Below, piece after piece: positions 1-64,000 of a stretch of DNA of 64,000 nt. The stretch is taken from NCBI RefSeq assembly GCF_900626135.1, contig NZ_LR130785.1, forward strand, positions 715,241 through 779,240. The letters are read 5' to 3'. The translations under genes and the position numbers were made by a program. The notes beneath the pieces are model-generated. The model made no database searches, was not told where the DNA came from, and was given only the letters and a program-made list of their open reading frames with translations. The DNA comes from Senegalia massiliensis (GTDB lineage: Bacteria; Bacillota; Clostridia; Tissierellales; SIT17). Positions within the stretch are counted from its first letter, which is position 1. Every line of letters begins with the position of its first letter.

Positions 1-1191
1 AAGCTGTTAAAACAAACAGGTCATAATTCATTTAGAACATCAATTAGTTGGGCAAGACTATTTCCTAAAGGTTATGGTGAAGTAAATAAAGAAGCAGTAA
101 AATATTATAAAGATTATTTTAAAACATTAAAAGAAAATGATATAGAACCATTCGTGAATTTATTTCATTTTGATATGCCTATGGAATTACAAAAGATAGG
201 TGGATGGGAAAATAGATTAGTAGTAGATTATTATAAAGAATATGCAAAGACTTGTTTTAGTTTATTTGGTGATATAGTTAAAAGATGGTTTACATTTAAT
301 GAACCTATAGTTCATGTAGAATGTGGATATTTAAATCAATATCATTATCCTATGAAAGTAGATGCAAAACTTGCAGTACAAGTAGGCTATCATACAGCAC
401 TTGCAAGTGCATATGCAATAAAAGAATTTAAAGAAAGTAAAATTGATGGAAAAATAGGTATAGTTCTGAATTTATCTCCTGCATATTCTAGAAGCGATAA
501 TAAAGAGGATTTAAAAGCAGCAGAAATAGCAGAAGCCTTTCAAAATAAAAGCTTTTTAGATCCTGCAATTAAAGGTGAGTTTAATGAATTATTAGTGAGC
601 TTAATTAAAAATCATGATTTAATGCCTGAATATGACAGAGAAGATTTAGAAATTATAAAAGAAAATACTGTAGACTTTTTAGGTGTAAATTACTATCAGC
701 CTGTAAGAGTAAAGGCAAAAGAACATCTTCCAAATCCTAATGCACCATTTTTACCAACATATTATTTCGATTTATATGATATGCCAGGTAAAAAAATGAA
801 TAAATATAGAGGCTGGGAAATTTATGAAAAAGGGATATATGATATAGCATTAAATATTAAAAATGAATATGGAAATATTGAATGGATGATAACTGAAAAT
901 GGTATGGGGGTTCAAGCTGAAGATAGATTTAAAAAAGATGGAATTATAGAAGATGATTACAGGGTAGATTTCTTTAAAGGACATTTAAAATGGCTTCATA
1001 AAGGGATAGAAGAAGGATCTAATTGCATAGGTTATCATATATGGACCCCTATTGATTGCTGGTCTTGGTTAAATGCATATAAAAATAGATATGGATTAAT
1101 TGAGTTAGATTTAGAGACACAAGAGAGAACAATAAAAAAATCAGGATATTGGTTTAAACAATTAAGTGATAACAAAGGATTTGAACTTTAA
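1..1191 (+). CDS. GH1 6-phospho-beta-glucosidase, 5'-truncated by window edge
   Basis: Cytoplasmic glycosidase that hydrolyses PTS-imported phospho-beta-glucosides to glucose-6-phosphate and an aglycone. The frame is open from base 1, so the true start lies upstream; 396 residues are visible against about 460-480 for the family. GH1 landmarks are present: NSFRTSISWARLFP near the start, TFNEP with the acid/base Glu, and ITENGMG with the nucleophile Glu. Near the end, DCWSW...YKNRYG has Ser where non-phosphorylated GH1 enzymes usually have Glu, plus Lys and Tyr, which points to a 6-phospho substrate. It sits 17 bases before the GH4 gene, probably in one operon. Confidence 0.88.
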   Translation, partial: KLLKQTGHNSFRTSISWARLFPKGYGEVNKEAVKYYKDYFKTLKENDIEPFVNLFHFDMPMELQKIGGWENRLVVDYYKEYAKTCFSLFGDIVKRWFTFNEPIVHVECGYLNQYHYPMKVDAKLAVQVGYHTALASAYAIKEFKESKIDGKIGIVLNLSPAYSRSDNKEDLKAAEIAEAFQNKSFLDPAIKGEFNELLVSLIKNHDLMPEYDREDLEIIKENTVDFLGVNYYQPVRVKAKEHLPNPNAPFLPTYYFDLYDMPGKKMNKYRGWEIYEKGIYDIALNIKNEYGNIEWMITENGMGVQAEDRFKKDGIIEDDYRVDFFKGHLKWLHKGIEEGSNCIGYHIWTPIDCWSWLNAYKNRYGLIELDLETQERTIKKSGYWFKQLSDNKGFEL

Positions 1192-1208
1192 TAGAAAGGT
1201 AGGGTAGG

Positions 1209-2531
1209 ATGAATAAAAATTTAAAAGTAGTAGTAATAGGAGGAGGTTCATCTTATACTCCTGAGCTTATAGAAGGATTTATAAAAAGATATGATGAACT
1301 AAAAATAACAGAGTTACACCTTGTAGATATAGAAGAAGGAAAAGAAAAATTAGATATAATATACAATCTATCAAAAAGAATGATAGAAAAAGCAAAATTA
1401 CCTATAAAAATATTTCAAACATTAGATAGAAAAAGTGCAATAAAAGATGCTGACTTTATAATGACTCAAATAAGAGTTGGAGGATTAGATGCAAGAGTAT
1501 TAGATGAAAGAATACCGCTTTCCCATGGGATAATAGGACAAGAAACAAATGGTGCAGGAGGAATGTTTAAAGCACTAAGAACAATACCAGTAATACTTGA
1601 TATAGTAGAAGATGTAAAGAAATATGCTAAGAAAGATGCATGGCTTATAAACTTTACAAATCCTGCAGGAATTGTAACAGAAGCAATATATAGATATACA
1701 GACTTTGATCGTGCAGTAGGATTATGTAATGTTCCAGTAAATATGAAAAATCAATTTGCTAAGATTTTTGATGTAGATGAGAAAAGAGTAGAAATGGATA
1801 TAGTAGGGTTAAACCATCATTTCTTTGTAACAGATATATTTGTAGATGGAAAATCATCTATTAAAGAATTACTAGATAAATATATAAGTGGAGAATTACA
1901 AGAAACTCCTAGCATGAAAAATATAGAAAGCTTACAATGGTCAAAATCACTAATAAAATCATTAAAAGCAATACCAAATCCATACTTAAATTATTATTTT
2001 ATGACAAAAGAACAATTACAAAAACAAAAAGAACAATTTAAAGAAAATGATGTAAGAGCAGAAGCAGTAAAAGAAATAGAAAAAGATTTATTCAGAGAAT
2101 ATTCAAATCCAAATCTTCATGAGAAACCTAAGAGACTTGAAGAAAGAGGGGGAGCTTATTATAGTGATGCAGCATGCTCACTTGTAAACTCCATAGTAAA
2201 TAATAAAAAAGATATACAATATGTAAATGTATTAAATAGAGGATCGATAATTGATTTTCCTTATGATTCAGTAATAGAAGTAGCATCAATTATTACATCA
2301 GATGGACCAAAGCCAATGAATTATGGGAAAATACCATATAAATTAAATGGAACACTCCAAACAATAAAGACATTTGAAAGAATGGTATGCGAAGCAGCAG
2401 TAAAGGGAGATAAAGACTTAGCAGTAGCAGCTCTTACACTTAATCCATTAGTAGATTCAGATAGTGTTGCAAATGAAGTGTTCGAAGAGATGTATAAAGC
2501 ACATAAAAAATATTTACCACAGTTTAAATAA
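1209..2531 (+). CDS. licH: GH4 6-phospho-beta-glucosidase, NAD+/Mn-dependent
   Basis: GH4 enzymes cleave 6-phosphoglucosides by a redox-assisted elimination using NAD+ and a divalent metal. The 440 residues are full length. Visible features are the N-terminal Rossmann motif GGGSSYTPELIEGF (about residues 11-24), INFTNPAGIVTEA, the metal-site Cys in GLCNVP and the catalytic/metal His region GLNHH. The start ATG follows an AAGGTAGGG ribosome site. It is adjacent to a GH1 enzyme with the same predicted substrate class, so the cell has two mechanistically unrelated phospho-beta-glucosidases in one operon. Exact substrate (cellobiose, lichenan oligomers or others) is not visible. Confidence 0.88.
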   Translation: MNKNLKVVVIGGGSSYTPELIEGFIKRYDELKITELHLVDIEEGKEKLDIIYNLSKRMIEKAKLPIKIFQTLDRKSAIKDADFIMTQIRVGGLDARVLDERIPLSHGIIGQETNGAGGMFKALRTIPVILDIVEDVKKYAKKDAWLINFTNPAGIVTEAIYRYTDFDRAVGLCNVPVNMKNQFAKIFDVDEKRVEMDIVGLNHHFFVTDIFVDGKSSIKELLDKYISGELQETPSMKNIESLQWSKSLIKSLKAIPNPYLNYYFMTKEQLQKQKEQFKENDVRAEAVKEIEKDLFREYSNPNLHEKPKRLEERGGAYYSDAACSLVNSIVNNKKDIQYVNVLNRGSIIDFPYDSVIEVASIITSDGPKPMNYGKIPYKLNGTLQTIKTFERMVCEAAVKGDKDLAVAALTLNPLVDSDSVANEVFEEMYKAHKKYLPQFK

Positions 2532-2547
2532 TAGTTTAGTTTTAGGT

Positions 2548-2596
2548 AATTAAAAAATTGGTTAGAAATTTCAAATTTCTAACCAATTTTTTAATT
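2548..2596. terminator. bidirectional terminator between licH and the dehydrogenase
   Basis: A near-perfect inverted repeat of about 24-base arms centred on TTTCAAA, with A-runs on one side and T-runs on the other. It can stop both the plus-strand glucosidase operon and the convergent dehydrogenase gene. Confidence 0.85.
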
Positions 2597-3518
2597 ATTT
2601 CACTATATTTTTAGGACTACCTTTTAAAAATGAAATTGTATTATCAAATGCTATTTTAGCTCTTCTTATCATAGCTTCTTCAGTAAAATATGCTATATGT
2701 GGAGTTAAGACAATATTCTTTGCATATAATAAAGGATAATCTTTTGGAAGAGGTGGTTCCATATCAAATACATCTATACCTGCACCTGCTATTTTATCTT
2801 CATTTAATAAATTAGCTAATGCTTCATTATCAATAATAGGGCCTCTTGCACAATTTATAAGTATAGCATTTTCATTTATTTTCTTTAGTTTTTCTTTGTT
2901 TAAAAATCCTCTTGTATTATCATTAAGTGGTAAATGAACTGAAATTATATCACTTGATGATAAAAGCTCATCTAATGAAACATATTCGATACCTAATTTT
3001 TTAGCCTCGTCTTTTTCTGTTCTACTATAGGCTCTTAATTTTGCACCAAATGCATTAAATAATTTGGCAGTTCTCATTCCAATATTGCCAGTACCTATTA
3101 TGCCTACAGTTTTATCTTTTATTTCTTTTCCTATTAAAGGACTTGAATCACTAATTTTTCTATATATATCTAAAGTAAGACCTATTGCAAGTTCTGCAAC
3201 TGCTTGATCAGAATAACCTGCTGCATTACAAACTTTTATATCTTTTTTATGTGCATCATCTACTGCTACATGATCTACTCCAGTAAAAGCTACATTTATA
3301 AGTTTTAAGTTATCCATTTTATCTATAACTTCTTTAGGATAAGGATTGTTTGCAATCATAACAATATCAGCATCTTTACTTCTTTTAATTAGCTCATCAT
3401 TGTCTGTAGTTTTTTCATCATAATAGACGAACTCATGTCCTAATTCTTTAATTGGTTCTGATAATTCTTTAATTAATTCATTTGAAACATTTAAAGGTTC
3501 TAGTAATTTAACTTTCAT
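2595..3518 (-). CDS. D-isomer-specific 2-hydroxyacid dehydrogenase
   Basis: NAD(P)-dependent oxidoreductase of the D-2-hydroxyacid/phosphoglycerate dehydrogenase family, 307 residues. The nucleotide-binding motif GIIGTGNIGMRTAKLF lies near the middle. The catalytic trio is visible as Arg in INCARGP, Glu in DVFDMEPP and His in LTPHIAY. It lacks the C-terminal ACT region of SerA, so a 2-ketoacid, glyoxylate or hydroxypyruvate reductase is more likely than serine biosynthesis. It is divergent from manA and close to a possible mannosylglycerate locus, so a role with glycerate or hydroxypyruvate is a guess only. Confidence 0.8.
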   Translation of the reverse strand: MKVKLLEPLNVSNELIKELSEPIKELGHEFVYYDEKTTDNDELIKRSKDADIVMIANNPYPKEVIDKMDNLKLINVAFTGVDHVAVDDAHKKDIKVCNAAGYSDQAVAELAIGLTLDIYRKISDSSPLIGKEIKDKTVGIIGTGNIGMRTAKLFNAFGAKLRAYSRTEKDEAKKLGIEYVSLDELLSSSDIISVHLPLNDNTRGFLNKEKLKKINENAILINCARGPIIDNEALANLLNEDKIAGAGIDVFDMEPPLPKDYPLLYAKNIVLTPHIAYFTEEAMIRRAKIAFDNTISFLKGSPKNIVK

Positions 3519-3548
3519 TTTAAACCCCTTTCTCCAATATGTATTTAT

Positions 3549-3619
3549 GTTATAATTTAATTATATACTACTATGTTAATGGATACAATGTTGAGACTAT
3601 GGACGGTTATCAGTCTCAT
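3549..3619 (+). promoter_or_regulatory. manA leader: TATAAT box and 5'-UTR hairpin
   Basis: The divergent interval between the dehydrogenase and manA contains a TATAAT-like element near 3550. At about 3592-3619 a hairpin pairs TGAGACT with AGTCTCA around a 13-base loop. The hairpin is not followed by a T-run, so it is not an obvious terminator. I recognise no riboswitch class. It may stabilise or regulate the manA mRNA. Confidence 0.35.
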
Positions 3620-3653
3620 TAAATAAAAAAATTATTAATTAGGAGAGTAAAAA

Positions 3654-4583
3654 ATGAGTGATATATTATTTTTAGATAGTGTATTTAAAGAGAAAATATG
3701 GGGTGGAAATAAATTAAAAGAATATTTTAATTATGATATTCCATCTAATAATACAGGAGAATATTGGGCAGTAAGTGCTCATTCAAATGGTGATTCAATA
3801 GTTAAAAATGGAGAATATGAAGGAGAAAGTTTAAGTTGGATTTGGGAAAATAAAAGAGAATTGTTTGGTAATATAAAAGGTAATGAGTTTCCACTTCTTA
3901 CAAAAATAATAGATGCAAATAGAGATCTTAGTGTACAAGTTCATCCAAATGATAAATATGCAAAAGAACATGAAAATAGCTTAGGAAAAACTGAATGTTG
4001 GTATATAATTGATTGTGATCAAGATTCAGAATTTGTATTAGGACATAACGCAAATACAAAAGAAGAAATGAGACAAATAATAGATGAAGGTAATTGGGAC
4101 AGACTTCTTAGAAGAGTTAAAATAAAGCCAGGAGATTTCTTTTACATACCAGCAGGAACAGTTCATGCAATAGGTAGTGGAACTATGATACTTGAAACTC
4201 AGCAATCAAGTGATATAACCTATAGATTATATGACTATGATAGGTTGCAGGATGGAAAACCTAGGGAACTTCATATCGAAAAAAGTATAGATGTAACTAA
4301 AATACCTCATGAAGATGCTAAGAATAATCCCACAATAGAAAAAATAAATAACAATGTAATAAAAAATTTAATAGAAACAGAGTATTTTTCAGTATATAAA
4401 TTAGATATAAAGAGTAATTTAAAGATGAATCAAGACAAGCCTTTTATAATAATGAGTGTTTTAAAAGGTAAAGGGAATATTGATGGAATAAGTATAGAAA
4501 AAGGAGATCATTTTATAATTCCATATAATTATGGTGAGTTTATATTAGATGGAGATATGGAGATTATTTATTCTTATGTATAA
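3654..4583 (+). CDS. manA: mannose-6-phosphate isomerase, class I
   Basis: Zinc-dependent cupin enzyme that interconverts mannose-6-phosphate and fructose-6-phosphate. The 309 residues match the short Firmicute class I form. Signatures seen are LSVQVHPNDKYA (zinc ligands), the downstream Glu/His region in LGKTECWY and the GTVHAIGSGTMILETQQSSD block. The ATG follows AGGAGAG. It is upstream of the alpha-mannosidase/PTS operon, where it would take mannose-6-phosphate into glycolysis, but it has its own terminator and so is probably a separate transcript. Confidence 0.93.
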   Translation: MSDILFLDSVFKEKIWGGNKLKEYFNYDIPSNNTGEYWAVSAHSNGDSIVKNGEYEGESLSWIWENKRELFGNIKGNEFPLLTKIIDANRDLSVQVHPNDKYAKEHENSLGKTECWYIIDCDQDSEFVLGHNANTKEEMRQIIDEGNWDRLLRRVKIKPGDFFYIPAGTVHAIGSGTMILETQQSSDITYRLYDYDRLQDGKPRELHIEKSIDVTKIPHEDAKNNPTIEKINNNVIKNLIETEYFSVYKLDIKSNLKMNQDKPFIIMSVLKGKGNIDGISIEKGDHFIIPYNYGEFILDGDMEIIYSYV

Positions 4584-4604
4584 AACAAAAATTAACTAAA
4601 ATAT

Positions 4605-4637
4605 AAAAGGGTGGGTTTTAATACCTCACTCTTTTTT
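4605..4637 (+). terminator. Rho-independent terminator after manA
   Basis: AAAAGGGTGGG and CCTCACTCTTTTTT form a G-U-containing stem that ends in a T-run, directly after the manA stop. Confidence 0.65.
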
Positions 4638-4740
4638 GATTTATCAGAATTAATTAATAATTTCCTTTGTATATAGGAAATATAATGTCTATCTATATTT
4701 AAACGATATACATATAATTAAGTTAAGAGGAGGAAATAAT

Positions 4741-6738
4741 ATGGAAAAATTATTAAGTACTCGTCTAAATAAAATATTAGATAAACTCATAAATTCAAAT
4801 GAATATTTAACAAGTTCTTATTTAGCGAAGCTGACAGGAGTATCATCTAGAACTATTAGAAGTGATATAAAAGAATTAAATGAGTTTCTAAATCCATATA
4901 ATACGAAAATTATTTCAGTAAAAGGAAAAGGTAGCAAATTAGATATAAAAAAGAAAAAACAATGTAAAAAATTATTGGAAGATATTTCTACTAGGGAAGA
5001 GTTAAAATTAAATACTATACCAGATTTTCCTCATCAAAGGGTAGTATATATTATAAAAAGGTTATTAGCCATTAACGTACCTATAACACTTGAAAAATTA
5101 GGTGATGAACTATATGTAAGTTTATCCACTATAAAGAATGATTTAAAAGTAGTAAAATCAACCCTAAAAGATTATAATTTGAAAATAATTGTTAAAGAAA
5201 ACAAAGGTATAATGATTGAAGGAAAAGAAATTGATAAAAGATTTTGTATTTCTCAATATGTTTTAAATAGAGAAAATATAAATAAAGATATAATTTCTGA
5301 CAGTTATAATAGTAAGATTTCAAAATTTAATAATATGGATTGGAAGTTTATTGAAAATATATTACAAAAGGAATTAGTTCAGCAAGAATTTTACTTGGCT
5401 GATATTGCTTTTAATAATCTTATAATTCATATTGCTATAGCTTTAGAAAGAATAATATTAGGTAACTTTGTACCATTAGAAGACAAAAAAATCGAAAAAT
5501 TGAAAAATGAAAAAGAATATTATATAGCAGAGAATATAGTTAAGATATTAGAAGATATTTTCGAAGTTAATATACCAGAATCAGAAACATGTTATATAAC
5601 TATGCACTTGCTAGGGAGTAAACTACTAGAAAAAGATGAAGAAAAAGAACTACTACATTTAATAGATAATCAAATTAAAAGTCTGATTTCTAAAATAATA
5701 AATGAAATAAAAAATAAATTAAATATGGATTTCAATAATGATAATAAATTGATATATAATTTAGCATTACATCTAAAACCAGCACTTCATAGAGCAAAGT
5801 ATAATATGAATATCAGAAATCCATTAATAAATGATATAAAAAACAAATACCCTTTAGCTTTTCAAATTGGTATTATTGCTACAAATGTTATCAAAAGAGA
5901 AACTAATTACATAATAAATGAAGATGAAATTGGTTATATAGCTATGCATTTTGGTGGAGCATTAGAGAGGAAAAAAAGATATAGTCAAAAAATAAAAAAT
6001 ATAGCTATCATTTGTTCTTCAGGTATGGGGACTGCTAATTTATTATTAGCAAAACTTAAAAATTCACTTAGTATAAATGCAAATTTCATAGGAACATATC
6101 CTTTACATGAGTTAGATAGAGTAAAAAATATAAAGCCTGATATAATACTCACTACTATACCTATACAAGAAGAAATTGGTATACCTGTGATTTTAGTTAA
6201 AACAATATTGGATGATGAAGATTTAATATATATAAGAAATAAAATAGAAAATCTATATAAGGATACAGGATCACAAAAGAGTTTGGAAAATCTTTTTAAA
6301 GAAGATTTATTTTTCACAAATTTAGATTTTAAAAATAAAGAGGATGTAATTAAGTTTTTAACTAACCAAATGACTTCTGGAGGATATATAAATAGTGATA
6401 TTCAAAAATCAATATTTCAAAGAGAGCAAGTATCTTCTACAGCAATTGGTAATTTAATAGCTATACCCCATCCTTTAAAAGCTACTAATATAGAATCTTC
6501 AGTTTGTGTTGGTATATTGAAAAATTCTATTGAATGGGAAGAAGATAGGAAAGTGCAATTAGTATTAATTTTAGTTTTATCTAAAAACATGACAAATTCT
6601 TTTGAAAGATTATTTAATACAATATATAAAGCAACAAAGTCATCTGCTCATGTATCTCAATTGATAAATTCAAAAAAATTTAAAGAATTTTATAGTAAAT
6701 TCACAACAGAAAAGGAGGAGCAGAATAAATGGAATTAA
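4741..6738 (+). CDS. BglG/MtlR-type PTS-controlled transcriptional regulator
   Basis: A 665-residue regulator whose activity is set by PTS phosphorylation. Order of domains: N-terminal helix-turn-helix (TSSYLAKLTGVSSRTIRSDI, about residues 22-41) and a second HTH region, two PRD domains (about 190-400; conserved His in ITMHLLGSKL and IAMHFGGAL), an EIIB-like domain with Cys425 in ICSSGMGTANL, and a C-terminal EIIA-like domain with His577 in IAIPHPLKA. DNA-binding activators of this layout (MtlR, ManR, LicR) control neighbouring PTS operons. It overlaps the next gene by 10 bases, so the target is almost certainly the PTS/alpha-mannosidase operon it heads. Confidence 0.9.
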   Translation: MEKLLSTRLNKILDKLINSNEYLTSSYLAKLTGVSSRTIRSDIKELNEFLNPYNTKIISVKGKGSKLDIKKKKQCKKLLEDISTREELKLNTIPDFPHQRVVYIIKRLLAINVPITLEKLGDELYVSLSTIKNDLKVVKSTLKDYNLKIIVKENKGIMIEGKEIDKRFCISQYVLNRENINKDIISDSYNSKISKFNNMDWKFIENILQKELVQQEFYLADIAFNNLIIHIAIALERIILGNFVPLEDKKIEKLKNEKEYYIAENIVKILEDIFEVNIPESETCYITMHLLGSKLLEKDEEKELLHLIDNQIKSLISKIINEIKNKLNMDFNNDNKLIYNLALHLKPALHRAKYNMNIRNPLINDIKNKYPLAFQIGIIATNVIKRETNYIINEDEIGYIAMHFGGALERKKRYSQKIKNIAIICSSGMGTANLLLAKLKNSLSINANFIGTYPLHELDRVKNIKPDIILTTIPIQEEIGIPVILVKTILDDEDLIYIRNKIENLYKDTGSQKSLENLFKEDLFFTNLDFKNKEDVIKFLTNQMTSGGYINSDIQKSIFQREQVSSTAIGNLIAIPHPLKATNIESSVCVGILKNSIEWEEDRKVQLVLILVLSKNMTNSFERLFNTIYKATKSSAHVSQLINSKKFKEFYSKFTTEKEEQNKWN

Positions 6739-7193
6739 GTTTAACTGAATTAATAAATGAGGGTTTAATCAATAGAAAATTTCATGGAACGACTAAAGAG
6801 GAAGTTTTACAAGAAGTTGTGAGAATGGTTGACTATGATAATAGATTAGATTCAAAAGATTTATATTATGAAAAAATCTTAGAAAGAGAGGAGGAATTTA
6901 CTACAGGTGTAGGATATGGAATAGCTATACCTCATGCAAAAACAAAGGCAGTAATAAAACCAACTATAGTTATATTGAAGCTATCTAAAGCTATAGATTG
7001 GGAATCTTTAGATGGTAAACCTGTGGATTTAGTAATTGGTCTTGCAGTACCAGAAAAAGAAGGCAATAATACACATCTTAAAATTATATCGAAATTATCA
7101 ATGAAATTAATGGAACAAGATTTTAGACAAGATTTAAAAAATGCTAAAAGTGATAAAGAAGTATTAAAATTAATGGAAAACATTTTCAAATAA
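6729..7193 (+). CDS. PTS fructose-family EIIA component
   Basis: Phosphocarrier of the fructose-mannitol PTS family, 154 residues. It takes phosphate from HPr on the His in GIAIPHAKT (about residue 65-70) and passes it to EIIB. The ATG lies inside the end of the regulator gene, preceded by AAAGGAGGAG, so translation is likely coupled. It is followed by separate EIIB and EIIC genes, a split version of the FruA/MngA-type permease. Confidence 0.92.
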   Translation: MELSLTELINEGLINRKFHGTTKEEVLQEVVRMVDYDNRLDSKDLYYEKILEREEEFTTGVGYGIAIPHAKTKAVIKPTIVILKLSKAIDWESLDGKPVDLVIGLAVPEKEGNNTHLKIISKLSMKLMEQDFRQDLKNAKSDKEVLKLMENIFK

Positions 7194-7215
7194 AATGAAG
7201 AGAGGAAGATGTAAT

Positions 7216-7524
7216 ATGAAAATAGTAGCAGTTACAGCATGTCCATCAGGAGTAGCTCATACATTTATGGCAAAAAAAGCATTGGAAGATGCTGCAAAGG
7301 AATTAGGACATAACATAAAAGTAGAAACACAAGGAGCTATGGGGATAGAAGATGAATTACCCACAGATGCAATAAATGAAGCAGACGTAGCTATACTTGC
7401 AATTGATGCTCATATAGCAAAGATGAGTAGATTTGATAATTTAACTAAAATAGAAGTATCTACTAAAAAAGTACTTAAAAATGCTAAAAAAGTAATAGAA
7501 AAAGCAGAGTCGAAAGTAAAATAA
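7216..7524 (+). CDS. PTS fructose-family EIIB component
   Basis: EIIB phosphotransfer protein with the active Cys in VTACPSGVAHTFMA at the N-terminus, typical of fructose-type EIIB. An in-frame ATG exists 21 bases upstream at 7195, but AGAGGAAG lies just before the ATG at 7216 and the family fold starts with MKIVAVTACP, so I choose 7216 (102 residues). It phosphorylates the sugar carried by the adjacent EIIC. Confidence 0.9.
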   Translation: MKIVAVTACPSGVAHTFMAKKALEDAAKELGHNIKVETQGAMGIEDELPTDAINEADVAILAIDAHIAKMSRFDNLTKIEVSTKKVLKNAKKVIEKAESKVK

Positions 7525-7539
7525 GAAGGAGATGAAATC

Positions 7540-8556
7540 ATGGATAAATTTAAAAGACATTTAATGACAGGTGTTTCATATATGATTCCTTTTGTTGTAG
7601 CAGGAGGTATATTATTATCAATTGGAATTATATTAGGAGAAGAAGGATTCATCGCTGAAAAATTAGTGAATATAGGAGTATGGTCTCTTCAATTAATGGT
7701 ACCTGCAATAGCTGGATTTATTGCATATTCTATAGCAGATAGACCAGGAATTACAGTAGGTTTTGTAGGTGGAGTTATGGCAAGAGAATTAGGTACTGGA
7801 TATATTGGTGGTATATTAATTGGTTTTTTTGCTGGATGGATAGTAAATAGATTAAAGAAAATTCCAATTCATAAAAGTTTAGCAGTAATAAAGCCTATTA
7901 TGATAATTCCAGTTTTAGGTGTAGCATTAACAGCAGTGGTTATGTATTTAATATCAATACCATTAACACCAGCTATGACTGGACTTGAAAATTGGTTAGT
8001 ATCATTAAAAGGAGCAAATTTAGCAATTTTAGGATTTATAATAGGAGCTATGATGGCATTTGATATGGGTGGTCCTGTAAACAAAGTTGCATTAGCATTT
8101 GCATATGCAACTTTAGCAGAAGGTATATATGAACCAATGGCAGCAGCATGGGTAGGAATAATGGCACCGCCTATAGGTCTTGCAATTGCTACAGCAATTA
8201 AACCTAATAAATTTACTAAGGCAGAAAAAGCAAATGCTATACCTGCAGCATTTATGGGTTCTTTAGGAATTTCAGAAGGTGCTATACCATATGCAGTAAC
8301 TACTCCATTTAAAGTAATACCATCTATTGTAATTGGTACAGGTATAGGAGCAGCTGTATCATTAGTATTAGGAGCATCATCTACAATACCGGCAGCTATT
8401 GGGATTTGGGCATTACCTTTAGTGAATAATCCAATTAGTTGGTTAATAGGGTTTATTGTAGGAGTAGTAATAATTGCATTATCAGTAGCATTTTTAAGAA
8501 AAGAATCTGATATAGAAAAAGATCAAGAAGGAGCAGAATTTAATTTAATGGGATAA
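7540..8556 (+). CDS. PTS fructose-family EIIC membrane permease
   Basis: Integral membrane sugar channel of 338 residues with about ten hydrophobic segments, starting at HLMTGVSYMIPFVVAGGIL as in fructose-type EIIC. The conserved segment FDMGGPVNKVA and the GSLGISEGAIPYA loop are present. With the two preceding genes it makes a complete three-part EII. The downstream alpha-mannosidase suggests an alpha-mannosyl substrate rather than fructose. The final 15 residues are acidic and probably cytoplasmic. Confidence 0.92.
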   Translation: MDKFKRHLMTGVSYMIPFVVAGGILLSIGIILGEEGFIAEKLVNIGVWSLQLMVPAIAGFIAYSIADRPGITVGFVGGVMARELGTGYIGGILIGFFAGWIVNRLKKIPIHKSLAVIKPIMIIPVLGVALTAVVMYLISIPLTPAMTGLENWLVSLKGANLAILGFIIGAMMAFDMGGPVNKVALAFAYATLAEGIYEPMAAAWVGIMAPPIGLAIATAIKPNKFTKAEKANAIPAAFMGSLGISEGAIPYAVTTPFKVIPSIVIGTGIGAAVSLVLGASSTIPAAIGIWALPLVNNPISWLIGFIVGVVIIALSVAFLRKESDIEKDQEGAEFNLMG

Positions 8557-8561
8557 AATAT

Positions 8562-8591
8562 GATCCATCCTCTAGGTTTAGGGGATGGATT
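8562..8591 (+). other. intergenic hairpin between EIIC and alpha-mannosidase
   Basis: TCCATCC and GGATGGA form a stable stem between the PTS and glycosidase genes. No T-run follows, so it looks more like an mRNA-processing or stabilising element than a full terminator. Confidence 0.5.
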
Positions 8592-8614
8592 TAGAATAAA
8601 TAGGAGGATTAAAA

Positions 8615-11245
8615 TTGAAATTTCATATAGTATCACATACTCATTGGGATAGAGAATGGCATAAAACATTTGAAGAATATAGAGTTAAACTGATTAGAAT
8701 TATGGATGACTTAATTGACTTACTAGAAAACAATAAAAACTATTTATCTTTTATGTTTGATGGACAAACTATAATATTAGAAGATTATCTAGAAATAAGG
8801 CCTAAAAATAAAGAAAGATTAAAAAAACTTATAGAACAAAAAAGAATAATTGTAGGGCCATGGTATATACAACCAGATGAATTTATTCCAAGTGGGGAAT
8901 CACTTATAAGGAATTTACTTATAGGCATTAATATGGCAGAAGAATTTGGTTCTGTAATGAATATAGGATATTTGCCTGATTCATTTGGTCAATCTGCACA
9001 GATACCTCAAGTTTTAAAAGGATTTAATATCAATGATGCAGTTATATGGAGAGGAATATCAGATGAAGATATAAAAGAGAAAGAATTTTACTGGGAAGGA
9101 TTAGATGAAACTAAAATTTTAGGTCATTATTTACCCTTAGGATATGAAAATGCTAAATGGTTATCATTAAAAATGGATGAAAGTAAAAAGGTAGTAGAAA
9201 CTAATATTAAAGCACAAAAAGATATGACACATACTGGACAAATACTGATGTTATGTGGTTATGACCAAAGGGAAGCAAATAAAGATTTACCTTTAATTAT
9301 TAAAGATTTAAATGAAAAGTATGGTTCAGAAGGATATAAATTTATATTTTCAACATTAGAAGATTATATTAAAAATGTAAAAAGATCTGACATGGATTTT
9401 GAAACTTATAAAGGTGAATTTAGAAAAGGTAAATTTATGAGAGTACATGCAAGTATTGGCTCTACTCGTCTTGATATAAAAGGACAAAATTTTATATCAC
9501 AAAGATTATATGAAAAATATGTGGAACCATTATCTTCTATAGGAACATTATATGGTTCTTATTATAATAATGCTTTGATAAATCATGGATGGAAAAATAT
9601 AATCCAAAATCAAGCCCATGATTCTATAGGAAATGTATGTACTGATATTACACATGATGAGATGGAAATGAGATATAATAAATCTAATCAAATAGGTACT
9701 ACAATATTAGAAGAAAAAACAAATGAAATTTTATCTAATATAAATTTTCAAGATGACAAGGGAATACCAATAACTGTATTTAATACAATAATTAATTCAA
9801 GAAAAGATACATTAGCAATAGAAGCATTATTAGAATCTACTAATTTTATATTAAAAGATGATAAAGGTTTAGAATGTGATCATCAGATATTGAATACTGA
9901 AAAAGTGGATTTAAATGATTATATGATAGAAAGTCATTTTGTAGGTAAAAATGAATCTAAAGAATATTATAAAGTTAAATTTAGTTTTACTCCTGAAGTT
10001 CAAGGGTTTGGTTATAAAACTTATTATATAAATGAAGTTAAGTTTAGTGATAATAAGGAAAAAAGTTTAATAGTAAATGAAAATACTCTTGAAAATGAAT
10101 ACATTAAAGTAAATATAAATAAAGATGGAAGTTTAGATATATTAGATAAAGAAAATGATAAAACTTATTACAATCAACATATATTTAAAGAAGGTGGAAA
10201 TGCTGGTGATGAATATGATTATTCTCCTCCTGTAAATGATGAAATCATCTATTCTAAAGGGAAAATAGCAAAAATAGAAAAGGTATATAATGGTCATATT
10301 CAAGCTCAAATTAAAATAACTTATTCATTAAGTTTTCCTATTAATACTTATAATGAATATAGATCTGAGAAAAAGGAAAATACAGTTATAGAATCTTTTA
10401 TAACTATTTATAAAAATAATAAGAGGTTAGATATAAAAACTGTAATTAATAATAATATTAAAGATCATAGAATACAAGTATTATTTGATGGAAATATTAA
10501 GTCAAATATTCACTATGCAGATCAGCAATTTGGAATTATGGAAAGAGAAAATTATTTAAAACAAGTAGAATATTGGAGAAATGAAAATTGGCAAGAAAAG
10601 TATTATCCAATATATAATCAACATAAATTTGTAGGAGTATTTGATAGTAAAAATGGATTGCAAATAATAAATAGAGGGTTACCTCAATATGAAATATTAG
10701 ATGAAAATAAACCTAAGATAGCATTAACATTATTATGTGGAACTAGCTATATGGGTAAACAGGATTTAGTTAATAGACCTGGAAGAAGATCTGGTTTACA
10801 TGTAAAGACTCCAAAAAGTAATATGATAGGAAAATTTGAAATGGAATATTCTATTTGTCCTATAAATAGTATAAATGAAATGAATATTAATGCTGAAAAT
10901 TATGTATATCCACTTCATTATAGCCAGTTACAAAATATAGAGGATAAAAATAAGGGATTATCAGATACTTACTATCCAATTAGAATAAAAAATCCATTAG
11001 TAGGTACAAGTGCTATTAAAAAATCAGAAAATGATGAAGGGGTAGTATTACGTATTTATAACAGTATTAATGAAAATATAAATGATGTAGAAATTGAATA
11101 TGATGGAGAAAAGTTTAGTGATGTCAATTTAGTTAATTTGAAAGAAAAAAATATAGATATTAATACAAATTTTGAAATAACTAAAAATACTATTCATATA
11201 AAAAGAATAAAGAGTAATGAAATATTAAATTTTAAATTTAAATAA
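8615..11245 (+). CDS. mngB: GH38 alpha-mannosidase (MngB-like)
   Basis: Zinc-dependent retaining alpha-mannosidase of 876 residues, about the length of Escherichia coli MngB. The N-terminal motif HTHWDREWHKTFEEYR supplies zinc ligands; YLPDSFGQSAQIP carries the predicted nucleophile Asp; QNQAHDSIGNVCTD supplies a later metal/catalytic region; beta-rich C-terminal domains follow. The start is TTG with AGGAGG seven bases upstream. Downstream of a PTS, it would hydrolyse a 6-phosphomannosyl compound, for example 2-O-(6-phosphomannosyl)-glycerate, giving mannose-6-phosphate for ManA. Substrate is inferred from context; other alpha-mannosides remain possible. Confidence 0.87.
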   Translation: MKFHIVSHTHWDREWHKTFEEYRVKLIRIMDDLIDLLENNKNYLSFMFDGQTIILEDYLEIRPKNKERLKKLIEQKRIIVGPWYIQPDEFIPSGESLIRNLLIGINMAEEFGSVMNIGYLPDSFGQSAQIPQVLKGFNINDAVIWRGISDEDIKEKEFYWEGLDETKILGHYLPLGYENAKWLSLKMDESKKVVETNIKAQKDMTHTGQILMLCGYDQREANKDLPLIIKDLNEKYGSEGYKFIFSTLEDYIKNVKRSDMDFETYKGEFRKGKFMRVHASIGSTRLDIKGQNFISQRLYEKYVEPLSSIGTLYGSYYNNALINHGWKNIIQNQAHDSIGNVCTDITHDEMEMRYNKSNQIGTTILEEKTNEILSNINFQDDKGIPITVFNTIINSRKDTLAIEALLESTNFILKDDKGLECDHQILNTEKVDLNDYMIESHFVGKNESKEYYKVKFSFTPEVQGFGYKTYYINEVKFSDNKEKSLIVNENTLENEYIKVNINKDGSLDILDKENDKTYYNQHIFKEGGNAGDEYDYSPPVNDEIIYSKGKIAKIEKVYNGHIQAQIKITYSLSFPINTYNEYRSEKKENTVIESFITIYKNNKRLDIKTVINNNIKDHRIQVLFDGNIKSNIHYADQQFGIMERENYLKQVEYWRNENWQEKYYPIYNQHKFVGVFDSKNGLQIINRGLPQYEILDENKPKIALTLLCGTSYMGKQDLVNRPGRRSGLHVKTPKSNMIGKFEMEYSICPINSINEMNINAENYVYPLHYSQLQNIEDKNKGLSDTYYPIRIKNPLVGTSAIKKSENDEGVVLRIYNSINENINDVEIEYDGEKFSDVNLVNLKEKNIDINTNFEITKNTIHIKRIKSNEILNFKFK

Positions 11246-11251
11246 AATATA

Positions 11252-11290
11252 TCCCCTTAAATAAAACTTATTTTAAGTTTTTTGAGGGGA
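11252..11290 (+). terminator. terminator after alpha-mannosidase
   Basis: TCCCCTTAAATAAAACTTA and TAAGTTTTTTGAGGGGA form a long imperfect stem immediately after the mngB stop. Its 3' end (TTTGAG, 11281-11286) lies 17 bases before TATAAT (11304-11309), so the next gene's promoter may begin inside the terminator. Confidence 0.65.
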
Positions 11291-11341
11291 TTATTTATTA
11301 TGATATAATTTAAATATAAAAATATAAAAGGGGATGATTTA

Positions 11342-12325
11342 GTGATACGATTTGGAATAGTAGGTACTAGTTGGATTACAGATGAATTTTTGAAATCAGC
11401 TATGTTAAATGAAGGATTTAAATTAAATGCAGTGTATTCAAGAACAGAAAAAAAAGCTCATGAATTTGCTAAAAAGTATGATGTGGAAAACATTTATACA
11501 GATATAGAAGAGATGGCAAAATCAGAGACAATAGATGCAGTTTATATAGCAAGTCCAAATTCATACCATGCTAAATATTCTATTTTATTTCTAGAAAATA
11601 AAAAGCATGTATTTTGTGAAAAACCTATAGCATCAAATTTAAATGAATTAGAAGCTATGATAAAATCTGCAGAAAAAAATAATAGATTGCTAATGGAAGG
11701 AATGGTTTCTTCATTTTTACCTAATTTTAATGTAATAAAAGAAAATTTATATAAGATAGGTAAAATTAGAAGATATGTAGGAAACTACTGTCAGTATTCT
11801 TCCAGGTATGATCCATATAAAAGAGGAGAAAATCCAAACACTTTTAATCCTAAATTTTCAAATGGTTCTCTTATGGATATAGGAGTATACTGTATATATC
11901 CTTTAGTACAATTATTTGGAAAACCTGAAACCATAAATGCAAATGGAGTAATATTAGAATCTGGAGTAGATGGGGAAGGTAATGTAGTACTTAATTATGA
12001 TGATATGGAAGCTTTAATAATTCATTCAAAAATAACAGATTCATATGTTCCTAGTGAAATACAAGGTGAAAATGGAACAATGATAATAGATAAGATACCT
12101 ACGCCTAAGAATATTAAAATAATATATAGAGATGGTAGAAAAGAGGATTTAACTGTAGAACAGGATAAACCAAATATGTATTATGAAGCAAGTGAATTTA
12201 TAGATTTAATAAAAGAAGGAAAAAATCAATCGGATATAAATTCATTTAAAAAATCAAGAATAGTTATGAATATATTGGAACAAGCAAGAAAACAAATGGG
12301 TGTAATATATCCTGCAGATAAATAA
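11342..12325 (+). CDS. Gfo/Idh/MocA-family oxidoreductase
   Basis: NAD(P)-dependent sugar or polyol oxidoreductase of 327 residues. An N-terminal Rossmann fold (IRFGIVGTSWITDEF) is followed by the family EKP motif (FCEKPIASN) and a C-terminal alpha/beta domain with MDIGVYCIYPLV. The start is GTG after GGGGATG. It has its own TATAAT box at 11304-11309 with a weak TTTGAG -35 at 17-base spacing. The substrate cannot be deduced; it may oxidise or epimerise a sugar from the neighbouring mannoside operon. Confidence 0.82.
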   Translation: MIRFGIVGTSWITDEFLKSAMLNEGFKLNAVYSRTEKKAHEFAKKYDVENIYTDIEEMAKSETIDAVYIASPNSYHAKYSILFLENKKHVFCEKPIASNLNELEAMIKSAEKNNRLLMEGMVSSFLPNFNVIKENLYKIGKIRRYVGNYCQYSSRYDPYKRGENPNTFNPKFSNGSLMDIGVYCIYPLVQLFGKPETINANGVILESGVDGEGNVVLNYDDMEALIIHSKITDSYVPSEIQGENGTMIIDKIPTPKNIKIIYRDGRKEDLTVEQDKPNMYYEASEFIDLIKEGKNQSDINSFKKSRIVMNILEQARKQMGVIYPADK

Positions 12326-12326
12326 T

Positions 12327-12363
12327 AAAAAACTTCAAGAGTGTTATTCTCTTGAAGTTTTTT
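12327..12363. terminator. bidirectional terminator
   Basis: Perfect stem AAAAAACTTCAAGAG / CTCTTGAAGTTTTTT with a 7-base loop, between two convergent genes. Its right half overlaps the end of the lipoprotein gene. Confidence 0.9.
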
Positions 12364-13375
12364 CACTTATAGTTATAAAACTTATAGTTTTTTTATTGCT
12401 TTTTAAGGAATACTCTACTTTATATCCTTTTATATTTTCATATATTACACTTGTTATTCCTTCATATTCAACTGGTTCTTTTTTACCATATTTATCATAA
12501 ACTTTTTTTATATTATCTCCAGCTTTAATTCCATCTATAGAGTAAGTAGAGTTAGGTAATCCTATTGATGTAATTACCTTTGTACCAATTTCAGTAAATA
12601 TAGTTATATTATTAAATGAGTAATAGTCAGATCCTTGGTATCCTCCTGTATCTCCAATTTCTCCAAATTTTTCTTTAGCTTTATCAAGTGAATCACCAAT
12701 TCCTATTCCGATTCCACTAAAAATGTCTTCTAATTTATCTTCTTCAATAATTTTTTCTTGCTTTTCCTTAAAGTCATTTGTATTTAATACTAATGAATCT
12801 TTTTCATTGCCCTCTACAATAGTAGTATCAAGGGATTTAGCAATAAACTCTAAGGGTATTAGTAGCTCTGAATTTTTCTTGTTTTGATCTTCTAATAAAT
12901 ACATTTGAATATTTTCACCACTTAAATCTTTATCATTTATAGATATAGATTTAATATTGCTATATTTATTTATAGCCACATATATTTTAGTTGAATTATT
13001 TATTGCAGTAATGCTTAAATCTTCTTCTGTTTCATTTAGTTCTATTTCAAAGCCTAACAATTTATATGAAGATATAAATGGAAGTAATATATTTCCTTTA
13101 TTATTTTTTAAAGGTTTCTTTGCTATAGTATTATTCAAGTCTAGAGGATTATCATTTAAGAATATTTTCATATTAGATTGTACTAAATTTTCTGTATCAT
13201 ATAAAGGATTTACTTGTTCTTGTTCTTCTTCCTGTTCCTCTACAATTTGCTGTTCATTACCTTGATTATCTTCTTTGGTTTGTACATTTTCTTCTGAATT
13301 TTTATTGCTGCATCCAAAAGTAAATATTAAAGAAGTTAAAATGATTAAAATTAAAGTATATTTATTAGTATGCAT
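12344..13375 (-). CDS. stalk-domain (copper amine oxidase N-like) lipoprotein
   Basis: Secreted, membrane-anchored protein of 343 residues. A signal peptide ends in the lipobox TFGC (Cys22). An acidic, Gln/Glu-rich linker follows (about residues 25-55). Next comes a region like the copper-amine-oxidase N-terminal stalk domain (KIFLNDNPLDLN...LLPFISSYKLLGFEIE and LLIPLEFIAKSLDTTI), then two repeats of a KxGDSxDKxxEKFG-like module (GIGDSLDKAKEKFG and KAGDNIKKVYDKYG). Such domains mediate surface or wall interactions; no enzyme active site is visible. Function unknown. Confidence 0.7.
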   Translation of the reverse strand: MHTNKYTLILIILTSLIFTFGCSNKNSEENVQTKEDNQGNEQQIVEEQEEEQEQVNPLYDTENLVQSNMKIFLNDNPLDLNNTIAKKPLKNNKGNILLPFISSYKLLGFEIELNETEEDLSITAINNSTKIYVAINKYSNIKSISINDKDLSGENIQMYLLEDQNKKNSELLIPLEFIAKSLDTTIVEGNEKDSLVLNTNDFKEKQEKIIEEDKLEDIFSGIGIGIGDSLDKAKEKFGEIGDTGGYQGSDYYSFNNITIFTEIGTKVITSIGLPNSTYSIDGIKAGDNIKKVYDKYGKKEPVEYEGITSVIYENIKGYKVEYSLKSNKKTISFITISEKTSRE

Positions 13376-13506
13376 CTTTTTCCCCCAAATTGATTAAAAT
13401 AACTTTATTATATTAAAATAATACCATAAAAGTCATCATAAATCATTATATATTTAAAAAAATGTCGAATGCTGTTGGATAAAATAGCAGTTAAATATTT
13501 AAAATA

Positions 13507-13539
13507 TTGTATACAAAACCCCTTCTTAGGGTATATAAT
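13507..13539 (+). promoter_or_regulatory. promoter region with TTGTATACAA palindrome
   Basis: Upstream of the TIM-barrel gene lies the perfect 10-base palindrome TTGTATACAA (13507-13516), then a small CCCC/GGG hairpin and TATAAT (13534-13539). The palindrome is in the place of an operator or -35 region. No consensus -35 at ideal spacing is visible. Confidence 0.4.
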
Positions 13540-13605
13540 GTATACTAAATATGCTTTCATTAAAATTCAAATTTATCAGAATTATGTCAGCTGAGGAGGA
13601 TTAAA

Positions 13606-14358
13606 ATGAATAGACATCTTGGGATATCTGTGGACCATATGGATTTAAATTTTGTCCTGCAAAATAATATAAATTGGATACAAATTTCTAATAAATTTTC
13701 TAGTGCAAAAGATATTACATCACTTTTAAAAATTTGTCAAAATCATCCTCTAAAAATAAGTTATATGTTTCCAGTATTTAATCAAAATAATCCAGAAATG
13801 ATTTTCTTTTTAAGTAATGAAAAGAGACTTAGAGATGCTACTATGGAAATATTGGAAGAAAATTTAAGTATGGCTAAATCACTTCCAACTGAACATGTAG
13901 TAGTAAATTTAATATCTCCTTTAATAACTGATATAGATAAATCATTAATCGATCAAACAATAGTTGAATTAGAAGAATTAGCTTACAAATATGAAATACC
14001 AATACTTATACATTTAGAAGACTATAGTCTATTTGAAGGTTCAAATATAATTAAAGATATAATGGATTCAACAAGTTTAAGATTATCAATTGATATAAAT
14101 AAATTTTATAGATTTTCTTCAATAAATAAATTAAATTTTAAAGTTGAATTAAATTCTATTATACAATATGTGAAACTTATAAATATAACATTTGATGTAG
14201 ATTATTTAATATTGCAGGATACTTTAAATTATATGTATGATAAAATATCAAGAATTCCTATAATAATTAAAACAAGGAATAAAAACCAAAAACAACAAAT
14301 ATATCATAAAGTAAAAAGTATTAGAGAAATTGTAGTAAAAGAAAAAGCATTTAATTAA
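13606..14358 (+). CDS. TIM-barrel protein, xylose-isomerase/AP-endonuclease-2-like
   Basis: A 250-residue protein with the pattern of the xylose-isomerase-like TIM barrel: HLGISVDHMDLNF at the start, HVVVNLISP around residue 105, then PILIHLEDYSLFEG and LRLSIDINKFYRF, where Glu and Asp would be metal ligands. It is a single-gene unit flanked by an upstream promoter and a strong terminator. The active-site set looks incomplete compared with true sugar isomerases, so it may be a divergent or non-catalytic member. Function not assigned. Confidence 0.5.
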   Translation: MNRHLGISVDHMDLNFVLQNNINWIQISNKFSSAKDITSLLKICQNHPLKISYMFPVFNQNNPEMIFFLSNEKRLRDATMEILEENLSMAKSLPTEHVVVNLISPLITDIDKSLIDQTIVELEELAYKYEIPILIHLEDYSLFEGSNIIKDIMDSTSLRLSIDINKFYRFSSINKLNFKVELNSIIQYVKLINITFDVDYLILQDTLNYMYDKISRIPIIIKTRNKNQKQQIYHKVKSIREIVVKEKAFN

Positions 14359-14379
14359 AGGGACAAAAGTCCCTTTAAT
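14354..14379. terminator. bidirectional terminator
   Basis: ATTAAAGGGAC / GTCCCTTTAAT stem with an AAAA loop between two convergent genes, overlapping both stop codons' neighbourhoods. Confidence 0.8.
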
Positions 14380-15040
14380 CAATAAATCTACCTAATATAT
14401 CATTTAATGATATAATTTCATTTTCAGATAGTTTTTCTTTAAATAAATCATGTATTTCTTTTTGTTCATTAGAAGTTAATCCATTTTCTAGTATTTTTAC
14501 AAGCTTTATGCTATTTATAGTACCTAATTTATCTATTATTTCATTTAATTTATTTTTATCTTCTTTGGATAAATTATTCTGAATTTCTTTTATATTTAAA
14601 TCTTTTATAGTATTATCTCCTGACAATCTATCTTCAAACTGATTTAATTTTGCTCTTTTTATACCTTGTTTCAATTGATTTATAAGAAATTCTTGAGTTT
14701 TTTTATCATAGTCTGTACTAAATTCTATATGAGATAATAATTCATTTTTTTTTCTAATTATATTTTTTGAGAAAGTTTCAGTATCATTACTTTTAATATT
14801 TATTTGTTTTGATTCATTTTCTTTTTTTTCAGTATTTTCTCTTGTTTTTTCTACTTTACTTTCTTGTTTTATTTTTTCTGTATCTCCTTTTAGATTTTGA
14901 GGTAATTTAATTTTATGTATTCCATTATAATTTATATGATCATTTTTTGATAATTCTATTTTGTCATATATCATTAATGATACAGAAATAAAAGTAAAAA
15001 ATAATATTATAAATATATATATAATCCTTTTTATATTCAC
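14375..15040 (-). CDS. membrane-anchored hypothetical protein
   Basis: A 221-residue protein with one N-terminal membrane segment (about residues 4-24, IYIFIILFFTFISVSLMIY). A Lys/Glu/Asn-rich linker (about 45-90) precedes a predicted helical C-terminal region with heptad-like Leu/Ile spacing. The orientation suggests a mostly extracytoplasmic body. I recognise no domain. A possible AGGAAT ribosome site precedes the ATG. It is convergent with the TIM-barrel gene. Confidence 0.55.
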   Translation of the reverse strand: MNIKRIIYIFIILFFTFISVSLMIYDKIELSKNDHINYNGIHKIKLPQNLKGDTEKIKQESKVEKTRENTEKKENESKQINIKSNDTETFSKNIIRKKNELLSHIEFSTDYDKKTQEFLINQLKQGIKRAKLNQFEDRLSGDNTIKDLNIKEIQNNLSKEDKNKLNEIIDKLGTINSIKLVKILENGLTSNEQKEIHDLFKEKLSENEIISLNDILGRFID

Positions 15041-15244
15041 AGATATTCCTCCATTCTATATATTATTATTAACTGATTTAGAATAGATATACTTTTGAAA
15101 AATAAGGTAATTTTGTAATATATATTTAACATAGAAAAATGTTTTTTAAATATATATAGGGTATATATAAATATATCTTTTTATCTATAGGGGCTTAATT
15201 GAGTTAGCATACTTAATGATTAATAAGGTTAGGGGGGAGTCTAA

Positions 15245-15409
15245 ATGGTAGCATCATTTATAGATGAGAATAAAAGTTTAAAAGAAGAAATAGAGGTATT
15301 AAGATATAGGCTTCACCAAGCCATAATGAATGATAAAAGTAGAGATGAAATATTAGAATTAAGTAAGCGATTAGATACACTAATAAGTTTATATTATAGA
15401 AAGAAATAG
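15245..15409 (+). CDS. Spo0E-family aspartyl-phosphate phosphatase (short)
   Basis: A 54-residue protein ending in ELSKRLDTLISLYYRKK, which matches the Spo0E family signature S-x-x-LD-x-LI-x-x-Y. Family members dephosphorylate Spo0A~P and delay sporulation. The ATG is preceded by the very strong site AGGGGGGAG. The N-terminal part predicts a helix (SLKEEIEVLRYRLHQAI), giving the usual two-helix hairpin. It stands alone between a 205-base upstream interval and its own terminator. It supports a spore-forming host or one that recently had the pathway. Confidence 0.8.
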   Translation: MVASFIDENKSLKEEIEVLRYRLHQAIMNDKSRDEILELSKRLDTLISLYYRKK

Positions 15410-15450
15410 AATAAGGATAGATAATTTTATCTATCCTTATTCTATTTCTT
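15401..15450. terminator. 50-base near-perfect palindromic terminator
   Basis: Two 24-base perfect arms around a TT centre (AAGAAATAGAATAAGG... / ...CCTTATTCTATTTCTT). The left arm contains the stop codon of the Spo0E-type gene. The arms are unusually long for a simple terminator. Confidence 0.75.
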
Positions 15451-15538
15451 AAGAAAATCTTAAATTATCATTAAAATAGTTTATTCTAAACAATCTATAG
15501 TGTATAATAATATTTGAATAATTTATAAGGAGAATTTT

Positions 15539-16012
15539 ATGTGGGAATTAATTGATTTATTAAAAAGGGAACTAGCGGTTATAATAGTTGGTGCTACACC
15601 TATATTTGAGCTTAGAGGTGCAATACCACTTGGAGTAAGTATGGGTTTTACACCAATTCAAAGTACTATATTATCTATAATAGGTAACATATTACCTATT
15701 CCATTTTTACTTTTACTGTTAAAACCAATATTTAAATTTTTAAGAAGATATGATAAGTTTGACAAGATTATAGAATGGATAGAAAACAGAACTCTTAGAA
15801 GAAGTAAAAGAATGAAAAAATATACTTTACTAGGATTATATTTACTTGTGGCAGTACCACTTCCTACTACTGGAGCTTATACTGGTTCTTTAGCAGCATC
15901 TTTATTTAATATAAGATTTAAATTTGCATTTCCAACAATTGTAGCTGGTGTAATTACAGCAGGTATTATAATGTATATATTAAGTTCAATAGGAGTAATG
16001 GTACTTGTATAA
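15539..16012 (+). CDS. COG2426-type small multidrug export/DedA-like membrane protein
   Basis: A 157-residue integral membrane protein with about four hydrophobic segments. The conserved N-terminal motif GATPIFELRGAIPLGVSMGF and the later VPLPTTGAYTGSLAA block match the small multidrug-export (COG2426) family, distant from DedA. The transported substrate is unknown and export activity of the family is weakly documented. The ATG follows AAGGAGAA. It is not clearly in an operon with metK, which has its own riboswitch leader. Confidence 0.75.
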   Translation: MWELIDLLKRELAVIIVGATPIFELRGAIPLGVSMGFTPIQSTILSIIGNILPIPFLLLLLKPIFKFLRRYDKFDKIIEWIENRTLRRSKRMKKYTLLGLYLLVAVPLPTTGAYTGSLAASLFNIRFKFAFPTIVAGVITAGIIMYILSSIGVMVLV

Positions 16013-16080
16013 TAAAAATTAATTGACTAATAATAAATTATATGTTAATATTTATATGTTAATTTAATAATTCTTGATTG

Positions 16081-16217
16081 CCTTATCAAGAGTGGTGGAG
16101 GGATAGGCCCTATGAAACCCGGCAACCGGTGAAAAATCGGTGCTAAATCCTACAAAGCAAAAGCTTTGGAAGATGAGGAAGATGTGTAATTATACCTCTT
16201 CTTTTGAAGAGGTTTTT
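16081..16217 (+). ncRNA. SAM-I (S-box) riboswitch with terminator
   Basis: The conserved S-box core is readable: TCAAGAGTGGTGGAGGGA, GGCCCTATGAAACCCGGCAACC and GGTGCTAAATCC. P1 pairs CCTTATC (16081-16087) with GATGAGG (16172-16178). The terminator CCTCTTC-TTTT-GAAGAGG (16195-16212) is followed by TTTTT. GGAAGA (16177-16182) can pair with TCTTCT (16197-16202) as antiterminator, so SAM binding, by holding P1, would free the terminator and switch metK off. This is the classical arrangement; the antiterminator pairing is my inference. Confidence 0.95.
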
Positions 16218-16284
16218 ATTTTACAAAAAAAGGATAATGTGAGACTAAGAAGCGTCCCAATGTTTCACAACGAGGAGGAAAAAA

Positions 16285-17475
16285 ATGAGAAAATGGCTTT
16301 TTACGTCAGAATCTGTTACTGAAGGACATCCTGACAAAATTTGTGATCAAATATCGGATTCAATTTTAGATGCTATATTAAAAGACGATCCTAATGCTAG
16401 AGTTGCTTGTGAAACTACTGTAACTACTGGTCTTGTACTTGTATCTGGTGAAATAACTACAAATACTTATGTAGATATTCCAAAAGTAGTTAGAAAAACA
16501 GTTGAAGAAATAGGCTATACTCGTGCAAAATATGGATTTGATTCTGAAACTTGTGCTGTACTTACTTCTATTGATGAACAATCTCCTGATATTGCTATGG
16601 GTGTAAATGAATCTCTTGAAAAGAGAAAGGGAGAAAATGGAGAAGAGTTACCTCATACAGGTGCAGGAGATCAAGGTATTATGTTTGGTTTTGCTTGTGA
16701 TGAGACAGAAGAATTAATGCCACTACCTATTTCACTTGCTCATAAATTAGCTAGAAGACTTTCTGAAGTTAGAAAAAGTGGAAGATTAGATTATCTTCGT
16801 CCAGATGGAAAAACTCAAGTAACTATAGAATATAATGATGATAAACCTGTAAGAGTAGATACTGTAGTTATATCTACACAACATAGTTCTGAAGTAGATT
16901 TAGAAACTATAGAAAGAGATTTAAGAGAATTTGTAATAAGAGCAGTAGTACCAAATGAATTATTAGATGATCAAACTAAATACTTTATTAATCCAACAGG
17001 TAGATTTGTAATAGGTGGACCACAAGGTGATGCAGGACTTACTGGAAGAAAAATAATTGTAGATACTTATGGTGGTTACTCTCGTCATGGTGGAGGAGCA
17101 TTTTCAGGTAAAGATGCTACAAAAGTAGATAGATCTGCATCATATGCTGCAAGATATGTAGCTAAAAATGTAGTAGCAGCAAACCTTGCTAAAAAATGTG
17201 AAGTACAACTTGCATATGCAATAGGTGTAGCAGAACCTGTATCTATAATGGTAGATACCTTTGGAACAGGTAAGATAGAAGAAGAAAAAATAGAAAAATT
17301 GATTAGAAAACATTTTGATCTTAGACCTGCAGCTATTATAAAAAATTTAGATTTAAGAAGACCAATATATCGTCAAACGGCAGCATATGGACATTTTGGA
17401 AGAACTGATATTGATTTACCTTGGGAAAAAACAGACAAAAAAGATATATTAAAAAAAGAAGGATTAAATAAGTAA
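16285..17475 (+). CDS. metK: S-adenosylmethionine synthetase
   Basis: Makes S-adenosylmethionine from methionine and ATP in the cytoplasm. The 396 residues are standard length. Family signatures [12 protein letters not shown] and [17 protein letters not shown] are present, as is the N-terminal [19 protein letters not shown] with ATP and metal ligands. The ATG is preceded by GAGGAGGAAA. Regulation is by the SAM-I riboswitch immediately upstream, so it is repressed when SAM is plentiful. Confidence 0.97.
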
Positions 17476-17532
17476 CAAAGATTAATCTTAACACATATAA
17501 TATATAAATCAATCCATTATAGGGGTGAGAAA

Positions 17533-17808
17533 ATGATTTATATATTATATGTCTTTGTTTATGTGTTTTTTATATATGGTGTAATAGAATTCATAAGAAA
17601 TATATATATAGGATTTAATATTCCCAAAAATACTCACCCTATAAAAATAATAGTAAATAATGAGAAAAGTTTAGAATATACAATACTGAGTATAAAGGAT
17701 AGATTTAGTCCTATTACAATATGTATAGAAGAAGAAAATACTAAAATAATGGATATGATAGATATTTTAAAAGATGATTATGAAATAAAAATAGAATATT
17801 TAAAATGA
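17533..17808 (+). CDS. small membrane protein, unknown
   Basis: A 91-residue protein with one N-terminal membrane segment (about residues 2-21, IYILYVFVYVFFIYGVIEFI) and a cytoplasmic-looking C-terminal domain with a beta-alpha pattern (PIKIIVNNEKSLEYTILSIKDR, ITICIEEENTKIMDMIDIL). Ribosome site GGGGTGAG precedes the ATG. It follows metK by 57 bases and may be co-transcribed. I do not recognise the family. Confidence 0.6.
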   Translation: MIYILYVFVYVFFIYGVIEFIRNIYIGFNIPKNTHPIKIIVNNEKSLEYTILSIKDRFSPITICIEEENTKIMDMIDILKDDYEIKIEYLK

Positions 17809-17853
17809 AGTATTTTTGCAAACTCCCTCAATTTAATATAGAAATCCCCTTGA

Positions 17854-17894
17854 AAGCCTGCTTAAGAACATTAGTTCGGTGGTGGGCTTTTTTT
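17854..17894 (+). terminator. terminator-like hairpin
   Basis: AAGCC...GGCTTTTTTT encloses a structured, relatively GC-rich stretch (GTTCGGTGGTGGGC) that stands out from its AT-rich surroundings. A second hairpin, GTGACTTTA-G-TAAAGTCAC, follows at about 17902-17920. The first probably ends the metK transcript. Confidence 0.55.
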
Positions 17895-17971
17895 ATTGTA
17901 TGTGACTTTAGTAAAGTCACTATTAAGTAATTTTAAATTTAAAATGTATTATATATTTAACCGGTAATCAA

Positions 17972-17985
17972 GATGAGTACTCATC
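17972..17985. promoter_or_regulatory. GATGAGTACTCATC palindrome before sigma factor gene
   Basis: A perfect 14-base palindrome lies just upstream of the ribosome site of the sigma-factor gene. Position and symmetry suggest a repressor operator or 5'-UTR structure. Confidence 0.4.
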
Positions 17986-18001
17986 AATATGAGGGATGAA
18001 T

Positions 18002-18571
18002 ATGTATAGTGAAATAGATAATTTAGTAAGAAAAGCAAAATTAGGAGAAAAAGAAGCAAAAATGAAGTTGTTAGAAAGTTATAAACCTCTTATTTTAACT
18101 CAAATAAAAAAATATTACTTTGAAAAAGAAGAGATGGATGATTTAATTAATGAAGGATATGAAGTGATTTTAATAGGGATAAATAAGTTTGATTTTTCAA
18201 AAGGAGTTTATTTTTCTGGCTATATAAATACTATTTTAAGATATCATTATCTAGATAAACTTAAGTTTAAAAAATATGTAGTGTCTTTAGATAAAAAGAT
18301 TTCATCTAAAGATAGTAGTATTAGTTTGATTGATACATTAGAATCAGAAATAGATATAGAAAAAGAATATTTATATAAGGAATTAAATAATGAGTTAGTT
18401 AAAAATATAGAAAAATTAACTATACGTCAAAAACAAATAATAGTTATGTTTTATTTACAAAAAATTAATATAAAGGATATATCAAATAGATTAGGAATTT
18501 CCTATAGAACAGTTGTAAACACAAAAAAGAATGCATTAGAAAAATTAAAAAAATTATATAGTAAAAAATAA
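18002..18571 (+). CDS. sigma-70-family RNA polymerase sigma factor
   Basis: A 189-residue alternative sigma factor. Region 2 is readable as EEMDDLINEGYEVILIGINKFDF...YFSGYINTILRYHYLDKLK. Region 4 is LTIRQKQIIVMFYLQKINIKDISNRLGISYRTVVNTKKNALEKL, a helix-turn-helix for the -35. An ATG at 17996 overlaps the GAGGG ribosome site, so I choose 18002. No anti-sigma gene adjoins. It is followed by DUF1659, DUF2922 and YvrJ genes; in Bacillus subtilis YvrJ is encoded beside the split sigma factor SigO/RsoA. The most likely targets are therefore these neighbours. Confidence 0.85.
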   Translation: MYSEIDNLVRKAKLGEKEAKMKLLESYKPLILTQIKKYYFEKEEMDDLINEGYEVILIGINKFDFSKGVYFSGYINTILRYHYLDKLKFKKYVVSLDKKISSKDSSISLIDTLESEIDIEKEYLYKELNNELVKNIEKLTIRQKQIIVMFYLQKINIKDISNRLGISYRTVVNTKKNALEKLKKLYSKK

Positions 18572-18618
18572 TTATCACTTCTATATTTGTAGTGTAGGTA
18601 AGAGAGGAGGTGATAATC

Positions 18619-18843
18619 ATGGCAGTAAATACAATGTTAAAATCAAGTAAAGTGAAATTAGAGCTTCAAAATGGTTTAGATGAAAATGGCAAAGAAATTA
18701 TAAAATCTAAAACACTTTCATCAGTTAAAACCGATGCAACTGATGAAGGAATTTATGAAAGTATGGTTTCAATAACAGGACTACAACAGTTACCACTTAT
18801 GGCGGTAAAGAGAATTGATGAAAAAGAAATTGAAATGGTTTAA
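18619..18843 (+). CDS. DUF1659-family small protein
   Basis: A 74-residue protein of the DUF1659 type, with the pattern KVKLELQNGLDENGKEI...TLSSVKTDATDEGIY and the central alternation of charged and hydrophobic residues typical of the family. An upstream in-frame GTG at 18610 lies inside the AGGAGGTG ribosome site, so the ATG at 18619 is the start. It is first of three small genes behind a sigma factor. No molecular function is known; DUF1659 and DUF2922 proteins are usually encoded side by side. Confidence 0.75.
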   Translation: MAVNTMLKSSKVKLELQNGLDENGKEIIKSKTLSSVKTDATDEGIYESMVSITGLQQLPLMAVKRIDEKEIEMV

Positions 18844-18878
18844 TTTATTAAAGAAGGATATAAAGATTGGAGGTGAAT

Positions 18879-19097
18879 ATGTTGAGCAAAAAACTAGAAT
18901 TGATATTTAAAAATATAATGGATAGAAAAACTAGAATATCTTTAGATGAGCCAAGAGAAGATTTAACAGAGTTAGAAATAACTTCAGCTATGAATAATAT
19001 TATAACTCAAAATATATTTGAAACAACTGGAGGAAATTTAGTATCTATAGCTGGAGCTAGAATAATTACAACACAAATACAAGATTTTTCAATTTAA
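18879..19097 (+). CDS. DUF2922-family small protein
   Basis: A 72-residue protein matching DUF2922: KKLELIFKNIMDRKTRISLDEPREDLTELEI, then ITSAMNNIITQNIF and a C-terminal GARIITTQIQDFSI. The start is ATG at 18879, with GGAGG five bases upstream; the adjacent TTG at 18882 is an alternative. It follows the DUF1659 gene by 35 bases. Function is unknown; pairing with the DUF1659 gene suggests the two proteins act together. Confidence 0.75.
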   Translation: MLSKKLELIFKNIMDRKTRISLDEPREDLTELEITSAMNNIITQNIFETTGGNLVSIAGARIITTQIQDFSI

Positions 19098-19100
19098 TCT

Positions 19101-19127
19101 AAAGGGTGGACTAAAGTCTACCCTTTT
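19101..19127 (+). terminator. hairpin between DUF2922 and YvrJ genes
   Basis: AAAGGGTGGACT / AGTCTACCCTTTT with an AA centre and trailing Ts. It probably ends most transcripts after the DUF2922 gene and so lowers, but need not abolish, YvrJ expression. Confidence 0.7.
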
Positions 19128-19161
19128 CACAATTAATTTAATTGGAAGAGAGGTAGTTAAA

Positions 19162-19320
19162 ATGGAGATAATATTTAGTCAAATTGCAAATTTAGGTTTT
19201 CCTATAGTTGTGTCTGTATTTCTTTTAGTTAGAATAGAAAGCAAACTTACAGATATTACTTCTAGTATAAATGAACTTACAAAGGCTATAATATCAAAAA
19301 CAAAAGAGGAAGTCTTATGA
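19162..19320 (+). CDS. YvrJ-family small membrane protein
   Basis: A 52-residue protein. The N-terminal half (IANLGFPIVVSVFLLVRIE) is a membrane segment with the family's GFPI-V core; the C-terminal half is an amphipathic helix (SKLTDITSSINELTKAI). This is the YvrJ pattern. The ATG follows AGAGAGGTAG. It closes the sigma factor-DUF1659-DUF2922 group and is followed by its own terminator that overlaps the stop codon. Function unknown. Confidence 0.8.
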   Translation: MEIIFSQIANLGFPIVVSVFLLVRIESKLTDITSSINELTKAIISKTKEEVL

Positions 19321-19333
19321 CTTTCCTCTTTTG
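19301..19333. terminator. terminator at end of yvrJ
   Basis: CAAAAGAGGAAGTC / GACTTTCCTCTTTTG stem with one bulged T and a TTAT loop, ending in T-rich sequence. It includes the yvrJ stop codon. Confidence 0.75.
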
Positions 19334-19505
19334 TTTGACTATTTCGTTCTCCTATAATAAGTCCGCATGCTGCAATTAAAAGTAAAACTAAAAAGAATAA
19401 TAACACTAATATATTATTTTTAATTCGTGCCACTCCTTTCTATAGATATGATTATTTTTTCCTAAAAGCAAAACAAATATACAAATTTTTAGAAAACTAT
19501 TTACA

Positions 19506-19519
19506 GGAACACATGTTCG
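19506..19519 (+). promoter_or_regulatory. LexA (SOS) box-like operator
   Basis: GGAACACATGTTCG fits the Gram-positive LexA/DinR consensus CGAACRNRYGTTYG at every position except the first. It lies over the -35 region of TATAAT boxes at 19524-19529 and 19538-19543, where repressor binding would block transcription of the ComK-like gene and possibly recD2 downstream. Confidence 0.6.
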
Positions 19520-19560
19520 ATGTTATAATATTTTTAATATAATAGCAAGGGGAGATATAA

Positions 19561-20133
19561 ATGATAGAGATTGATAAAATATTAATGAATAAAATTATAG
19601 CAATACTTCCAATTTATTTAGACACGAAAGGAAATTCTACTAAAATAATTTTTGAAAATAAAGAGGACATGTTTATTTATTATAGGACTATTAGAGTTTT
19701 AAAATCCATAGCTGGATATTTTACATTAGATTTAAGAAAAGTAAGAAATGAATATGGAAAGATTATAGAATCAAAAAATATGGTGCCAATACCCCTTACA
19801 AAAAGGGATATATTGATACCTATGAAAACGAGAAAACCTATATCTAAAAATGATGGCTCAATAGGTTATTTTAATTTAAAATATATAGAAGATATTTTGA
19901 AAAAAGATGAAGAGATTTACATAAAACTTATTACAGGAAAAGAAATAAAAGTGCTAAATAGTGAAAGAACAATAATAAAACATATAAATGATGGGAAACT
20001 AGTAAAACAATCATATAAAGAAAAGTTTGATTCCCATGTAAAAGAAGAAGATTTAAGTTATAACACTCCTGCAACTAAGAAAGATATTGCACTTTTAATT
20101 AGAGAACTTGTTGATATTAAAAAAAGACTATGA
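19561..20133 (+). CDS. possible ComK-like protein
   Basis: A 190-residue protein I cannot place firmly. The middle and C-terminal part (KNMVPIPLTKRDILIPM..., then GSIGYFNLKYIEDILKKDEEIYIKLITGKEIKV) resembles ComK-type sequences in which a K-x-P-I strand is followed by a W/Y-x-N-x-x-x-I beta hairpin. The family length (about 190) also fits. The C-terminus (residues 150-190) is charged and helical. It precedes recD2 and comFC, which would suit a DNA-uptake or repair role, and it has a LexA-like box at its promoter. A LytTR-like or unrelated fold is possible. Confidence 0.4.
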   Translation: MIEIDKILMNKIIAILPIYLDTKGNSTKIIFENKEDMFIYYRTIRVLKSIAGYFTLDLRKVRNEYGKIIESKNMVPIPLTKRDILIPMKTRKPISKNDGSIGYFNLKYIEDILKKDEEIYIKLITGKEIKVLNSERTIIKHINDGKLVKQSYKEKFDSHVKEEDLSYNTPATKKDIALLIRELVDIKKRL

Positions 20134-20183
20134 CTTTTTAGTATGTTATAATGTATAGATAAGAATGTTCGGAGGGTTTTAAA

Positions 20184-22412
20184 TTGATATCTATAAAAGG
20201 TTCAGTAGAAGAAATAATATTTAAAAATGATTCAAATGGATATATCGTTGCAATACTTGAAACTGAAGATGATATAATTACGATAGTTGGGTATATTCCT
20301 ATATTAAATATAGGGGAAACTATAAAAGTAGAAGGTAATTGGGAACATCATAAAACTTTTGGTCAGCAATTAAAAGTAGAGAATTATGAACCTGTAGTAC
20401 CTGCTACTCTTAATGGAATAATTAATTATTTAGCTTCAGGATTAATATCAGGTATTGGCCCTAAAACTGCAGAAAAAATAGTTGAGAAATTTGGAGAAAA
20501 TAGTTTAGATGTAATTCAATATAATCCACAAAAGTTAAAAGAAGTAGAAGGTATAGGAAGTAAAAAAGTTAAAAAAATAGCAGAATCTTTTAGTGAACAA
20601 AGAGAACTTCGTGATGTTATGCTATTTTTACAACAATATGGTATTAGTTCAAAATTTGGAGTAAGAATATATAAAAAATATGGAAATAAGACAATACAAA
20701 AGGTAAAGGAAAATCCATACAGATTATCAGAAGAAGTATTTGGAATAGGATTTAAAATGGCAGATAAAATAGCTATGGAAATGGGTATAGCTTTTGACTC
20801 TGTCTATAGAATAAGAGCAGGGATAAAATTTGCAATTATGAAGTTTACTACTGAAGGACATACATATATGCCAAAGGGAATTCTTGTTAACAAGTCAAAA
20901 GAAGTACTTTCCATAGATGAAGAAATAATAGATAATGGAATAACTCAAATGACTATTGATAACCATATAAAGCTTGAAAATATAAATGGTGAGATAGTAG
21001 TATATTCTATACCTTTTTATACAGCAGAAGCAAATGTAAGTAAAAAATTAATAGAGCTTTCAAATGTAAAATTACATGATATAAATATAGATATAGATGA
21101 TCAAATAAATGAAATAGAAAATGAAGAAGAGATAAAACTAGCTGGCAGACAAAAAGAAGCTATAGAAGAATCCATAAATAATGGAGTTTTAGTAGTTACA
21201 GGTGGTCCTGGAACAGGAAAAACCACTACAATAAATAGTATAATAAAAATATTTGAGAAAAAAGATTTAAAAGTAACCCTTGGGGCTCCTACTGGAAGAG
21301 CAGCTAAAAGAATGAGTGAAGCTACAGGAAAAGAAGCTAAAACTATTCACAGATTACTTGAATATTCATTTGTAGATGAAGAAATAGGAATGGCATTTGG
21401 AGTAGATGATGGTACTCCTATGGAAAGTGATGTAGTTATAATAGATGAAGTATCAATGGTTGATATACTTTTAATGAATCATTTATTAAAAGCAATTATG
21501 CCAGGAACTAGACTTATCCTTGTAGGTGATGTAGATCAATTACCATCAGTTGGAGCTGGAAATGTACTTAGAGATATAATAGATTCAAAACTTATTAAAG
21601 TAGTAGAATTAGATGAAATATTTAGACAAGCAAAAGAAAGTATGATAGTAGTAAATGCCCATAGAATAAACAAGGGAGAATATCCTTATTTAAATAAAAA
21701 GGATAAAGATTTCTTTTTTATGAAAAGAAACAATCCTTCTCAAATAGTAGATACCATACTTGAATTAGCCTATAGAAGACTTAGGAAATTTAATGGGTAT
21801 GATCCAATAAAAGATATTCAAGTATTATCTCCAATGAAAAAAGGAGATGCAGGAGTAAATGCATTAAATAATAGTTTGCAAGCTATATTAAATCCTAAAT
21901 CTAAAATTAAAGCTGAAAGAAAAATAGCCGATACTATATTTAGAGTAGGCGACAAAGTAATGCAAATAAAAAATAATTATAATAGTGAGTGGGAAATAAT
22001 AGAAAATGGAAAGTCAATAGAAAAAGGAAAAGGAGTGTTTAATGGGGATTTAGGAATTATAACAAAAATTGATCATGAGGAATCAGAATTAATAGTAGAA
22101 TTTGATGATAAAAGAATAGTAGTATATCCATTTAGTGGATTAGATGAACTTAGACTTGCATATGCTACTACAATTCATAAATCTCAAGGTTCAGAATTTC
22201 CAGTAGTTATAATTCCAATACTTTGGGGACCACCAATGCTTCTTACAAGGAATTTACTCTATACAGGAATAACACGTGCGAAAGAATTAGTAGTGCTTGT
22301 AGGAATGGAAAGGTATTTAGCTATGATGATAAAAAATAATAAAATTACTACAAGGTATTCAGGATTATCTAAAAGATTGAATGATATGTTTAATGTATAT
22401 GTGAGAGGTTAA
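20184..22412 (+). CDS. recD2: RecD2-type ATP-dependent DNA helicase
   Basis: SF1B 5'-3' DNA helicase of 742 residues for repair and replication-fork maintenance; this RecB/RecC-independent form is widespread in Firmicutes. An N-terminal OB-like region and HhH repeats (LASGLISGIGPKTAEKIVEKFG, VEGIGSKKVKKIAESF) precede the motor with Walker A GGPGTGKTTT (about residue 345), Walker B VVIIDEVSMVD, GDVDQLPSVGAGNVL, and the late motif YATTIHKSQGSEF. The start is TTG after GGAGGG. It follows the ComK-like gene by 50 bases and comFC follows 2 bases later, so one operon is likely. Confidence 0.93.
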   Translation: MISIKGSVEEIIFKNDSNGYIVAILETEDDIITIVGYIPILNIGETIKVEGNWEHHKTFGQQLKVENYEPVVPATLNGIINYLASGLISGIGPKTAEKIVEKFGENSLDVIQYNPQKLKEVEGIGSKKVKKIAESFSEQRELRDVMLFLQQYGISSKFGVRIYKKYGNKTIQKVKENPYRLSEEVFGIGFKMADKIAMEMGIAFDSVYRIRAGIKFAIMKFTTEGHTYMPKGILVNKSKEVLSIDEEIIDNGITQMTIDNHIKLENINGEIVVYSIPFYTAEANVSKKLIELSNVKLHDINIDIDDQINEIENEEEIKLAGRQKEAIEESINNGVLVVTGGPGTGKTTTINSIIKIFEKKDLKVTLGAPTGRAAKRMSEATGKEAKTIHRLLEYSFVDEEIGMAFGVDDGTPMESDVVIIDEVSMVDILLMNHLLKAIMPGTRLILVGDVDQLPSVGAGNVLRDIIDSKLIKVVELDEIFRQAKESMIVVNAHRINKGEYPYLNKKDKDFFFMKRNNPSQIVDTILELAYRRLRKFNGYDPIKDIQVLSPMKKGDAGVNALNNSLQAILNPKSKIKAERKIADTIFRVGDKVMQIKNNYNSEWEIIENGKSIEKGKGVFNGDLGIITKIDHEESELIVEFDDKRIVVYPFSGLDELRLAYATTIHKSQGSEFPVVIIPILWGPPMLLTRNLLYTGITRAKELVVLVGMERYLAMMIKNNKITTRYSGLSKRLNDMFNVYVRG

Positions 22413-22414
22413 AT

Positions 22415-23059
22415 ATGAAAATATTAGATAGAATATTAGAGATTATTTATCCAGAAAAAAATATATGCTTTATATGTGATGAATATGAAGAAACTATCAA
22501 GCATCATTTATGTAATGAATGTAGAGATCGATTAGAGTTTTTAGATCAAACAATATCAGAAGATATAATTTGTCCTCTTCGTTATACAGATTGTATAAGA
22601 GAAATAATATTTAAATATAAATATGGTAAAAAACCTTATTTATATAAGATGCTAGGACCATTATTATTAGAAGAATTTAAAAAACGGAATATAGATGATG
22701 TTGATTTAATAGTGCCTATTCCAATGACAAGAAGAAAAAAATCTAAAAGAGGATTTAATCAATCAGAATTACTTGCAAAATATCTTTCAGAAAAATTAAA
22801 TATAGAATTATATACTGGAAATTTAATCAAGTTTAAAAAGACAAAATCTCAATCAGGATTATCAAAATCTTTTAGACGTACAAATATAAAGGGAGCATTT
22901 AAAATAATAGATAAAGAAATATTTGCTAATAAAAATGTACTTATAGTAGATGATATTATAACTACAGGAGCTACATATACTGAGGCAAAAAGAAATATAA
23001 TGGATGCTAATGCTAAAAAAACTTATCTAATAACAATAGCAAGTGGTAGAGATATATAA
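22415..23059 (+). CDS. comFC: ComFC-family amidophosphoribosyltransferase-like protein
   Basis: A 214-residue ComF-family protein. An N-terminal zinc ribbon (CFICDEYEETIKHHLCNEC) is followed by a phosphoribosyltransferase domain with the PRPP loop VLIVDDIITTGATYTEA. Family members are needed for natural transformation in competent bacteria, where they act with ComFA. No comFA is seen here; recD2 takes the upstream position. It starts 2 bases after recD2, and yvyF follows after 12 bases, as in the Bacillus comF-yvyF-flgM order. Confidence 0.9.
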   Translation: MKILDRILEIIYPEKNICFICDEYEETIKHHLCNECRDRLEFLDQTISEDIICPLRYTDCIREIIFKYKYGKKPYLYKMLGPLLLEEFKKRNIDDVDLIVPIPMTRRKKSKRGFNQSELLAKYLSEKLNIELYTGNLIKFKKTKSQSGLSKSFRRTNIKGAFKIIDKEIFANKNVLIVDDIITTGATYTEAKRNIMDANAKKTYLITIASGRDI

Positions 23060-23071
23060 GGAGGAGAATAA

Positions 23072-23479
23072 ATGAATATAAAAAATTGTAAAAAATGTGG
23101 CAAAATATATAATTATGATGGGTTTAATATATGCTATCACTGTAGACGTAAAGAAGAAGAAATGTTTTTTACTGTTCGTGAATATATTTATAGTAATACC
23201 AAAGCAGATATTAGAGAAGTATCAGAAGCAACAGGAGTTTCTACAAAAAAGATATTAGAATTTTTAAGACAAGGAAAACTTGAGATAAAAGAAGGAAGCA
23301 ATTTGATACTTGATTGTGAAAGATGTTCTAAACCTATAAAAACTGGAAGGTTTTGCAAAGAGTGTGCAAATGAAATAGAAAAAGAATTAAAAGGAGCATT
23401 TAAAAAAGATAATATAGATAATAGTGAACAGAATAGCTATAGAACAGGAAACAAGTTAAATGTAAAAAATAGAAGATAA
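23072..23479 (+). CDS. yvyF: flagellar operon protein YvyF (TIGR03826-like)
   Basis: A 135-residue protein with an N-terminal zinc knuckle (CKKCGKIYNYDGFNICYHC), a helix-turn-helix-like middle (ADIREVSEATGVSTKKILEFLRQGKLEI) and a second zinc knuckle (CERCSKPIKTGRFCKEC). This matches YvyF, encoded between comFC and flgM in many Firmicutes and thought to modulate flagellar gene expression. Ribosome site AAGGAGGAG is strong. Confidence 0.85.
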   Translation: MNIKNCKKCGKIYNYDGFNICYHCRRKEEEMFFTVREYIYSNTKADIREVSEATGVSTKKILEFLRQGKLEIKEGSNLILDCERCSKPIKTGRFCKECANEIEKELKGAFKKDNIDNSEQNSYRTGNKLNVKNRR

Positions 23480-23486
23480 ATAGTAT

Positions 23487-23514
23487 TAAAGTTAAACCTC
23501 AACTTTGCCGATAA
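23487..23514 (+). promoter_or_regulatory. sigma-28 (SigD) promoter for flgM
   Basis: TAAA (23487-23490), a 16-base spacer and GCCGATAA (23507-23514) match the flagellar sigma-28 consensus TAAA-N15-GCCGATAA. It lies 33 bases before the flgM ATG, so flgM can be expressed from a late flagellar promoter and feed back on sigma-28. Confidence 0.8.
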
Positions 23515-23547
23515 TATATATAACGATGCAAAGGTGAGGTGTTTTTT

Positions 23548-23829
23548 ATGAAGATATTTAATAATAATATAAATAAAATACAAAATGCATATAACAATAA
23601 TAAAACGAAAATCAGCAAAGATGTAAAAGCAGATAAAAAAGATCAATTTATAATATCAGAGCAAGGAAAAATGATTCAAAAAGCAGTTAAAATGGCAAAG
23701 GATTCTCCAGATATTAGAAAAGAAAAAATAGAGAAAATTAAGACTCAGATGAATAGTGGAAATTATAATGTGGATTCAAAATTAGTAGCACAAAAGATAT
23801 TAGAAGATATAAACATGAGAAAAGGCTAA
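23548..23829 (+). CDS. flgM: anti-sigma-28 factor FlgM
   Basis: A 93-residue inhibitor that holds sigma-28 (SigD) until the hook-basal body is complete. The C-terminal half has the FlgM pattern DSPDIRKEKIEKIKTQMNSGNYNVDSKLVAQKIL-like helices. An in-frame GTG at 23539 overlaps the ribosome site region (GGTGAGG), so the ATG at 23548 is preferred. Its sigma-28 promoter lies upstream. The stop TAA overlaps an ATG of the next frame. Confidence 0.9.
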   Translation: MKIFNNNINKIQNAYNNNKTKISKDVKADKKDQFIISEQGKMIQKAVKMAKDSPDIRKEKIEKIKTQMNSGNYNVDSKLVAQKILEDINMRKG

Positions 23830-23840
23830 TGGAGGATAAT

Positions 23841-24323
23841 ATGAAAGAGTTAGTTGATGTATTAATAAAAGTATTAGATGAAGAAATAGTAGTATATAAA
23901 AAACTACTTAAAAATTTAGATGAAAAAACTGATGTATTAGTAAATGGAGATATAAAAAAATTAGATGAAATTACTAAAGAAGAACAATCTATAACGGAAA
24001 CATTGGTGAAACTTGAGAATTTAAGAGAAAAAGTTATTTTTAATATTGCTCATAAAAAAGACAAAAGTGGAATTGATGTGTCTCAAATCTTAGAATTCTT
24101 AGAAGGACAGGAAAAAGAAGTATTGGAAGAAAAAAGAAATAAATTAGTAAATATATTAGAAAAGATAAAAGAAAAAAATATGCTTAATTCTAGATTAATA
24201 AAAGATTCACTTGATTATATAAATTTAAATATAGATTTATTTACAAATAGAGATAGTAATTTAACATATGGTAAAGGTAAGAAAAACGAACAAACTGCAA
24301 GTTTTTTCAATAAACAAGCATAG
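23841..24323 (+). CDS. flgN: flagellar chaperone FlgN
   Basis: A 160-residue helical, coiled-coil-rich export chaperone for the hook-associated proteins FlgK and FlgL. The sequence is dominated by Glu/Lys/Leu heptads (ITKEEQSITETLVKLENLREKV, LEFLEGQEKEVLEEKRNKLV). An ATG at 23829 overlaps the flgM stop, but GGAGG at 23831-23835 points to the ATG at 23841. Position directly before two flgK genes supports the call. Confidence 0.8.
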   Translation: MKELVDVLIKVLDEEIVVYKKLLKNLDEKTDVLVNGDIKKLDEITKEEQSITETLVKLENLREKVIFNIAHKKDKSGIDVSQILEFLEGQEKEVLEEKRNKLVNILEKIKEKNMLNSRLIKDSLDYINLNIDLFTNRDSNLTYGKGKKNEQTASFFNKQA

Positions 24324-24338
24324 AAAGGGGATAAAAAA

Positions 24339-25757
24339 TTGTTTCAAGGATTATCATCAGCAATATCAGGATTATATACAAATAAAAAAGCATTAGATAC
24401 AGTCAGTCACAATATAGCAAATAGTAATAACCCTTACTATGTTAGACAAGATGTTATACAAGCATCTAATGGATATACAAATGTAGTGGGAGTAAATGGT
24501 CAAATTGGATCAGGTGTGAAGATAGCTGACATAAGACAAATAAGGGATAGATTTTTAGATCAAAGATTTAGAAATGAAGCTGATAATAAAGGCTATTTTG
24601 ATGCAAGATACAGTATTTTTTCACAAGTAGAAGAAATAATGAATGAACCATCAGATGTAGGTTTAAGTGAAGTAATGGATGGACTGTGGAATAGTTTTGA
24701 TGAATTATCAAAAGATCCAGATAACTTAACAGTTAGGGGAATGGTAAGGGAAAGAGCCATAGCCTTTGTGGAGACCGTAAGTCATATGTCAAATCAGTTA
24801 AGTCTTTTACAAGTAAACTTAAATAAAGAGATATCAAATAAAGTAGAAGAAATAAATATGATATCAAAAGATATAGCAAAATTAAATGGTTTAATAACTC
24901 AAAGTGAATCTACAGGTGTAAAGGCGAATGATTTAAGAGATAAAAGAAATGCATTAATAGATAGATTATCTTTAAATATAAATATTAATGCAGTTAATAA
25001 ACAAAATGGTTCAGTAGATATATATATTGGAGGAAGATCTCTTGTAAGTGAGGAGAATGCAAGAGAAATAGAAGCCAAGACTGTTGATAATTCATTTTTT
25101 GAGATAACTTGGAAAAATTCAAACAATTCAAAAGTAGAAATAAGTGGAGGATATTTAAAAGGGATACTTGAGTCAAGAGGAGAGTTTGATTCCAAAGATG
25201 AAACTTATTCTTCAATAATACCAAGTGTAAAAAACAGACTAGATAAATTTGTAAATACTGTTGCAACAAAAATAAATGAAATACATAAAAAAGGTGTAAC
25301 ACTACTTGGAGAACCAGGACAAGATTTTTTTGTATCTAAAAGAAATGGTAGTGAAATAGATGCAAGTACTATAAAATTAAATGACAATTTAGATACATTA
25401 AATAATATAGTAGCATCTTCATCAGGAGATAGAGGGGATGGAAGTATTGCGAAAGAAATTATGGATTTACGTGATTTAGCGATTTTTGAAAATCAAACAG
25501 CAGATAATTATTATAGAAGTATTATATCTGATATGGGAGTAGAAGCAAATCGTTCTATGATAATGTTAGAAACTCACAATACCATAATTCAAAATATACA
25601 AAATAGCAGATATGCAGTTTCAGGAGTATCAATGGATGAAGAAATGGCAAATATGCTAAAATTTCAACATTCATATACTGCAAATAGTAGAGTAGTAAAT
25701 GCAATAGATGAAATGATAGAAAATGTAGTAAATAAAATGGGTAGAGTAGGAAATTAA
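24339..25757 (+). CDS. flgK: flagellar hook-associated protein FlgK, copy 1
   Basis: A 472-residue hook-filament junction protein. The N-terminal rod/hook signature is present (SSAISGLYTNKKALDTVSHNIANSNNPYYVRQ), as is the C-terminal FlgK end (SGVSMDEEMANMLKFQHSYTANSRVVNAIDEM). The start is TTG after GAAAGGGG. Only 17 bases separate it from a second FlgK-like gene of similar length, so the two copies are a tandem duplication that has diverged, with the ends conserved and the middle different. Confidence 0.9.
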   Translation: MFQGLSSAISGLYTNKKALDTVSHNIANSNNPYYVRQDVIQASNGYTNVVGVNGQIGSGVKIADIRQIRDRFLDQRFRNEADNKGYFDARYSIFSQVEEIMNEPSDVGLSEVMDGLWNSFDELSKDPDNLTVRGMVRERAIAFVETVSHMSNQLSLLQVNLNKEISNKVEEINMISKDIAKLNGLITQSESTGVKANDLRDKRNALIDRLSLNININAVNKQNGSVDIYIGGRSLVSEENAREIEAKTVDNSFFEITWKNSNNSKVEISGGYLKGILESRGEFDSKDETYSSIIPSVKNRLDKFVNTVATKINEIHKKGVTLLGEPGQDFFVSKRNGSEIDASTIKLNDNLDTLNNIVASSSGDRGDGSIAKEIMDLRDLAIFENQTADNYYRSIISDMGVEANRSMIMLETHNTIIQNIQNSRYAVSGVSMDEEMANMLKFQHSYTANSRVVNAIDEMIENVVNKMGRVGN

Positions 25758-25774
25758 ATATTAGGAGTGGTTAG

Positions 25775-27229
25775 ATGAGTGGATGGATAGGGTTTAATAC
25801 AGCAGTTTCAGGATTACTTGCTAGTCAAAAAAATCTATATACAACAAATCATAATATAGCAAATGTAAATACAAAAGGATATAGTAGACAACAAAATACT
25901 CAAGAATCAAATAATCCACTTAATATTGCTGGAATAGGATTTTTGGGGACAGGCACTAATATAACAGCAGTTAATAGGATTAGAGATTCATACTTGGACT
26001 TTAAATATTGGGGAGAAAAAGCACCAGTAGGTGAGTGGACAGTAAAAGAGGATACTCTTACTGAAATACAACATATATTTAATGAACCATCAGAAAGTAG
26101 TATTAGAAAAAATTTAGATGAGTTGTTTACATCTTTTGAGTCACTTTCAACAAATCCATCAGATGACTCTAATAGAGCACTTGTAAGAGAAAAAATGATG
26201 GCATTTACAAAATATTTAAATTCAACATCAGAAAACTTAAAATCAGCACAAAAAGAAGTTAATTTTGAGATATCAACTAATATTAAGAATATAAATAGTT
26301 ATTCTGAGAGGATAGCAGGACTTAATAAAGAAATACATAATATAGAATTAGATGGAAGTAAAGCAAATGATTTAAGAGATAAAAGAGATTTGCTTATAGA
26401 TGAATTATCAGAAATAGTAAATATAAATGCAACAGAAACAAATGGTAAGTTTAATGTATCAATAGGAGGTACAATACTTGTAGAAGGAGAAGTTTCCAAT
26501 AAGCTTAAATATCCTGCACCTACAGTGGAAAATCCTTTAAACAAAGAAGAAAAATTATATCAGCTAGAATGGGAAAATGGAAATAAAGTAAAACTTACAT
26601 CAGGAAAACTTAAAGGACTTATAGATGTAAGGGATGGAACTGGACATGATAGTAAATATAGAGGTATTCCTTTTTATATATCTAGATTAAATGAATTTGC
26701 AAATATATTTGCAGAAAGAATGAATGAGGTACATCAGAAGGGGTTTACTAGAGATGGAAATAGTGGTATAAATATGTTCCAGTCAGATGATGGTGAATCT
26801 ATAGATGCATCTAATATAAAAATATCAGATGAGATAATGGATAATTTGGATAATATAGCTGCATCAAGCAGTGCTGATCCTTCTGATAAAGAGAACAATG
26901 ATATAATATTAGAATTGTTAGAAAAGAGAAATGATAATAAATTCTTTAAAGATACAACACCTCAAGGTACTCCAGATGATTTTATGAAATCAGTATTATC
27001 TACACTAGCAGTAGATGGTCAGCAATCAGTACGAATGAAAGAAAATGGTGAGGTTATAGTTGAGGGAATAAATACGAGACGCCAATCAGAATCAGGAGTA
27101 TCACTGGATGAAGAAATGAGTAATATGGTAAAATTTCAACATTCATATAATGCAGCAGCTAGGATGATTACTACAATAGATTCAATCTATGATGTTACAA
27201 TAAATAGATTAGGATTAGTAGGGAGGTAG
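25775..27229 (+). CDS. flgK: flagellar hook-associated protein FlgK, copy 2
   Basis: A 484-residue paralogue of the preceding protein. It starts with NTAVSGLLASQKNLYTTNHNIANVNTKGYSRQ, the usual flagellar N-terminal motif, and ends in SGVSLDEEMSNMVKFQHSYNAAARMITTIDSI. GFLGTGTNITAVNRIRDSYL and KANDLRDKRDLLIDELSE match parts of copy 1. It could be the canonical FlgK and copy 1 the variant, or the two may form mixed junctions. flgL follows 3 bases later. Confidence 0.9.
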   Translation: MSGWIGFNTAVSGLLASQKNLYTTNHNIANVNTKGYSRQQNTQESNNPLNIAGIGFLGTGTNITAVNRIRDSYLDFKYWGEKAPVGEWTVKEDTLTEIQHIFNEPSESSIRKNLDELFTSFESLSTNPSDDSNRALVREKMMAFTKYLNSTSENLKSAQKEVNFEISTNIKNINSYSERIAGLNKEIHNIELDGSKANDLRDKRDLLIDELSEIVNINATETNGKFNVSIGGTILVEGEVSNKLKYPAPTVENPLNKEEKLYQLEWENGNKVKLTSGKLKGLIDVRDGTGHDSKYRGIPFYISRLNEFANIFAERMNEVHQKGFTRDGNSGINMFQSDDGESIDASNIKISDEIMDNLDNIAASSSADPSDKENNDIILELLEKRNDNKFFKDTTPQGTPDDFMKSVLSTLAVDGQQSVRMKENGEVIVEGINTRRQSESGVSLDEEMSNMVKFQHSYNAAARMITTIDSIYDVTINRLGLVGR

Positions 27230-27232
27230 ATT

Positions 27233-28159
27233 ATGAGAATAACAAATAATATGATGATATCTAATATGATGACAAATGTAAATAAAAATTTACAAGGTTT
27301 AAGTAAGGTTCAAGACAAAATGCAGACAGGAAAGAAATTTCAATTACCTTCAGATGATCCAATAGGAGTGTCAAAGAGTTTGAAATATCATACAGACTTG
27401 TCTAGAATAGAACAATATAAAAGAAATGTAGACGATGCAACAAGCTGGATGGAGGTAACAGAATCAGCAGTATCTCAAATAGGAGATATATTAGAAAGAG
27501 CAAGAGAGCTTACAGTACAAGCTGCAAATGATGGGACAAATACAGGTGAGGATAAAGAAAAAATTTCAGCAGAAATAAAACAGTTGAGAGAACAAATAAT
27601 AAAGGTAGCTAATACTAAACATGCAGGGAGAGCTATATTTTCTGGACATAAAACAGCAGATGATTTGATTGATAGTGATGGAAATTATAATATAGATTTA
27701 AATACTGATGAGAAAACAAAATATAACGTAGGTTCAGCAGATACTATAGATGTAAATGTAGTAGGAACAGAATTATTCGGGTTATCAAATAATGGGTATA
27801 AACAAGATGTTTCAAAAGGAGATACACCAGAAATGATAAGAGTATTTGATAAGCTGATACAAGGATTAGATTCAGATGATGTTACAAGTATAGATGAAAG
27901 CATAACAGAAATAGATGATACTGTATCTAACGTATTATCAGTTAGAGCAAAAATAGGAGCAAAGACTAATAGATTAGAACTTAATAAGAATAGATTAGAA
28001 GATCAAACATTAAGTGTAACTAAGCTACTATCTAAAAATGAAGATGTAGATATTGCAGAGGTAGTAATAGAATTAAAAACAAGAGAAACTGTATATCAAG
28101 CATCTCTTCATGCGGGTGCTAGAATAATTCAACCATCACTTATAGATTTTCTAAGATAG
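27233..28159 (+). CDS. flgL: flagellar hook-associated protein FlgL
   Basis: A 308-residue hook-filament adapter of the flagellin superfamily. The N-terminus RITNNMMISNMMTNVNKNLQ and the segment GKKFQLPSDDPIGVSKSLKYHTDLSRIEQYKRNVDDA are diagnostic of FlgL; the C-terminal LKTRETVYQASLHAGARIIQPSLIDFL is a flagellin-like helix. It follows the two flgK genes and precedes fliW, the usual Firmicute order. Likely exported by the flagellar type III system with FlgN. Confidence 0.93.
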   Translation: MRITNNMMISNMMTNVNKNLQGLSKVQDKMQTGKKFQLPSDDPIGVSKSLKYHTDLSRIEQYKRNVDDATSWMEVTESAVSQIGDILERARELTVQAANDGTNTGEDKEKISAEIKQLREQIIKVANTKHAGRAIFSGHKTADDLIDSDGNYNIDLNTDEKTKYNVGSADTIDVNVVGTELFGLSNNGYKQDVSKGDTPEMIRVFDKLIQGLDSDDVTSIDESITEIDDTVSNVLSVRAKIGAKTNRLELNKNRLEDQTLSVTKLLSKNEDVDIAEVVIELKTRETVYQASLHAGARIIQPSLIDFLR

Positions 28160-28172
28160 AAAGAGGGATAAT

Positions 28173-28616
28173 ATGAAAATTAACACCAAAAATTTTGGTG
28201 AAATAGAGATAGAAGAAAAAGATATAATAAATTTCCCATTTGGGATACTTGCATTTGAAGACCAAACACAGTTTATAATAATAGAAAATAAAGATAGTGA
28301 TAATCCATTTCACTATCTTCAATCTTTGAATAACAGTGATTTAGCATTTGTAATAATAGATCCTTTTGTATTTAAAAAAGACTATGATATAAATATTTCT
28401 GATTCAGTAGTAGAAAAGTTGAAAATTAAAAAACCAGAAGAAGTTAAATTATATACTATTGTAACAGTACCAAAAGATTTAAAAAAGATGACAGCAAACC
28501 TATCAGGCCCTATAGTTATAAACACAGCAAGAAACTTAGGAGCTCAAATAGTATTAGATGATAATAGATATAGCACAAAGCATCCTATATTTGAAAAGGA
28601 AAGTGAGGCTATATAA
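28173..28616 (+). CDS. fliW: flagellar assembly factor FliW
   Basis: A 147-residue protein that binds both flagellin and CsrA. Free flagellin displaces CsrA from FliW control, which then stops flagellin translation. Motifs are FGEIEIEEKDIINFPFGILAFEDQTQFI at the N-terminus and IVTVPKDLKKMTANLSGPIVIN in the second half. The stop TAA abuts the csrA ATG, so the two are translationally coupled, as in Bacillus subtilis. Confidence 0.95.
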   Translation: MKINTKNFGEIEIEEKDIINFPFGILAFEDQTQFIIIENKDSDNPFHYLQSLNNSDLAFVIIDPFVFKKDYDINISDSVVEKLKIKKPEEVKLYTIVTVPKDLKKMTANLSGPIVINTARNLGAQIVLDDNRYSTKHPIFEKESEAI

Positions 28617-28835
28617 ATGCTAATATTAACGAGGAAGAAAAACGAAAGTATAATGATAGGTGATAATATAGAAATAGTGGTAACAGATATACAGGATGGT
28701 AAAGTGAAATTAGGGATAAAAGCTCCTAAGAATGTAGATATACATAGAAAAGAAATATATGTTGATATTCAAAATGAAAATAAAGTTGCTGCAGATGGAG
28801 AAGTGGATTTAGATAGATTGAAAAATTTATTTTAG
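28617..28835 (+). CDS. csrA: translational regulator CsrA
   Basis: A 72-residue RNA-binding protein with the typical [20 protein letters not shown] start and [21 protein letters not shown] core. It represses flagellin translation by binding GGA motifs in the leader. Two such motifs are visible in front of the flagellin gene 180 bases downstream. The C-terminal tail is longer and acidic ([15 protein letters not shown]), as in many Firmicute CsrA proteins. Confidence 0.95.
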
Positions 28836-28861
28836 AAATATAATATTTTTTAAAAAAATAC

Positions 28862-28888
28862 TAAAGTTATATAAAAACATGTCGATAA
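28862..28888 (+). promoter_or_regulatory. sigma-28 (SigD) promoter of flagellin gene
   Basis: TAAA (28862-28865), exactly 15 bases, then GTCGATAA (28881-28888), one mismatch from the -10 consensus. A second, weaker candidate GCCGAATA at 28929-28936 has its TAAA at an 18-base distance and is probably not used. The predicted leader is about 118 bases long. Confidence 0.85.
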
Positions 28889-28969
28889 TATAAGTGTAGA
28901 CAATAATAAAGCTTTATATTGTATAACGGCCGAATACATATATAGTTTTATTATAAATAAAAAACCTTA

Positions 28970-29004
28970 GGCAAGGATGCCAAAAAAGGTAAATTTCAAG
29001 GAGG
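28970..29004 (+). promoter_or_regulatory. two CsrA binding sites in flagellin leader
   Basis: CAAGGATG (28972-28979) is in the loop of a GGC/GCC hairpin, and CAAGGAGG (28997-29004) contains the ribosome site. Both fit the CsrA consensus CANGGANG. Spacing of about 25 bases suits bridging by one CsrA dimer, as known for the Bacillus subtilis hag leader. Confidence 0.8.
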
Positions 29005-29013
29005 AATATAAAA

Positions 29014-29826
29014 ATGAGAATTAATAATAACTTAATGGCAATGAACAGTCATAGACAATTAGGAATTAACAATAATGCAACAGCAAAATCTTTAGAAAAA
29101 TTATCTTCAGGTATGAGAATAAATAGAGCAGGTGACGATGCAGCTGGTTTATCTATCTCAGAAAAAATGAGAGGACAAATAAAAGGACTTAACCAAGCAT
29201 CTAGTAATGCTCAAGATGGTATTTCACTTATACAAACAGCTGAAGGTGCATTAAATGAGTCTCATGCAATATTACAAAGAATGAGAGAGCTTGCAGTACA
29301 ATCTTCTAATGATACTAATGTAACAGCTGATAGAACTGCTATAGCAAAAGAAGTTAATGCATTAAAAGAAGAATTAACTAGAATAGGTGAAAAAACTCAA
29401 TTTAACAAGCAAAACTTGTTAACAGGTAGTTTATCTGGTGCTGTAATTCATATAGGAGCTAACTCTGGTGAAAGTGTTACATTATCAATAGCTGATATGA
29501 CTGCAACTGGATTAAGTTTAGATGCTGTAACTGTTTCTACTCAAGGAGGAGCTGACACTGCAATTGGAACTATTGATGCTGCTATAGAAACTTTATCTGG
29601 AGAACGTTCTGGATTAGGTGCTCTTCAAAATAGACTTGAGCATACTATCAAGAATCTTGATAATGCATCTGAAAACTTACAAGCTTCTGAATCAAGAATA
29701 AGAGACGTTGATATGGCTAAAGAAATGATGAGTTTCACTAAGAATAATATTCTTAACCAAGCTGCTCAAGCAATGCTTGCTCAAGCTAATCAACAACCAC
29801 AAGGAGTACTTCAATTATTAAGATAA
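29014..29826 (+). CDS. hag: flagellin
   Basis: A 270-residue filament subunit, short for a flagellin. N-terminal D0/D1 (RINNNLMAMNSHRQLG, SSGMRINRAGDDAAGLSISE, AVQSSND) and C-terminal D1/D0 (RIRDVDMAKEMMSFTKNNIL, QAMLAQANQQPQGVLQLL) are complete, while the central variable region is only some 60 residues and Ser/Thr/Gly/Ala-rich. It is under a sigma-28 promoter and CsrA control. The Maf-type genes downstream suggest O-glycosylation on Ser/Thr. Base use is less AT-biased than in the neighbours, as expected for a highly expressed gene. Confidence 0.97.
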   Translation: MRINNNLMAMNSHRQLGINNNATAKSLEKLSSGMRINRAGDDAAGLSISEKMRGQIKGLNQASSNAQDGISLIQTAEGALNESHAILQRMRELAVQSSNDTNVTADRTAIAKEVNALKEELTRIGEKTQFNKQNLLTGSLSGAVIHIGANSGESVTLSIADMTATGLSLDAVTVSTQGGADTAIGTIDAAIETLSGERSGLGALQNRLEHTIKNLDNASENLQASESRIRDVDMAKEMMSFTKNNILNQAAQAMLAQANQQPQGVLQLLR

Positions 29827-29850
29827 TTAAATAATTGATATAATATTTTG

Positions 29851-29885
29851 AAAATAAGACTGGCCTTTTAGGTTAGTCTTATTTT
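29851..29885 (+). terminator. flagellin terminator
   Basis: AAAATAAGACTGGCC / GGTTAGTCTTATTTT with a TTTTA loop, directly after the flagellin stop. It isolates the strongly expressed flagellin mRNA. Confidence 0.85.
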
Positions 29886-29903
29886 AATAGAGGGGGAGTA
29901 TTA

Positions 29904-30272
29904 ATGGCAAATAATATAATAAATGAATCATTGAATTCACTAAATGAATATCTTGAGAAGCTTATACCTGGTATAGAAAAAATAGTAGACTATTTTTCTA
30001 AAGATAATGAAGGAGAAGCTCTAAAATTATTAATAGAAGCGATTGAAGGAATAAATTGGTGCTTGGAAGTAGTTATACTTACAAAGCCAACTTTAGAGAA
30101 ATATAATATAGAAATTAACGAAAAGAATATAAGAAAAATACTTTTAGAATTTGAACAGGCTTTACAAAATGAAGATTTTGTATATGTAAGTGATTTATTA
30201 GAATATGAATTAATAGATATATTTAAATATTGGAAAAAAGAAATATCCAATATTAGCTTCGTGGCAAACTAA
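29904..30272 (+). CDS. hypothetical helical protein of the flagellar cluster
   Basis: A 122-residue, all-helical acidic protein (SLNSLNEYLEKLIPGIEKIVDYFSK, ALKLLIEAIEGINWCLEVVI, ILLEFEQALQNEDFVYVSDLLEYEL). I cannot match it to a named family. It lies between flagellin and two Maf glycosyltransferase genes, 11 bases before the first, with ribosome site AGGGGGAG. Size and helicity would suit a chaperone or a partner for the glycosyltransferases. Confidence 0.6.
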   Translation: MANNIINESLNSLNEYLEKLIPGIEKIVDYFSKDNEGEALKLLIEAIEGINWCLEVVILTKPTLEKYNIEINEKNIRKILLEFEQALQNEDFVYVSDLLEYELIDIFKYWKKEISNISFVAN

Positions 30273-30283
30273 GGAGAATTAAT

Positions 30284-31642
30284 ATGTACTTAAATAATAT
30301 GAACACATTGAAAAGATTATATCCTTATGTTTATAAAATTATGAAATCAGAAAAATGTGATAGTAATTATGAAATATTATCAACTAAAACGAATTATAAA
30401 ACATTAAAAGTAAATGATTTTGGCTTAGAATTTTATATTCATAGTAAATATAATCCTTTAAAAGAATCACAAAGATTTTTTGAAAATAATTACAAAAATA
30501 ATATAAAGAATTTTATTATAATTGGTTTTGGTCTAGGGTATCATATAGAAAATTTTTTATATAAAATTGATAATAAAAAAATATTTGTATTTGAATTCAA
30601 TAAAAAAATATTTAATCAGGCCTTATTAAATATGGACTTAATATCTATTTTAAAAGATGATAGATTAGAATTAATTATAAGTGATAATCTTACTTCTTAT
30701 ATAAATAAATTAAAAGAAATACTCAACAAAGAAGATGAATTTGAGATCATATTTCATACTCAATCAATGAAAGCTATTCCTAATCAATATAAAGAAATAA
30801 AGTATTTGCTTGAAGAATTTAGAATGAAAAAGAAATTAGTTGGAGTTGAAGATTTATTAATTGAAAATTTCAATTCAAATATAAAAAATGTAGATAGATA
30901 TGTTAATGATTTATTTAACAAAATGATAGATGTACCTGCTTTTTTGATATCAGCAGGTCCTTCATTAGATAAAAATATTAATGAATTAAAGAAAATAAAA
31001 AATAAAGGTCTAATATTATGTGTAGGAAGAGCAGTAAAAGCATTACTTAATAAGGATATAGTTCCTGATGCTATAATAATAACTGACCCTTATGACATAG
31101 TATATGAACAAATACAAGGGTTAAATATATTTATTCCAATTATAATATTATCAACATGTAATAAAAAAGTAGCTTTAAATTATAAAGGTAAAAAATATAT
31201 TGCTTTTCAAAAGGGGTTTAAAAATTCAGAGGAATTGGCAAATAAAAATAATTATAGCACTGTAGAAACAGGGGGTTCAGTAGCTACTACAGCGCTGGAC
31301 ATTCTTATAAAGTTTGGATGTGATCCAATTGTTTTTGTTGGACAAGATCTGGCTTTTAGTGAAGAAAAAACTCATTCTGAGCAAGCCAATCATTTGAATG
31401 TATCTAATAAAAATACATTACGAAAAGTATTAGACGTTAATGGTAAGGAAGTATATACTTCCAAAAATTTATTTAGCTATTTAAGGTGGATTCAGAATAG
31501 AATACAAAAAGAAAAAAGTATTACATTTATTGATTCTACAGAAGGTGGAGCTAGAATAAATGGAACAGATTTATTAAGTTTAAAGGAATCTATAAAAAAA
31601 TATTGTTGTGAAGATATTAGTGATAATATAAATTTATTATGA
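30284..31642 (+). CDS. motility-associated factor glycosyltransferase (Maf/DUF115), copy 1
   Basis: A 452-residue protein of the Maf family, enzymes that attach nonulosonic or other sugars to flagellin Ser/Thr. The DUF115 (MptE-like) domain is marked by AFLISAGPSLDKNINEL, GGSVATTALDILIKFGCDPIVFVGQDLAF and STEGGARINGTDLLSLKE. An N-terminal Rossmann-like region has FIIIGFGLGYHIENFL. It is followed 10 bases later by a longer paralogue. No pseudaminic or legionaminic acid genes are in this window. Confidence 0.88.
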   Translation: MYLNNMNTLKRLYPYVYKIMKSEKCDSNYEILSTKTNYKTLKVNDFGLEFYIHSKYNPLKESQRFFENNYKNNIKNFIIIGFGLGYHIENFLYKIDNKKIFVFEFNKKIFNQALLNMDLISILKDDRLELIISDNLTSYINKLKEILNKEDEFEIIFHTQSMKAIPNQYKEIKYLLEEFRMKKKLVGVEDLLIENFNSNIKNVDRYVNDLFNKMIDVPAFLISAGPSLDKNINELKKIKNKGLILCVGRAVKALLNKDIVPDAIIITDPYDIVYEQIQGLNIFIPIIILSTCNKKVALNYKGKKYIAFQKGFKNSEELANKNNYSTVETGGSVATTALDILIKFGCDPIVFVGQDLAFSEEKTHSEQANHLNVSNKNTLRKVLDVNGKEVYTSKNLFSYLRWIQNRIQKEKSITFIDSTEGGARINGTDLLSLKESIKKYCCEDISDNINLL

Positions 31643-31652
31643 GGAGATTTTT

Positions 31653-33503
31653 ATGAAAAATCATGAAATACATACGAAAAATATAGAAAAAATTAGTGCG
31701 AGATATCCTACAATGATAGAATATATGAAAAGAAAAAAAGAAGAAGATATAATTGTAGAAGCGAATAAAGCTAAAAATGGACAAATTGCATTAGTTGTTA
31801 ATGAAAAAGAAAATAAAATTCATTTACATAGTAGATTTGATCCTAATAAAGATGCAAAAAGATGGATTTCTAGTTTGACTTTAAGTAATGATAAAATATA
31901 CATAATTTATGGATTTGGGATGATATATCATATTAAAGAATTAGTTAAAAATATAGGTAATGAAACAAAGATATTAATTATTGAGCCGAGTATATCTATA
32001 TTTAATCAAATAATTGAAAATATAGATGTAACTGATATTATAGATAATAAAAATATTTTGATTATGATAGAAGATAATTTAGATAAATTAAGATATTTTC
32101 TTAATACAAATGTATACTGGAATAATTCTCATCTTGTAGAATATTATACATTTTCTAATTATAAAAAAATATTTAGTGATATGGAACAAAAAGTTAATAA
32201 AATGATTTATGACCATTTATATATACAAAAAATAGATAGAAATACTATGATTAAATTTAATAGAGATTGGCAAAAGAATTTATTGGAAAATATGAGTGTA
32301 GCTATAAAAAGTAACTTTATAAGTCAATTAGAAGGTATATTTTCAGATAAACCTATCATTATTGTTTCAGCAGGACCTTCATTAAATAAGAATGTTGAAT
32401 TACTACGAGATATTAAAAATAAAGCAGTTATAATTTGTGTAGATACAGCACTTAAAGTTTTATTGAGTAAAAATATTAATCCAGATTTTATAGTTACAGT
32501 TGATGGGGGAGAATTAAATTTAGCCCACTTTGATAATTTAGAATATGATAACATTCCTTTAATTTATATGCCTACTTCTCATCCTAAAATATTGAAGAAA
32601 CATAAAGGAGTAAAAATATTTGCAGATAATATAGTAGGTTATACTAGAGAATTATTTAAAGAGTTTGATAAAGAGGTAGGGTTCTTAAAATTAGGTGGAT
32701 CAGTAGCTTGTATAGCATTTAATATAGCTGTAAAATTAGGAGCAGACCCTATAATATTTATTGGACAAGATTTAGCATATACAAACAATAAAACTCATGC
32801 TGAAGGAACTAAATATGCTAGAAAATCGGATTCTATAAAAACTAAATATTTTGAAGTAGAGAATATATATGGAGACAAGGTATTAACAGGACATGACTTA
32901 TATACTTTTTTAAGATGGTTTGAAAATGAAATATTAAATGATACAAGTAATAGATTATATATAGATGCAACAGAAGGTGGAGCCAAAATAGAAGGAACTG
33001 AAATAATGACATTTCGAGATGCAATAAATAAATATTGTTATAAAGATATAGAAGTTACAAGAAAAATCCATGAAGCCTTAGATACTGATATTAAATTTAA
33101 TTTAGATGAATTGAAATTATTAATAAAAAAACTACAAAATATGTATAATAATCTAGAAATAATTCATAAGAAATCTATGGATGCAATTAAAATATGTAAT
33201 AAAATAATAAATATATATAGCGAAAATAAAAACTCTGATAATATTGGTCCAAAATTAAATAGGTTAGATAATATTGATAAATATATAAAACAAAAGCAAG
33301 AAGAATTTAATATGATTAATCATTTGATAAAGCCAATAGTATATAAAGTTTTCCTTGAAAATACTGAAGCAAATACTAGTAAAGATGATATTTCTATAAT
33401 GAAGAGATCTCTTGAATTTTATACAGCTTTATCAAATTCAGTAGAATTTACTCTTCCCATTTTGAAAGAAACTATAACAGAAATAGAAAATACAGATAAT
33501 TAA
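31653..33503 (+). CDS. motility-associated factor glycosyltransferase (Maf/DUF115), copy 2
   Basis: A 616-residue paralogue of the previous gene with the same DUF115 signatures (IIIVSAGPSLNKNVELL, GGSVACIAFNIAVKLGADPIIFIGQDLAY, ATEGGAKIEGTEIMTFRD). A C-terminal extension of about 140 residues (from about 470) is helical and coiled-coil-like. The longer form may bind flagellin or modify a different site. The two proteins are likely the flagellin glycosylation machinery, with sugar supply encoded elsewhere. Confidence 0.88.
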   Translation: MKNHEIHTKNIEKISARYPTMIEYMKRKKEEDIIVEANKAKNGQIALVVNEKENKIHLHSRFDPNKDAKRWISSLTLSNDKIYIIYGFGMIYHIKELVKNIGNETKILIIEPSISIFNQIIENIDVTDIIDNKNILIMIEDNLDKLRYFLNTNVYWNNSHLVEYYTFSNYKKIFSDMEQKVNKMIYDHLYIQKIDRNTMIKFNRDWQKNLLENMSVAIKSNFISQLEGIFSDKPIIIVSAGPSLNKNVELLRDIKNKAVIICVDTALKVLLSKNINPDFIVTVDGGELNLAHFDNLEYDNIPLIYMPTSHPKILKKHKGVKIFADNIVGYTRELFKEFDKEVGFLKLGGSVACIAFNIAVKLGADPIIFIGQDLAYTNNKTHAEGTKYARKSDSIKTKYFEVENIYGDKVLTGHDLYTFLRWFENEILNDTSNRLYIDATEGGAKIEGTEIMTFRDAINKYCYKDIEVTRKIHEALDTDIKFNLDELKLLIKKLQNMYNNLEIIHKKSMDAIKICNKIINIYSENKNSDNIGPKLNRLDNIDKYIKQKQEEFNMINHLIKPIVYKVFLENTEANTSKDDISIMKRSLEFYTALSNSVEFTLPILKETITEIENTDN

Positions 33504-33515
33504 TATTTAGACGAT

Positions 33516-33542
33516 TAAAGAAATTATATTTTTAGCCGATAC
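33516..33542 (+). promoter_or_regulatory. sigma-28 (SigD) promoter of fliD
   Basis: TAAA (33516-33519), exactly 15 bases, then GCCGATAC (33535-33542), a near-perfect sigma-28 promoter. It gives the fliD-flaG-fliS-fliT block its own late promoter. Confidence 0.85.
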
Positions 33543-33582
33543 TTTATATAGATAAGCAAATTATATTACAGGCGGTGATTTT

Positions 33583-36033
33583 TTGAGTGATTTATTAAGA
33601 ATAACGGGAATGGCATCGGGTTTGGATACAGAAGCTATGATTGATAAACTTATGAAAGCTGAACGTATAACAGTAGATAAGGTAGGACAGGAAAAAACAT
33701 ATATTGAATGGAAAAGGGATGCTTATAGAGATATAGCAAATGTGCTTAGAGGATTTCAAGATGAATACTTTAATCTTTTAAAGCCAGAAAATAACTTTAC
33801 TTCAACTTCTGCATTTGGAACTTTTGATTCTAGTGTTACATTAAATGGAGTAGATACTAATGCTATAAGTATAAATCCTACTGGTTCTGCATCTCCTGGG
33901 AATTATACTATTGGGAATATTACTTTAGCTGAAAAAGGAATTTGGAGTACAGATGATTCTAAAAGTATATCTAATATGATTGGAACAGGATTAAATAAAG
34001 CTAATTTAAAACAAGGTAAAAGCTTTAATATTAAATTAGATGGTGTAGAAAAGACAATAACATTAGATAAAGATTATTCTACAGAAACTACTGAAACATT
34101 AATATCTGATTTACAATCTAAGTTAGATTCTTCATTTGGAACAGGCAATATTGTATTATCAAACGATGGAGGTAATATTAAAATAGATTCTGTAGGTCAT
34201 AATTTACAGATAAAAAGTACACCTAATACATATGTTTCAGATTTAGGCTTCAAGAATAATCAATCTAATTCAATTACAGGAACAACTATTGATTTTAATG
34301 AGCCATTAAATTTTACAGGTAAAATTAAAATAGATATAAATGGAACTGAAACTGAAGTGGATATTAGTGTTAATGCTAATGATATTAACGAGCTTAGTAC
34401 ACAAATTCAATCTAATATTGATACAGCTATTGGTGCAGGCAATATTAAAGTAACTAATGATGGAGATAAATTAAAGTTTGTATCTCATGACACTTCAGAT
34501 GAGATTATTTTTAATAGTGGTTCAGCAGATGATGTAATTAAAAATTTAGGATTATCTAATGGAGCAAAGATAAATAAATTAGAATCTACAGTTAATATTG
34601 ATATATCTGAAATTGGTAAAGAGTTTAATATAAATATTGATGGTACTGATTATAATATAGACCTTTCAGATGATTTTAATGATGTATCTAGTCTTGTTAC
34701 AGAAATAAATTCACAATTAACTCATGGATCCATAAGTGCCAGCGTATTAAATGGAAAGTTAGTATTTTTAGGAACAAGTGGACAAGAGATTAAAATTTCT
34801 AATAGTAAAGAAAATATTGTAGATGATTTAGGTTTTACTAATGGTCAAACTAATACAATAAATCTTAATAGCCAACTTAAAGATGCTAAATTTAATGAAG
34901 CTATTACATTTGTAGGAAATGAAGTATCATTTACTATAAATAATGAAAATTTTACTTTTAGTGATACTGATACTATTCAAGATGTTATAAATACTGTAAA
35001 TAAAAGTGATGTAGGAGTTACATTAAAATATAATAGTGTAACAGATGAATTTCAATTGGAATCAAAGGAAAGTGGACTCATGAATGAAGTATCTTTGAGT
35101 GATAATAGTGGAAACTTTTTAACGGGGGTTTTAGGATTAGTAAAGGATCAAAGTGCTAAAGATGCTAGTTTTACTTATAATGGAGTAACAACTAATAGAA
35201 GTTCTAATACATTTACAATAGATGGAGTAGAATTTAATTTAAAAGCAGAAGAAGCTGGTGAAATTAATATATCAATTAACTCTAATGTTGATAAAACTAT
35301 AGAAAAAATTAAAGGATTTGTAGAGAAATATAACGAGGTTATTACAAAAATAAATGATGAGTTAGGAGAAAAAAGATATAGAGACTATAGACCATTAACA
35401 GAGGCTCAAAAGAAAGAAATGAGTGAAAAAGAGATTGAACTATGGGAAGAAAAATCAAAAAGTGGTTTATTAAGAAGTGATTCAATTTTACAAAAAGTAA
35501 CTTATGAAATGAGAAGAGCTTTATATGATAAAGTAGAGGGAGTAGACATTAGTCTTTATGATATAGGAATTAAAACTAGTTCAAATTACTTAGATAAAGG
35601 TAAATTAGTCATAGATGAAACAAAATTAAGACAATCATTAAATGACAAACCAGAAGAGGTAAAAAGTTTGTTTGCAAAAGACTCTAATATTGATTATGAA
35701 GATTCTTCTAATAGAAGTATAAGATATAAGAGTCAAGGTTTAGCAGAACGTCTTAATGATATTCTTAAAGATAATATTAGAATAACTAGAGATGATAATG
35801 GTAGAAAAGGAATACTATTAGAAAAAGCAGGAATAGAAGGCGATGTAACTGAATTTAAAAATACTATGAATGATAAAATTGATGATTATAAAGATAGAAT
35901 TAGTGAACTACTTGTGGATTTAGATGCTAAAGAAAATTATTACTATATTATGTTTTCAAGAATGGAAAAAGCACTTTCTCAAATGAGTGCTCAATCATCT
36001 TGGTTAAATCAACAAATGGGTGGAGGAATGTAG
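33583..36033 (+). CDS. fliD: flagellar cap protein FliD, enlarged
   Basis: The filament cap (HAP2), needed for flagellin polymerisation. At 816 residues it is much longer than the common 450-500. The N-terminal domain (MASGLDTEAMIDKLMKAE) and C-terminal domain (IKGFVEKYNEVITKINDEL, MFSRMEKALSQMSAQSSWLNQQ) are canonical. The extra length is made by at least three tandem modules of about 90 residues (about 146-232, 243-333, 343-427) that share FNIKLDG or similar, GxGNIxVxNDG and DLGFxNxQ elements, with a fourth divergent one after 438. The start is TTG. Confidence 0.93.
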   Translation: MSDLLRITGMASGLDTEAMIDKLMKAERITVDKVGQEKTYIEWKRDAYRDIANVLRGFQDEYFNLLKPENNFTSTSAFGTFDSSVTLNGVDTNAISINPTGSASPGNYTIGNITLAEKGIWSTDDSKSISNMIGTGLNKANLKQGKSFNIKLDGVEKTITLDKDYSTETTETLISDLQSKLDSSFGTGNIVLSNDGGNIKIDSVGHNLQIKSTPNTYVSDLGFKNNQSNSITGTTIDFNEPLNFTGKIKIDINGTETEVDISVNANDINELSTQIQSNIDTAIGAGNIKVTNDGDKLKFVSHDTSDEIIFNSGSADDVIKNLGLSNGAKINKLESTVNIDISEIGKEFNINIDGTDYNIDLSDDFNDVSSLVTEINSQLTHGSISASVLNGKLVFLGTSGQEIKISNSKENIVDDLGFTNGQTNTINLNSQLKDAKFNEAITFVGNEVSFTINNENFTFSDTDTIQDVINTVNKSDVGVTLKYNSVTDEFQLESKESGLMNEVSLSDNSGNFLTGVLGLVKDQSAKDASFTYNGVTTNRSSNTFTIDGVEFNLKAEEAGEINISINSNVDKTIEKIKGFVEKYNEVITKINDELGEKRYRDYRPLTEAQKKEMSEKEIELWEEKSKSGLLRSDSILQKVTYEMRRALYDKVEGVDISLYDIGIKTSSNYLDKGKLVIDETKLRQSLNDKPEEVKSLFAKDSNIDYEDSSNRSIRYKSQGLAERLNDILKDNIRITRDDNGRKGILLEKAGIEGDVTEFKNTMNDKIDDYKDRISELLVDLDAKENYYYIMFSRMEKALSQMSAQSSWLNQQMGGGM

Positions 36034-36078
36034 AGTTTTATAATTAAATTTAAATATTGATATCTAGGGGGGAATATA

Positions 36079-36450
36079 ATGTCTATAGAAGGAATCGTAG
36101 GTTCTCAAATGTCTAATATAAGTACAACTATGAATAAAGAAATAAATTTAGAAATTAGACAGGAAGAGGATAAAAATTCAGTTAAAATAACATCAGAAAA
36201 TGGAATTAAAGGAGCAAAAAGAGTAAGTAAAGAAGAATTAATTCATGCTGTAAATGCATCTAATGAAAGTTTGAAAATGTATGATAAGAAACTCGAATAT
36301 TCAATTCATGAGAAAACAAATACCATTATGGTTAAATTAGTGGATACAGAAACAGACGAAATAATAAGAGAAATACCATCAGAAAAAATATTAGATATGA
36401 TAGGAAAAATGTGGGAGATAGCAGGAATTATAATTGATGAAAAAGTATAG
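36079..36450 (+). CDS. flaG: FlaG-family flagellar protein
   Basis: A 123-residue protein. The C-terminal part has the FlaG pattern: AVNASNESLKMYDKKLEYSIHEKTNTIMVKLVDTETDEIIREIPSEKILDMIGKMWE. The N-terminal 50 residues are low-complexity and charged. FlaG influences filament length and capping in other bacteria. It lies between fliD and fliS, the usual place. Confidence 0.9.
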   Translation: MSIEGIVGSQMSNISTTMNKEINLEIRQEEDKNSVKITSENGIKGAKRVSKEELIHAVNASNESLKMYDKKLEYSIHEKTNTIMVKLVDTETDEIIREIPSEKILDMIGKMWEIAGIIIDEKV

Positions 36451-36492
36451 AGAAAATTTCCTCAATTTCACACACATTTAGGAGGAATAGTT

Positions 36493-36873
36493 ATGGCAAT
36501 GAAAAATCCTTATGCACAATATCAAAATAATTCAATAATGACAGCATCACCAGAGGAGTTAAATTTAAAATTATATGAAGGGCTTATGAGGTTTATTAAA
36601 GAATCAATTATTTTTGCAGAGGAAAAAAATATAGAAAAATCTCATAACAGTAATTTAAGAGCTCAAGCAATAGTTAGTGAGTTTATGGTTACAGTTGATA
36701 GGAAATATGAAGTAGGAAAAGAATTATATAATTTATATGAATATATGAATAAAAGGCTTATGGAAGCTAATATTAAAAAAGATATAGAAATATTAAATGA
36801 AATATATGATATGTCTAAAGAGTTAAGGGATACTTGGGCACAGGCTATGAAATTAGCAAAGAAAGGCAAATAA
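36493..36873 (+). CDS. fliS: flagellin export chaperone FliS
   Basis: A 126-residue four-helix chaperone that binds the C-terminus of flagellin and prevents early polymerisation. Diagnostic are NPYAQYQNNSIMTASPEELNLKLYEGLMRFIKES and the C-terminal LRDTWAQAMKLAK. Ribosome site TAGGAGGAAT is strong. It ends 1 base before the next gene. Confidence 0.95.
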   Translation: MAMKNPYAQYQNNSIMTASPEELNLKLYEGLMRFIKESIIFAEEKNIEKSHNSNLRAQAIVSEFMVTVDRKYEVGKELYNLYEYMNKRLMEANIKKDIEILNEIYDMSKELRDTWAQAMKLAKKGK

Positions 36874-36874
36874 T

Positions 36875-37345
36875 ATGGAAGTCAAAATAGAAAAATTAAA
36901 TTCTTTATTATCTGATAAAAAGATATTATTAGAAGATTTTTTTAAACTTACAATAGTTCAAAAAAAGTTAATAGAAAATAATGATATTGATAAACTAAAT
37001 CGAATTATAAATAATAAAGAAAATTTAATTGAAAAAATAAATGGATTAGATGTAAAATTTTTAGAAATATATAATAATATTAAAGAAATAGAAGGTATAG
37101 ATGACTTATCACAGCTAAGTATTGATAAAAGTTATTTAGTAAAATTAAAAGAGTTAACAAGTAAGTGTGAAAAACTTATGAAATCTATAAAAGCTCAAGA
37201 TGATGAAAATAATACGATGATTAAAAGTGAGTTTGAAGATATAAAGAAAAATTTACGAGAAATAAAAAGAGGTAAAACTACTACAAATAAATATTATAAT
37301 AAGATGCCATCTAGTGGTGGATATTTTATTGATAGTAAAAAATAG
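36875..37345 (+). CDS. FliT-like flagellar chaperone
   Basis: A 156-residue helical, Lys/Glu-rich protein that starts immediately after fliS. Length, coiled-coil character (LNSLLSDKKILLEDFFKLTIVQKKLI, LVKLKELTSKCEKLMKSIKAQDDENN) and position fit the FliT/FlgN chaperone group; FliT serves FliD. Sequence identity is too low for certainty. It is the last gene of the flagellar block. Confidence 0.6.
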   Translation: MEVKIEKLNSLLSDKKILLEDFFKLTIVQKKLIENNDIDKLNRIINNKENLIEKINGLDVKFLEIYNNIKEIEGIDDLSQLSIDKSYLVKLKELTSKCEKLMKSIKAQDDENNTMIKSEFEDIKKNLREIKRGKTTTNKYYNKMPSSGGYFIDSKK

Positions 37346-37370
37346 AACAGTGATTTGTTCTATTTTTTTT
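37336..37370 (+). terminator. terminator of the flagellar block
   Basis: AAAAATAGAACA / TGTTCTATTTTTTTT-type stem at the end of the fliT-like gene, ending in a run of eight Ts. Confidence 0.8.
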
Positions 37371-37478
37371 GCATATTAATTATCTATAAGAGTAAGAATA
37401 TTAATATAGACTATTAATATAAATTGAACGAAAATTAAATAATATTATTGTTAATAAACCTTAGCTTAAGTTAACACC

Positions 37479-37600
37479 TTCTCCACATATTTTTCCACAC
37501 GATAACTTGTACTAATATACACTATCCACAGAGTTATACACATTATCCACAGAAATAGGCTATATTTATCCACATATACACAAGCAATAGATGTGGATAA
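37479..37600. other. DnaA-box cluster (origin-like or DnaA-titration region)
   Basis: The 452-base gene-free stretch 37346-37797 contains seven 9-mers like the DnaA box TTATCCACA. Three are exact: 37543-37551 (+), 37566-37574 (+) and 37592-37600 (as TGTGGATAA, minus strand). TTTTCCACA (37491) and TTATACACA (37534) fit TTWTNCACA. TTCTCCACA (37479) and CTATCCACA (37522) have one mismatch. A very AT-rich run (about 37601-37740) follows, like an unwinding element. No dnaA or dnaN is near, so a regulatory or titrating DnaA-box cluster is more likely than oriC. Confidence 0.75.
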
Positions 37601-37797
37601 ATATATAAATAAATATAAATTTTAATGTATAATTTCTTTCTTTTTGTAAATACTATATGTTTATTTGTAAAAAAAACTCATATTTTAATATATTATGATT
37701 TTTCAAATAATTTACATGTTATTTGAAAGGTTAAATGGGTAATTATATAAATAATCACATAAATAATTAGCTACATAAATTGAAGGGAGTTGGATTT

Positions 37798-38328
37798 ATG
37801 AGAACTATAATTGCAGGAACAAATATGAAAGTAACAGATGGACTTAGAGAAGCAGTAGAATCCAAATTAGAAAGATTAGACAAGTATTTTTATAAAGATG
37901 CTAGAGTTGACGTAACTATGACTGTGGAAAAAGAAAGACAAATTATAGAAGTAAGTGTACCTTTTGCTGGCACTATTATAAGAGCTGAAGAAGAAACTGA
38001 TGATATGTATAAATCTATTGATATGGTGTTAGATACACTTGAAAGGCTTATTAGAAAACATAAAACTAAACTTGAAAAGAGAAAGCATAATGGAAAGACT
38101 ATTAGATTTGAAAATATACCTTATGAAGATATAAATACAGAAAATGAACCAAAGGTTGTAAAAACTAAGCGTTTTGCAATGAAACCTATGATTCAAGAAG
38201 AAGCAATACTTCAAATGGAACTTTTAGGACATAATTTCTACGTATATAAAGATGCTGACACTAATGAAACTAATGTTTTATATAAAAGAAAAGATGGAAA
38301 TTATGGTCTTATAGAACCAGAATTTTAA
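37798..38328 (+). CDS. hpf: ribosome hibernation promoting factor, long form
   Basis: A 176-residue long HPF that dimerises 70S ribosomes to 100S particles in stationary phase. The N-terminal domain (TIIAGTNMKVTDGLREAVESKLERLDKYF) and C-terminal dimerisation domain (KRFAMKPMIQEEAILQMELLGHNFYVYKD) are both present, joined by a charged linker. A TTG at 37780 is in frame, but the ATG at 37798 gives the family N-terminus. The DnaA-box cluster is in its upstream region, so hpf may be DnaA-affected. Confidence 0.95.
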   Translation: MRTIIAGTNMKVTDGLREAVESKLERLDKYFYKDARVDVTMTVEKERQIIEVSVPFAGTIIRAEEETDDMYKSIDMVLDTLERLIRKHKTKLEKRKHNGKTIRFENIPYEDINTENEPKVVKTKRFAMKPMIQEEAILQMELLGHNFYVYKDADTNETNVLYKRKDGNYGLIEPEF

Positions 38329-38337
38329 ATAAATATA

Positions 38338-38368
38338 AAAAGTAGAGATTTAAATCTCTACTTTTTTA
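38338..38368 (+). terminator. terminator after hpf
   Basis: AAAGTAGAGATTTAAATCTCTACTTTTTT, a perfect inverted repeat centred on TTTAAA with a T-run. Confidence 0.85.
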
Positions 38369-38468
38369 TTGTGAAAAAGCAATTTTAAAAGGAGGAATCT
38401 AGCCATATTTGTTGAATTAATATATAATGAATATATGGATAAATATAACGAAGGGTAAGGTGAATTAG

Positions 38469-39050
38469 ATGATCTGGTTGTTTTTATTACTTGCAGTAAT
38501 AGTAGGATATATGAAAGGCGGAAAATTTACAAGAATTAAAAATTTGAATTTTAAAAAATTATCTCCAATTATAATAGCTTTAGTCGTTCAATATTTAGTT
38601 TTGATATTTAGTGATAAAGATTTAAAAGTTATAGGGAACTATGTAGAAGAAATATATTTAGTATCATTTATACTAATTTTTATAGGTGTAATAATAAATA
38701 TAAATATACCATCACTTTGGATAGTATTCGTAGGATCTATATCTAATTTTATAGTATTTGCAATGAATGGAATGAAAATTCCAGTATCACTTGATGCACT
38801 TAAAATTGCTGGAATGAATAGCACTATAAAACTAATGGAAAATGGACAATATAAATTATATGATGCTATTGCGAATGGTACAAATTATGAAATTCTTGGT
38901 AAAGTAATAACTATAGACAATATATTACCCCTTGCAGGTGTATTTAGTGTAGGGGATATACTTATAACTATGGGGTTATTTGTATTTATAGAGAGTTCAA
39001 TGAATGATAAAAAATTAGATAGAAGAATGAACTTTGGATTTGGCAAATAG
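38469..39050 (+). CDS. DUF5317-like membrane protein
   Basis: A 193-residue integral membrane protein with about five hydrophobic segments (MIWLFLLLAVIVGYMKGGKF, IIIALVVQYLVLIF, IYLVSFILIFIGVIININI, SLWIVFVGSISNFIVFAMNG, GVFSVGDILITMGLFVFIE). The GNxMNGxKIPVS-like and SVGDILI motifs agree with the DUF5317 family, which I recall from clostridial genomes, but I cannot search it. No transport or enzymatic motif is visible. It has its own start region after the hpf terminator. Confidence 0.6.
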   Translation: MIWLFLLLAVIVGYMKGGKFTRIKNLNFKKLSPIIIALVVQYLVLIFSDKDLKVIGNYVEEIYLVSFILIFIGVIININIPSLWIVFVGSISNFIVFAMNGMKIPVSLDALKIAGMNSTIKLMENGQYKLYDAIANGTNYEILGKVITIDNILPLAGVFSVGDILITMGLFVFIESSMNDKKLDRRMNFGFGK

Positions 39051-39093
39051 GTATGTTATAATATAAGGATAGGCTATAACTGGAGGTAGATTG

Positions 39094-41832
39094 ATGGTAA
39101 AGGGTATTTTTGAAAAAATATTTGGAACATATAGTGGTAGAGAAATAAAAAGAATAAAACCTATATTAGATAAAATAGAATCACTTGAAGATGATATGAA
39201 AAATCTTAGTGACAATGAATTACAAAATAAAACTGATGAATTTAAACAAAGAATTGAAAAAGGTGAAACATTAGATGATATACTACCTGAGGCTTTTGCT
39301 GTAGTTAGAGAGGCTTCAGATAGAGTACTTGGAATTAGACCATATAGAGTGCAACTTTTAGGTGGTATAGTATTACATGAAGGTAATATTGCAGAGATGA
39401 AAACAGGTGAAGGTAAGACCTTTGTTGCATCAATGCCATTATATTTAAATGCACTTTTAGGAAAAGGCGCTCACCTTATAACTGTAAATGACTTTTTAGC
39501 ATCATATCAAGGTGAAATGATGAGTAAATTATATAATTATCTAGGTCTTTCTACTGGAATAATAGTTCATGGCAAAAAGACTAAAGAAAGACGTGAAGCT
39601 TACAATTGTGATATAACATATGGTACAAATAATGAATTTGGATTTGATTATTTAAAAGACAATATGGTTATATACAAAGATGAAATGGTTCAAAGAGATT
39701 TACATTATGCAATAATTGATGAGGTTGATAGTATACTTATTGATGAAGCTAGAACTCCTCTTATAATTTCTGGTCAAGGAGATAAACCTACAGAATTATA
39801 TCGTGCTGCTGATACATTTGCACGTACATTAGAAGGAAGAATAATAGAAGAAAGTGAAAATAAGAAAGATCCATTTAATAGAGAAATGAAAGAAGAAAAA
39901 ATGGATTATACTATAGATGAAAAAGCTAAATCTGTTACACTTTCAGAAAAAGGAGTAAAAAAAGCAGAACAATTTTTTGGTGTTGAAAATTTAGCTGATC
40001 CAGAAAATATGGAACTTACTCATCATATAAATCAAGCACTTAAGGCACAAAATATAATGCAGAAAGATAAAGATTATGTAGTAAATGATGGTGAAGTTAT
40101 AATAGTTGATGATTTTACTGGAAGACTTATGTTTGGAAGACGCTATTCAAATGGTCTTCATCAAGCAATTGAGGCAAAAGAAGGATTAGATGTAAAAAAA
40201 GAATCTAAAACTCTTGCAACTATTACATTCCAAAATTTATTTAGAATGTATGACAAACTATCTGGTATGACTGGTACTGCTAAAACAGAGGAAGATGAAT
40301 TTAGACATATATATAATATGAATGTAGTAGAAATTCCAACAAATAAGCCTGTAATAAGAGAAGATAATTCAGATTTAATATATAAATCAGTAGAGGCAAA
40401 ATTTAATGCAATAATAGAAGAAATAAAAGAACATCATGAGAAAGGACAGCCAATTCTTGTAGGTACTATTAGTATTGAAAACTCTGAGATATTAAGTAGA
40501 TTGCTTAAAAAACAAGGTATAAAGCATGAAGTTTTAAATGCAAAGCAACATGAGAGAGAAGCAGAGATAATATCTCAGGCAGGTAGACTTGGCGCTGTAA
40601 CTATTGCGACTAATATGGCTGGTCGTGGTACTGATATAGTTCTTGGTGGTAATCCAGAATTTATGGCAAAAGCAGATTTAAGAAAAAAAGGATATTCTGA
40701 ACATTTAATAGCTCTTGCAGATAGTCCACTTGAAAGTGATGATCCAGAAGTAAATGATATTAAAGAAAAATACGATAAATTGTTAGAAAAACATAGAGCA
40801 AATACAAAATATGAAGCTAAAAAAGTACTTGATGCTGGTGGATTATATATAATGGGTACAGAAAGACATGAATCAAGACGTATAGATAATCAGTTAAGAG
40901 GTCGTGCAGGAAGACAAGGAGATCCAGGAGCTTCTAAATTCTTCATATCTCTTGAAGATGATTTAATGAGACTTTTCGGAAGTGAAAAAATAAAAGGTAT
41001 AGTTGATACATTAGGAATGCCGGAAGATGAACCCCTTGAGCATAAACTTTTAAATCGTTCAATAGAGTCAGCACAATCAAAAGTTGAAGGTAAAAACTTT
41101 GGTATAAGAAAAAATGTACTTCAATATGATGATGTAATGAATAAGCAAAGAGAAGTTATATATAAGGAAAGAAGAAGAGTTTTAGAAGGCGAAAATATGA
41201 AAGACTATATATTTTCTATGATAAAAGATATGGTCGATGGTGTAGTAGAGATGTATTCTGCAGCTTCTAAATATTCTGAGGAATGGGATTATGAAGGAAT
41301 GGAAAATTATTTATCACCTATTTTCTTAGAAGATGAAAAATTAGATATTCAAAATAAAGAAGACATTATAAAAGAAGAATTAAAAGAAAAGATATATACA
41401 AAAGCTATAGAAAAATATGAAGAAAAAGAGGAAGAAGTAGGTAGTGAGCAATTGAGGGAACTTGAAAGAGTAATACTTCTTCGTGTAGTGGATAGTAAAT
41501 GGATGGATCATATTGATGCAATGGATCAATTACGTCAAGGAATAGGGCTTCGTGCAATGGGTAACGAGGACCCAGTTCGAGCATATCAAGTAGAAGGATA
41601 TGATATGTTTAATGAAATGATTAAAAACATCCAAGAAGAAACAGTTAAATATTTATATAATTTAGAGCCAGAAGAAAAAATAGAGAGAAAAAGAGTAGCA
41701 AAAGTAACAGGTTCAAGTCATGGCAACAAAAAACCTGTGCAAAAAACAGTTGTAAAAGGAGAAAAAATAGGAAGAAATGATCCTTGTCCTTGTGGAAGTG
41801 GGAAAAAATATAAAAAATGTTGCGGTAGATAG
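39094..41832 (+). CDS. secA: protein translocase ATPase SecA
   Basis: Motor of the Sec preprotein translocase, 912 residues. Walker [22 protein letters not shown] (DEAD motif), [13 protein letters not shown] and [13 protein letters not shown] are all intact. The C-terminus carries the zinc-binding SEC-C motif [13 protein letters not shown] for SecB/ribosome or lipid contact. A TTG one codon upstream (39091) is in frame, but GGAGG spacing favours the ATG at 39094. It precedes prfB, a common Firmicute order. Confidence 0.97.
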
Positions 41833-41841
41833 GAGAGTTTT

Positions 41842-42949
41842 ATGCTAGAACTAGAAAAATATAATGGTACAGTAAAAGAATTTGAAAACAGATTAAAAGA
41901 GGTAGGTGTTTCACTTTGACTTGTCTAAACTTAGAGATAAGGCAAAAGATTTAGAAGGTGAAATGCAAAGAACAGATTTTTGGGATGATAATGATGAAGC
42001 TCAAAAAATTATATCAGAATTAAATTCTATAAAACAAAAAATAGATAAATATGATGAATTAAATGATGAAATAGAAGACCTTGAAATATCTATACAACTT
42101 TCTGAAGAAGAAAATGATAAGAGTTTTTTAGATATTATTGAAAAAAAAGTAGAATATATTGATAGAGAATTAGATGAGTTTAGAATATCCACATTATTAA
42201 GTGGTGAATATGATAAAAATAGTGCAATTGTATCAATTCATTCTGGTGCGGGTGGTCTTGAAGCTCAAGATTGGGCAGAAATGCTTTTTAGAATGTATTC
42301 TAGATGGGCAGAAAGAAAGAATTATAAAGTGAAAATATTAGATATGCAAAAAGATACTGAAGGTGGAATAAAATCAGTAGATATGTCAATTGTTGGAGAA
42401 AATGCATATGGGTATCTTAAAAGTGAAAAAGGGGTACATCGTTTAGTTAGAATTTCACCTTTTGATTCATCTGGAAGGAGACATACTTCCTTTGCATCAA
42501 TTGATGTAATGCCAGAATTGAGTGATGATGATGAAATAGAAATAGAAACTTCTGACCTTAGAATAGATACTTATAGAGCAAGTGGTGCAGGAGGTCAGCA
42601 TGTTAATACTACAGACTCAGCCATAAGGATAACTCATATTCCAACTGGAATAGTGGTTCAATGTCAAAGTGAAAGGTCACAACATAGTAATAAAGCAACA
42701 GCTATGAATATGTTAAAATCAAAGCTTATAGAGCTAAAAGAAAGAGAACAAAAAGAAAAAATTGAAGATTTAGCTGGTAATTATAATCAAATAGGTTGGG
42801 GTTCTCAAATACGTTCATATGTATTCCACCCATATAATTTAATTAAAGATCACAGAACAAATACAGAAGAAGGTAATACTGATAAAGTTATGGATGGAGA
42901 TATAGATAAATTTATAAATGAATATTTAAAACAGGAAACTAGAAAATAA
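41842..42949 (+). CDS. prfB: peptide chain release factor 2 (programmed +1 frameshift)
   Basis: RF2 releases peptides at UGA and UAA. A 25-codon first frame (from ATG 41842, ribosome site AGGAGAG) ends in CTT-TGA-C; a +1 shift at Leu25 continues as DLSKLRDKAKDLEG to give 368 residues, normal for RF2. The GGQ motif (ASGAGGQHVNTTDSAIRI) and the UGA-recognition SPF motif (ISPFDSSGRRHTSF) are intact. RF2 thus limits its own synthesis: when RF2 is scarce, the ribosome pauses at TGA and shifts. It follows secA by 9 bases. Confidence 0.97.
41900..41920 (+). promoter_or_regulatory. prfB +1 frameshift site
   Basis: CTTTGAC (41914-41920) is the canonical slippery element with the in-frame TGA at 41917-41919. 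The stimulating Shine-Dalgarno-like sequence is AGGTAGGTG, ending about five bases before CTT, rather than the usual AGGGGG three bases before it. Confidence 0.9.
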
Positions 42950-42960
42950 TAGTTTAATAA

Positions 42961-43016
42961 TTTCCAGATTGTTTACGATGAATTTAGTCATTTTAAACAT
43001 TTCTGGGAATTTTTTA
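42961..43016 (+). terminator. imperfect terminator after prfB
   Basis: TTTCCAGA...TCTGGGAA and TGTTTA...TAAACA form a long imperfect stem followed by TTTTTTAT. Confidence 0.5.
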
Positions 43017-43102
43017 TGGGAATTTTAATAAAAAAAAGGAATTACATATAAAATGTCGAATATATAATAATTGAGTAAAATAATTCTAAGGATGGAGGAG
43101 AG

Positions 43103-45202
43103 ATGTTGTTAAAAAAACTGAAGAATAAAAAGATTAAAAATCCCTTTACTAAATTTAAAGGTTTTAAGTGGAAACAAATCCCTTTAAATTTTAAAAAAAT
43201 TAAAAAAAATAAGAAAAAGGGTATTAAAACTAAAAATAGTATTAAAAATCAGCTTATAACAATGGTATTATTACTTTCACTAATACCTATAATTATAATA
43301 GGAGTAGTGAATTATAATTTTGAAAAGAAAAATATGATAGAAATGAGTAAAGGATCAAATTTGACAATTGCAAAATCTATAGCTAATCAAGCAAATTATA
43401 TGGTTCTTAATTCTTTTAGTGCTATTGAAACACTTTCAAATTCAAATGATTTTAGTAATATGGAAGAAAGGGATGCCAATAGTTTATTAAAAAGTGTAAG
43501 AGATGAGATATCATCAATAGAAGATATTTATGTTATAGATATGGATGGTAATGCTATAGCTGGCACAAAAGAGACTACAAGTACTCTTGCAAATGAATTA
43601 TATTTTGTAATGAGTAAGAAAGGTTCAGAATATGTTACAAATTCATTTATAGATAATAATACAAAAAAACCTGGTGTAATGATTTCTATTCCTATAAAAA
43701 ATAAATTATTAGAAGTTAAAGGAGTAATTGCAGCTAAACTAAATGTAGATGAACTTAGTAATATTGTTAAATTTCAAAAAATAGGTAATACAGGTAACCC
43801 ATACATAGTAGATAAAACAGGAATTGTAATAGGTCATGAAGATTTTAAAAATAAAATAGTAAAAAGATATAATTTTGTAGAAGAAGGAAATATAGGTGCA
43901 CAAAAGGCAGTAAAAAGTAAAACGGATGTTGAAAGATATGAAACAGAAACTGGAAAAGATGTAATAGGAGCATATACTACTGTGCCTTATACTAATTGGG
44001 GTGTAGTTGTAGAGCAAGATACAAAAGAAATAGAGAATATGGCTTCTGGAGCATTAAAAAGAACTAGTATAATAGTAATTTTAGCAGGAATTATTATAGC
44101 AATACTTACAGCAATTATATCTAGAGTATTTACAAAACCAATTATAGATTTAGGAAAAAGTGCTGAAAAAATAAAAAATGGAGATATGACAGAAAATATA
44201 AAAGTGACATCTAAAAATGAAATAGGTTTACTTCAAGAATCATTTAATAGTATGATAGAATCTTTAACTAGTGTTATAGAGAAAGTAAACTTCTCTTCAG
44301 ATAATATAAAGAAATCAATTGAGGATTTAAAAGAAAAATCATATCATACAGTAAGAGCTTCAGAAGAAATTTCTGCTGTAGTTGAACAAGTGGCAACAGG
44401 TACAGAAAATCAAATCCAATCTGTAGATGCAACAAATATGATAATTGATGAAATGAGCAAAAAAGTAGTAGAAGTAGATGAAAAGGCAAAGGATATAAAA
44501 GATGCTGCAGGTCATGCTACAGATATGGCATCCCTAGGAACAGTACATATAAATGATACACAAAAGGCAATAGAAAGTATTATTGATAAAGTAGAAAATT
44601 CATCTAAAAAAATATCTTCACTTACTGAAGAAACTAAAGAAATAGGCAAAATAATCACATTTATTGATAATATATCAAATCAAACAAATTTACTTGCATT
44701 AAATGCAGCAATAGAAGCAGCAAGAGCAGGAGAAGCAGGTAGAGGGTTTACTGTAGTAGCTGATGAAATAAGAAAATTAGCTGAGCAAACTGGGAATGCT
44801 TCAAAAGATATAGTAAAAATTATAAATAATATACAAAGTGATATGAGTGATGTAACTATATCCATGAATGAAAGCATAGAGGAAGTAAATAAAGGTAGCA
44901 ATGTAATAAATAAAGCTACAGAATCCTTTGACAATATAAAAGAGGAAACAAAACGAGTGAATGATGCAATAGCTAATTTTGCAGCTATAGCTAATATGTT
45001 AACAGTGGGTATAAATGAAATAGAAATGAGTATGAGAGAAGTAAGTGCAGTAAGTCAACAGACAGGTGCTGGAACTCAAACTGTACTTGCAAGCAGTGAA
45101 GAACAACAATCAGCTATAGACCATGTAGAAGGTCTTGCAGATACTTTAGATCTTATGGCTGATGAATTAGTAAGTATCGTAAGTCAATTTAAAGTAAAAT
45201 AA
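43103..45202 (+). CDS. methyl-accepting chemotaxis protein with basic N-terminal extension
   Basis: A 699-residue transmembrane chemoreceptor. Order: an unusual Lys-rich N-terminal tail of about 48 residues, TM1 (about 52-70, [18 protein letters not shown]), an extracellular Cache-like sensor (to about 310), TM2 (about 318-340), HAMP, then the cytoplasmic signalling domain with the hairpin tip [37 protein letters not shown]. Ribosome site GGAGGAG is close to the ATG; the TTG at 43106 may be used. The ligand is unknown. It is a single-gene unit. Confidence 0.92.
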
Positions 45203-45238
45203 AAATAAATCCTTCGACTAGTCGAAGGATTTATTTTT
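45201..45238. terminator. bidirectional terminator between chemoreceptor and AraC regulator
   Basis: Perfect palindrome of 19-base arms (AAAAATAAATCCTTCGAC...) centred on CTAG, between convergent genes; the AraC gene's stop codon is at the centre. Confidence 0.9.
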
Positions 45239-46042
45239 ATTTCTATATTGTCTAGGAGTCATATTTACTCTTTTTTTGAAAATTTGATTAAAATAAGATT
45301 GACTTGAAAACCCAACAATTCTAAAAATTTCAGATAAAGAATATTCTGTTGTTTCAAGTAATATTTTTGAAACAGATATTCTTTTATTTATCAAATAGTT
45401 TATAGGAGTTTCACCTATATTTTCTTTAAAAACTCTTGTCATATAGTATTTATTCATATATGCAATAGATGCTAATGAATCAAGAGTCAAATTTGAAGCA
45501 TAATGGGTATCAATGTAATTTTTAATATAAGAACATTCTTTGGTTACATTTTTATTTTTATCTAACACCATATTATGAGATGAAAGTCTCATTATATTAA
45601 ATATTAATATTTCTAAGCAATTTTGACATATATTTATATAAAAATTATCTTGTGATTCGATTTCAGTTATAATTTTTTCTAGAAAATATAAAATTTCTTC
45701 TTTTTTATCATTAAAATTATATATAGTAAATGGAAGTTTATCGTCTATAAAAAGTCCTTCTACTCCAAGAACTATATATTCTAATGGATTTTTACCATTA
45801 GATGATTCAGTATGAATTACATTGGAGTTCACTATTAGCAAATCATCCTTTTTTACTTCAAATAATTTATCTTCTATTTTGAATATTCCTTTTCCATGAG
45901 TAACATAAAAAAGTTCAGTAAATGGATGCATATGCATTGTAGAATGCCAGTCCTCATCATATTTAGCTTTTGATACATATAAAAGTTCTGGCGTTATACT
46001 CATTTCTTCCTGTTTTTCAAACTTATATAGTATATTTGACAT
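45218..46042 (-). CDS. AraC-family transcriptional regulator (cupin + HTH)
   Basis: A 274-residue regulator. The N-terminal cupin sensor has MHMHPFTELFYVTHGKGIF; the C-terminal DNA-binding domain has two helix-turn-helices (LTLDSLASIAYMNKYYMTRVFKENIGETPINYL and SLSEIFRIVGFSSQSYFNQIFKKRVNMTPRQYR). It is divergent from the ABC sugar importer and GH112 operon. A 14-base inverted repeat in the shared interval adjoins the operon's weak -35, so it probably activates the operon when a sugar ligand is bound. Confidence 0.92.
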   Translation of the reverse strand: MSNILYKFEKQEEMSITPELLYVSKAKYDEDWHSTMHMHPFTELFYVTHGKGIFKIEDKLFEVKKDDLLIVNSNVIHTESSNGKNPLEYIVLGVEGLFIDDKLPFTIYNFNDKKEEILYFLEKIITEIESQDNFYINICQNCLEILIFNIMRLSSHNMVLDKNKNVTKECSYIKNYIDTHYASNLTLDSLASIAYMNKYYMTRVFKENIGETPINYLINKRISVSKILLETTEYSLSEIFRIVGFSSQSYFNQIFKKRVNMTPRQYRNKNKSFD

Positions 46043-46054
46043 ATTAATCCTCCT

Positions 46055-46159
46055 AATAGTAGATACTATTTAATTATATTGATTTAATAGAAAAAAAGCA
46101 ATATATATAAAAAAACAATCAATATAATTATAGATATTGTATTTTTAAAAAAGTATAAT
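46055..46159. promoter_or_regulatory. divergent araC/importer control region
   Basis: The palindrome AATAGTAGATACTATT (46055-46070) is followed by TAATTATATTGATT (46071-46084) and its exact reverse complement AATCAATATAATTA (46117-46130), 32 bases apart. The second repeat directly precedes TAGATA (46131), which is 17 bases from TATAAT (46154-46159). A poor -35 next to a repeat is typical for an AraC-type activator. Confidence 0.6.
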
Positions 46160-46194
46160 GTATTTAAATAGAGTATAAAAAAGGAGGACTTACA

Positions 46195-47544
46195 ATGAAA
46201 AGGTTTCTAGCGGTATTATTAGTTTTAAGTTTAGTATTTACAACAGTAGCTTGTTCAAACGATTCATCTGACTCCGGTGAAAACGGTTCCGGTGATGGAG
46301 AAAAAGTATTAAAGATAGCAGGTTTAAACGGTGGATATAAGACGGAGCACTGGGAAGCAATTGCAGAGAAATTTGAAGAATCTCATGAAGGAGTTAAGGT
46401 TGAATTAACTTTAGAAAAGAATATAGCAGAAGTATTAAGACCTCAAATACAAGCAGGTAATGTGCCTGATATAATTTATTTAGCAGTAGGTGGAGAAGGT
46501 AAATTAACAGATACTTTAATTAAAGAAAAAGCAATACAAGATATAGATGATGTATTAGAAATGGATGTACCAGGTGAAGATGTAAAGGTTAAAGATAAAA
46601 TAATTGACGGATTTACAGATACATTAATTACAAATCCATATGAAGATGGAAAAACTTATTTAGCACCATTGTTTTATGCGCCAACAGGATTATTCTATAA
46701 TGCAAATAACTTTGATGAAAAATATGAAAAGCCTGAAACTTGGGATGATTTTATGAAATTAGGAGAAGAAGCTAAAGGTGATATGGCACTATTTACTTAT
46801 CCTACAACAGGGTATTTTGATGCATTCTTCTATGCATTATTAAATGAAACAGGTGGTTCAGAATTATTTAATAAGGCAATGAATTATGATGTAGAAGCTT
46901 GGAAAAGTGACGAAGCTAAAAAAGCCTTTGAAATCGTAGGAGATATTGCAAAATATACTCATGAAAATACAGTTTCTCAAGCTAATGGAGAAAATTTTAC
47001 TAAGAATCAACAATTAATATTAGATAATGAAGCATTATTTATTCCAAATGGTACATGGTTACCTGGTGAAATGAAAGATGCTCCAAGAGTAGATGGTTTT
47101 GAATGGGGATTCTCTGCATTACCTAAGGTAACAGAAGATGGGGATAGTTATTCATATACATTCTTTGAGCAAATGTATATACCAAATGATGCAAAAAATG
47201 CTGATTTAGCTAAAGAATTTATGGCATATATGTATTCAGATGAAGCAGCACAAATCATATATGATAAATCAGGAGCAGTTCAACCTATAAAAGGTGCTTC
47301 AGATATGATGAGTGATGATGATCCAAATAAATTATTCTATTCAATATATGATGAAGGCGCAAAACCAGCTATGGGTGGATTTGCATCAGCTCCTCCAGTT
47401 GAAGGAGTAGATTTAACTAGTGGAACTGGTATATTGTTTGGAACAATAAACTCTGTTGTTACAGGTGATAAAACAGTTGATGAATGGCATAGTGAAGTAG
47501 TGGAAGCAGTAGAAAAAATAAGTGAAGCTAAACAAAATCAATAA
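46195..47544 (+). CDS. ABC sugar transporter, substrate-binding lipoprotein
   Basis: A 449-residue extracellular solute-binding protein of the carbohydrate (CUT1) type. The signal peptide ends in the lipobox TVAC (Cys20), followed by a Ser/Gly/Asp-rich linker. The mature domain has KIAGLNGGYKTEHWEAIAEKFEE and PATWDDF-like EKPETWDDFMKLGEEA segments of sugar-binding proteins. With the two permeases and GH112 enzyme that follow, the ligand is probably galacto-N-biose or lacto-N-biose. It is the first gene of the operon and precedes a stable hairpin. Confidence 0.9.
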   Translation: MKRFLAVLLVLSLVFTTVACSNDSSDSGENGSGDGEKVLKIAGLNGGYKTEHWEAIAEKFEESHEGVKVELTLEKNIAEVLRPQIQAGNVPDIIYLAVGGEGKLTDTLIKEKAIQDIDDVLEMDVPGEDVKVKDKIIDGFTDTLITNPYEDGKTYLAPLFYAPTGLFYNANNFDEKYEKPETWDDFMKLGEEAKGDMALFTYPTTGYFDAFFYALLNETGGSELFNKAMNYDVEAWKSDEAKKAFEIVGDIAKYTHENTVSQANGENFTKNQQLILDNEALFIPNGTWLPGEMKDAPRVDGFEWGFSALPKVTEDGDSYSYTFFEQMYIPNDAKNADLAKEFMAYMYSDEAAQIIYDKSGAVQPIKGASDMMSDDDPNKLFYSIYDEGAKPAMGGFASAPPVEGVDLTSGTGILFGTINSVVTGDKTVDEWHSEVVEAVEKISEAKQNQ

Positions 47545-47562
47545 TTAAGAGTAAACAAATAG

Positions 47563-47592
47563 TATATGGTGGATAACATTATCCACCATATA
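47563..47592 (+). other. intergenic hairpin after binding-protein gene
   Basis: TATATGGTGGATAA / TTATCCACCATATA, 14-base arms with a CA centre. Such a hairpin behind a binding-protein gene usually protects that mRNA and raises its dose over the permeases. A trailing TTTT run is weak. Confidence 0.75.
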
Positions 47593-47613
47593 TATTTTAA
47601 GAGGTGATAGATT

Positions 47614-48504
47614 ATGAACAATAAAAGTCTAAAAAGATTTATAATTCTTTGTCTCTCTCCAGCGCTTATATTATTTTCAGTTTTTATGATATATCCAACA
47701 TTTTCAGTATTTTTAATGAGTTTGTATAAATGGGGAGGACTTTCTTCAAATAAATTATTTGTAGGATTAAATAATTTTAAGATACTTATACAAGATGAGA
47801 ATTTTATTAGATCTTTTCAAAATACAGTATTTTTAATAGTGGTAGTGACTATTGTGACACTTGCCATTGCAATTATGTTTGCTGCAATACTTGTAAAGGA
47901 AAATTTAAAGGGACAAAATTTCTTTAGAGTAATATTTTATATCCCTAATATATTATCGGTTGTAGTAATATCTTCAATATTTTCAGCAATATATGATCCA
48001 AGTCAAGGATTAATAAATAGTTTTTTATCCTTAATAAATGGAGAAGGTTTTAAAAGTATACAGTTTTTAGGCAATCAGGACATTGTAATTTACTCTATAG
48101 CTGGAGCTATGATTTGGCAAGCTATAGGTTATTATATGGTAATTTATATGGCAGGTATGAGTTCTATACCTAATCAATTATATGAATCAGCAGATATTGA
48201 AGGTGCAAGCAAAATAAGACAATTTTTTGAAATTACACTTCCTTTAGTATGGGATACAATAAGAACTTCACTTATATTTTTCATAATAAGTTCAATTAAC
48301 TTAAGCTTCCTGTTTGTAAAAATAATGACAAGTGGAGGCCCTGATGGTGCATCTGAGGTATTCTTATCATATATGTATAAGCAATCCTATAACAATGCTT
48401 CATATGGATATGGTATGAGTATTGGTGTAATAGTATTTATATTCTCATTCCTATTATCAGGTGTAATAAACAAGATAACAAAAAGAGACACATTACAGTA
48501 TTAA
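47614..48504 (+). CDS. ABC sugar transporter permease (MalF/UgpA-type)
   Basis: A 296-residue inner membrane permease with six predicted membrane segments. The EAA loop is readable as YESADIEGASKIRQFFEITLPL, the contact site for the ATPase. It pairs with the next gene. No ATPase gene is in the operon, so a shared MsmK/MsmX-type ATPase elsewhere must energise transport. Confidence 0.92.
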   Translation: MNNKSLKRFIILCLSPALILFSVFMIYPTFSVFLMSLYKWGGLSSNKLFVGLNNFKILIQDENFIRSFQNTVFLIVVVTIVTLAIAIMFAAILVKENLKGQNFFRVIFYIPNILSVVVISSIFSAIYDPSQGLINSFLSLINGEGFKSIQFLGNQDIVIYSIAGAMIWQAIGYYMVIYMAGMSSIPNQLYESADIEGASKIRQFFEITLPLVWDTIRTSLIFFIISSINLSFLFVKIMTSGGPDGASEVFLSYMYKQSYNNASYGYGMSIGVIVFIFSFLLSGVINKITKRDTLQY

Positions 48505-48519
48505 ATTGGAGGTAAAAAT

Positions 48520-49377
48520 ATGGGTAAACTTTATAAAGCTTTTATATATGTTGCTCTTATAAGTTTGGCTGCAAGCATAATTATACCAGTAGGATGGGTT
48601 TTTATGGCATCAGTGAAAGAAAACTCAGAATTCTATGGGAATCCTTGGTCATTACCTGAAGGATTTCATTTTGAAAATTTTATAGAAGCTATACAACAAG
48701 CTAATATGGGAGAGTATTTCCTAAATTCAGTTATAGCAACATCCCTTGGATTAGTTATATTACTTGCAGTATCATTACCAGCAGCATATGTACTTGCTAG
48801 ATTTGAATTTAGAGGCAAGAAGTTTATTAATAGACTTCTTATGGCAGGATTATTTGTAAATGTGAACTATATAGTAGTACCAATATTTTTAATGTTACTT
48901 GATTGGGATAAATCTCTTATGAACATTATGGGAGAAGGATTTTTCTTAGATAATATTGTGGTTTTAGCCTTAGTATATGCATCTACGGCTATTCCATTTA
49001 CAGTGTATTTATTGTCTAATTTCTTTAAAACATTACCAAAAGCATTTGAAGAAGCAGCATTTATTGATGGTGCAGGGTATTTTGCCACTATGGCAAAGGT
49101 AATGATACCAATGGCAAGACCAAGTATTATAACTGTAATATTATTTAACTTTTTGGCATTTTGGAATGAATACATTATAGCTTTAACATTAATGCCAAAT
49201 TCATCAAAGACATTACCAGTTGGATTAATTAATCTTATGCAATCACAAAAAGCTGCAGCTAATTATGGACAACTTTATGCAGGGCTTGTAATTGTAATGC
49301 TTCCAACTTTGATTTTATATATTTTAGTACAGAAGAAATTAACCCAAGGTATGACCGTTGGCGGAGTGAAAGGATGA
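48520..49377 (+). CDS. ABC sugar transporter permease (MalG/UgpE-type)
   Basis: A 285-residue permease with six membrane segments, the second subunit of the importer. The EAA loop is FEEAAFIDGAGYFATMAKVMIPMARPS. Ribosome site TTGGAGGTA precedes the ATG. It is 5 bases before the GH112 gene, which ties transport to phosphorolysis of the imported sugar. Confidence 0.92.
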   Translation: MGKLYKAFIYVALISLAASIIIPVGWVFMASVKENSEFYGNPWSLPEGFHFENFIEAIQQANMGEYFLNSVIATSLGLVILLAVSLPAAYVLARFEFRGKKFINRLLMAGLFVNVNYIVVPIFLMLLDWDKSLMNIMGEGFFLDNIVVLALVYASTAIPFTVYLLSNFFKTLPKAFEEAAFIDGAGYFATMAKVMIPMARPSIITVILFNFLAFWNEYIIALTLMPNSSKTLPVGLINLMQSQKAAANYGQLYAGLVIVMLPTLILYILVQKKLTQGMTVGGVKG

Positions 49378-49382
49378 TATAA

Positions 49383-51545
49383 ATGGTTAAGAGAAAAGGA
49401 AATTTAACATTACCTAGTGAAACAGGATTTTTAAAAGAAACTAAAGAAATATTAAATAGATGGGGTGCCGATGCCATAAGAGATAGTGATGGTACTAAGC
49501 TTTCAGATGAACTTAAAAAATTAGATGCAAAAATTTATACAACATATTTTGTAAGTAGAGGTCATAACGAGTTTGCAAAACAAAATATGGATGAATGTCA
49601 ACATTTATATCTAATGAGTAATTTCAATATGGCTAAATCAAATACAGTTGAAATTAAATTTATGGATGGATATTTTAGTGAACAAGTAAAACCTGATTAT
49701 GATCATGACCCTAAAAAATGGTGGGAAGTTATAGATAGAACAACAGGTGAAGTAGTAGATATAGCTGATTGGGAAGTAGACAGTAAAAAAGATATAGTAA
49801 AAGTAAATAATACAAAAGAATTTCATGAATATACTGTTTCATTTTTAGTATATGCTATATGGGATCCTACTCAAATGTACAATCATATAACAAATGATTG
49901 GGGAGATAAAGAACATGATATTCCTTTTGATGTAAGAAAAGAAAAATCAGCTAAGTTTATAGAAGAATATATGGATAAATGGCTAGAAGAAAATAATGAC
50001 ACTGATGTAGTTAGGTTTACAACTTTCTTCTATCATTTTACACTTGTATTTAATGATAATGGAAAAGAAAAATTTGTAGATTGGTTTGGCTATAGTGCAT
50101 CAGTTTCTCCTGAAGCTTTAGAAGCCTTTGAAAAGGAAAAGGGATATAGATTAAGACCTGAATATATAATTGATCAAGGGTACTATAATTCTCCATTTAG
50201 AATACCATCGAAAGAATTTTTAGATTTCATGGATTTTCAGCAACAATTTGTATCAAAAACTGCAAAAAAATTAGTTGACAAAGTACATGATTCTGGAAAA
50301 GAAGCACTGATGTTTTTAGGAGATAATTGGATTGGTACTGAACCTTATGGTAATTATTTCAAAAATATAGGGTTAGATGGGGTAGTAGGTTCTGTTGGAG
50401 ATGGAGCTACACTTAGAATGATATCTGAAATACCACATGTAAAATATACAGAAGGAAGATTTTTACCATACTTTTTCCCGGATACTTTTAGAGAAGGAAA
50501 TGATCCAGTTATAGAAGCTAAAGATAATTGGTTATCTGCAAGACGTGCTATAATGAGAAAACCAGTAGATAGAATAGGATATGGTGGATATTTATCTCTT
50601 GCATACAAATTCCCTAAATTTGTAGAATATGTTGAAAATGTTGCAGATGAATTTAGAGAAATATATGATACTATAAACGGAGTAAAGCCATATAGTGGAT
50701 TAAAAGTTGCAATACTTAATTCTTGGGGTAAAATAAGATCATGGCAAACATTTATGGTGGCTCATGCATTATGGTATAAACAAATTTATTCTTACCTTGG
50801 AATATTAGAATCTTTAAGTGGTATGAGTGTAGATGTTGAATTTATATCATTTGATGATGTAAAAAGCAATGGCATAAATGAAGATATTGATGTAATAATA
50901 AATGCAGGAGTCGCAGGAACTGCATTTAGTGGTGGAAGTGAATGGTTAGATGAAAAATTAATTAGCACCGTAAGAAAATGGATATATAATGGTGGTGGAT
51001 TCATAGGTATAGGTGAACCATCTGCTATTCATCATCAAGGTAGATATTTTCAGCTTGCAGATGCTTTAGGTGTAGATAAGGAACTTAGTTTTTCATTAAG
51101 TACAGATAAATATTTTGATAAAGAAATAGAAGAACACTTCATAACTAAAGATATAAAAAGAGAGATCGACTTTGGAGAAAGTATGAATAATGTTTATGCA
51201 TTAACAGAAAAAACTGACATAATAGAATATAGTAATGGAGAAGTTCATTTATCTTCAAATGATTATGGTAAAGGACGTGCAGTATATATTGCAGGATTTC
51301 CATATAATGAGGATAATTCAAGATTACTTATGCGTTCAATGTTCTATGCATCTCATAAAGAGGAAGAATTATATAAATATTTTGCAGAAAATACAGCAGT
51401 AGAAGTAAATGCATATCCTGATATAAATAAATATGCAATAACAAATAACACTGATGAAATGCAAAAATCAGTTATATATGATGGTAATGGAAACTCATAT
51501 ATGGTAGAATTAAAACCAGGTGAAATACGCTGGATGAATATATAG
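49383..51545 (+). CDS. lnpA: GH112 galacto-N-biose/lacto-N-biose phosphorylase
   Basis: Cytoplasmic 1,3-beta-galactosyl-N-acetylhexosamine phosphorylase of 720 residues. It splits galactosyl-beta-1,3-HexNAc with phosphate into galactose-1-phosphate and free GalNAc or GlcNAc. Diagnostic stretches are GNLTLPSETGFLKETKEILNRWGADAIRDSDGT at the start, WDPTQMYNHITNDWG (about residue 160-174), and LGDNWIGTEPYG with the predicted general acid Asp314 (Asp313 in the Bifidobacterium enzyme). C-terminal glutamine-amidotransferase-like and beta domains follow. GNB versus LNB preference, or galactosyl-rhamnose activity, cannot be settled by eye. Confidence 0.92.
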   Translation: MVKRKGNLTLPSETGFLKETKEILNRWGADAIRDSDGTKLSDELKKLDAKIYTTYFVSRGHNEFAKQNMDECQHLYLMSNFNMAKSNTVEIKFMDGYFSEQVKPDYDHDPKKWWEVIDRTTGEVVDIADWEVDSKKDIVKVNNTKEFHEYTVSFLVYAIWDPTQMYNHITNDWGDKEHDIPFDVRKEKSAKFIEEYMDKWLEENNDTDVVRFTTFFYHFTLVFNDNGKEKFVDWFGYSASVSPEALEAFEKEKGYRLRPEYIIDQGYYNSPFRIPSKEFLDFMDFQQQFVSKTAKKLVDKVHDSGKEALMFLGDNWIGTEPYGNYFKNIGLDGVVGSVGDGATLRMISEIPHVKYTEGRFLPYFFPDTFREGNDPVIEAKDNWLSARRAIMRKPVDRIGYGGYLSLAYKFPKFVEYVENVADEFREIYDTINGVKPYSGLKVAILNSWGKIRSWQTFMVAHALWYKQIYSYLGILESLSGMSVDVEFISFDDVKSNGINEDIDVIINAGVAGTAFSGGSEWLDEKLISTVRKWIYNGGGFIGIGEPSAIHHQGRYFQLADALGVDKELSFSLSTDKYFDKEIEEHFITKDIKREIDFGESMNNVYALTEKTDIIEYSNGEVHLSSNDYGKGRAVYIAGFPYNEDNSRLLMRSMFYASHKEEELYKYFAENTAVEVNAYPDINKYAITNNTDEMQKSVIYDGNGNSYMVELKPGEIRWMNI

Positions 51546-51556
51546 AGGTGATAATT

Positions 51557-51721
51557 GTGAATAAAATTAAAGGAATACTTGCAACTTTATTTTTTATAAT
51601 TTCTCTATATTTAATAATAAAAGGTCAAACAATAAGAGACCTTACGGGAGTATCAATGATGATGATTGGTCTGGCTGTTCTTCTAGTAGAGCTATATTTA
51701 TATAATAAAAAATATGTTTAA
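51557..51721 (+). CDS. 54-residue two-helix membrane protein
   Basis: A tiny protein with two membrane segments (about residues 5-21, IKGILATLFFIISLYLI; and 33-48, SMMMIGLAVLLVELYL), joined by IKGQTIRDLTGV and ending in YLYNKKYV. The start is GTG after GAGGTGAT, 11 bases behind the GH112 stop; the sugar kinase follows 17 bases later. It resembles small proteins I recall as DUF6903, but this is not certain. Tight spacing on both sides says it is a real operon member, perhaps an accessory of the importer. Confidence 0.65.
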   Translation: MNKIKGILATLFFIISLYLIIKGQTIRDLTGVSMMMIGLAVLLVELYLYNKKYV

Positions 51722-51738
51722 TATTATGAGGTGATATA

Positions 51739-52713
51739 TTGAATTTTTTAGGTATAGATGGTGGCGGAAGTACTACAGAATTTATATTGATAGATGAAAA
51801 AGGTAATGTACTTTCACATCAGATAAAAGAAACATGTCATTATAAGAATACATCTTTTGATACTTTTAGAGATGTGATAAAAAACGGTATAGAAGAAATA
51901 TGTACTCTAGCAAATATAAATATAAATAATATAGATTATTCATATCTTGGTATACCAGGATATGGTGAAATAGTAGCTGATATGCCTATATTAGAAGGGA
52001 TAATAAAAGAAATATTAAATGGAACAGATTTTAAAATAGGCAATGATTCCGAGGTAGGTTGGGCAGGATCTCTTGCTTGTAAACCAGGAATAAATATAGT
52101 AGCTGGAACTGGTGCTATAGGTTTCGGTATAGATAGAAATGGAAAATCGGCTCGTTCAAGTGGTTGGGGTCACTTCATAGGAGATGAAGGTTCTGCATAT
52201 TGGTTAGCTAAAAAATTACTTGAAACCTTCTCAAAACAATCAGATGGAAGATTAGAACGTACACAACTATATGATATATTAAGAGAACATTTTAAATTAG
52301 AAGATGACTTTGATTTAATAGATATAATGAGTACAGCAGAGTATGTTAAAAGAAATGAATTATCTAAACTTGCAAAAATCACTTCAATAGCAGCAGAAAA
52401 AGAAGATAAATATGCAGTTAGAATATATGATGAGGCAGCATATGAACATTTTCTTACTATAAATGCAGTAATAGAAAAACTTGATTTTAGTGAAAATGAA
52501 AAAATAATAGTGTCATATTCAGGTGGAGTGTTTAAAGCAGGGAAGCATATATTAGAACCTTTAAGAAAATATTTAGAAGGCTTAAATAGAGATATTAAAT
52601 TAATAAGCCCAGTATTTTCCCCAATAAAAGGTGCAGCATTATATGCAAGTAAATTGTATTTTGGTGAAGTTAAGGAAGATATAGTTAAGAATTTAAAAGA
52701 AAACAATATATAA
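51739..52713 (+). CDS. BadF/BadG-family sugar kinase (N-acetylhexosamine kinase-like)
   Basis: A 324-residue ASKHA-fold kinase of the group including N-acetylglucosamine kinases. The phosphate-binding loop FLGIDGGGSTTEFILIDEKG is at the N-terminus. The segments VAGTGAIGFGIDRNGKSARSSGWGHFIGDEGSAYW and VSYSGGVFKAG are typical. The start is TTG after GAGGTGAT. In place after GH112, it should phosphorylate the released GalNAc or GlcNAc. Family precedent is 6-phosphorylation, which differs from the 1-kinase NahK of bifidobacteria. A strong terminator follows. Confidence 0.85.
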   Translation: MNFLGIDGGGSTTEFILIDEKGNVLSHQIKETCHYKNTSFDTFRDVIKNGIEEICTLANININNIDYSYLGIPGYGEIVADMPILEGIIKEILNGTDFKIGNDSEVGWAGSLACKPGINIVAGTGAIGFGIDRNGKSARSSGWGHFIGDEGSAYWLAKKLLETFSKQSDGRLERTQLYDILREHFKLEDDFDLIDIMSTAEYVKRNELSKLAKITSIAAEKEDKYAVRIYDEAAYEHFLTINAVIEKLDFSENEKIIVSYSGGVFKAGKHILEPLRKYLEGLNRDIKLISPVFSPIKGAALYASKLYFGEVKEDIVKNLKENNI

Positions 52714-52729
52714 GTATTTAACTTGAAAT

Positions 52730-52770
52730 ACTCTCTAGCCTTATAAGCTTATAAGGCTAGAGAGTGTTTT
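52730..52770 (+). terminator. strong terminator after the GH112 operon
   Basis: ACTCTCTAGCCTTATAAG / CTTATAAGGCTAGAGAGT, 18-base perfect arms followed by GTTTT. It closes the AraC-controlled operon. Confidence 0.9.
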
Positions 52771-52814
52771 GTGATATAATCTATATAAATAATATTTAGA
52801 AAGGAGTTAATTTT

Positions 52815-54056
52815 ATGAAAATTAAAGTTGCATTAATTGGTGCAGGACAAAGAGGCAAGGATATATATGGGGAATATGCTATAAAAAATCCTGAAAATAT
52901 AGAATTTGTTGCTGTAGCTGAACCAAATAAAATCAAAAGAAATATGTTTGCAGAAAGACATGGAATAAATGAGGAGTTCATTTTTGAATCTTGGGAAGAA
53001 CTTTTAGAAAAAGAAAAATTTTGTGATGCAGTTGTAATTGCTACACCAGATGACACTCATTTTGAACCAGCAAGTATTGCTCTTAAAAAGGGATATCACA
53101 TATTATTAGAAAAACCTATGTCTAATAAAGCAGATGAGTGTATTGAACTTGGGAAACTTGCTAGGGAAAATAAAAGAGAATTTTTAATAGCTCATGTACT
53201 TAGATATACACCATTTTTCAGTAAAATAAAAGAAATTATTGATAGTGGTGAAATTGGAAAGCTTATGACTATATCACATAATGAAAATATCGGATACTTC
53301 CATTTTGCTCATAGTTTTGTTAGAGGGAATTGGAGAAATTCAGATTTATCAAGTCCACTAATTTTACAAAAAAGTTGTCATGATATGGATATATTATTAT
53401 GGCTTGTAGGTAGTAATTGTACTAATATATCTTCATTTGGAAGTTTAAGCTATTTTAAAGAAAAAAATCATCCAGAAGGTGCAGAGGAAAGATGTGTAGA
53501 TTGTAAAGTAGAAGCAATATGTCCATATTCAGCAAAAAAATTATATTATAAAAATATAGGAAATTGGCCATCAACTGTAATATCTGAAATTCAAACAGAA
53601 GAAGCTGTAAAAGAAGCAGTTAAATCTGGTCCATATGGTAGATGCGTATATCTTTGTGATAATAATGTATGTGATCATCAATCAACTATTTTAGAATTTG
53701 ATAATGATGTTACAGTTACATTTAATTTATCTGCATTTACTAATAAGGTACATAGAACTATAAGGGTTATGGGAACCCTTGGAGAAATTATAGCAGATGA
53801 TAGTAAAAATGAAATAGAGGTACAATTATTTGATTCTAATGAAAGAATAATTTATAATCCGCAAGTTGTATCTGGTGGACATGGTGGTGGAGATACAGGT
53901 ATAATGAATGATTTTGTAGCTTCAATATTATCTGAAAGAGGAAAAGGACTTACGTATGCTAGTACTTCAGTAGAAAGTCATATAATGGCATTTGCAGCAG
54001 AAGAATCAAGAGTTCTAAAAAAGACAATAGATATAAAAGAATTTATGAATAAATAA
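52815..54056 (+). CDS. Gfo/Idh/MocA-family oxidoreductase with six-Cys insert
   Basis: A 413-residue NAD(P)-binding oxidoreductase. The Rossmann start VALIGAGQRGKDIYGEY and EKP motif LLEKPMSNKADE are intact. A later insert holds Cys227, Cys230, Cys236, Cys277, Cys281 and Cys286 (CVDC...C and CVYLC...C), which could bind zinc. GH109-type glycosidases and sugar epimerases share the fold, so an NAD-dependent step on a GalNAc derivative is possible. TATAAT-like sequence and a ribosome site (AAGGAG) precede it. Confidence 0.8.
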   Translation: MKIKVALIGAGQRGKDIYGEYAIKNPENIEFVAVAEPNKIKRNMFAERHGINEEFIFESWEELLEKEKFCDAVVIATPDDTHFEPASIALKKGYHILLEKPMSNKADECIELGKLARENKREFLIAHVLRYTPFFSKIKEIIDSGEIGKLMTISHNENIGYFHFAHSFVRGNWRNSDLSSPLILQKSCHDMDILLWLVGSNCTNISSFGSLSYFKEKNHPEGAEERCVDCKVEAICPYSAKKLYYKNIGNWPSTVISEIQTEEAVKEAVKSGPYGRCVYLCDNNVCDHQSTILEFDNDVTVTFNLSAFTNKVHRTIRVMGTLGEIIADDSKNEIEVQLFDSNERIIYNPQVVSGGHGGGDTGIMNDFVASILSERGKGLTYASTSVESHIMAFAAEESRVLKKTIDIKEFMNK

Positions 54057-54136
54057 GATTTTTACTACCAATTAATATTATTCTATATTGTAGAAGAATT
54101 TTTTTAAGGATTTTTGCATATATTTTAATAAAACTC

Positions 54137-54190
54137 TTGACAACGTTATCAGAAAAGGTGTAGAATAAAAACAACAACTGGTACGTACAA
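54137..54190 (+). promoter_or_regulatory. sigma-A promoter and GTACGTAC operator before gntR
   Basis: Consensus TTGACA (54137-54142), 18 bases, TAGAAT (54161-54166). Just downstream, TGGTACGTACAA (54179-54190) has the perfect core GTACGTAC, in the place of an operator for the GntR regulator encoded next. Confidence 0.65.
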
Positions 54191-54215
54191 CATGACGATG
54201 TGAGAAGGTGATGAA

Positions 54216-54944
54216 TTGATAGAAATAGACAAAAATAATAAATTACCTTTGTATTATCAACTATATGAAATTATAGTTCATGATATAAAGAAAGGAACTT
54301 TTGCTGAGCATGATAAGTTGCCTTCTGAAAGAGAGTTATGCGAAAGATTTGAAATAAGTCGCTCAACTGTAAGGCAGGCAATGAATGAACTTGAAAAAGA
54401 TGGATATATTTATAAAGAGCATGGAAGAGGGATATTTGTTTCACCTAAATCATTTAAACAAGATTTATTTAAGTTTTATAGTTTTACTGATGAAATGAAA
54501 AAGATAGGTAAAACACCAACTTCTAAAGTGTTAGATTTTAAAAAAATAAAGAGTGATGAAAGATTAGCTAGAAAGCTAGGTGTTAAAACAAATCAAAATT
54601 TATATGAATTTACAAGGTTAAGACTTGCAGATGATGAACCTATAATGCTTGAAACATCATATTTACCTATGGTAAGATTTCCAAACTTAACCAGAGAGTA
54701 ATTAGAGGAAAATGCAATGTATGATATTTTTAGAGGTAAATATAATGTTGAGTTTTCAAAAGCAGAAGAAAAGTTTAGACCAGTTAACACAAGGAAAGAT
54801 GAATCAGAAATACTTAAAGTTAGTAGAAAAGTACCTAGCATGATGATTGAAAGATATACTTATGAAAATGAGAGAGTTATAGAATATACAGTAAGTATAG
54901 CTAGAGGAGATAAGTTTGAATATAGAGTAATACTAGAAAAATAA
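54216..54944 (+). pseudogene. GntR/UTRA-family regulator interrupted by in-frame TAA
   Basis: The TTG start (after GAAGGTG) opens a 161-residue frame with a GntR winged helix (LPLYYQLYEIIVHDIKKGTF, LPSERELCERFEISRSTVRQAMNELEKDGYIYKEHGRGIFV) and the first half of a UTRA ligand domain. TAA at 54699-54701 follows PNLTRE. Reading on in the same frame gives LEENAMYDIFRGKYNVEF... to 54944, the missing half of UTRA. The total of about 242 residues is the usual length. One C-to-T change from CAA (Gln) would explain it. A sequencing error or readthrough cannot be excluded. Confidence 0.8.
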
Positions 54945-54961
54945 ATTTAGGAGTGAAAGAA

Positions 54962-56134
54962 TTGAACAAAATCTTTGGTAATGATGTAGAAAAATTAAAA
55001 AATGAAGGTGGATATATAACTTCTTCTGAAATATATAATCAACCTTCAGTATGGAAAGATACACTAAAAATAATAGACTCTAAAAAAGATGAATTAAAAG
55101 ACTTTTTAGATACCATACTAATTAAGAAAAACCTAAGAATAATTTTTACAGGAGCTGGTACATCTGGGTTTATAGGTGATACTGTTGTTCCTAGTATAAA
55201 AAAGAAATTAGATGTGGATGTTGAGTCAATTCACACAACAGATATAGTATCTGAACCTGAAACATATCTTAAAAAGAGTGTTCCAACACTTTTAATATCC
55301 TTTGCTCGTTCTGGGAATAGCCCTGAATCTGTTGCAACAATTGAACTTGCACGTAATTTAGTAGACGAACTTTATCAAGTTGTAATTACTTGTAACAAAG
55401 ATGGAAAGCTTGCTCAAAATATTAATCCAGAAATGGATAAATCTATTATTTTACCAGAAGAATCAAATGATAAAGGTTTTGCTATGACAAGTAGCTATAC
55501 TTCAATGGTATTATCTTCACTAATGATTTTTGATTTAGATAATATAGAAAATATCAAAAAGGATATCAATAAATTATTCTCTATTGGAGAAGATTTACTA
55601 AACAATACAGATTTAATTGAAACAATTTCAAATGCTGAATTTAAAAAGATAATTTATCTTGGATCTGGCTCATTCTATGGTTTATCAAGAGAATCTTCAC
55701 TTAAATTATTAGAATTAACTCAGGGAGAAATAGTGACTAAATATGATACACCTCTTGGATTTAGACATGGTCCTAAATCAATAATGGATGATGAAACACT
55801 TATTGTAATGTTTTTATCTAGTAATGAGTATACTTTAAAATATGAAATGGATCTTTTAAAAGAATTATATAATCCTGATAGCAAATATAAAGTTTTAGCT
55901 ATATCAGAAACAAAGGAAATTGAGATTGAAAATTTAAGCCATTATCATATAGCTTTAACTGATAGCAAATCAAGTTTAGATAAAGCTTATTTATCAATTG
56001 ATTATGTGATAATACCACAAATAATTTCAGTATTAAAATCTATAAATATAGGAATAAATCCAGATAATCCCAGTCCGGATGGAAGTGTTAACAGAGTAGT
56101 AAAAGGGGTAACTATATACCCTTATAATAAATAA
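54962..56134 (+). CDS. agaS: SIS-domain sugar isomerase/deaminase, AgaS-type
   Basis: A 390-residue double-SIS protein like AgaS, the galactosamine-6-phosphate deaminase/isomerase that yields tagatose-6-phosphate and ammonia. Motifs are IIFTGAGTSGFIGDTVVPS, LISFARSGNSPESVATIELA and GFRHGPKSIMDDETLIVMFLS. An in-frame GTG at 54953 overlaps the AGGAG ribosome site, so TTG at 54962 is preferred. It lies 17 bases after the broken regulator and starts the Aga catabolic block. Confidence 0.88.
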   Translation: MNKIFGNDVEKLKNEGGYITSSEIYNQPSVWKDTLKIIDSKKDELKDFLDTILIKKNLRIIFTGAGTSGFIGDTVVPSIKKKLDVDVESIHTTDIVSEPETYLKKSVPTLLISFARSGNSPESVATIELARNLVDELYQVVITCNKDGKLAQNINPEMDKSIILPEESNDKGFAMTSSYTSMVLSSLMIFDLDNIENIKKDINKLFSIGEDLLNNTDLIETISNAEFKKIIYLGSGSFYGLSRESSLKLLELTQGEIVTKYDTPLGFRHGPKSIMDDETLIVMFLSSNEYTLKYEMDLLKELYNPDSKYKVLAISETKEIEIENLSHYHIALTDSKSSLDKAYLSIDYVIIPQIISVLKSINIGINPDNPSPDGSVNRVVKGVTIYPYNK

Positions 56135-56162
56135 AATTTTAAAATATAAGAGGAGTGATTTG

Positions 56163-56639
56163 ATGCCAAATATTTTACTTACAAGAATTGATAATAGACT
56201 TGTTCATGGTCAGGTAGGTGTTACATGGACCAGTCATTTAGGCGCAAACCTAGTACTTGTTGCAAATGATGAAGTTGCAAAAGATGAAGTAAGACAAAAC
56301 TTAATGGACATGGTATTACCAGATACTGTAGCTACAAGATTTTTCACACTTCAAAAAACTATAGATGTAATTCATAAAGCAGCAGATAGACAAAAAATAT
56401 TTTTAGTAGTTAAGACACCTCAAGATGTGCTTACTCTTGTAAAAGGTGGAGTGCCTATAAAAGAAGTAAATATTGGAAATATGCATTATGCAGAAGGTAA
56501 GGAACAACTTACTTCAACTATTTCTGTAGATGAAGATGATAAAAAGACTTTTAAAGAATTACATGATTTAGGTGTAACATTTGATATGAGAAAAGTTCCT
56601 GATGATAAAAGGAACAAAAATATCATGGAAATGATATAA
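56163..56639 (+). CDS. agaV: PTS mannose-family EIIB (AgaV-like)
   Basis: A 158-residue EIIB of the mannose/sorbose/N-acetylgalactosamine PTS family. The phosphorylation His is in RIDNRLVHGQVGV near the N-terminus; NLMDMVLPDTVATRFF and VKEVNIGNMHYAEGKEQL are typical. TTG at 56160 is in frame but ATG at 56163 fits AGGAGTG better. Together with the next IIC, IID and IIA it forms a complete amino-sugar PTS. Confidence 0.9.
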   Translation: MPNILLTRIDNRLVHGQVGVTWTSHLGANLVLVANDEVAKDEVRQNLMDMVLPDTVATRFFTLQKTIDVIHKAADRQKIFLVVKTPQDVLTLVKGGVPIKEVNIGNMHYAEGKEQLTSTISVDEDDKKTFKELHDLGVTFDMRKVPDDKRNKNIMEMI

Positions 56640-56643
56640 ATTT

Positions 56644-56683
56644 TCTAAGAGTTATTGAGCTTTCAAGCTCTATAGCTCTTAGA
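56644..56683 (+). other. intergenic hairpin between EIIB and EIIC
   Basis: TCTAAGAG...GAGCTT / AAGCTC...CTCTTAGA, a long stem with small internal mismatches and only A-rich sequence after it. More likely a processing or stability site than a terminator. Confidence 0.6.
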
Positions 56684-56708
56684 CATTAAAAAATAAGGAG
56701 GTAATTAT

Positions 56709-57476
56709 ATGTTAGATGCTTTACTTTTAGCACTTTGGGCTGGAATAGCTGGTATTGACCTTTTTAATGGTCTTACACATATTCACAGACCATTAGTATC
56801 AGGACTTGTAGTAGGTCTTATACTTGGAGATGTTCAAACTGGACTTATAACAGGCGGTATGTTAGAACTTGTTTGGATGGGAATGGCGCCACTTGCAGGG
56901 GCTCAACCACCAAACGTTGTTGTAGGTGGTATAATTGGTGCATCTTTTGCAATACTTGCAAATCAAGAGCCATCAGTAGCAGTTGGTATAGCTGTACCAT
57001 TTGCAGTCGCAGCACAAGCAGGAATAACATTATTATTTACAGCATTCTCACCTGTAATGCATAAAGCAGATGAATATGCAGAAAAAGCTAATTTAAAAGG
57101 TATTGATAAAATTAATTATTTAGGACTTGCAATATTATTCGTATCATACTTCATAGTTGTATTTTTACCTATTTACTTTGGAGCAGACACTGCAGAATCA
57201 GTTGTAAATATGTTACCACAAACATTTATAGATGGATTATCTACTGCAGGTGGAATGATGCCAGCAATAGGTTTTGCATTACTTCTTAAAATAATGTTTA
57301 AGACTCAATATGTAGCATTTTTAATTATAGGTTTCGTACTTGTTGCTTATTTAGAATTACCAATCCTTGCAGTAGCACTTATAGGAGCTGCAATAGCAAT
57401 GTATGATTTCTATAATGGTAAAAATAAAGGTAATACACCACCACCTAGTGAGGAGGTATATACTGATGGAATCTAA
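56709..57476 (+). CDS. agaW: PTS mannose-family EIIC (AgaW-like)
   Basis: A 255-residue membrane component with the family start LLLALWAGIAGIDLFNGLTHIHRPLVSGLVVGLILGDVQTGL and GGMLELVWMGMAPLAGAQPPNVVVGG. About six to eight membrane segments. Its end overlaps the EIID start by 11 bases, so the two are translated together. Confidence 0.92.
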   Translation: MLDALLLALWAGIAGIDLFNGLTHIHRPLVSGLVVGLILGDVQTGLITGGMLELVWMGMAPLAGAQPPNVVVGGIIGASFAILANQEPSVAVGIAVPFAVAAQAGITLLFTAFSPVMHKADEYAEKANLKGIDKINYLGLAILFVSYFIVVFLPIYFGADTAESVVNMLPQTFIDGLSTAGGMMPAIGFALLLKIMFKTQYVAFLIIGFVLVAYLELPILAVALIGAAIAMYDFYNGKNKGNTPPPSEEVYTDGI

Positions 57477-58308
57477 TGTTAATAAAGAAGAATTAGTTGT
57501 TAATCCAGAATATGAAGATCAGACACCTGTAGAATTAGATAAAAAAGACTTAAATAAAATGGCTTGGAGATCATTACTTTTACAAGCATCATTTAACTAT
57601 GAAAGAATGCAAGCTGGTGGCTGGTTATACTCAATGGCTCCAGCACTTGAAAAAATTCATAAGAAAAAAGAAGATTTATCAAAATCAATGAAAATGCATT
57701 TGGAATTTTTCAATACTCATCCATTCCTTGTAACATTTGTAATGGGAATAGTTGCAGCAATGGAAGGAAATAAAAATGATACTGAAACAATTCGTGGTAT
57801 AAAGGTTGCAACAATGGGACCTCTTGGAGGAATAGGAGATGCATTATTCTGGTTAACTTTACTACCAATTAGTGCTGGTATTGGTGCTTCACTTGCTATA
57901 GATGGTAGTGTAGCAGGACCTATAATATTCCTTATAATGTTTAATATTGTTCATTTTGGTCTTAGATTTGGGTTAATGCATTATGGTTATAGAACAGGAG
58001 TTAACTCAATAGGAATTTTAAAAGAAAGTACAAAATTAGTTTCAAGAGCTGCTTCAATACTTGGACTTACAGTTGTAGGGGCATTAATTGCTTCATACAT
58101 CAATTTATCATTAGATGTAGTAATAAAAGCAGGAGAAGCAGAAGTTAATCTTCAAGAAGGTGTACTAGATCAAATAATGCCAAAAATGCTTCCACTTGGC
58201 TATGCATTTTTAATGTATTATTTACTTAAAAAAGGTTGGTCACCACTTGCTCTTATTGGAATAACAGTAGTATTTGGTGTAGCAGGACAATATTTAGGAT
58301 TATTTTAA
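57466..58308 (+). CDS. agaE: PTS mannose-family EIID (AgaE-like)
   Basis: A 280-residue EIID that makes the channel with EIIC. Signature MAWRSLLLQASFNYERMQAGGWLYSMAPALEKI is near the N-terminus; GPLGGIGDALFWLTLLPI follows. A longer frame opens at 57403, but AGGAGG at 57451-57456 and the family N-terminus point to ATG 57466. The acidic 30-residue N-terminal tail is cytoplasmic. Confidence 0.92.
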   Translation: MESNVNKEELVVNPEYEDQTPVELDKKDLNKMAWRSLLLQASFNYERMQAGGWLYSMAPALEKIHKKKEDLSKSMKMHLEFFNTHPFLVTFVMGIVAAMEGNKNDTETIRGIKVATMGPLGGIGDALFWLTLLPISAGIGASLAIDGSVAGPIIFLIMFNIVHFGLRFGLMHYGYRTGVNSIGILKESTKLVSRAASILGLTVVGALIASYINLSLDVVIKAGEAEVNLQEGVLDQIMPKMLPLGYAFLMYYLLKKGWSPLALIGITVVFGVAGQYLGLF

Positions 58309-58319
58309 TAAACATAATT

Positions 58320-58350
58320 AAATATGGAAGACCACTGGTCTTCCATATTT
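58320..58350 (+). other. intergenic hairpin between EIID and EIIA
   Basis: AAATATGGAAGACCA-C-TGGTCTTCCATATTT, 15-base perfect arms followed by TTTA. May attenuate transcription into agaF and beyond. Confidence 0.7.
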
Positions 58351-58370
58351 TAAATGAAAGGAGATAAAAA

Positions 58371-58796
58371 ATGATAGGTTTAATAATAGCAGGCCATGGT
58401 GAATTTGCTAAAGGGATAAATTCAGTTATAGAACTTGTAGCAGGTACACAAGAAAATGTAGCTACTGTAGATTTTTTAGAAAATCATTCTACAGATGATT
58501 TAAAAAATAATTTAAAAGAAAAAATAGAAAAGATGAATACAGAAGGTACTTTAATATTTACAGATATTCCAGGAGGGTCTCCTTTTAAAATGGCAGTAGA
58601 ACTATCAATGGAACATGATGATATTGAAGTAATAGCAGGTACAAATGTACCAATGATAATGGAAATATTATTTGATAGAGAAAATGTAGATTTATTAGAG
58701 CTTAAAAATAGAGCAATGGAAGTAGGAAAAAAACAAATAGTAACTTTTGAAATGAAGAAAAAGCAAAAACAACAGGATGAAGATGACGGGATATAA
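58371..58796 (+). CDS. agaF: PTS mannose-family EIIA (AgaF-like)
   Basis: A 141-residue EIIA. The active His9 is in LIIAGHGEFAKGI; TLIFTDIPGGSPFKMAVEL and IAGTNVPMIMEIL are family blocks. The C-terminus is charged (KKKQKQQDEDDG). It receives phosphate from HPr and passes it to AgaV. Position after IID is usual for Aga clusters. Confidence 0.92.
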   Translation: MIGLIIAGHGEFAKGINSVIELVAGTQENVATVDFLENHSTDDLKNNLKEKIEKMNTEGTLIFTDIPGGSPFKMAVELSMEHDDIEVIAGTNVPMIMEILFDRENVDLLELKNRAMEVGKKQIVTFEMKKKQKQQDEDDGI

Positions 58797-58805
58797 GGTG
58801 ATAAT

Positions 58806-59960
58806 ATGAAATATGCTATAAAAGCAAAACAAATATATACTGAAGATAATATTTTAGAAGATGGATATATTATAATAAACCATGGAAAAATAGAAAAAAT
58901 ATCAAAACAAAATGATGAAAAAGTAAATGTTATAGATGTAGGAGAATTAAAGGTTATTCCAGGATTAATAGACCTTCATATACATGGAGCAAATGGATAT
59001 GATGTTATGGATGCTGATTATAATTCTTTAGACAATATATCTAAATATCTTGCTGAAAATGGTGTAACTTCATTTTTAGCTACAACACTTACAGCACCTA
59101 TGGAAAAAATAGAAAAGGCTATAGAAAATGTAGTTAAATCTAAAGACAAAGGACTAACAGGTGCAGAGGTTTTAGGAACATATTTGGAAGGACCATATTT
59201 AACTGAAGAGCATAAAGGAGCTCATCCAGTAAACTTTATGAGAGAACTTAAATTAGATGAAATAAAAAAGCTTATTGAAGTATCTAAGGATACACTTAAA
59301 GTTGTAACAATAGCTCCAGAAAAAGAAAACTCAGAAGAAATCATTAAATATTTGAAAGAAAAAGGTATTGAAACATCAATAGGTCATACAAATGCAACTT
59401 ATGAACAGACCATAGATGCTATAAAAAATGGTGCGCAAATTGGTGTGCATACTTTTAATGGTATGACAGGACTTCATCATAGGGAACCTGGTGTAGTAGG
59501 GGCAATAATGGATAGTGAAGATATATATGCAGAATTAATAGCAGATAATATTCATGTGAATCCAGCAGTTATGAGAATACTCTATAGATTAAAGAAAAAT
59601 GATAAATTATATCTTATAAGTGATTGTATGAGAGCTGGTGGACTTGAAGATGGAGAATATTCTTTAGGAGAATTAAAAGTAAATGTAAAAAATTCTATAG
59701 CTAGAACTGAATATGGTTCTCTTGCAGGAAGTACTCTTAAGATTAAAAATGGAGTAAAAAATATAAAAAAGGCCACAGGTATAGATTTATATGAAGCTAT
59801 ACGACTTGCATCAATTATACCAGCAAAAGCTATAGGAATAGATGACAAAGTAGGTAGTATAAAACAAAATAAGAAAGCAAATATCACTATAATAGATGAT
59901 GAATTTAATATATATATGACTATAGTAGAAGGTAACATTGTTTACGAAAGGAAGATGTAG
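58806..59960 (+). CDS. nagA: N-acetylhexosamine-6-phosphate deacetylase
   Basis: A 384-residue amidohydrolase that removes acetate from GlcNAc-6-phosphate or GalNAc-6-phosphate. Metal and catalytic motifs are VIPGLIDLHIHGANGYDVMDAD, LGTYLEGPYLTEEHKGAH, SIGHTNATYEQ, GVHTFNGMTGLHHREPG and LISDCMRAGG with the catalytic Asp. In this operon the substrate is most likely GalNAc-6-phosphate (AgaA role). It starts 9 bases after agaF and abuts the aldolase gene. Confidence 0.93.
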   Translation: MKYAIKAKQIYTEDNILEDGYIIINHGKIEKISKQNDEKVNVIDVGELKVIPGLIDLHIHGANGYDVMDADYNSLDNISKYLAENGVTSFLATTLTAPMEKIEKAIENVVKSKDKGLTGAEVLGTYLEGPYLTEEHKGAHPVNFMRELKLDEIKKLIEVSKDTLKVVTIAPEKENSEEIIKYLKEKGIETSIGHTNATYEQTIDAIKNGAQIGVHTFNGMTGLHHREPGVVGAIMDSEDIYAELIADNIHVNPAVMRILYRLKKNDKLYLISDCMRAGGLEDGEYSLGELKVNVKNSIARTEYGSLAGSTLKIKNGVKNIKKATGIDLYEAIRLASIIPAKAIGIDDKVGSIKQNKKANITIIDDEFNIYMTIVEGNIVYERKM

Positions 59961-60815
<855 letters not shown>

Positions 60816-60824
60816 GGTGATAAA

Positions 60825-61751
60825 ATGATTGGAACAATCACATTAAATCCAGCAGTAGATAGACGATATAATATAGACATTTTAGAAAAAAATACTGTCA
60901 AAAGAACAGAAGATTATATGGCTAGTGCTGGAGGTAAAGGCTTAAATGTTTCAAGAGTAGCAAGAATTTTAGGTGAGGATGTAACTGGATTTGGTTTCTT
61001 AGGTGGGAATACAGGTGATTTTATAAGAAATGAAATATCAAAATTAGGTATAAATGATAGTTTTACATCTATTAATGGAACAACAAGAACATGTTTAAAT
61101 ATAATTGATGATAATAATGATAATATTGAAATATTAGAAAAAGGTCCAGTTATATCAAAAGAAGATAAAAATAAATTTCTAAAAGAACTTGAACTACAAT
61201 TAGAGAAATTAGATATTATTGCTATATCAGGTAGCTTACCTAAAGGAGTAGATATAAATATTTATTCTGATATAATTAAAATAGCAAAAAAATATAATAA
61301 AAAGGTAATACTTGATACAAGTGGAGATGCATTTTTAGAAAATTTAAAGTCAAATCCATTTTTAGTGAAACCAAATAAAGAAGAATTAGAAAATATAACT
61401 GGCATAAGACTAGATTGTGAAGAGGCTATAAAAATGGCAGCCCATAAGATATTAAGAAAAGGTGCAGAAAATATTTTAGTATCACTTGGAAGTAATGGAA
61501 TGTACTTTTTTGGTGAAGAAGGAAATTTCAAAGTGGATATACCAAAAATAAAAATTAAGAATACAGTAGGTTCAGGTGATAGTTCAGTAGCTGGGTTTGC
61601 CTACTCATTTTCAAAAGGTCTTGATATTCAAGATATATTAAAATATGCAAATGCTTGTGGAATGAGTAATGCAATGGAAAAAGGAACAGGTAGTATCGAC
61701 ATAGAAAAAGTAAATGAATTAAGAAAAAAAATAAAAGTAAGAAAAATATAA
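60825..61751 (+). CDS. PfkB-family tagatose-6-phosphate/1-phosphofructokinase
   Basis: A 308-residue PfkB kinase of the LacC/FruK group. GTITLNPAVDRRYNID at the start, SAGGKGLNVSRVARILGEDVTGFGFLGGNTG, LDTSGDAF, KPNKEEL and the ATP/catalytic motif NTVGSGDSSVAGFAY are intact. In this operon it should turn tagatose-6-phosphate into the bisphosphate for the aldolase. It could also be used for fructose-1-phosphate. Starts 9 bases after the aldolase. Confidence 0.9.
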   Translation: MIGTITLNPAVDRRYNIDILEKNTVKRTEDYMASAGGKGLNVSRVARILGEDVTGFGFLGGNTGDFIRNEISKLGINDSFTSINGTTRTCLNIIDDNNDNIEILEKGPVISKEDKNKFLKELELQLEKLDIIAISGSLPKGVDINIYSDIIKIAKKYNKKVILDTSGDAFLENLKSNPFLVKPNKEELENITGIRLDCEEAIKMAAHKILRKGAENILVSLGSNGMYFFGEEGNFKVDIPKIKIKNTVGSGDSSVAGFAYSFSKGLDIQDILKYANACGMSNAMEKGTGSIDIEKVNELRKKIKVRKI

Positions 61752-61779
61752 ATAGCTGAGGATTAATCCTCAGCTATTT
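61750..61779 (+). terminator. hairpin after PfkB kinase gene
   Basis: AAATAGCTGAGGATT / AATCCTCAGCTATTT, a perfect 15-base inverted repeat with trailing AT-rich sequence. Likely the end or a punctuation point of the Aga operon; the HAD gene follows. Confidence 0.7.
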
Positions 61780-61803
61780 ATCTATAAAAGGAAGGTGGAT
61801 AAA

Positions 61804-62604
61804 ATGATAAAACTTATTGCAACAGACATGGATGGAACACTGGTACAAAGTGATGGTAATATCAGTGATGAATTTTCAGATGTTTTTAACAAATTAAGAG
61901 AAAAAGGTATAAAATTCGTGGCAGCAAGTGGAAGACAATATTATAAATTAAGAGAAAATTTTAATGACTATGCTGATGATATGGCATTTATTGCAGATAA
62001 TGGTACTATGGTAATGTACAAAGAGGAAGAATTATATTCTAAAGAATTAAATTACCTTCAAGTAAAAGAAATTATAAAAAAAGTAGAAAATATGAAAGAT
62101 GTACACCTGGTGCTTTCTGGCAAGAGAAAAGCTTATTTAGATACTGATAAAAAAGAAATAATAGATGAAATAGAGAAATATTATAAAGAGTATGAAATAG
62201 TAGATGATTTAGAAACAATTGATGATGAAATATTAAAAATAGCTGTATATCATCCAGAAAATATTGAAGGTTTATATAATGAATATTTTTCACCACATTT
62301 TGGTAATGAAGCTAAAGTTTCGGTATCAGGCGAGTTTTGGTTAGATGTATATAACAAAGATACCGACAAAGGTATAGCACTCAAGATGATACAAGAAAAA
62401 TTTAATATAAAAAAAGAGGAAACAATGGCTTTTGGTGACTATTTTAATGATACTCCAATGCTAAAGGAAGCAAAATATAGTTATGCTATGGAAAATGCTC
62501 CAGAGGAGTTCAAAAAGGATGCTAATTTCATAGCAAAATCTAATGATGAAAATGGGGTAATAGAAGCAATTAAAGAAAAAATAAATTTGAGTAAATCTTC
62601 CTAA
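61804..62604 (+). CDS. Cof-type HAD-superfamily sugar phosphatase
   Basis: A 266-residue haloacid-dehalogenase phosphatase, Cof subfamily IIB. Motif I IATDMDGTLVQSDGNI has the nucleophile Asp, motif II is VAASGRQYY, and motif IV is MAFGDYFNDTPMLKEA. An in-frame GTG at 61795 lies in the ribosome site region (GGAAGGTG), so the ATG at 61804 is chosen. Likely relieves sugar-phosphate build-up from the preceding pathway. Confidence 0.88.
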   Translation: MIKLIATDMDGTLVQSDGNISDEFSDVFNKLREKGIKFVAASGRQYYKLRENFNDYADDMAFIADNGTMVMYKEEELYSKELNYLQVKEIIKKVENMKDVHLVLSGKRKAYLDTDKKEIIDEIEKYYKEYEIVDDLETIDDEILKIAVYHPENIEGLYNEYFSPHFGNEAKVSVSGEFWLDVYNKDTDKGIALKMIQEKFNIKKEETMAFGDYFNDTPMLKEAKYSYAMENAPEEFKKDANFIAKSNDENGVIEAIKEKINLSKSS

Positions 62605-62759
62605 AACTATATAATAATAACATGAAGTAAGACTCAATCAGATTCATTTCTGATGAATAGTAGTCTTATCCATGAGTTATACAATTCTTTATACATCATA
62701 TTCAAGATGGATAATTAGAATTTTAAGCTGTGGGATCAGTAATTTTAGGAGGAAAATAA
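62605..62759 (+). other. leader region of tex with a hairpin
   Basis: A 155-base interval. TAAGACT and AGTCTTA (about 62629-62670) pair around an inner TCAG/CTGA stem. No T-run follows, so it may be a weak terminator for the HAD gene or a leader structure for tex. I recognise no riboswitch. The ribosome site TTAGGAGGAAA is strong. Confidence 0.4.
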
Positions 62760-64000
62760 ATGGATATAGTATTAAAACTGGCAGAAGAATTTAATATAAG
62801 AAAAAAACAAGTAGAAGACACTATTAATTTAATTGATGAAGGTAATACAATACCTTTTATAGCAAGATATAGAAAAGAAGTAACAGGGGGATTATCTGAT
62901 GAACTTTTACGTGATTTAGATGAGTCACTTACTTACCTTAGAAATCTTGAATCTAGAAAAGAAGAAGTAATTCGTTTAATAGATGAACAAGAAAAACTTA
63001 CAGATGAATTAGAAAAAGAAATATTATCTGCAGAAAAATTACAAAGAGTAGAAGATTTATATAGGCCTTTTAAACAAAAAAGAAGAACAAGAGCTACAAA
63101 AGCAAAAGAAAAGGGACTTGAACCATTAGCTGACATTATGCTCGAACAAGAAATAGAAGTTGGAAGCATTGAAGAAGTAGCAAAAGAATATATTGATGAA
63201 GAAAAAGAAGTAAATTCAATACAAGAGGCAATAGATGGTGCAAAGGATATAATAGCTGAAATTATATCTGATAATGCCGATTTTAGAAAATATATTAGAG
63301 GAGTATTGTATAATAAATCTGTAATTTCTTCAACATTATCTAAAGAAGATAAAAACTCAGTATATGAAATGTATTATGAATATAATGAAGAAGTTAAAAA
63401 GATAGCAAATCATAGAATACTTGCAATAAACCGTGGAGAAAAAGAAGGTATATTAAAGATAAATCTAATAACTCCAGATGATATAATATTAGACTATTTA
63501 AAAAGGAATACTATAATAAATGAAAATAGCATTTTTAAATCCGCTATAATAGAAGCTATAGAAGATTCATATAAAAGGCTTATTTCTCCATCCATAGAAA
63601 GAGAAATAAGATCAATACTTACAGAAAGAGCAGAAGAAGAAGCAATAAAAGTATTTGCAAAAAATACAAAGCCACTTCTTATGATACCACCAGTGTCTGG
63701 GGTAAGAGTTATGGCTATTGATCCTAGTTTTAGAACAGGATGTAAAATTGCAGTATTAGATGAAACAGGAAAATTATTATACTATACTACTATATATCCA
63801 AACGAACCACAAAATAAAGTAGAAGAATCTAAAAAAATAATGAAAGATATAATAGAAAAATATGATATAGATATTATTCCAATTGGGAATGGTACAGCTT
63901 CAAGAGAAACTGAAGCTATTATATCCAGCATGTTAAATGAAATAGAAAAAAAGGTATATTATACAATTGTATCAGAAGCAGGAGCCTCAGTATATTCTGC
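62760..64000 (+). CDS. tex: RNA-binding transcription accessory protein Tex, 3'-truncated by window edge
   Basis: The first 413 residues of Tex, a nucleic-acid-binding protein of about 710-780 residues. Seen are the N-terminal helical part (LAEEFNIRKKQVEDTINLIDEGNTIPFIARYRKEVTGGL), the LYRPFKQKRRTRATKAKEKGLEPLA signature and the start of the YqgF/RNase H-like domain (VMAIDPSFRTGCKIAVLDETGK, IIPIGNGTASRETE). The C-terminal HhH and S1 domains lie beyond the window. Confidence 0.95.
   Translation, partial: MDIVLKLAEEFNIRKKQVEDTINLIDEGNTIPFIARYRKEVTGGLSDELLRDLDESLTYLRNLESRKEEVIRLIDEQEKLTDELEKEILSAEKLQRVEDLYRPFKQKRRTRATKAKEKGLEPLADIMLEQEIEVGSIEEVAKEYIDEEKEVNSIQEAIDGAKDIIAEIISDNADFRKYIRGVLYNKSVISSTLSKEDKNSVYEMYYEYNEEVKKIANHRILAINRGEKEGILKINLITPDDIILDYLKRNTIINENSIFKSAIIEAIEDSYKRLISPSIEREIRSILTERAEEEAIKVFAKNTKPLLMIPPVSGVRVMAIDPSFRTGCKIAVLDETGKLLYYTTIYPNEPQNKVEESKKIMKDIIEKYDIDIIPIGNGTASRETEAIISSMLNEIEKKVYYTIVSEAGASVYS

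Follow-up and report, generated by a model that had tools for sequence, protein, structure and literature searches.

A geometrically conserved DnaA-box module upstream of hpf, a probable extra-oriC DnaA-box cluster of clostridia

An ordered module of DnaA boxes occupies the intergenic region between a flagellar operon and hpf in Senegalia massiliensis. The existence of this module is well supported, and the explanation favored here, considered probable, is that it is an ancient extra-oriC DnaA-box cluster (DBC) of clostridia that tunes the availability or activity of DnaA, a function proposed by analogy with the clusters of Bacillus subtilis and with Escherichia coli datA and DARS. In Firmicutes, such clusters are known mainly from B. 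subtilis and are regarded as titration sites that are weak and in part redundant. The box spacing of the module has persisted in Tissierellales-like genomes and in other families of the phylum, at two gene neighborhoods, which argues that a chromosomal DnaA element has been under strong selection for a long time. The module provides a defined piece of DNA (about 120 bp) for testing datA/DARS-like control in Gram-positive bacteria.

The boxes and their neighbors in the window, that is, the whole stretch of 64,000 nucleotides that was analyzed, are as follows, with box spacings given as start-to-start distances.

36493 to 36873, plus strand: fliS, a flagellar gene upstream of the module (Pfam FliS, E = 2.5e-34)
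36875 to 37345, plus strand: flgN-like gene, the last of the flagellar operon (Pfam FlgN, E = 2.6e-14)
37343 to 37370, plus strand: terminator-like hairpin with a T-run, ending the flagellar operon before the module (stem TAGAACA/TGTTCTA, read from the sequence)
37479 to 37487, plus strand: box X, TTCTCCACA, one mismatch, 12 bp before box A
37491 to 37499, plus strand: box A, TTTTCCACA, one mismatch
37522 to 37530, plus strand: box B, CTATCCACA, one mismatch, 31 bp after A
37534 to 37542, plus strand: box C, TTATACACA, one mismatch, 12 bp after B
37543 to 37551, plus strand: box D, TTATCCACA, exact, abutting C (9 bp)
37566 to 37574, plus strand: box E, TTATCCACA, exact, 23 bp after D
37592 to 37600, minus strand: box F, inverted, TTATCCACA exact on the minus strand, 26 bp after E
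37798 to 38328, plus strand: hpf, long form (Pfam Ribosomal_S30AE and Ribosom_S30AE_C)

Allowing at most one mismatch to TTATCCACA, the box scan confirmed the seven boxes that a preliminary description had counted in the 122 bp from 37479 to 37600, three exact and four with one mismatch, six on the plus strand and one opposed; the AT-rich stretch 3' of the cluster was confirmed as well. The DnaA of this genome matches B. subtilis-type DnaA (PDB 8btg, E = 1e-185) over its full length, including the recognition domain, so TTATCCACA is the expected site. The start of hpf lies 197 bp past the end of the module. The hairpin at 37343 to 37370 is too AT-rich for the computational scan, and a scan for sigma-70-like promoters returned 12 sites against 15.4 in shuffled sequences, i.e., fewer than in the shuffles. 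An RNA element was considered and rejected, with no Rfam match at E ≤ 0.1 between 36500 and 38600.

Isolated boxes with one mismatch are frequent in this DNA, the whole window holding 32 boxes with one mismatch or better against 25 expected, and a chance cluster in AT-rich sequence might be suspected on that ground. However, in 150 simulated windows (third-order Markov), the densest 122 bp held 1 to 3 boxes, compared with the 7 observed, and the identical spacing is found again across families. Recurrence of the module in relatives refutes the chance explanation, which is left with practically no probability. The whole genome contains 39 exact copies of TTATCCACA (the reversed control word has 66), and three or more exact copies lie close together at only three places, counting exact boxes:

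203 to 205 kb of contig 1: oriC
752.8 kb: the hpf-side cluster
256.4 to 256.6 kb: a third group

The trio at 256 kb was rejected as a like element, being inside coding DNA and without the module spacing; it falls within a pyrimidine-synthesis gene cluster (identified via translation), where GTGGATAAG represents Val-Asp-Lys codons.

Conservation before hpf in relatives, which the preliminary description had named as a check on function, extends through the genus and most of the order. In the genus, the module lies upstream of hpf in all three other genomes, box X has the same spacing in two of them (G003 and G001), and 74% of module positions are identical among three species (S. massiliensis, G001 and G002), compared with 41% for the remaining intergenic region. 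Alignment of 25 order-level copies yields the fixed arrangement A-31-B-12-C-9-D-23-E-26/27-inverted F, in which letters between boxes are conserved as well (CAG before B, GAG or GAC between B and C). Across families, the A-to-B distance is 30 to 32 bp in two alignments, and box D, abutting C, forms the most conserved columns; box E is kept in most of the order and is weaker in the class, and the distance from E to inverted F is 26 to 27 bp in most order members. A profile built for the order (R1) matched 187 of 249 order genomes at E ≤ 0.01, its sole match in the S. massiliensis genome being the hpf-side module (E = 2.5e-24). Among the order genomes with the strongest matches listed, 72 of 88 have the module directly before hpf and in the same orientation, at a distance of 60 to 1,116 bp; the remaining 16 are mostly small-genome members of family f12, and in some the module is inverted or elsewhere.

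Beyond the order, an order-only position weight matrix was applied to 78 mostly class-level loci, of which 24 scored at least 27 and the others at most 10.1, and the 31-12-9 pattern was found again in class families distant from that of the window. At 20 loci against 3.1 expected, the best site shared the strand of hpf and preceded it by no more than 800 bp; because these loci had been cut around hpf, this concentration alone is informative on position. At the hpf loci of the class sample, the module was absent in some families. A broader profile (R2) matched 201 of 299 phylum genomes at E ≤ 1e-4, often twice per genome. Sequences of the same family are not independent, so these genome counts overstate the number of independent events, and the family count is the safer measure. 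In 17 complete genomes (some sizes rounded), the module lies in the oriC-near part of the chromosome, at 5 to 28% of genome length from dnaA; this position was rejected as a sign of selection, because hpf is also close to oriC in genomes that lack the module.

Several other words are conserved around the module among the order-level relatives. AT-rich words such as AATAAGTATAATTGT recur about 100 bp before box A. At 20 to 45 bp after the inverted box, TAAATAATTATTCAA followed by ATGAAT is kept and resembles an ArgR box. Just before hpf, clearly downstream of the module, the word GGGTATNATATNATA is conserved and is perhaps the hpf promoter.

The module is an autonomous element. Its upstream neighbor may be flgN, a treble-clef gene (zf_Tbcl), fur, comFC or a macro-domain gene; on the downstream side stands either hpf or an operon for an amino-acid ABC transporter. 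Genes were identified by their translations, with a Pfam check on representatives. In families f21, f49 and f53, the ABC operon stands between the module and hpf, and in these families and one f12 genome the module is 2.7 to 3.9 kb upstream of hpf with genes between. In family f35, the treble-clef gene and the ABC operon still flank the module, but hpf is reversed, and the module is inverted, 3.4 kb from hpf. In family f37, hpf is elsewhere, and the module has the treble-clef gene and, in most cases, a sigH-like gene next to it. In a Peptoniphilus (L017), it follows immediately after hpf and is inverted. These changing neighbors and the inverted and displaced copies indicate that hpf is the usual neighbor of the module, not its fixed partner.

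The preliminary description had suggested a link between DnaA level and ribosome hibernation; in this alternative, DnaA on the cluster would control hpf transcription and thereby tie replication or DnaA level to ribosome hibernation, comparable to sda in B. subtilis. The upstream position in the 72 order genomes stands, in most of the order at 60 to 600 bp on the same strand (median about 150 bp), and B. subtilis DnaA regulates genes adjoining its clusters (PMC4447404). However, the distance to hpf can reach 1.1 kb; in the cases just described, the module is separated, inverted, downstream or elsewhere; and a twin module exists at tsaD without hpf. Direct control of hpf is accordingly judged unlikely as the reason for the module, and any regulation of hpf in the order may be a side effect of the element.

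The twin belongs to a second locus. Among 30 phylum loci (29 other genomes and that of S. massiliensis), with genes again identified by translation and by Pfam on representatives, 18 have the hpf-type neighborhood (flagellar, treble-clef or comFC genes on one side and hpf or the ABC operon on the other), 10 lie just downstream of tsaD, and 2 are elsewhere. When the region downstream of tsaD was scanned in 50 genomes, boxes were present in most, on the opposite strand, and about a quarter of the 50 were without a cluster. In several genomes, the tsaD-side boxes are arranged as A-43-C-9-D, keeping A and D 52 bp apart (the sum of 31, 12 and 9), and the copy in one genome (G440) has the full 31-12-9 spacing. 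In S. massiliensis itself, the interval 356 to 482 bp beyond tsaD holds non-coding boxes in a less regular arrangement, at a distance of 45 kb from the hpf module. This cluster lies outside the window (G000:C1, about 797.9 to 798.1 kb; L276), past a small TM2-like gene; it faces the hpf module, with most of its boxes on the opposite strand. In B. subtilis, a high-affinity DnaA-box cluster is located between gcp and ydiF, with a Kd of 0.15 uM for ATP-DnaA (PMC4447404). Because tsaD is gcp, the clostridial boxes suggest that this known DBC position is shared with clostridia, the likeness to the gcp/ydiF cluster being one of position. Next to the tsaD-side module, the one at hpf then represents another element of this type.

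Dense boxes followed by an AT-rich stretch had also raised the idea of a secondary chromosomal origin, which the surroundings of the cluster make highly improbable. GC skew is positive on both sides, with no change of sign, and no replication gene is adjacent. The earlier remark that no origin gene lies in the window proved correct: dnaA is on the same contig but 549 kb from the cluster, at 203 kb, together with a complete bipartite oriC. No GC cluster plus DnaA-trio, as read from the sequence, is present beside the last box. The oriC2 of the same genome does have a GC cluster and an interrupted DnaA-trio, visible after CCCC; a strict pattern for a run of four trios matched neither the hpf-side module nor this oriC2. 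The module thus shares the 9-mer and its variants with clostridial oriC1 and oriC2 but comes without dnaA and dnaN, a DnaA-trio or a skew change.

Among known systems, the module resembles the DBCs of B. subtilis, which are likewise dense intergenic groups of boxes, share its consensus and lie outside oriC. The interpretation as a titrating, B. subtilis-type cluster, one of those offered in the preliminary description, gains support from the deep conservation, the fixed spacing and the related module at tsaD/gcp. Nevertheless, the list of the top 20 DnaA sites of B. subtilis contains no hpf (yvyD) site, and the A-31-B-12-C-9-D geometry over many families does not appear in the literature consulted. 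The open-access literature yielded no description of clostridial DnaA-box clusters outside oriC, with hpf, or at gcp.

As a DBC, the module might work as follows. Boxes A and D would bind DnaA strongly; B, C and D, which point in the same direction (B and C 3 bp apart, C and D abutting), would suit a cooperative head-to-tail DnaA oligomer, for which gaps of 2 to 3 bp are best in E. coli (PMC8682772). The 31 bp from A to B correspond to about 3 helical turns and the 52 bp from A to D to about 5, which would place these boxes on the same face of the helix. Passage of the fork would duplicate the element and add sites, free or active DnaA would fall, and re-initiation at oriC would be delayed, with hpf mainly a neighbor of the module. 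Removal of six such clusters in B. subtilis leads to early initiation (PMC5295017).

A sub-version of the DBC reading, overlapping its share of the probability and entertained here only tentatively, is that the element alters the nucleotide state of DnaA, through ATP hydrolysis or ADP release. Spacing that is fixed across many families exceeds the needs of a sink and argues mildly for a further role. Head-to-tail boxes suit ATP-DnaA oligomers (PMC8682772), and, at low concentration, recovery of B. subtilis gcp DNA was 16-fold better with ATP-DnaA (PMC4447404). E. coli datA, like the module, is non-coding, has about five boxes and lies away from oriC; its spacing matters, and it lowers initiation. 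It depends on IHF, however, which binds between required DnaA boxes of datA and is reported absent from B. subtilis (PMC13220808), and it has no neighborhood in common with the module. DARS1 and DARS2 of E. coli are likewise small non-coding DnaA-box elements with a conserved arrangement, but boxes I and II of the three-box DARS core must face opposite ways (PMC8682772), whereas the core boxes B, C and D of the module are co-oriented, as are all of A to E, with only the last box inverted, 26 bp away. Moreover, B. subtilis has no known regulator of the DnaA nucleotide state (PMC5295017, PMC13220808). The sequence does not separate the sink from the nucleotide-state version. It is possible, though rather doubtful, that a dedicated, geometry-constrained clostridial element at hpf and tsaD resets the ATP/ADP state of DnaA, as a Gram-positive counterpart of datA/DARS; B. 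subtilis is not known to have such a counterpart.

A phage origin of the module was considered and rejected: among viral contigs (IMG/VR), only seven carry a triple like B-C-D, and none has box A at -31. In these seven (L310 to L316), the tight triple reads TTWTNNACA-12-TTATNCACA-9-TTATCCACA. The surroundings of the triple are identical in L311, L313 and L315 and differ in L312, L314 and L316, and L316 has about ten boxes in 210 bp.

Two further observations concern other sites. Within the window, prfB (RF2; 41842 to 42949) carries a programmed frameshift site of the classic form, CTT TGA C, near 41914 to 41920, and its entry in the ORF list begins only near that site. Finally, three boxes with one mismatch each, at spacings of 8 and 12, occur at G000:C1:163449-163478 (L035, 2449 to 2478), in the 3' end of an acetyltransferase-like ORF near a gene with a DnaA-like-ATPase match, about 40 kb from dnaA.
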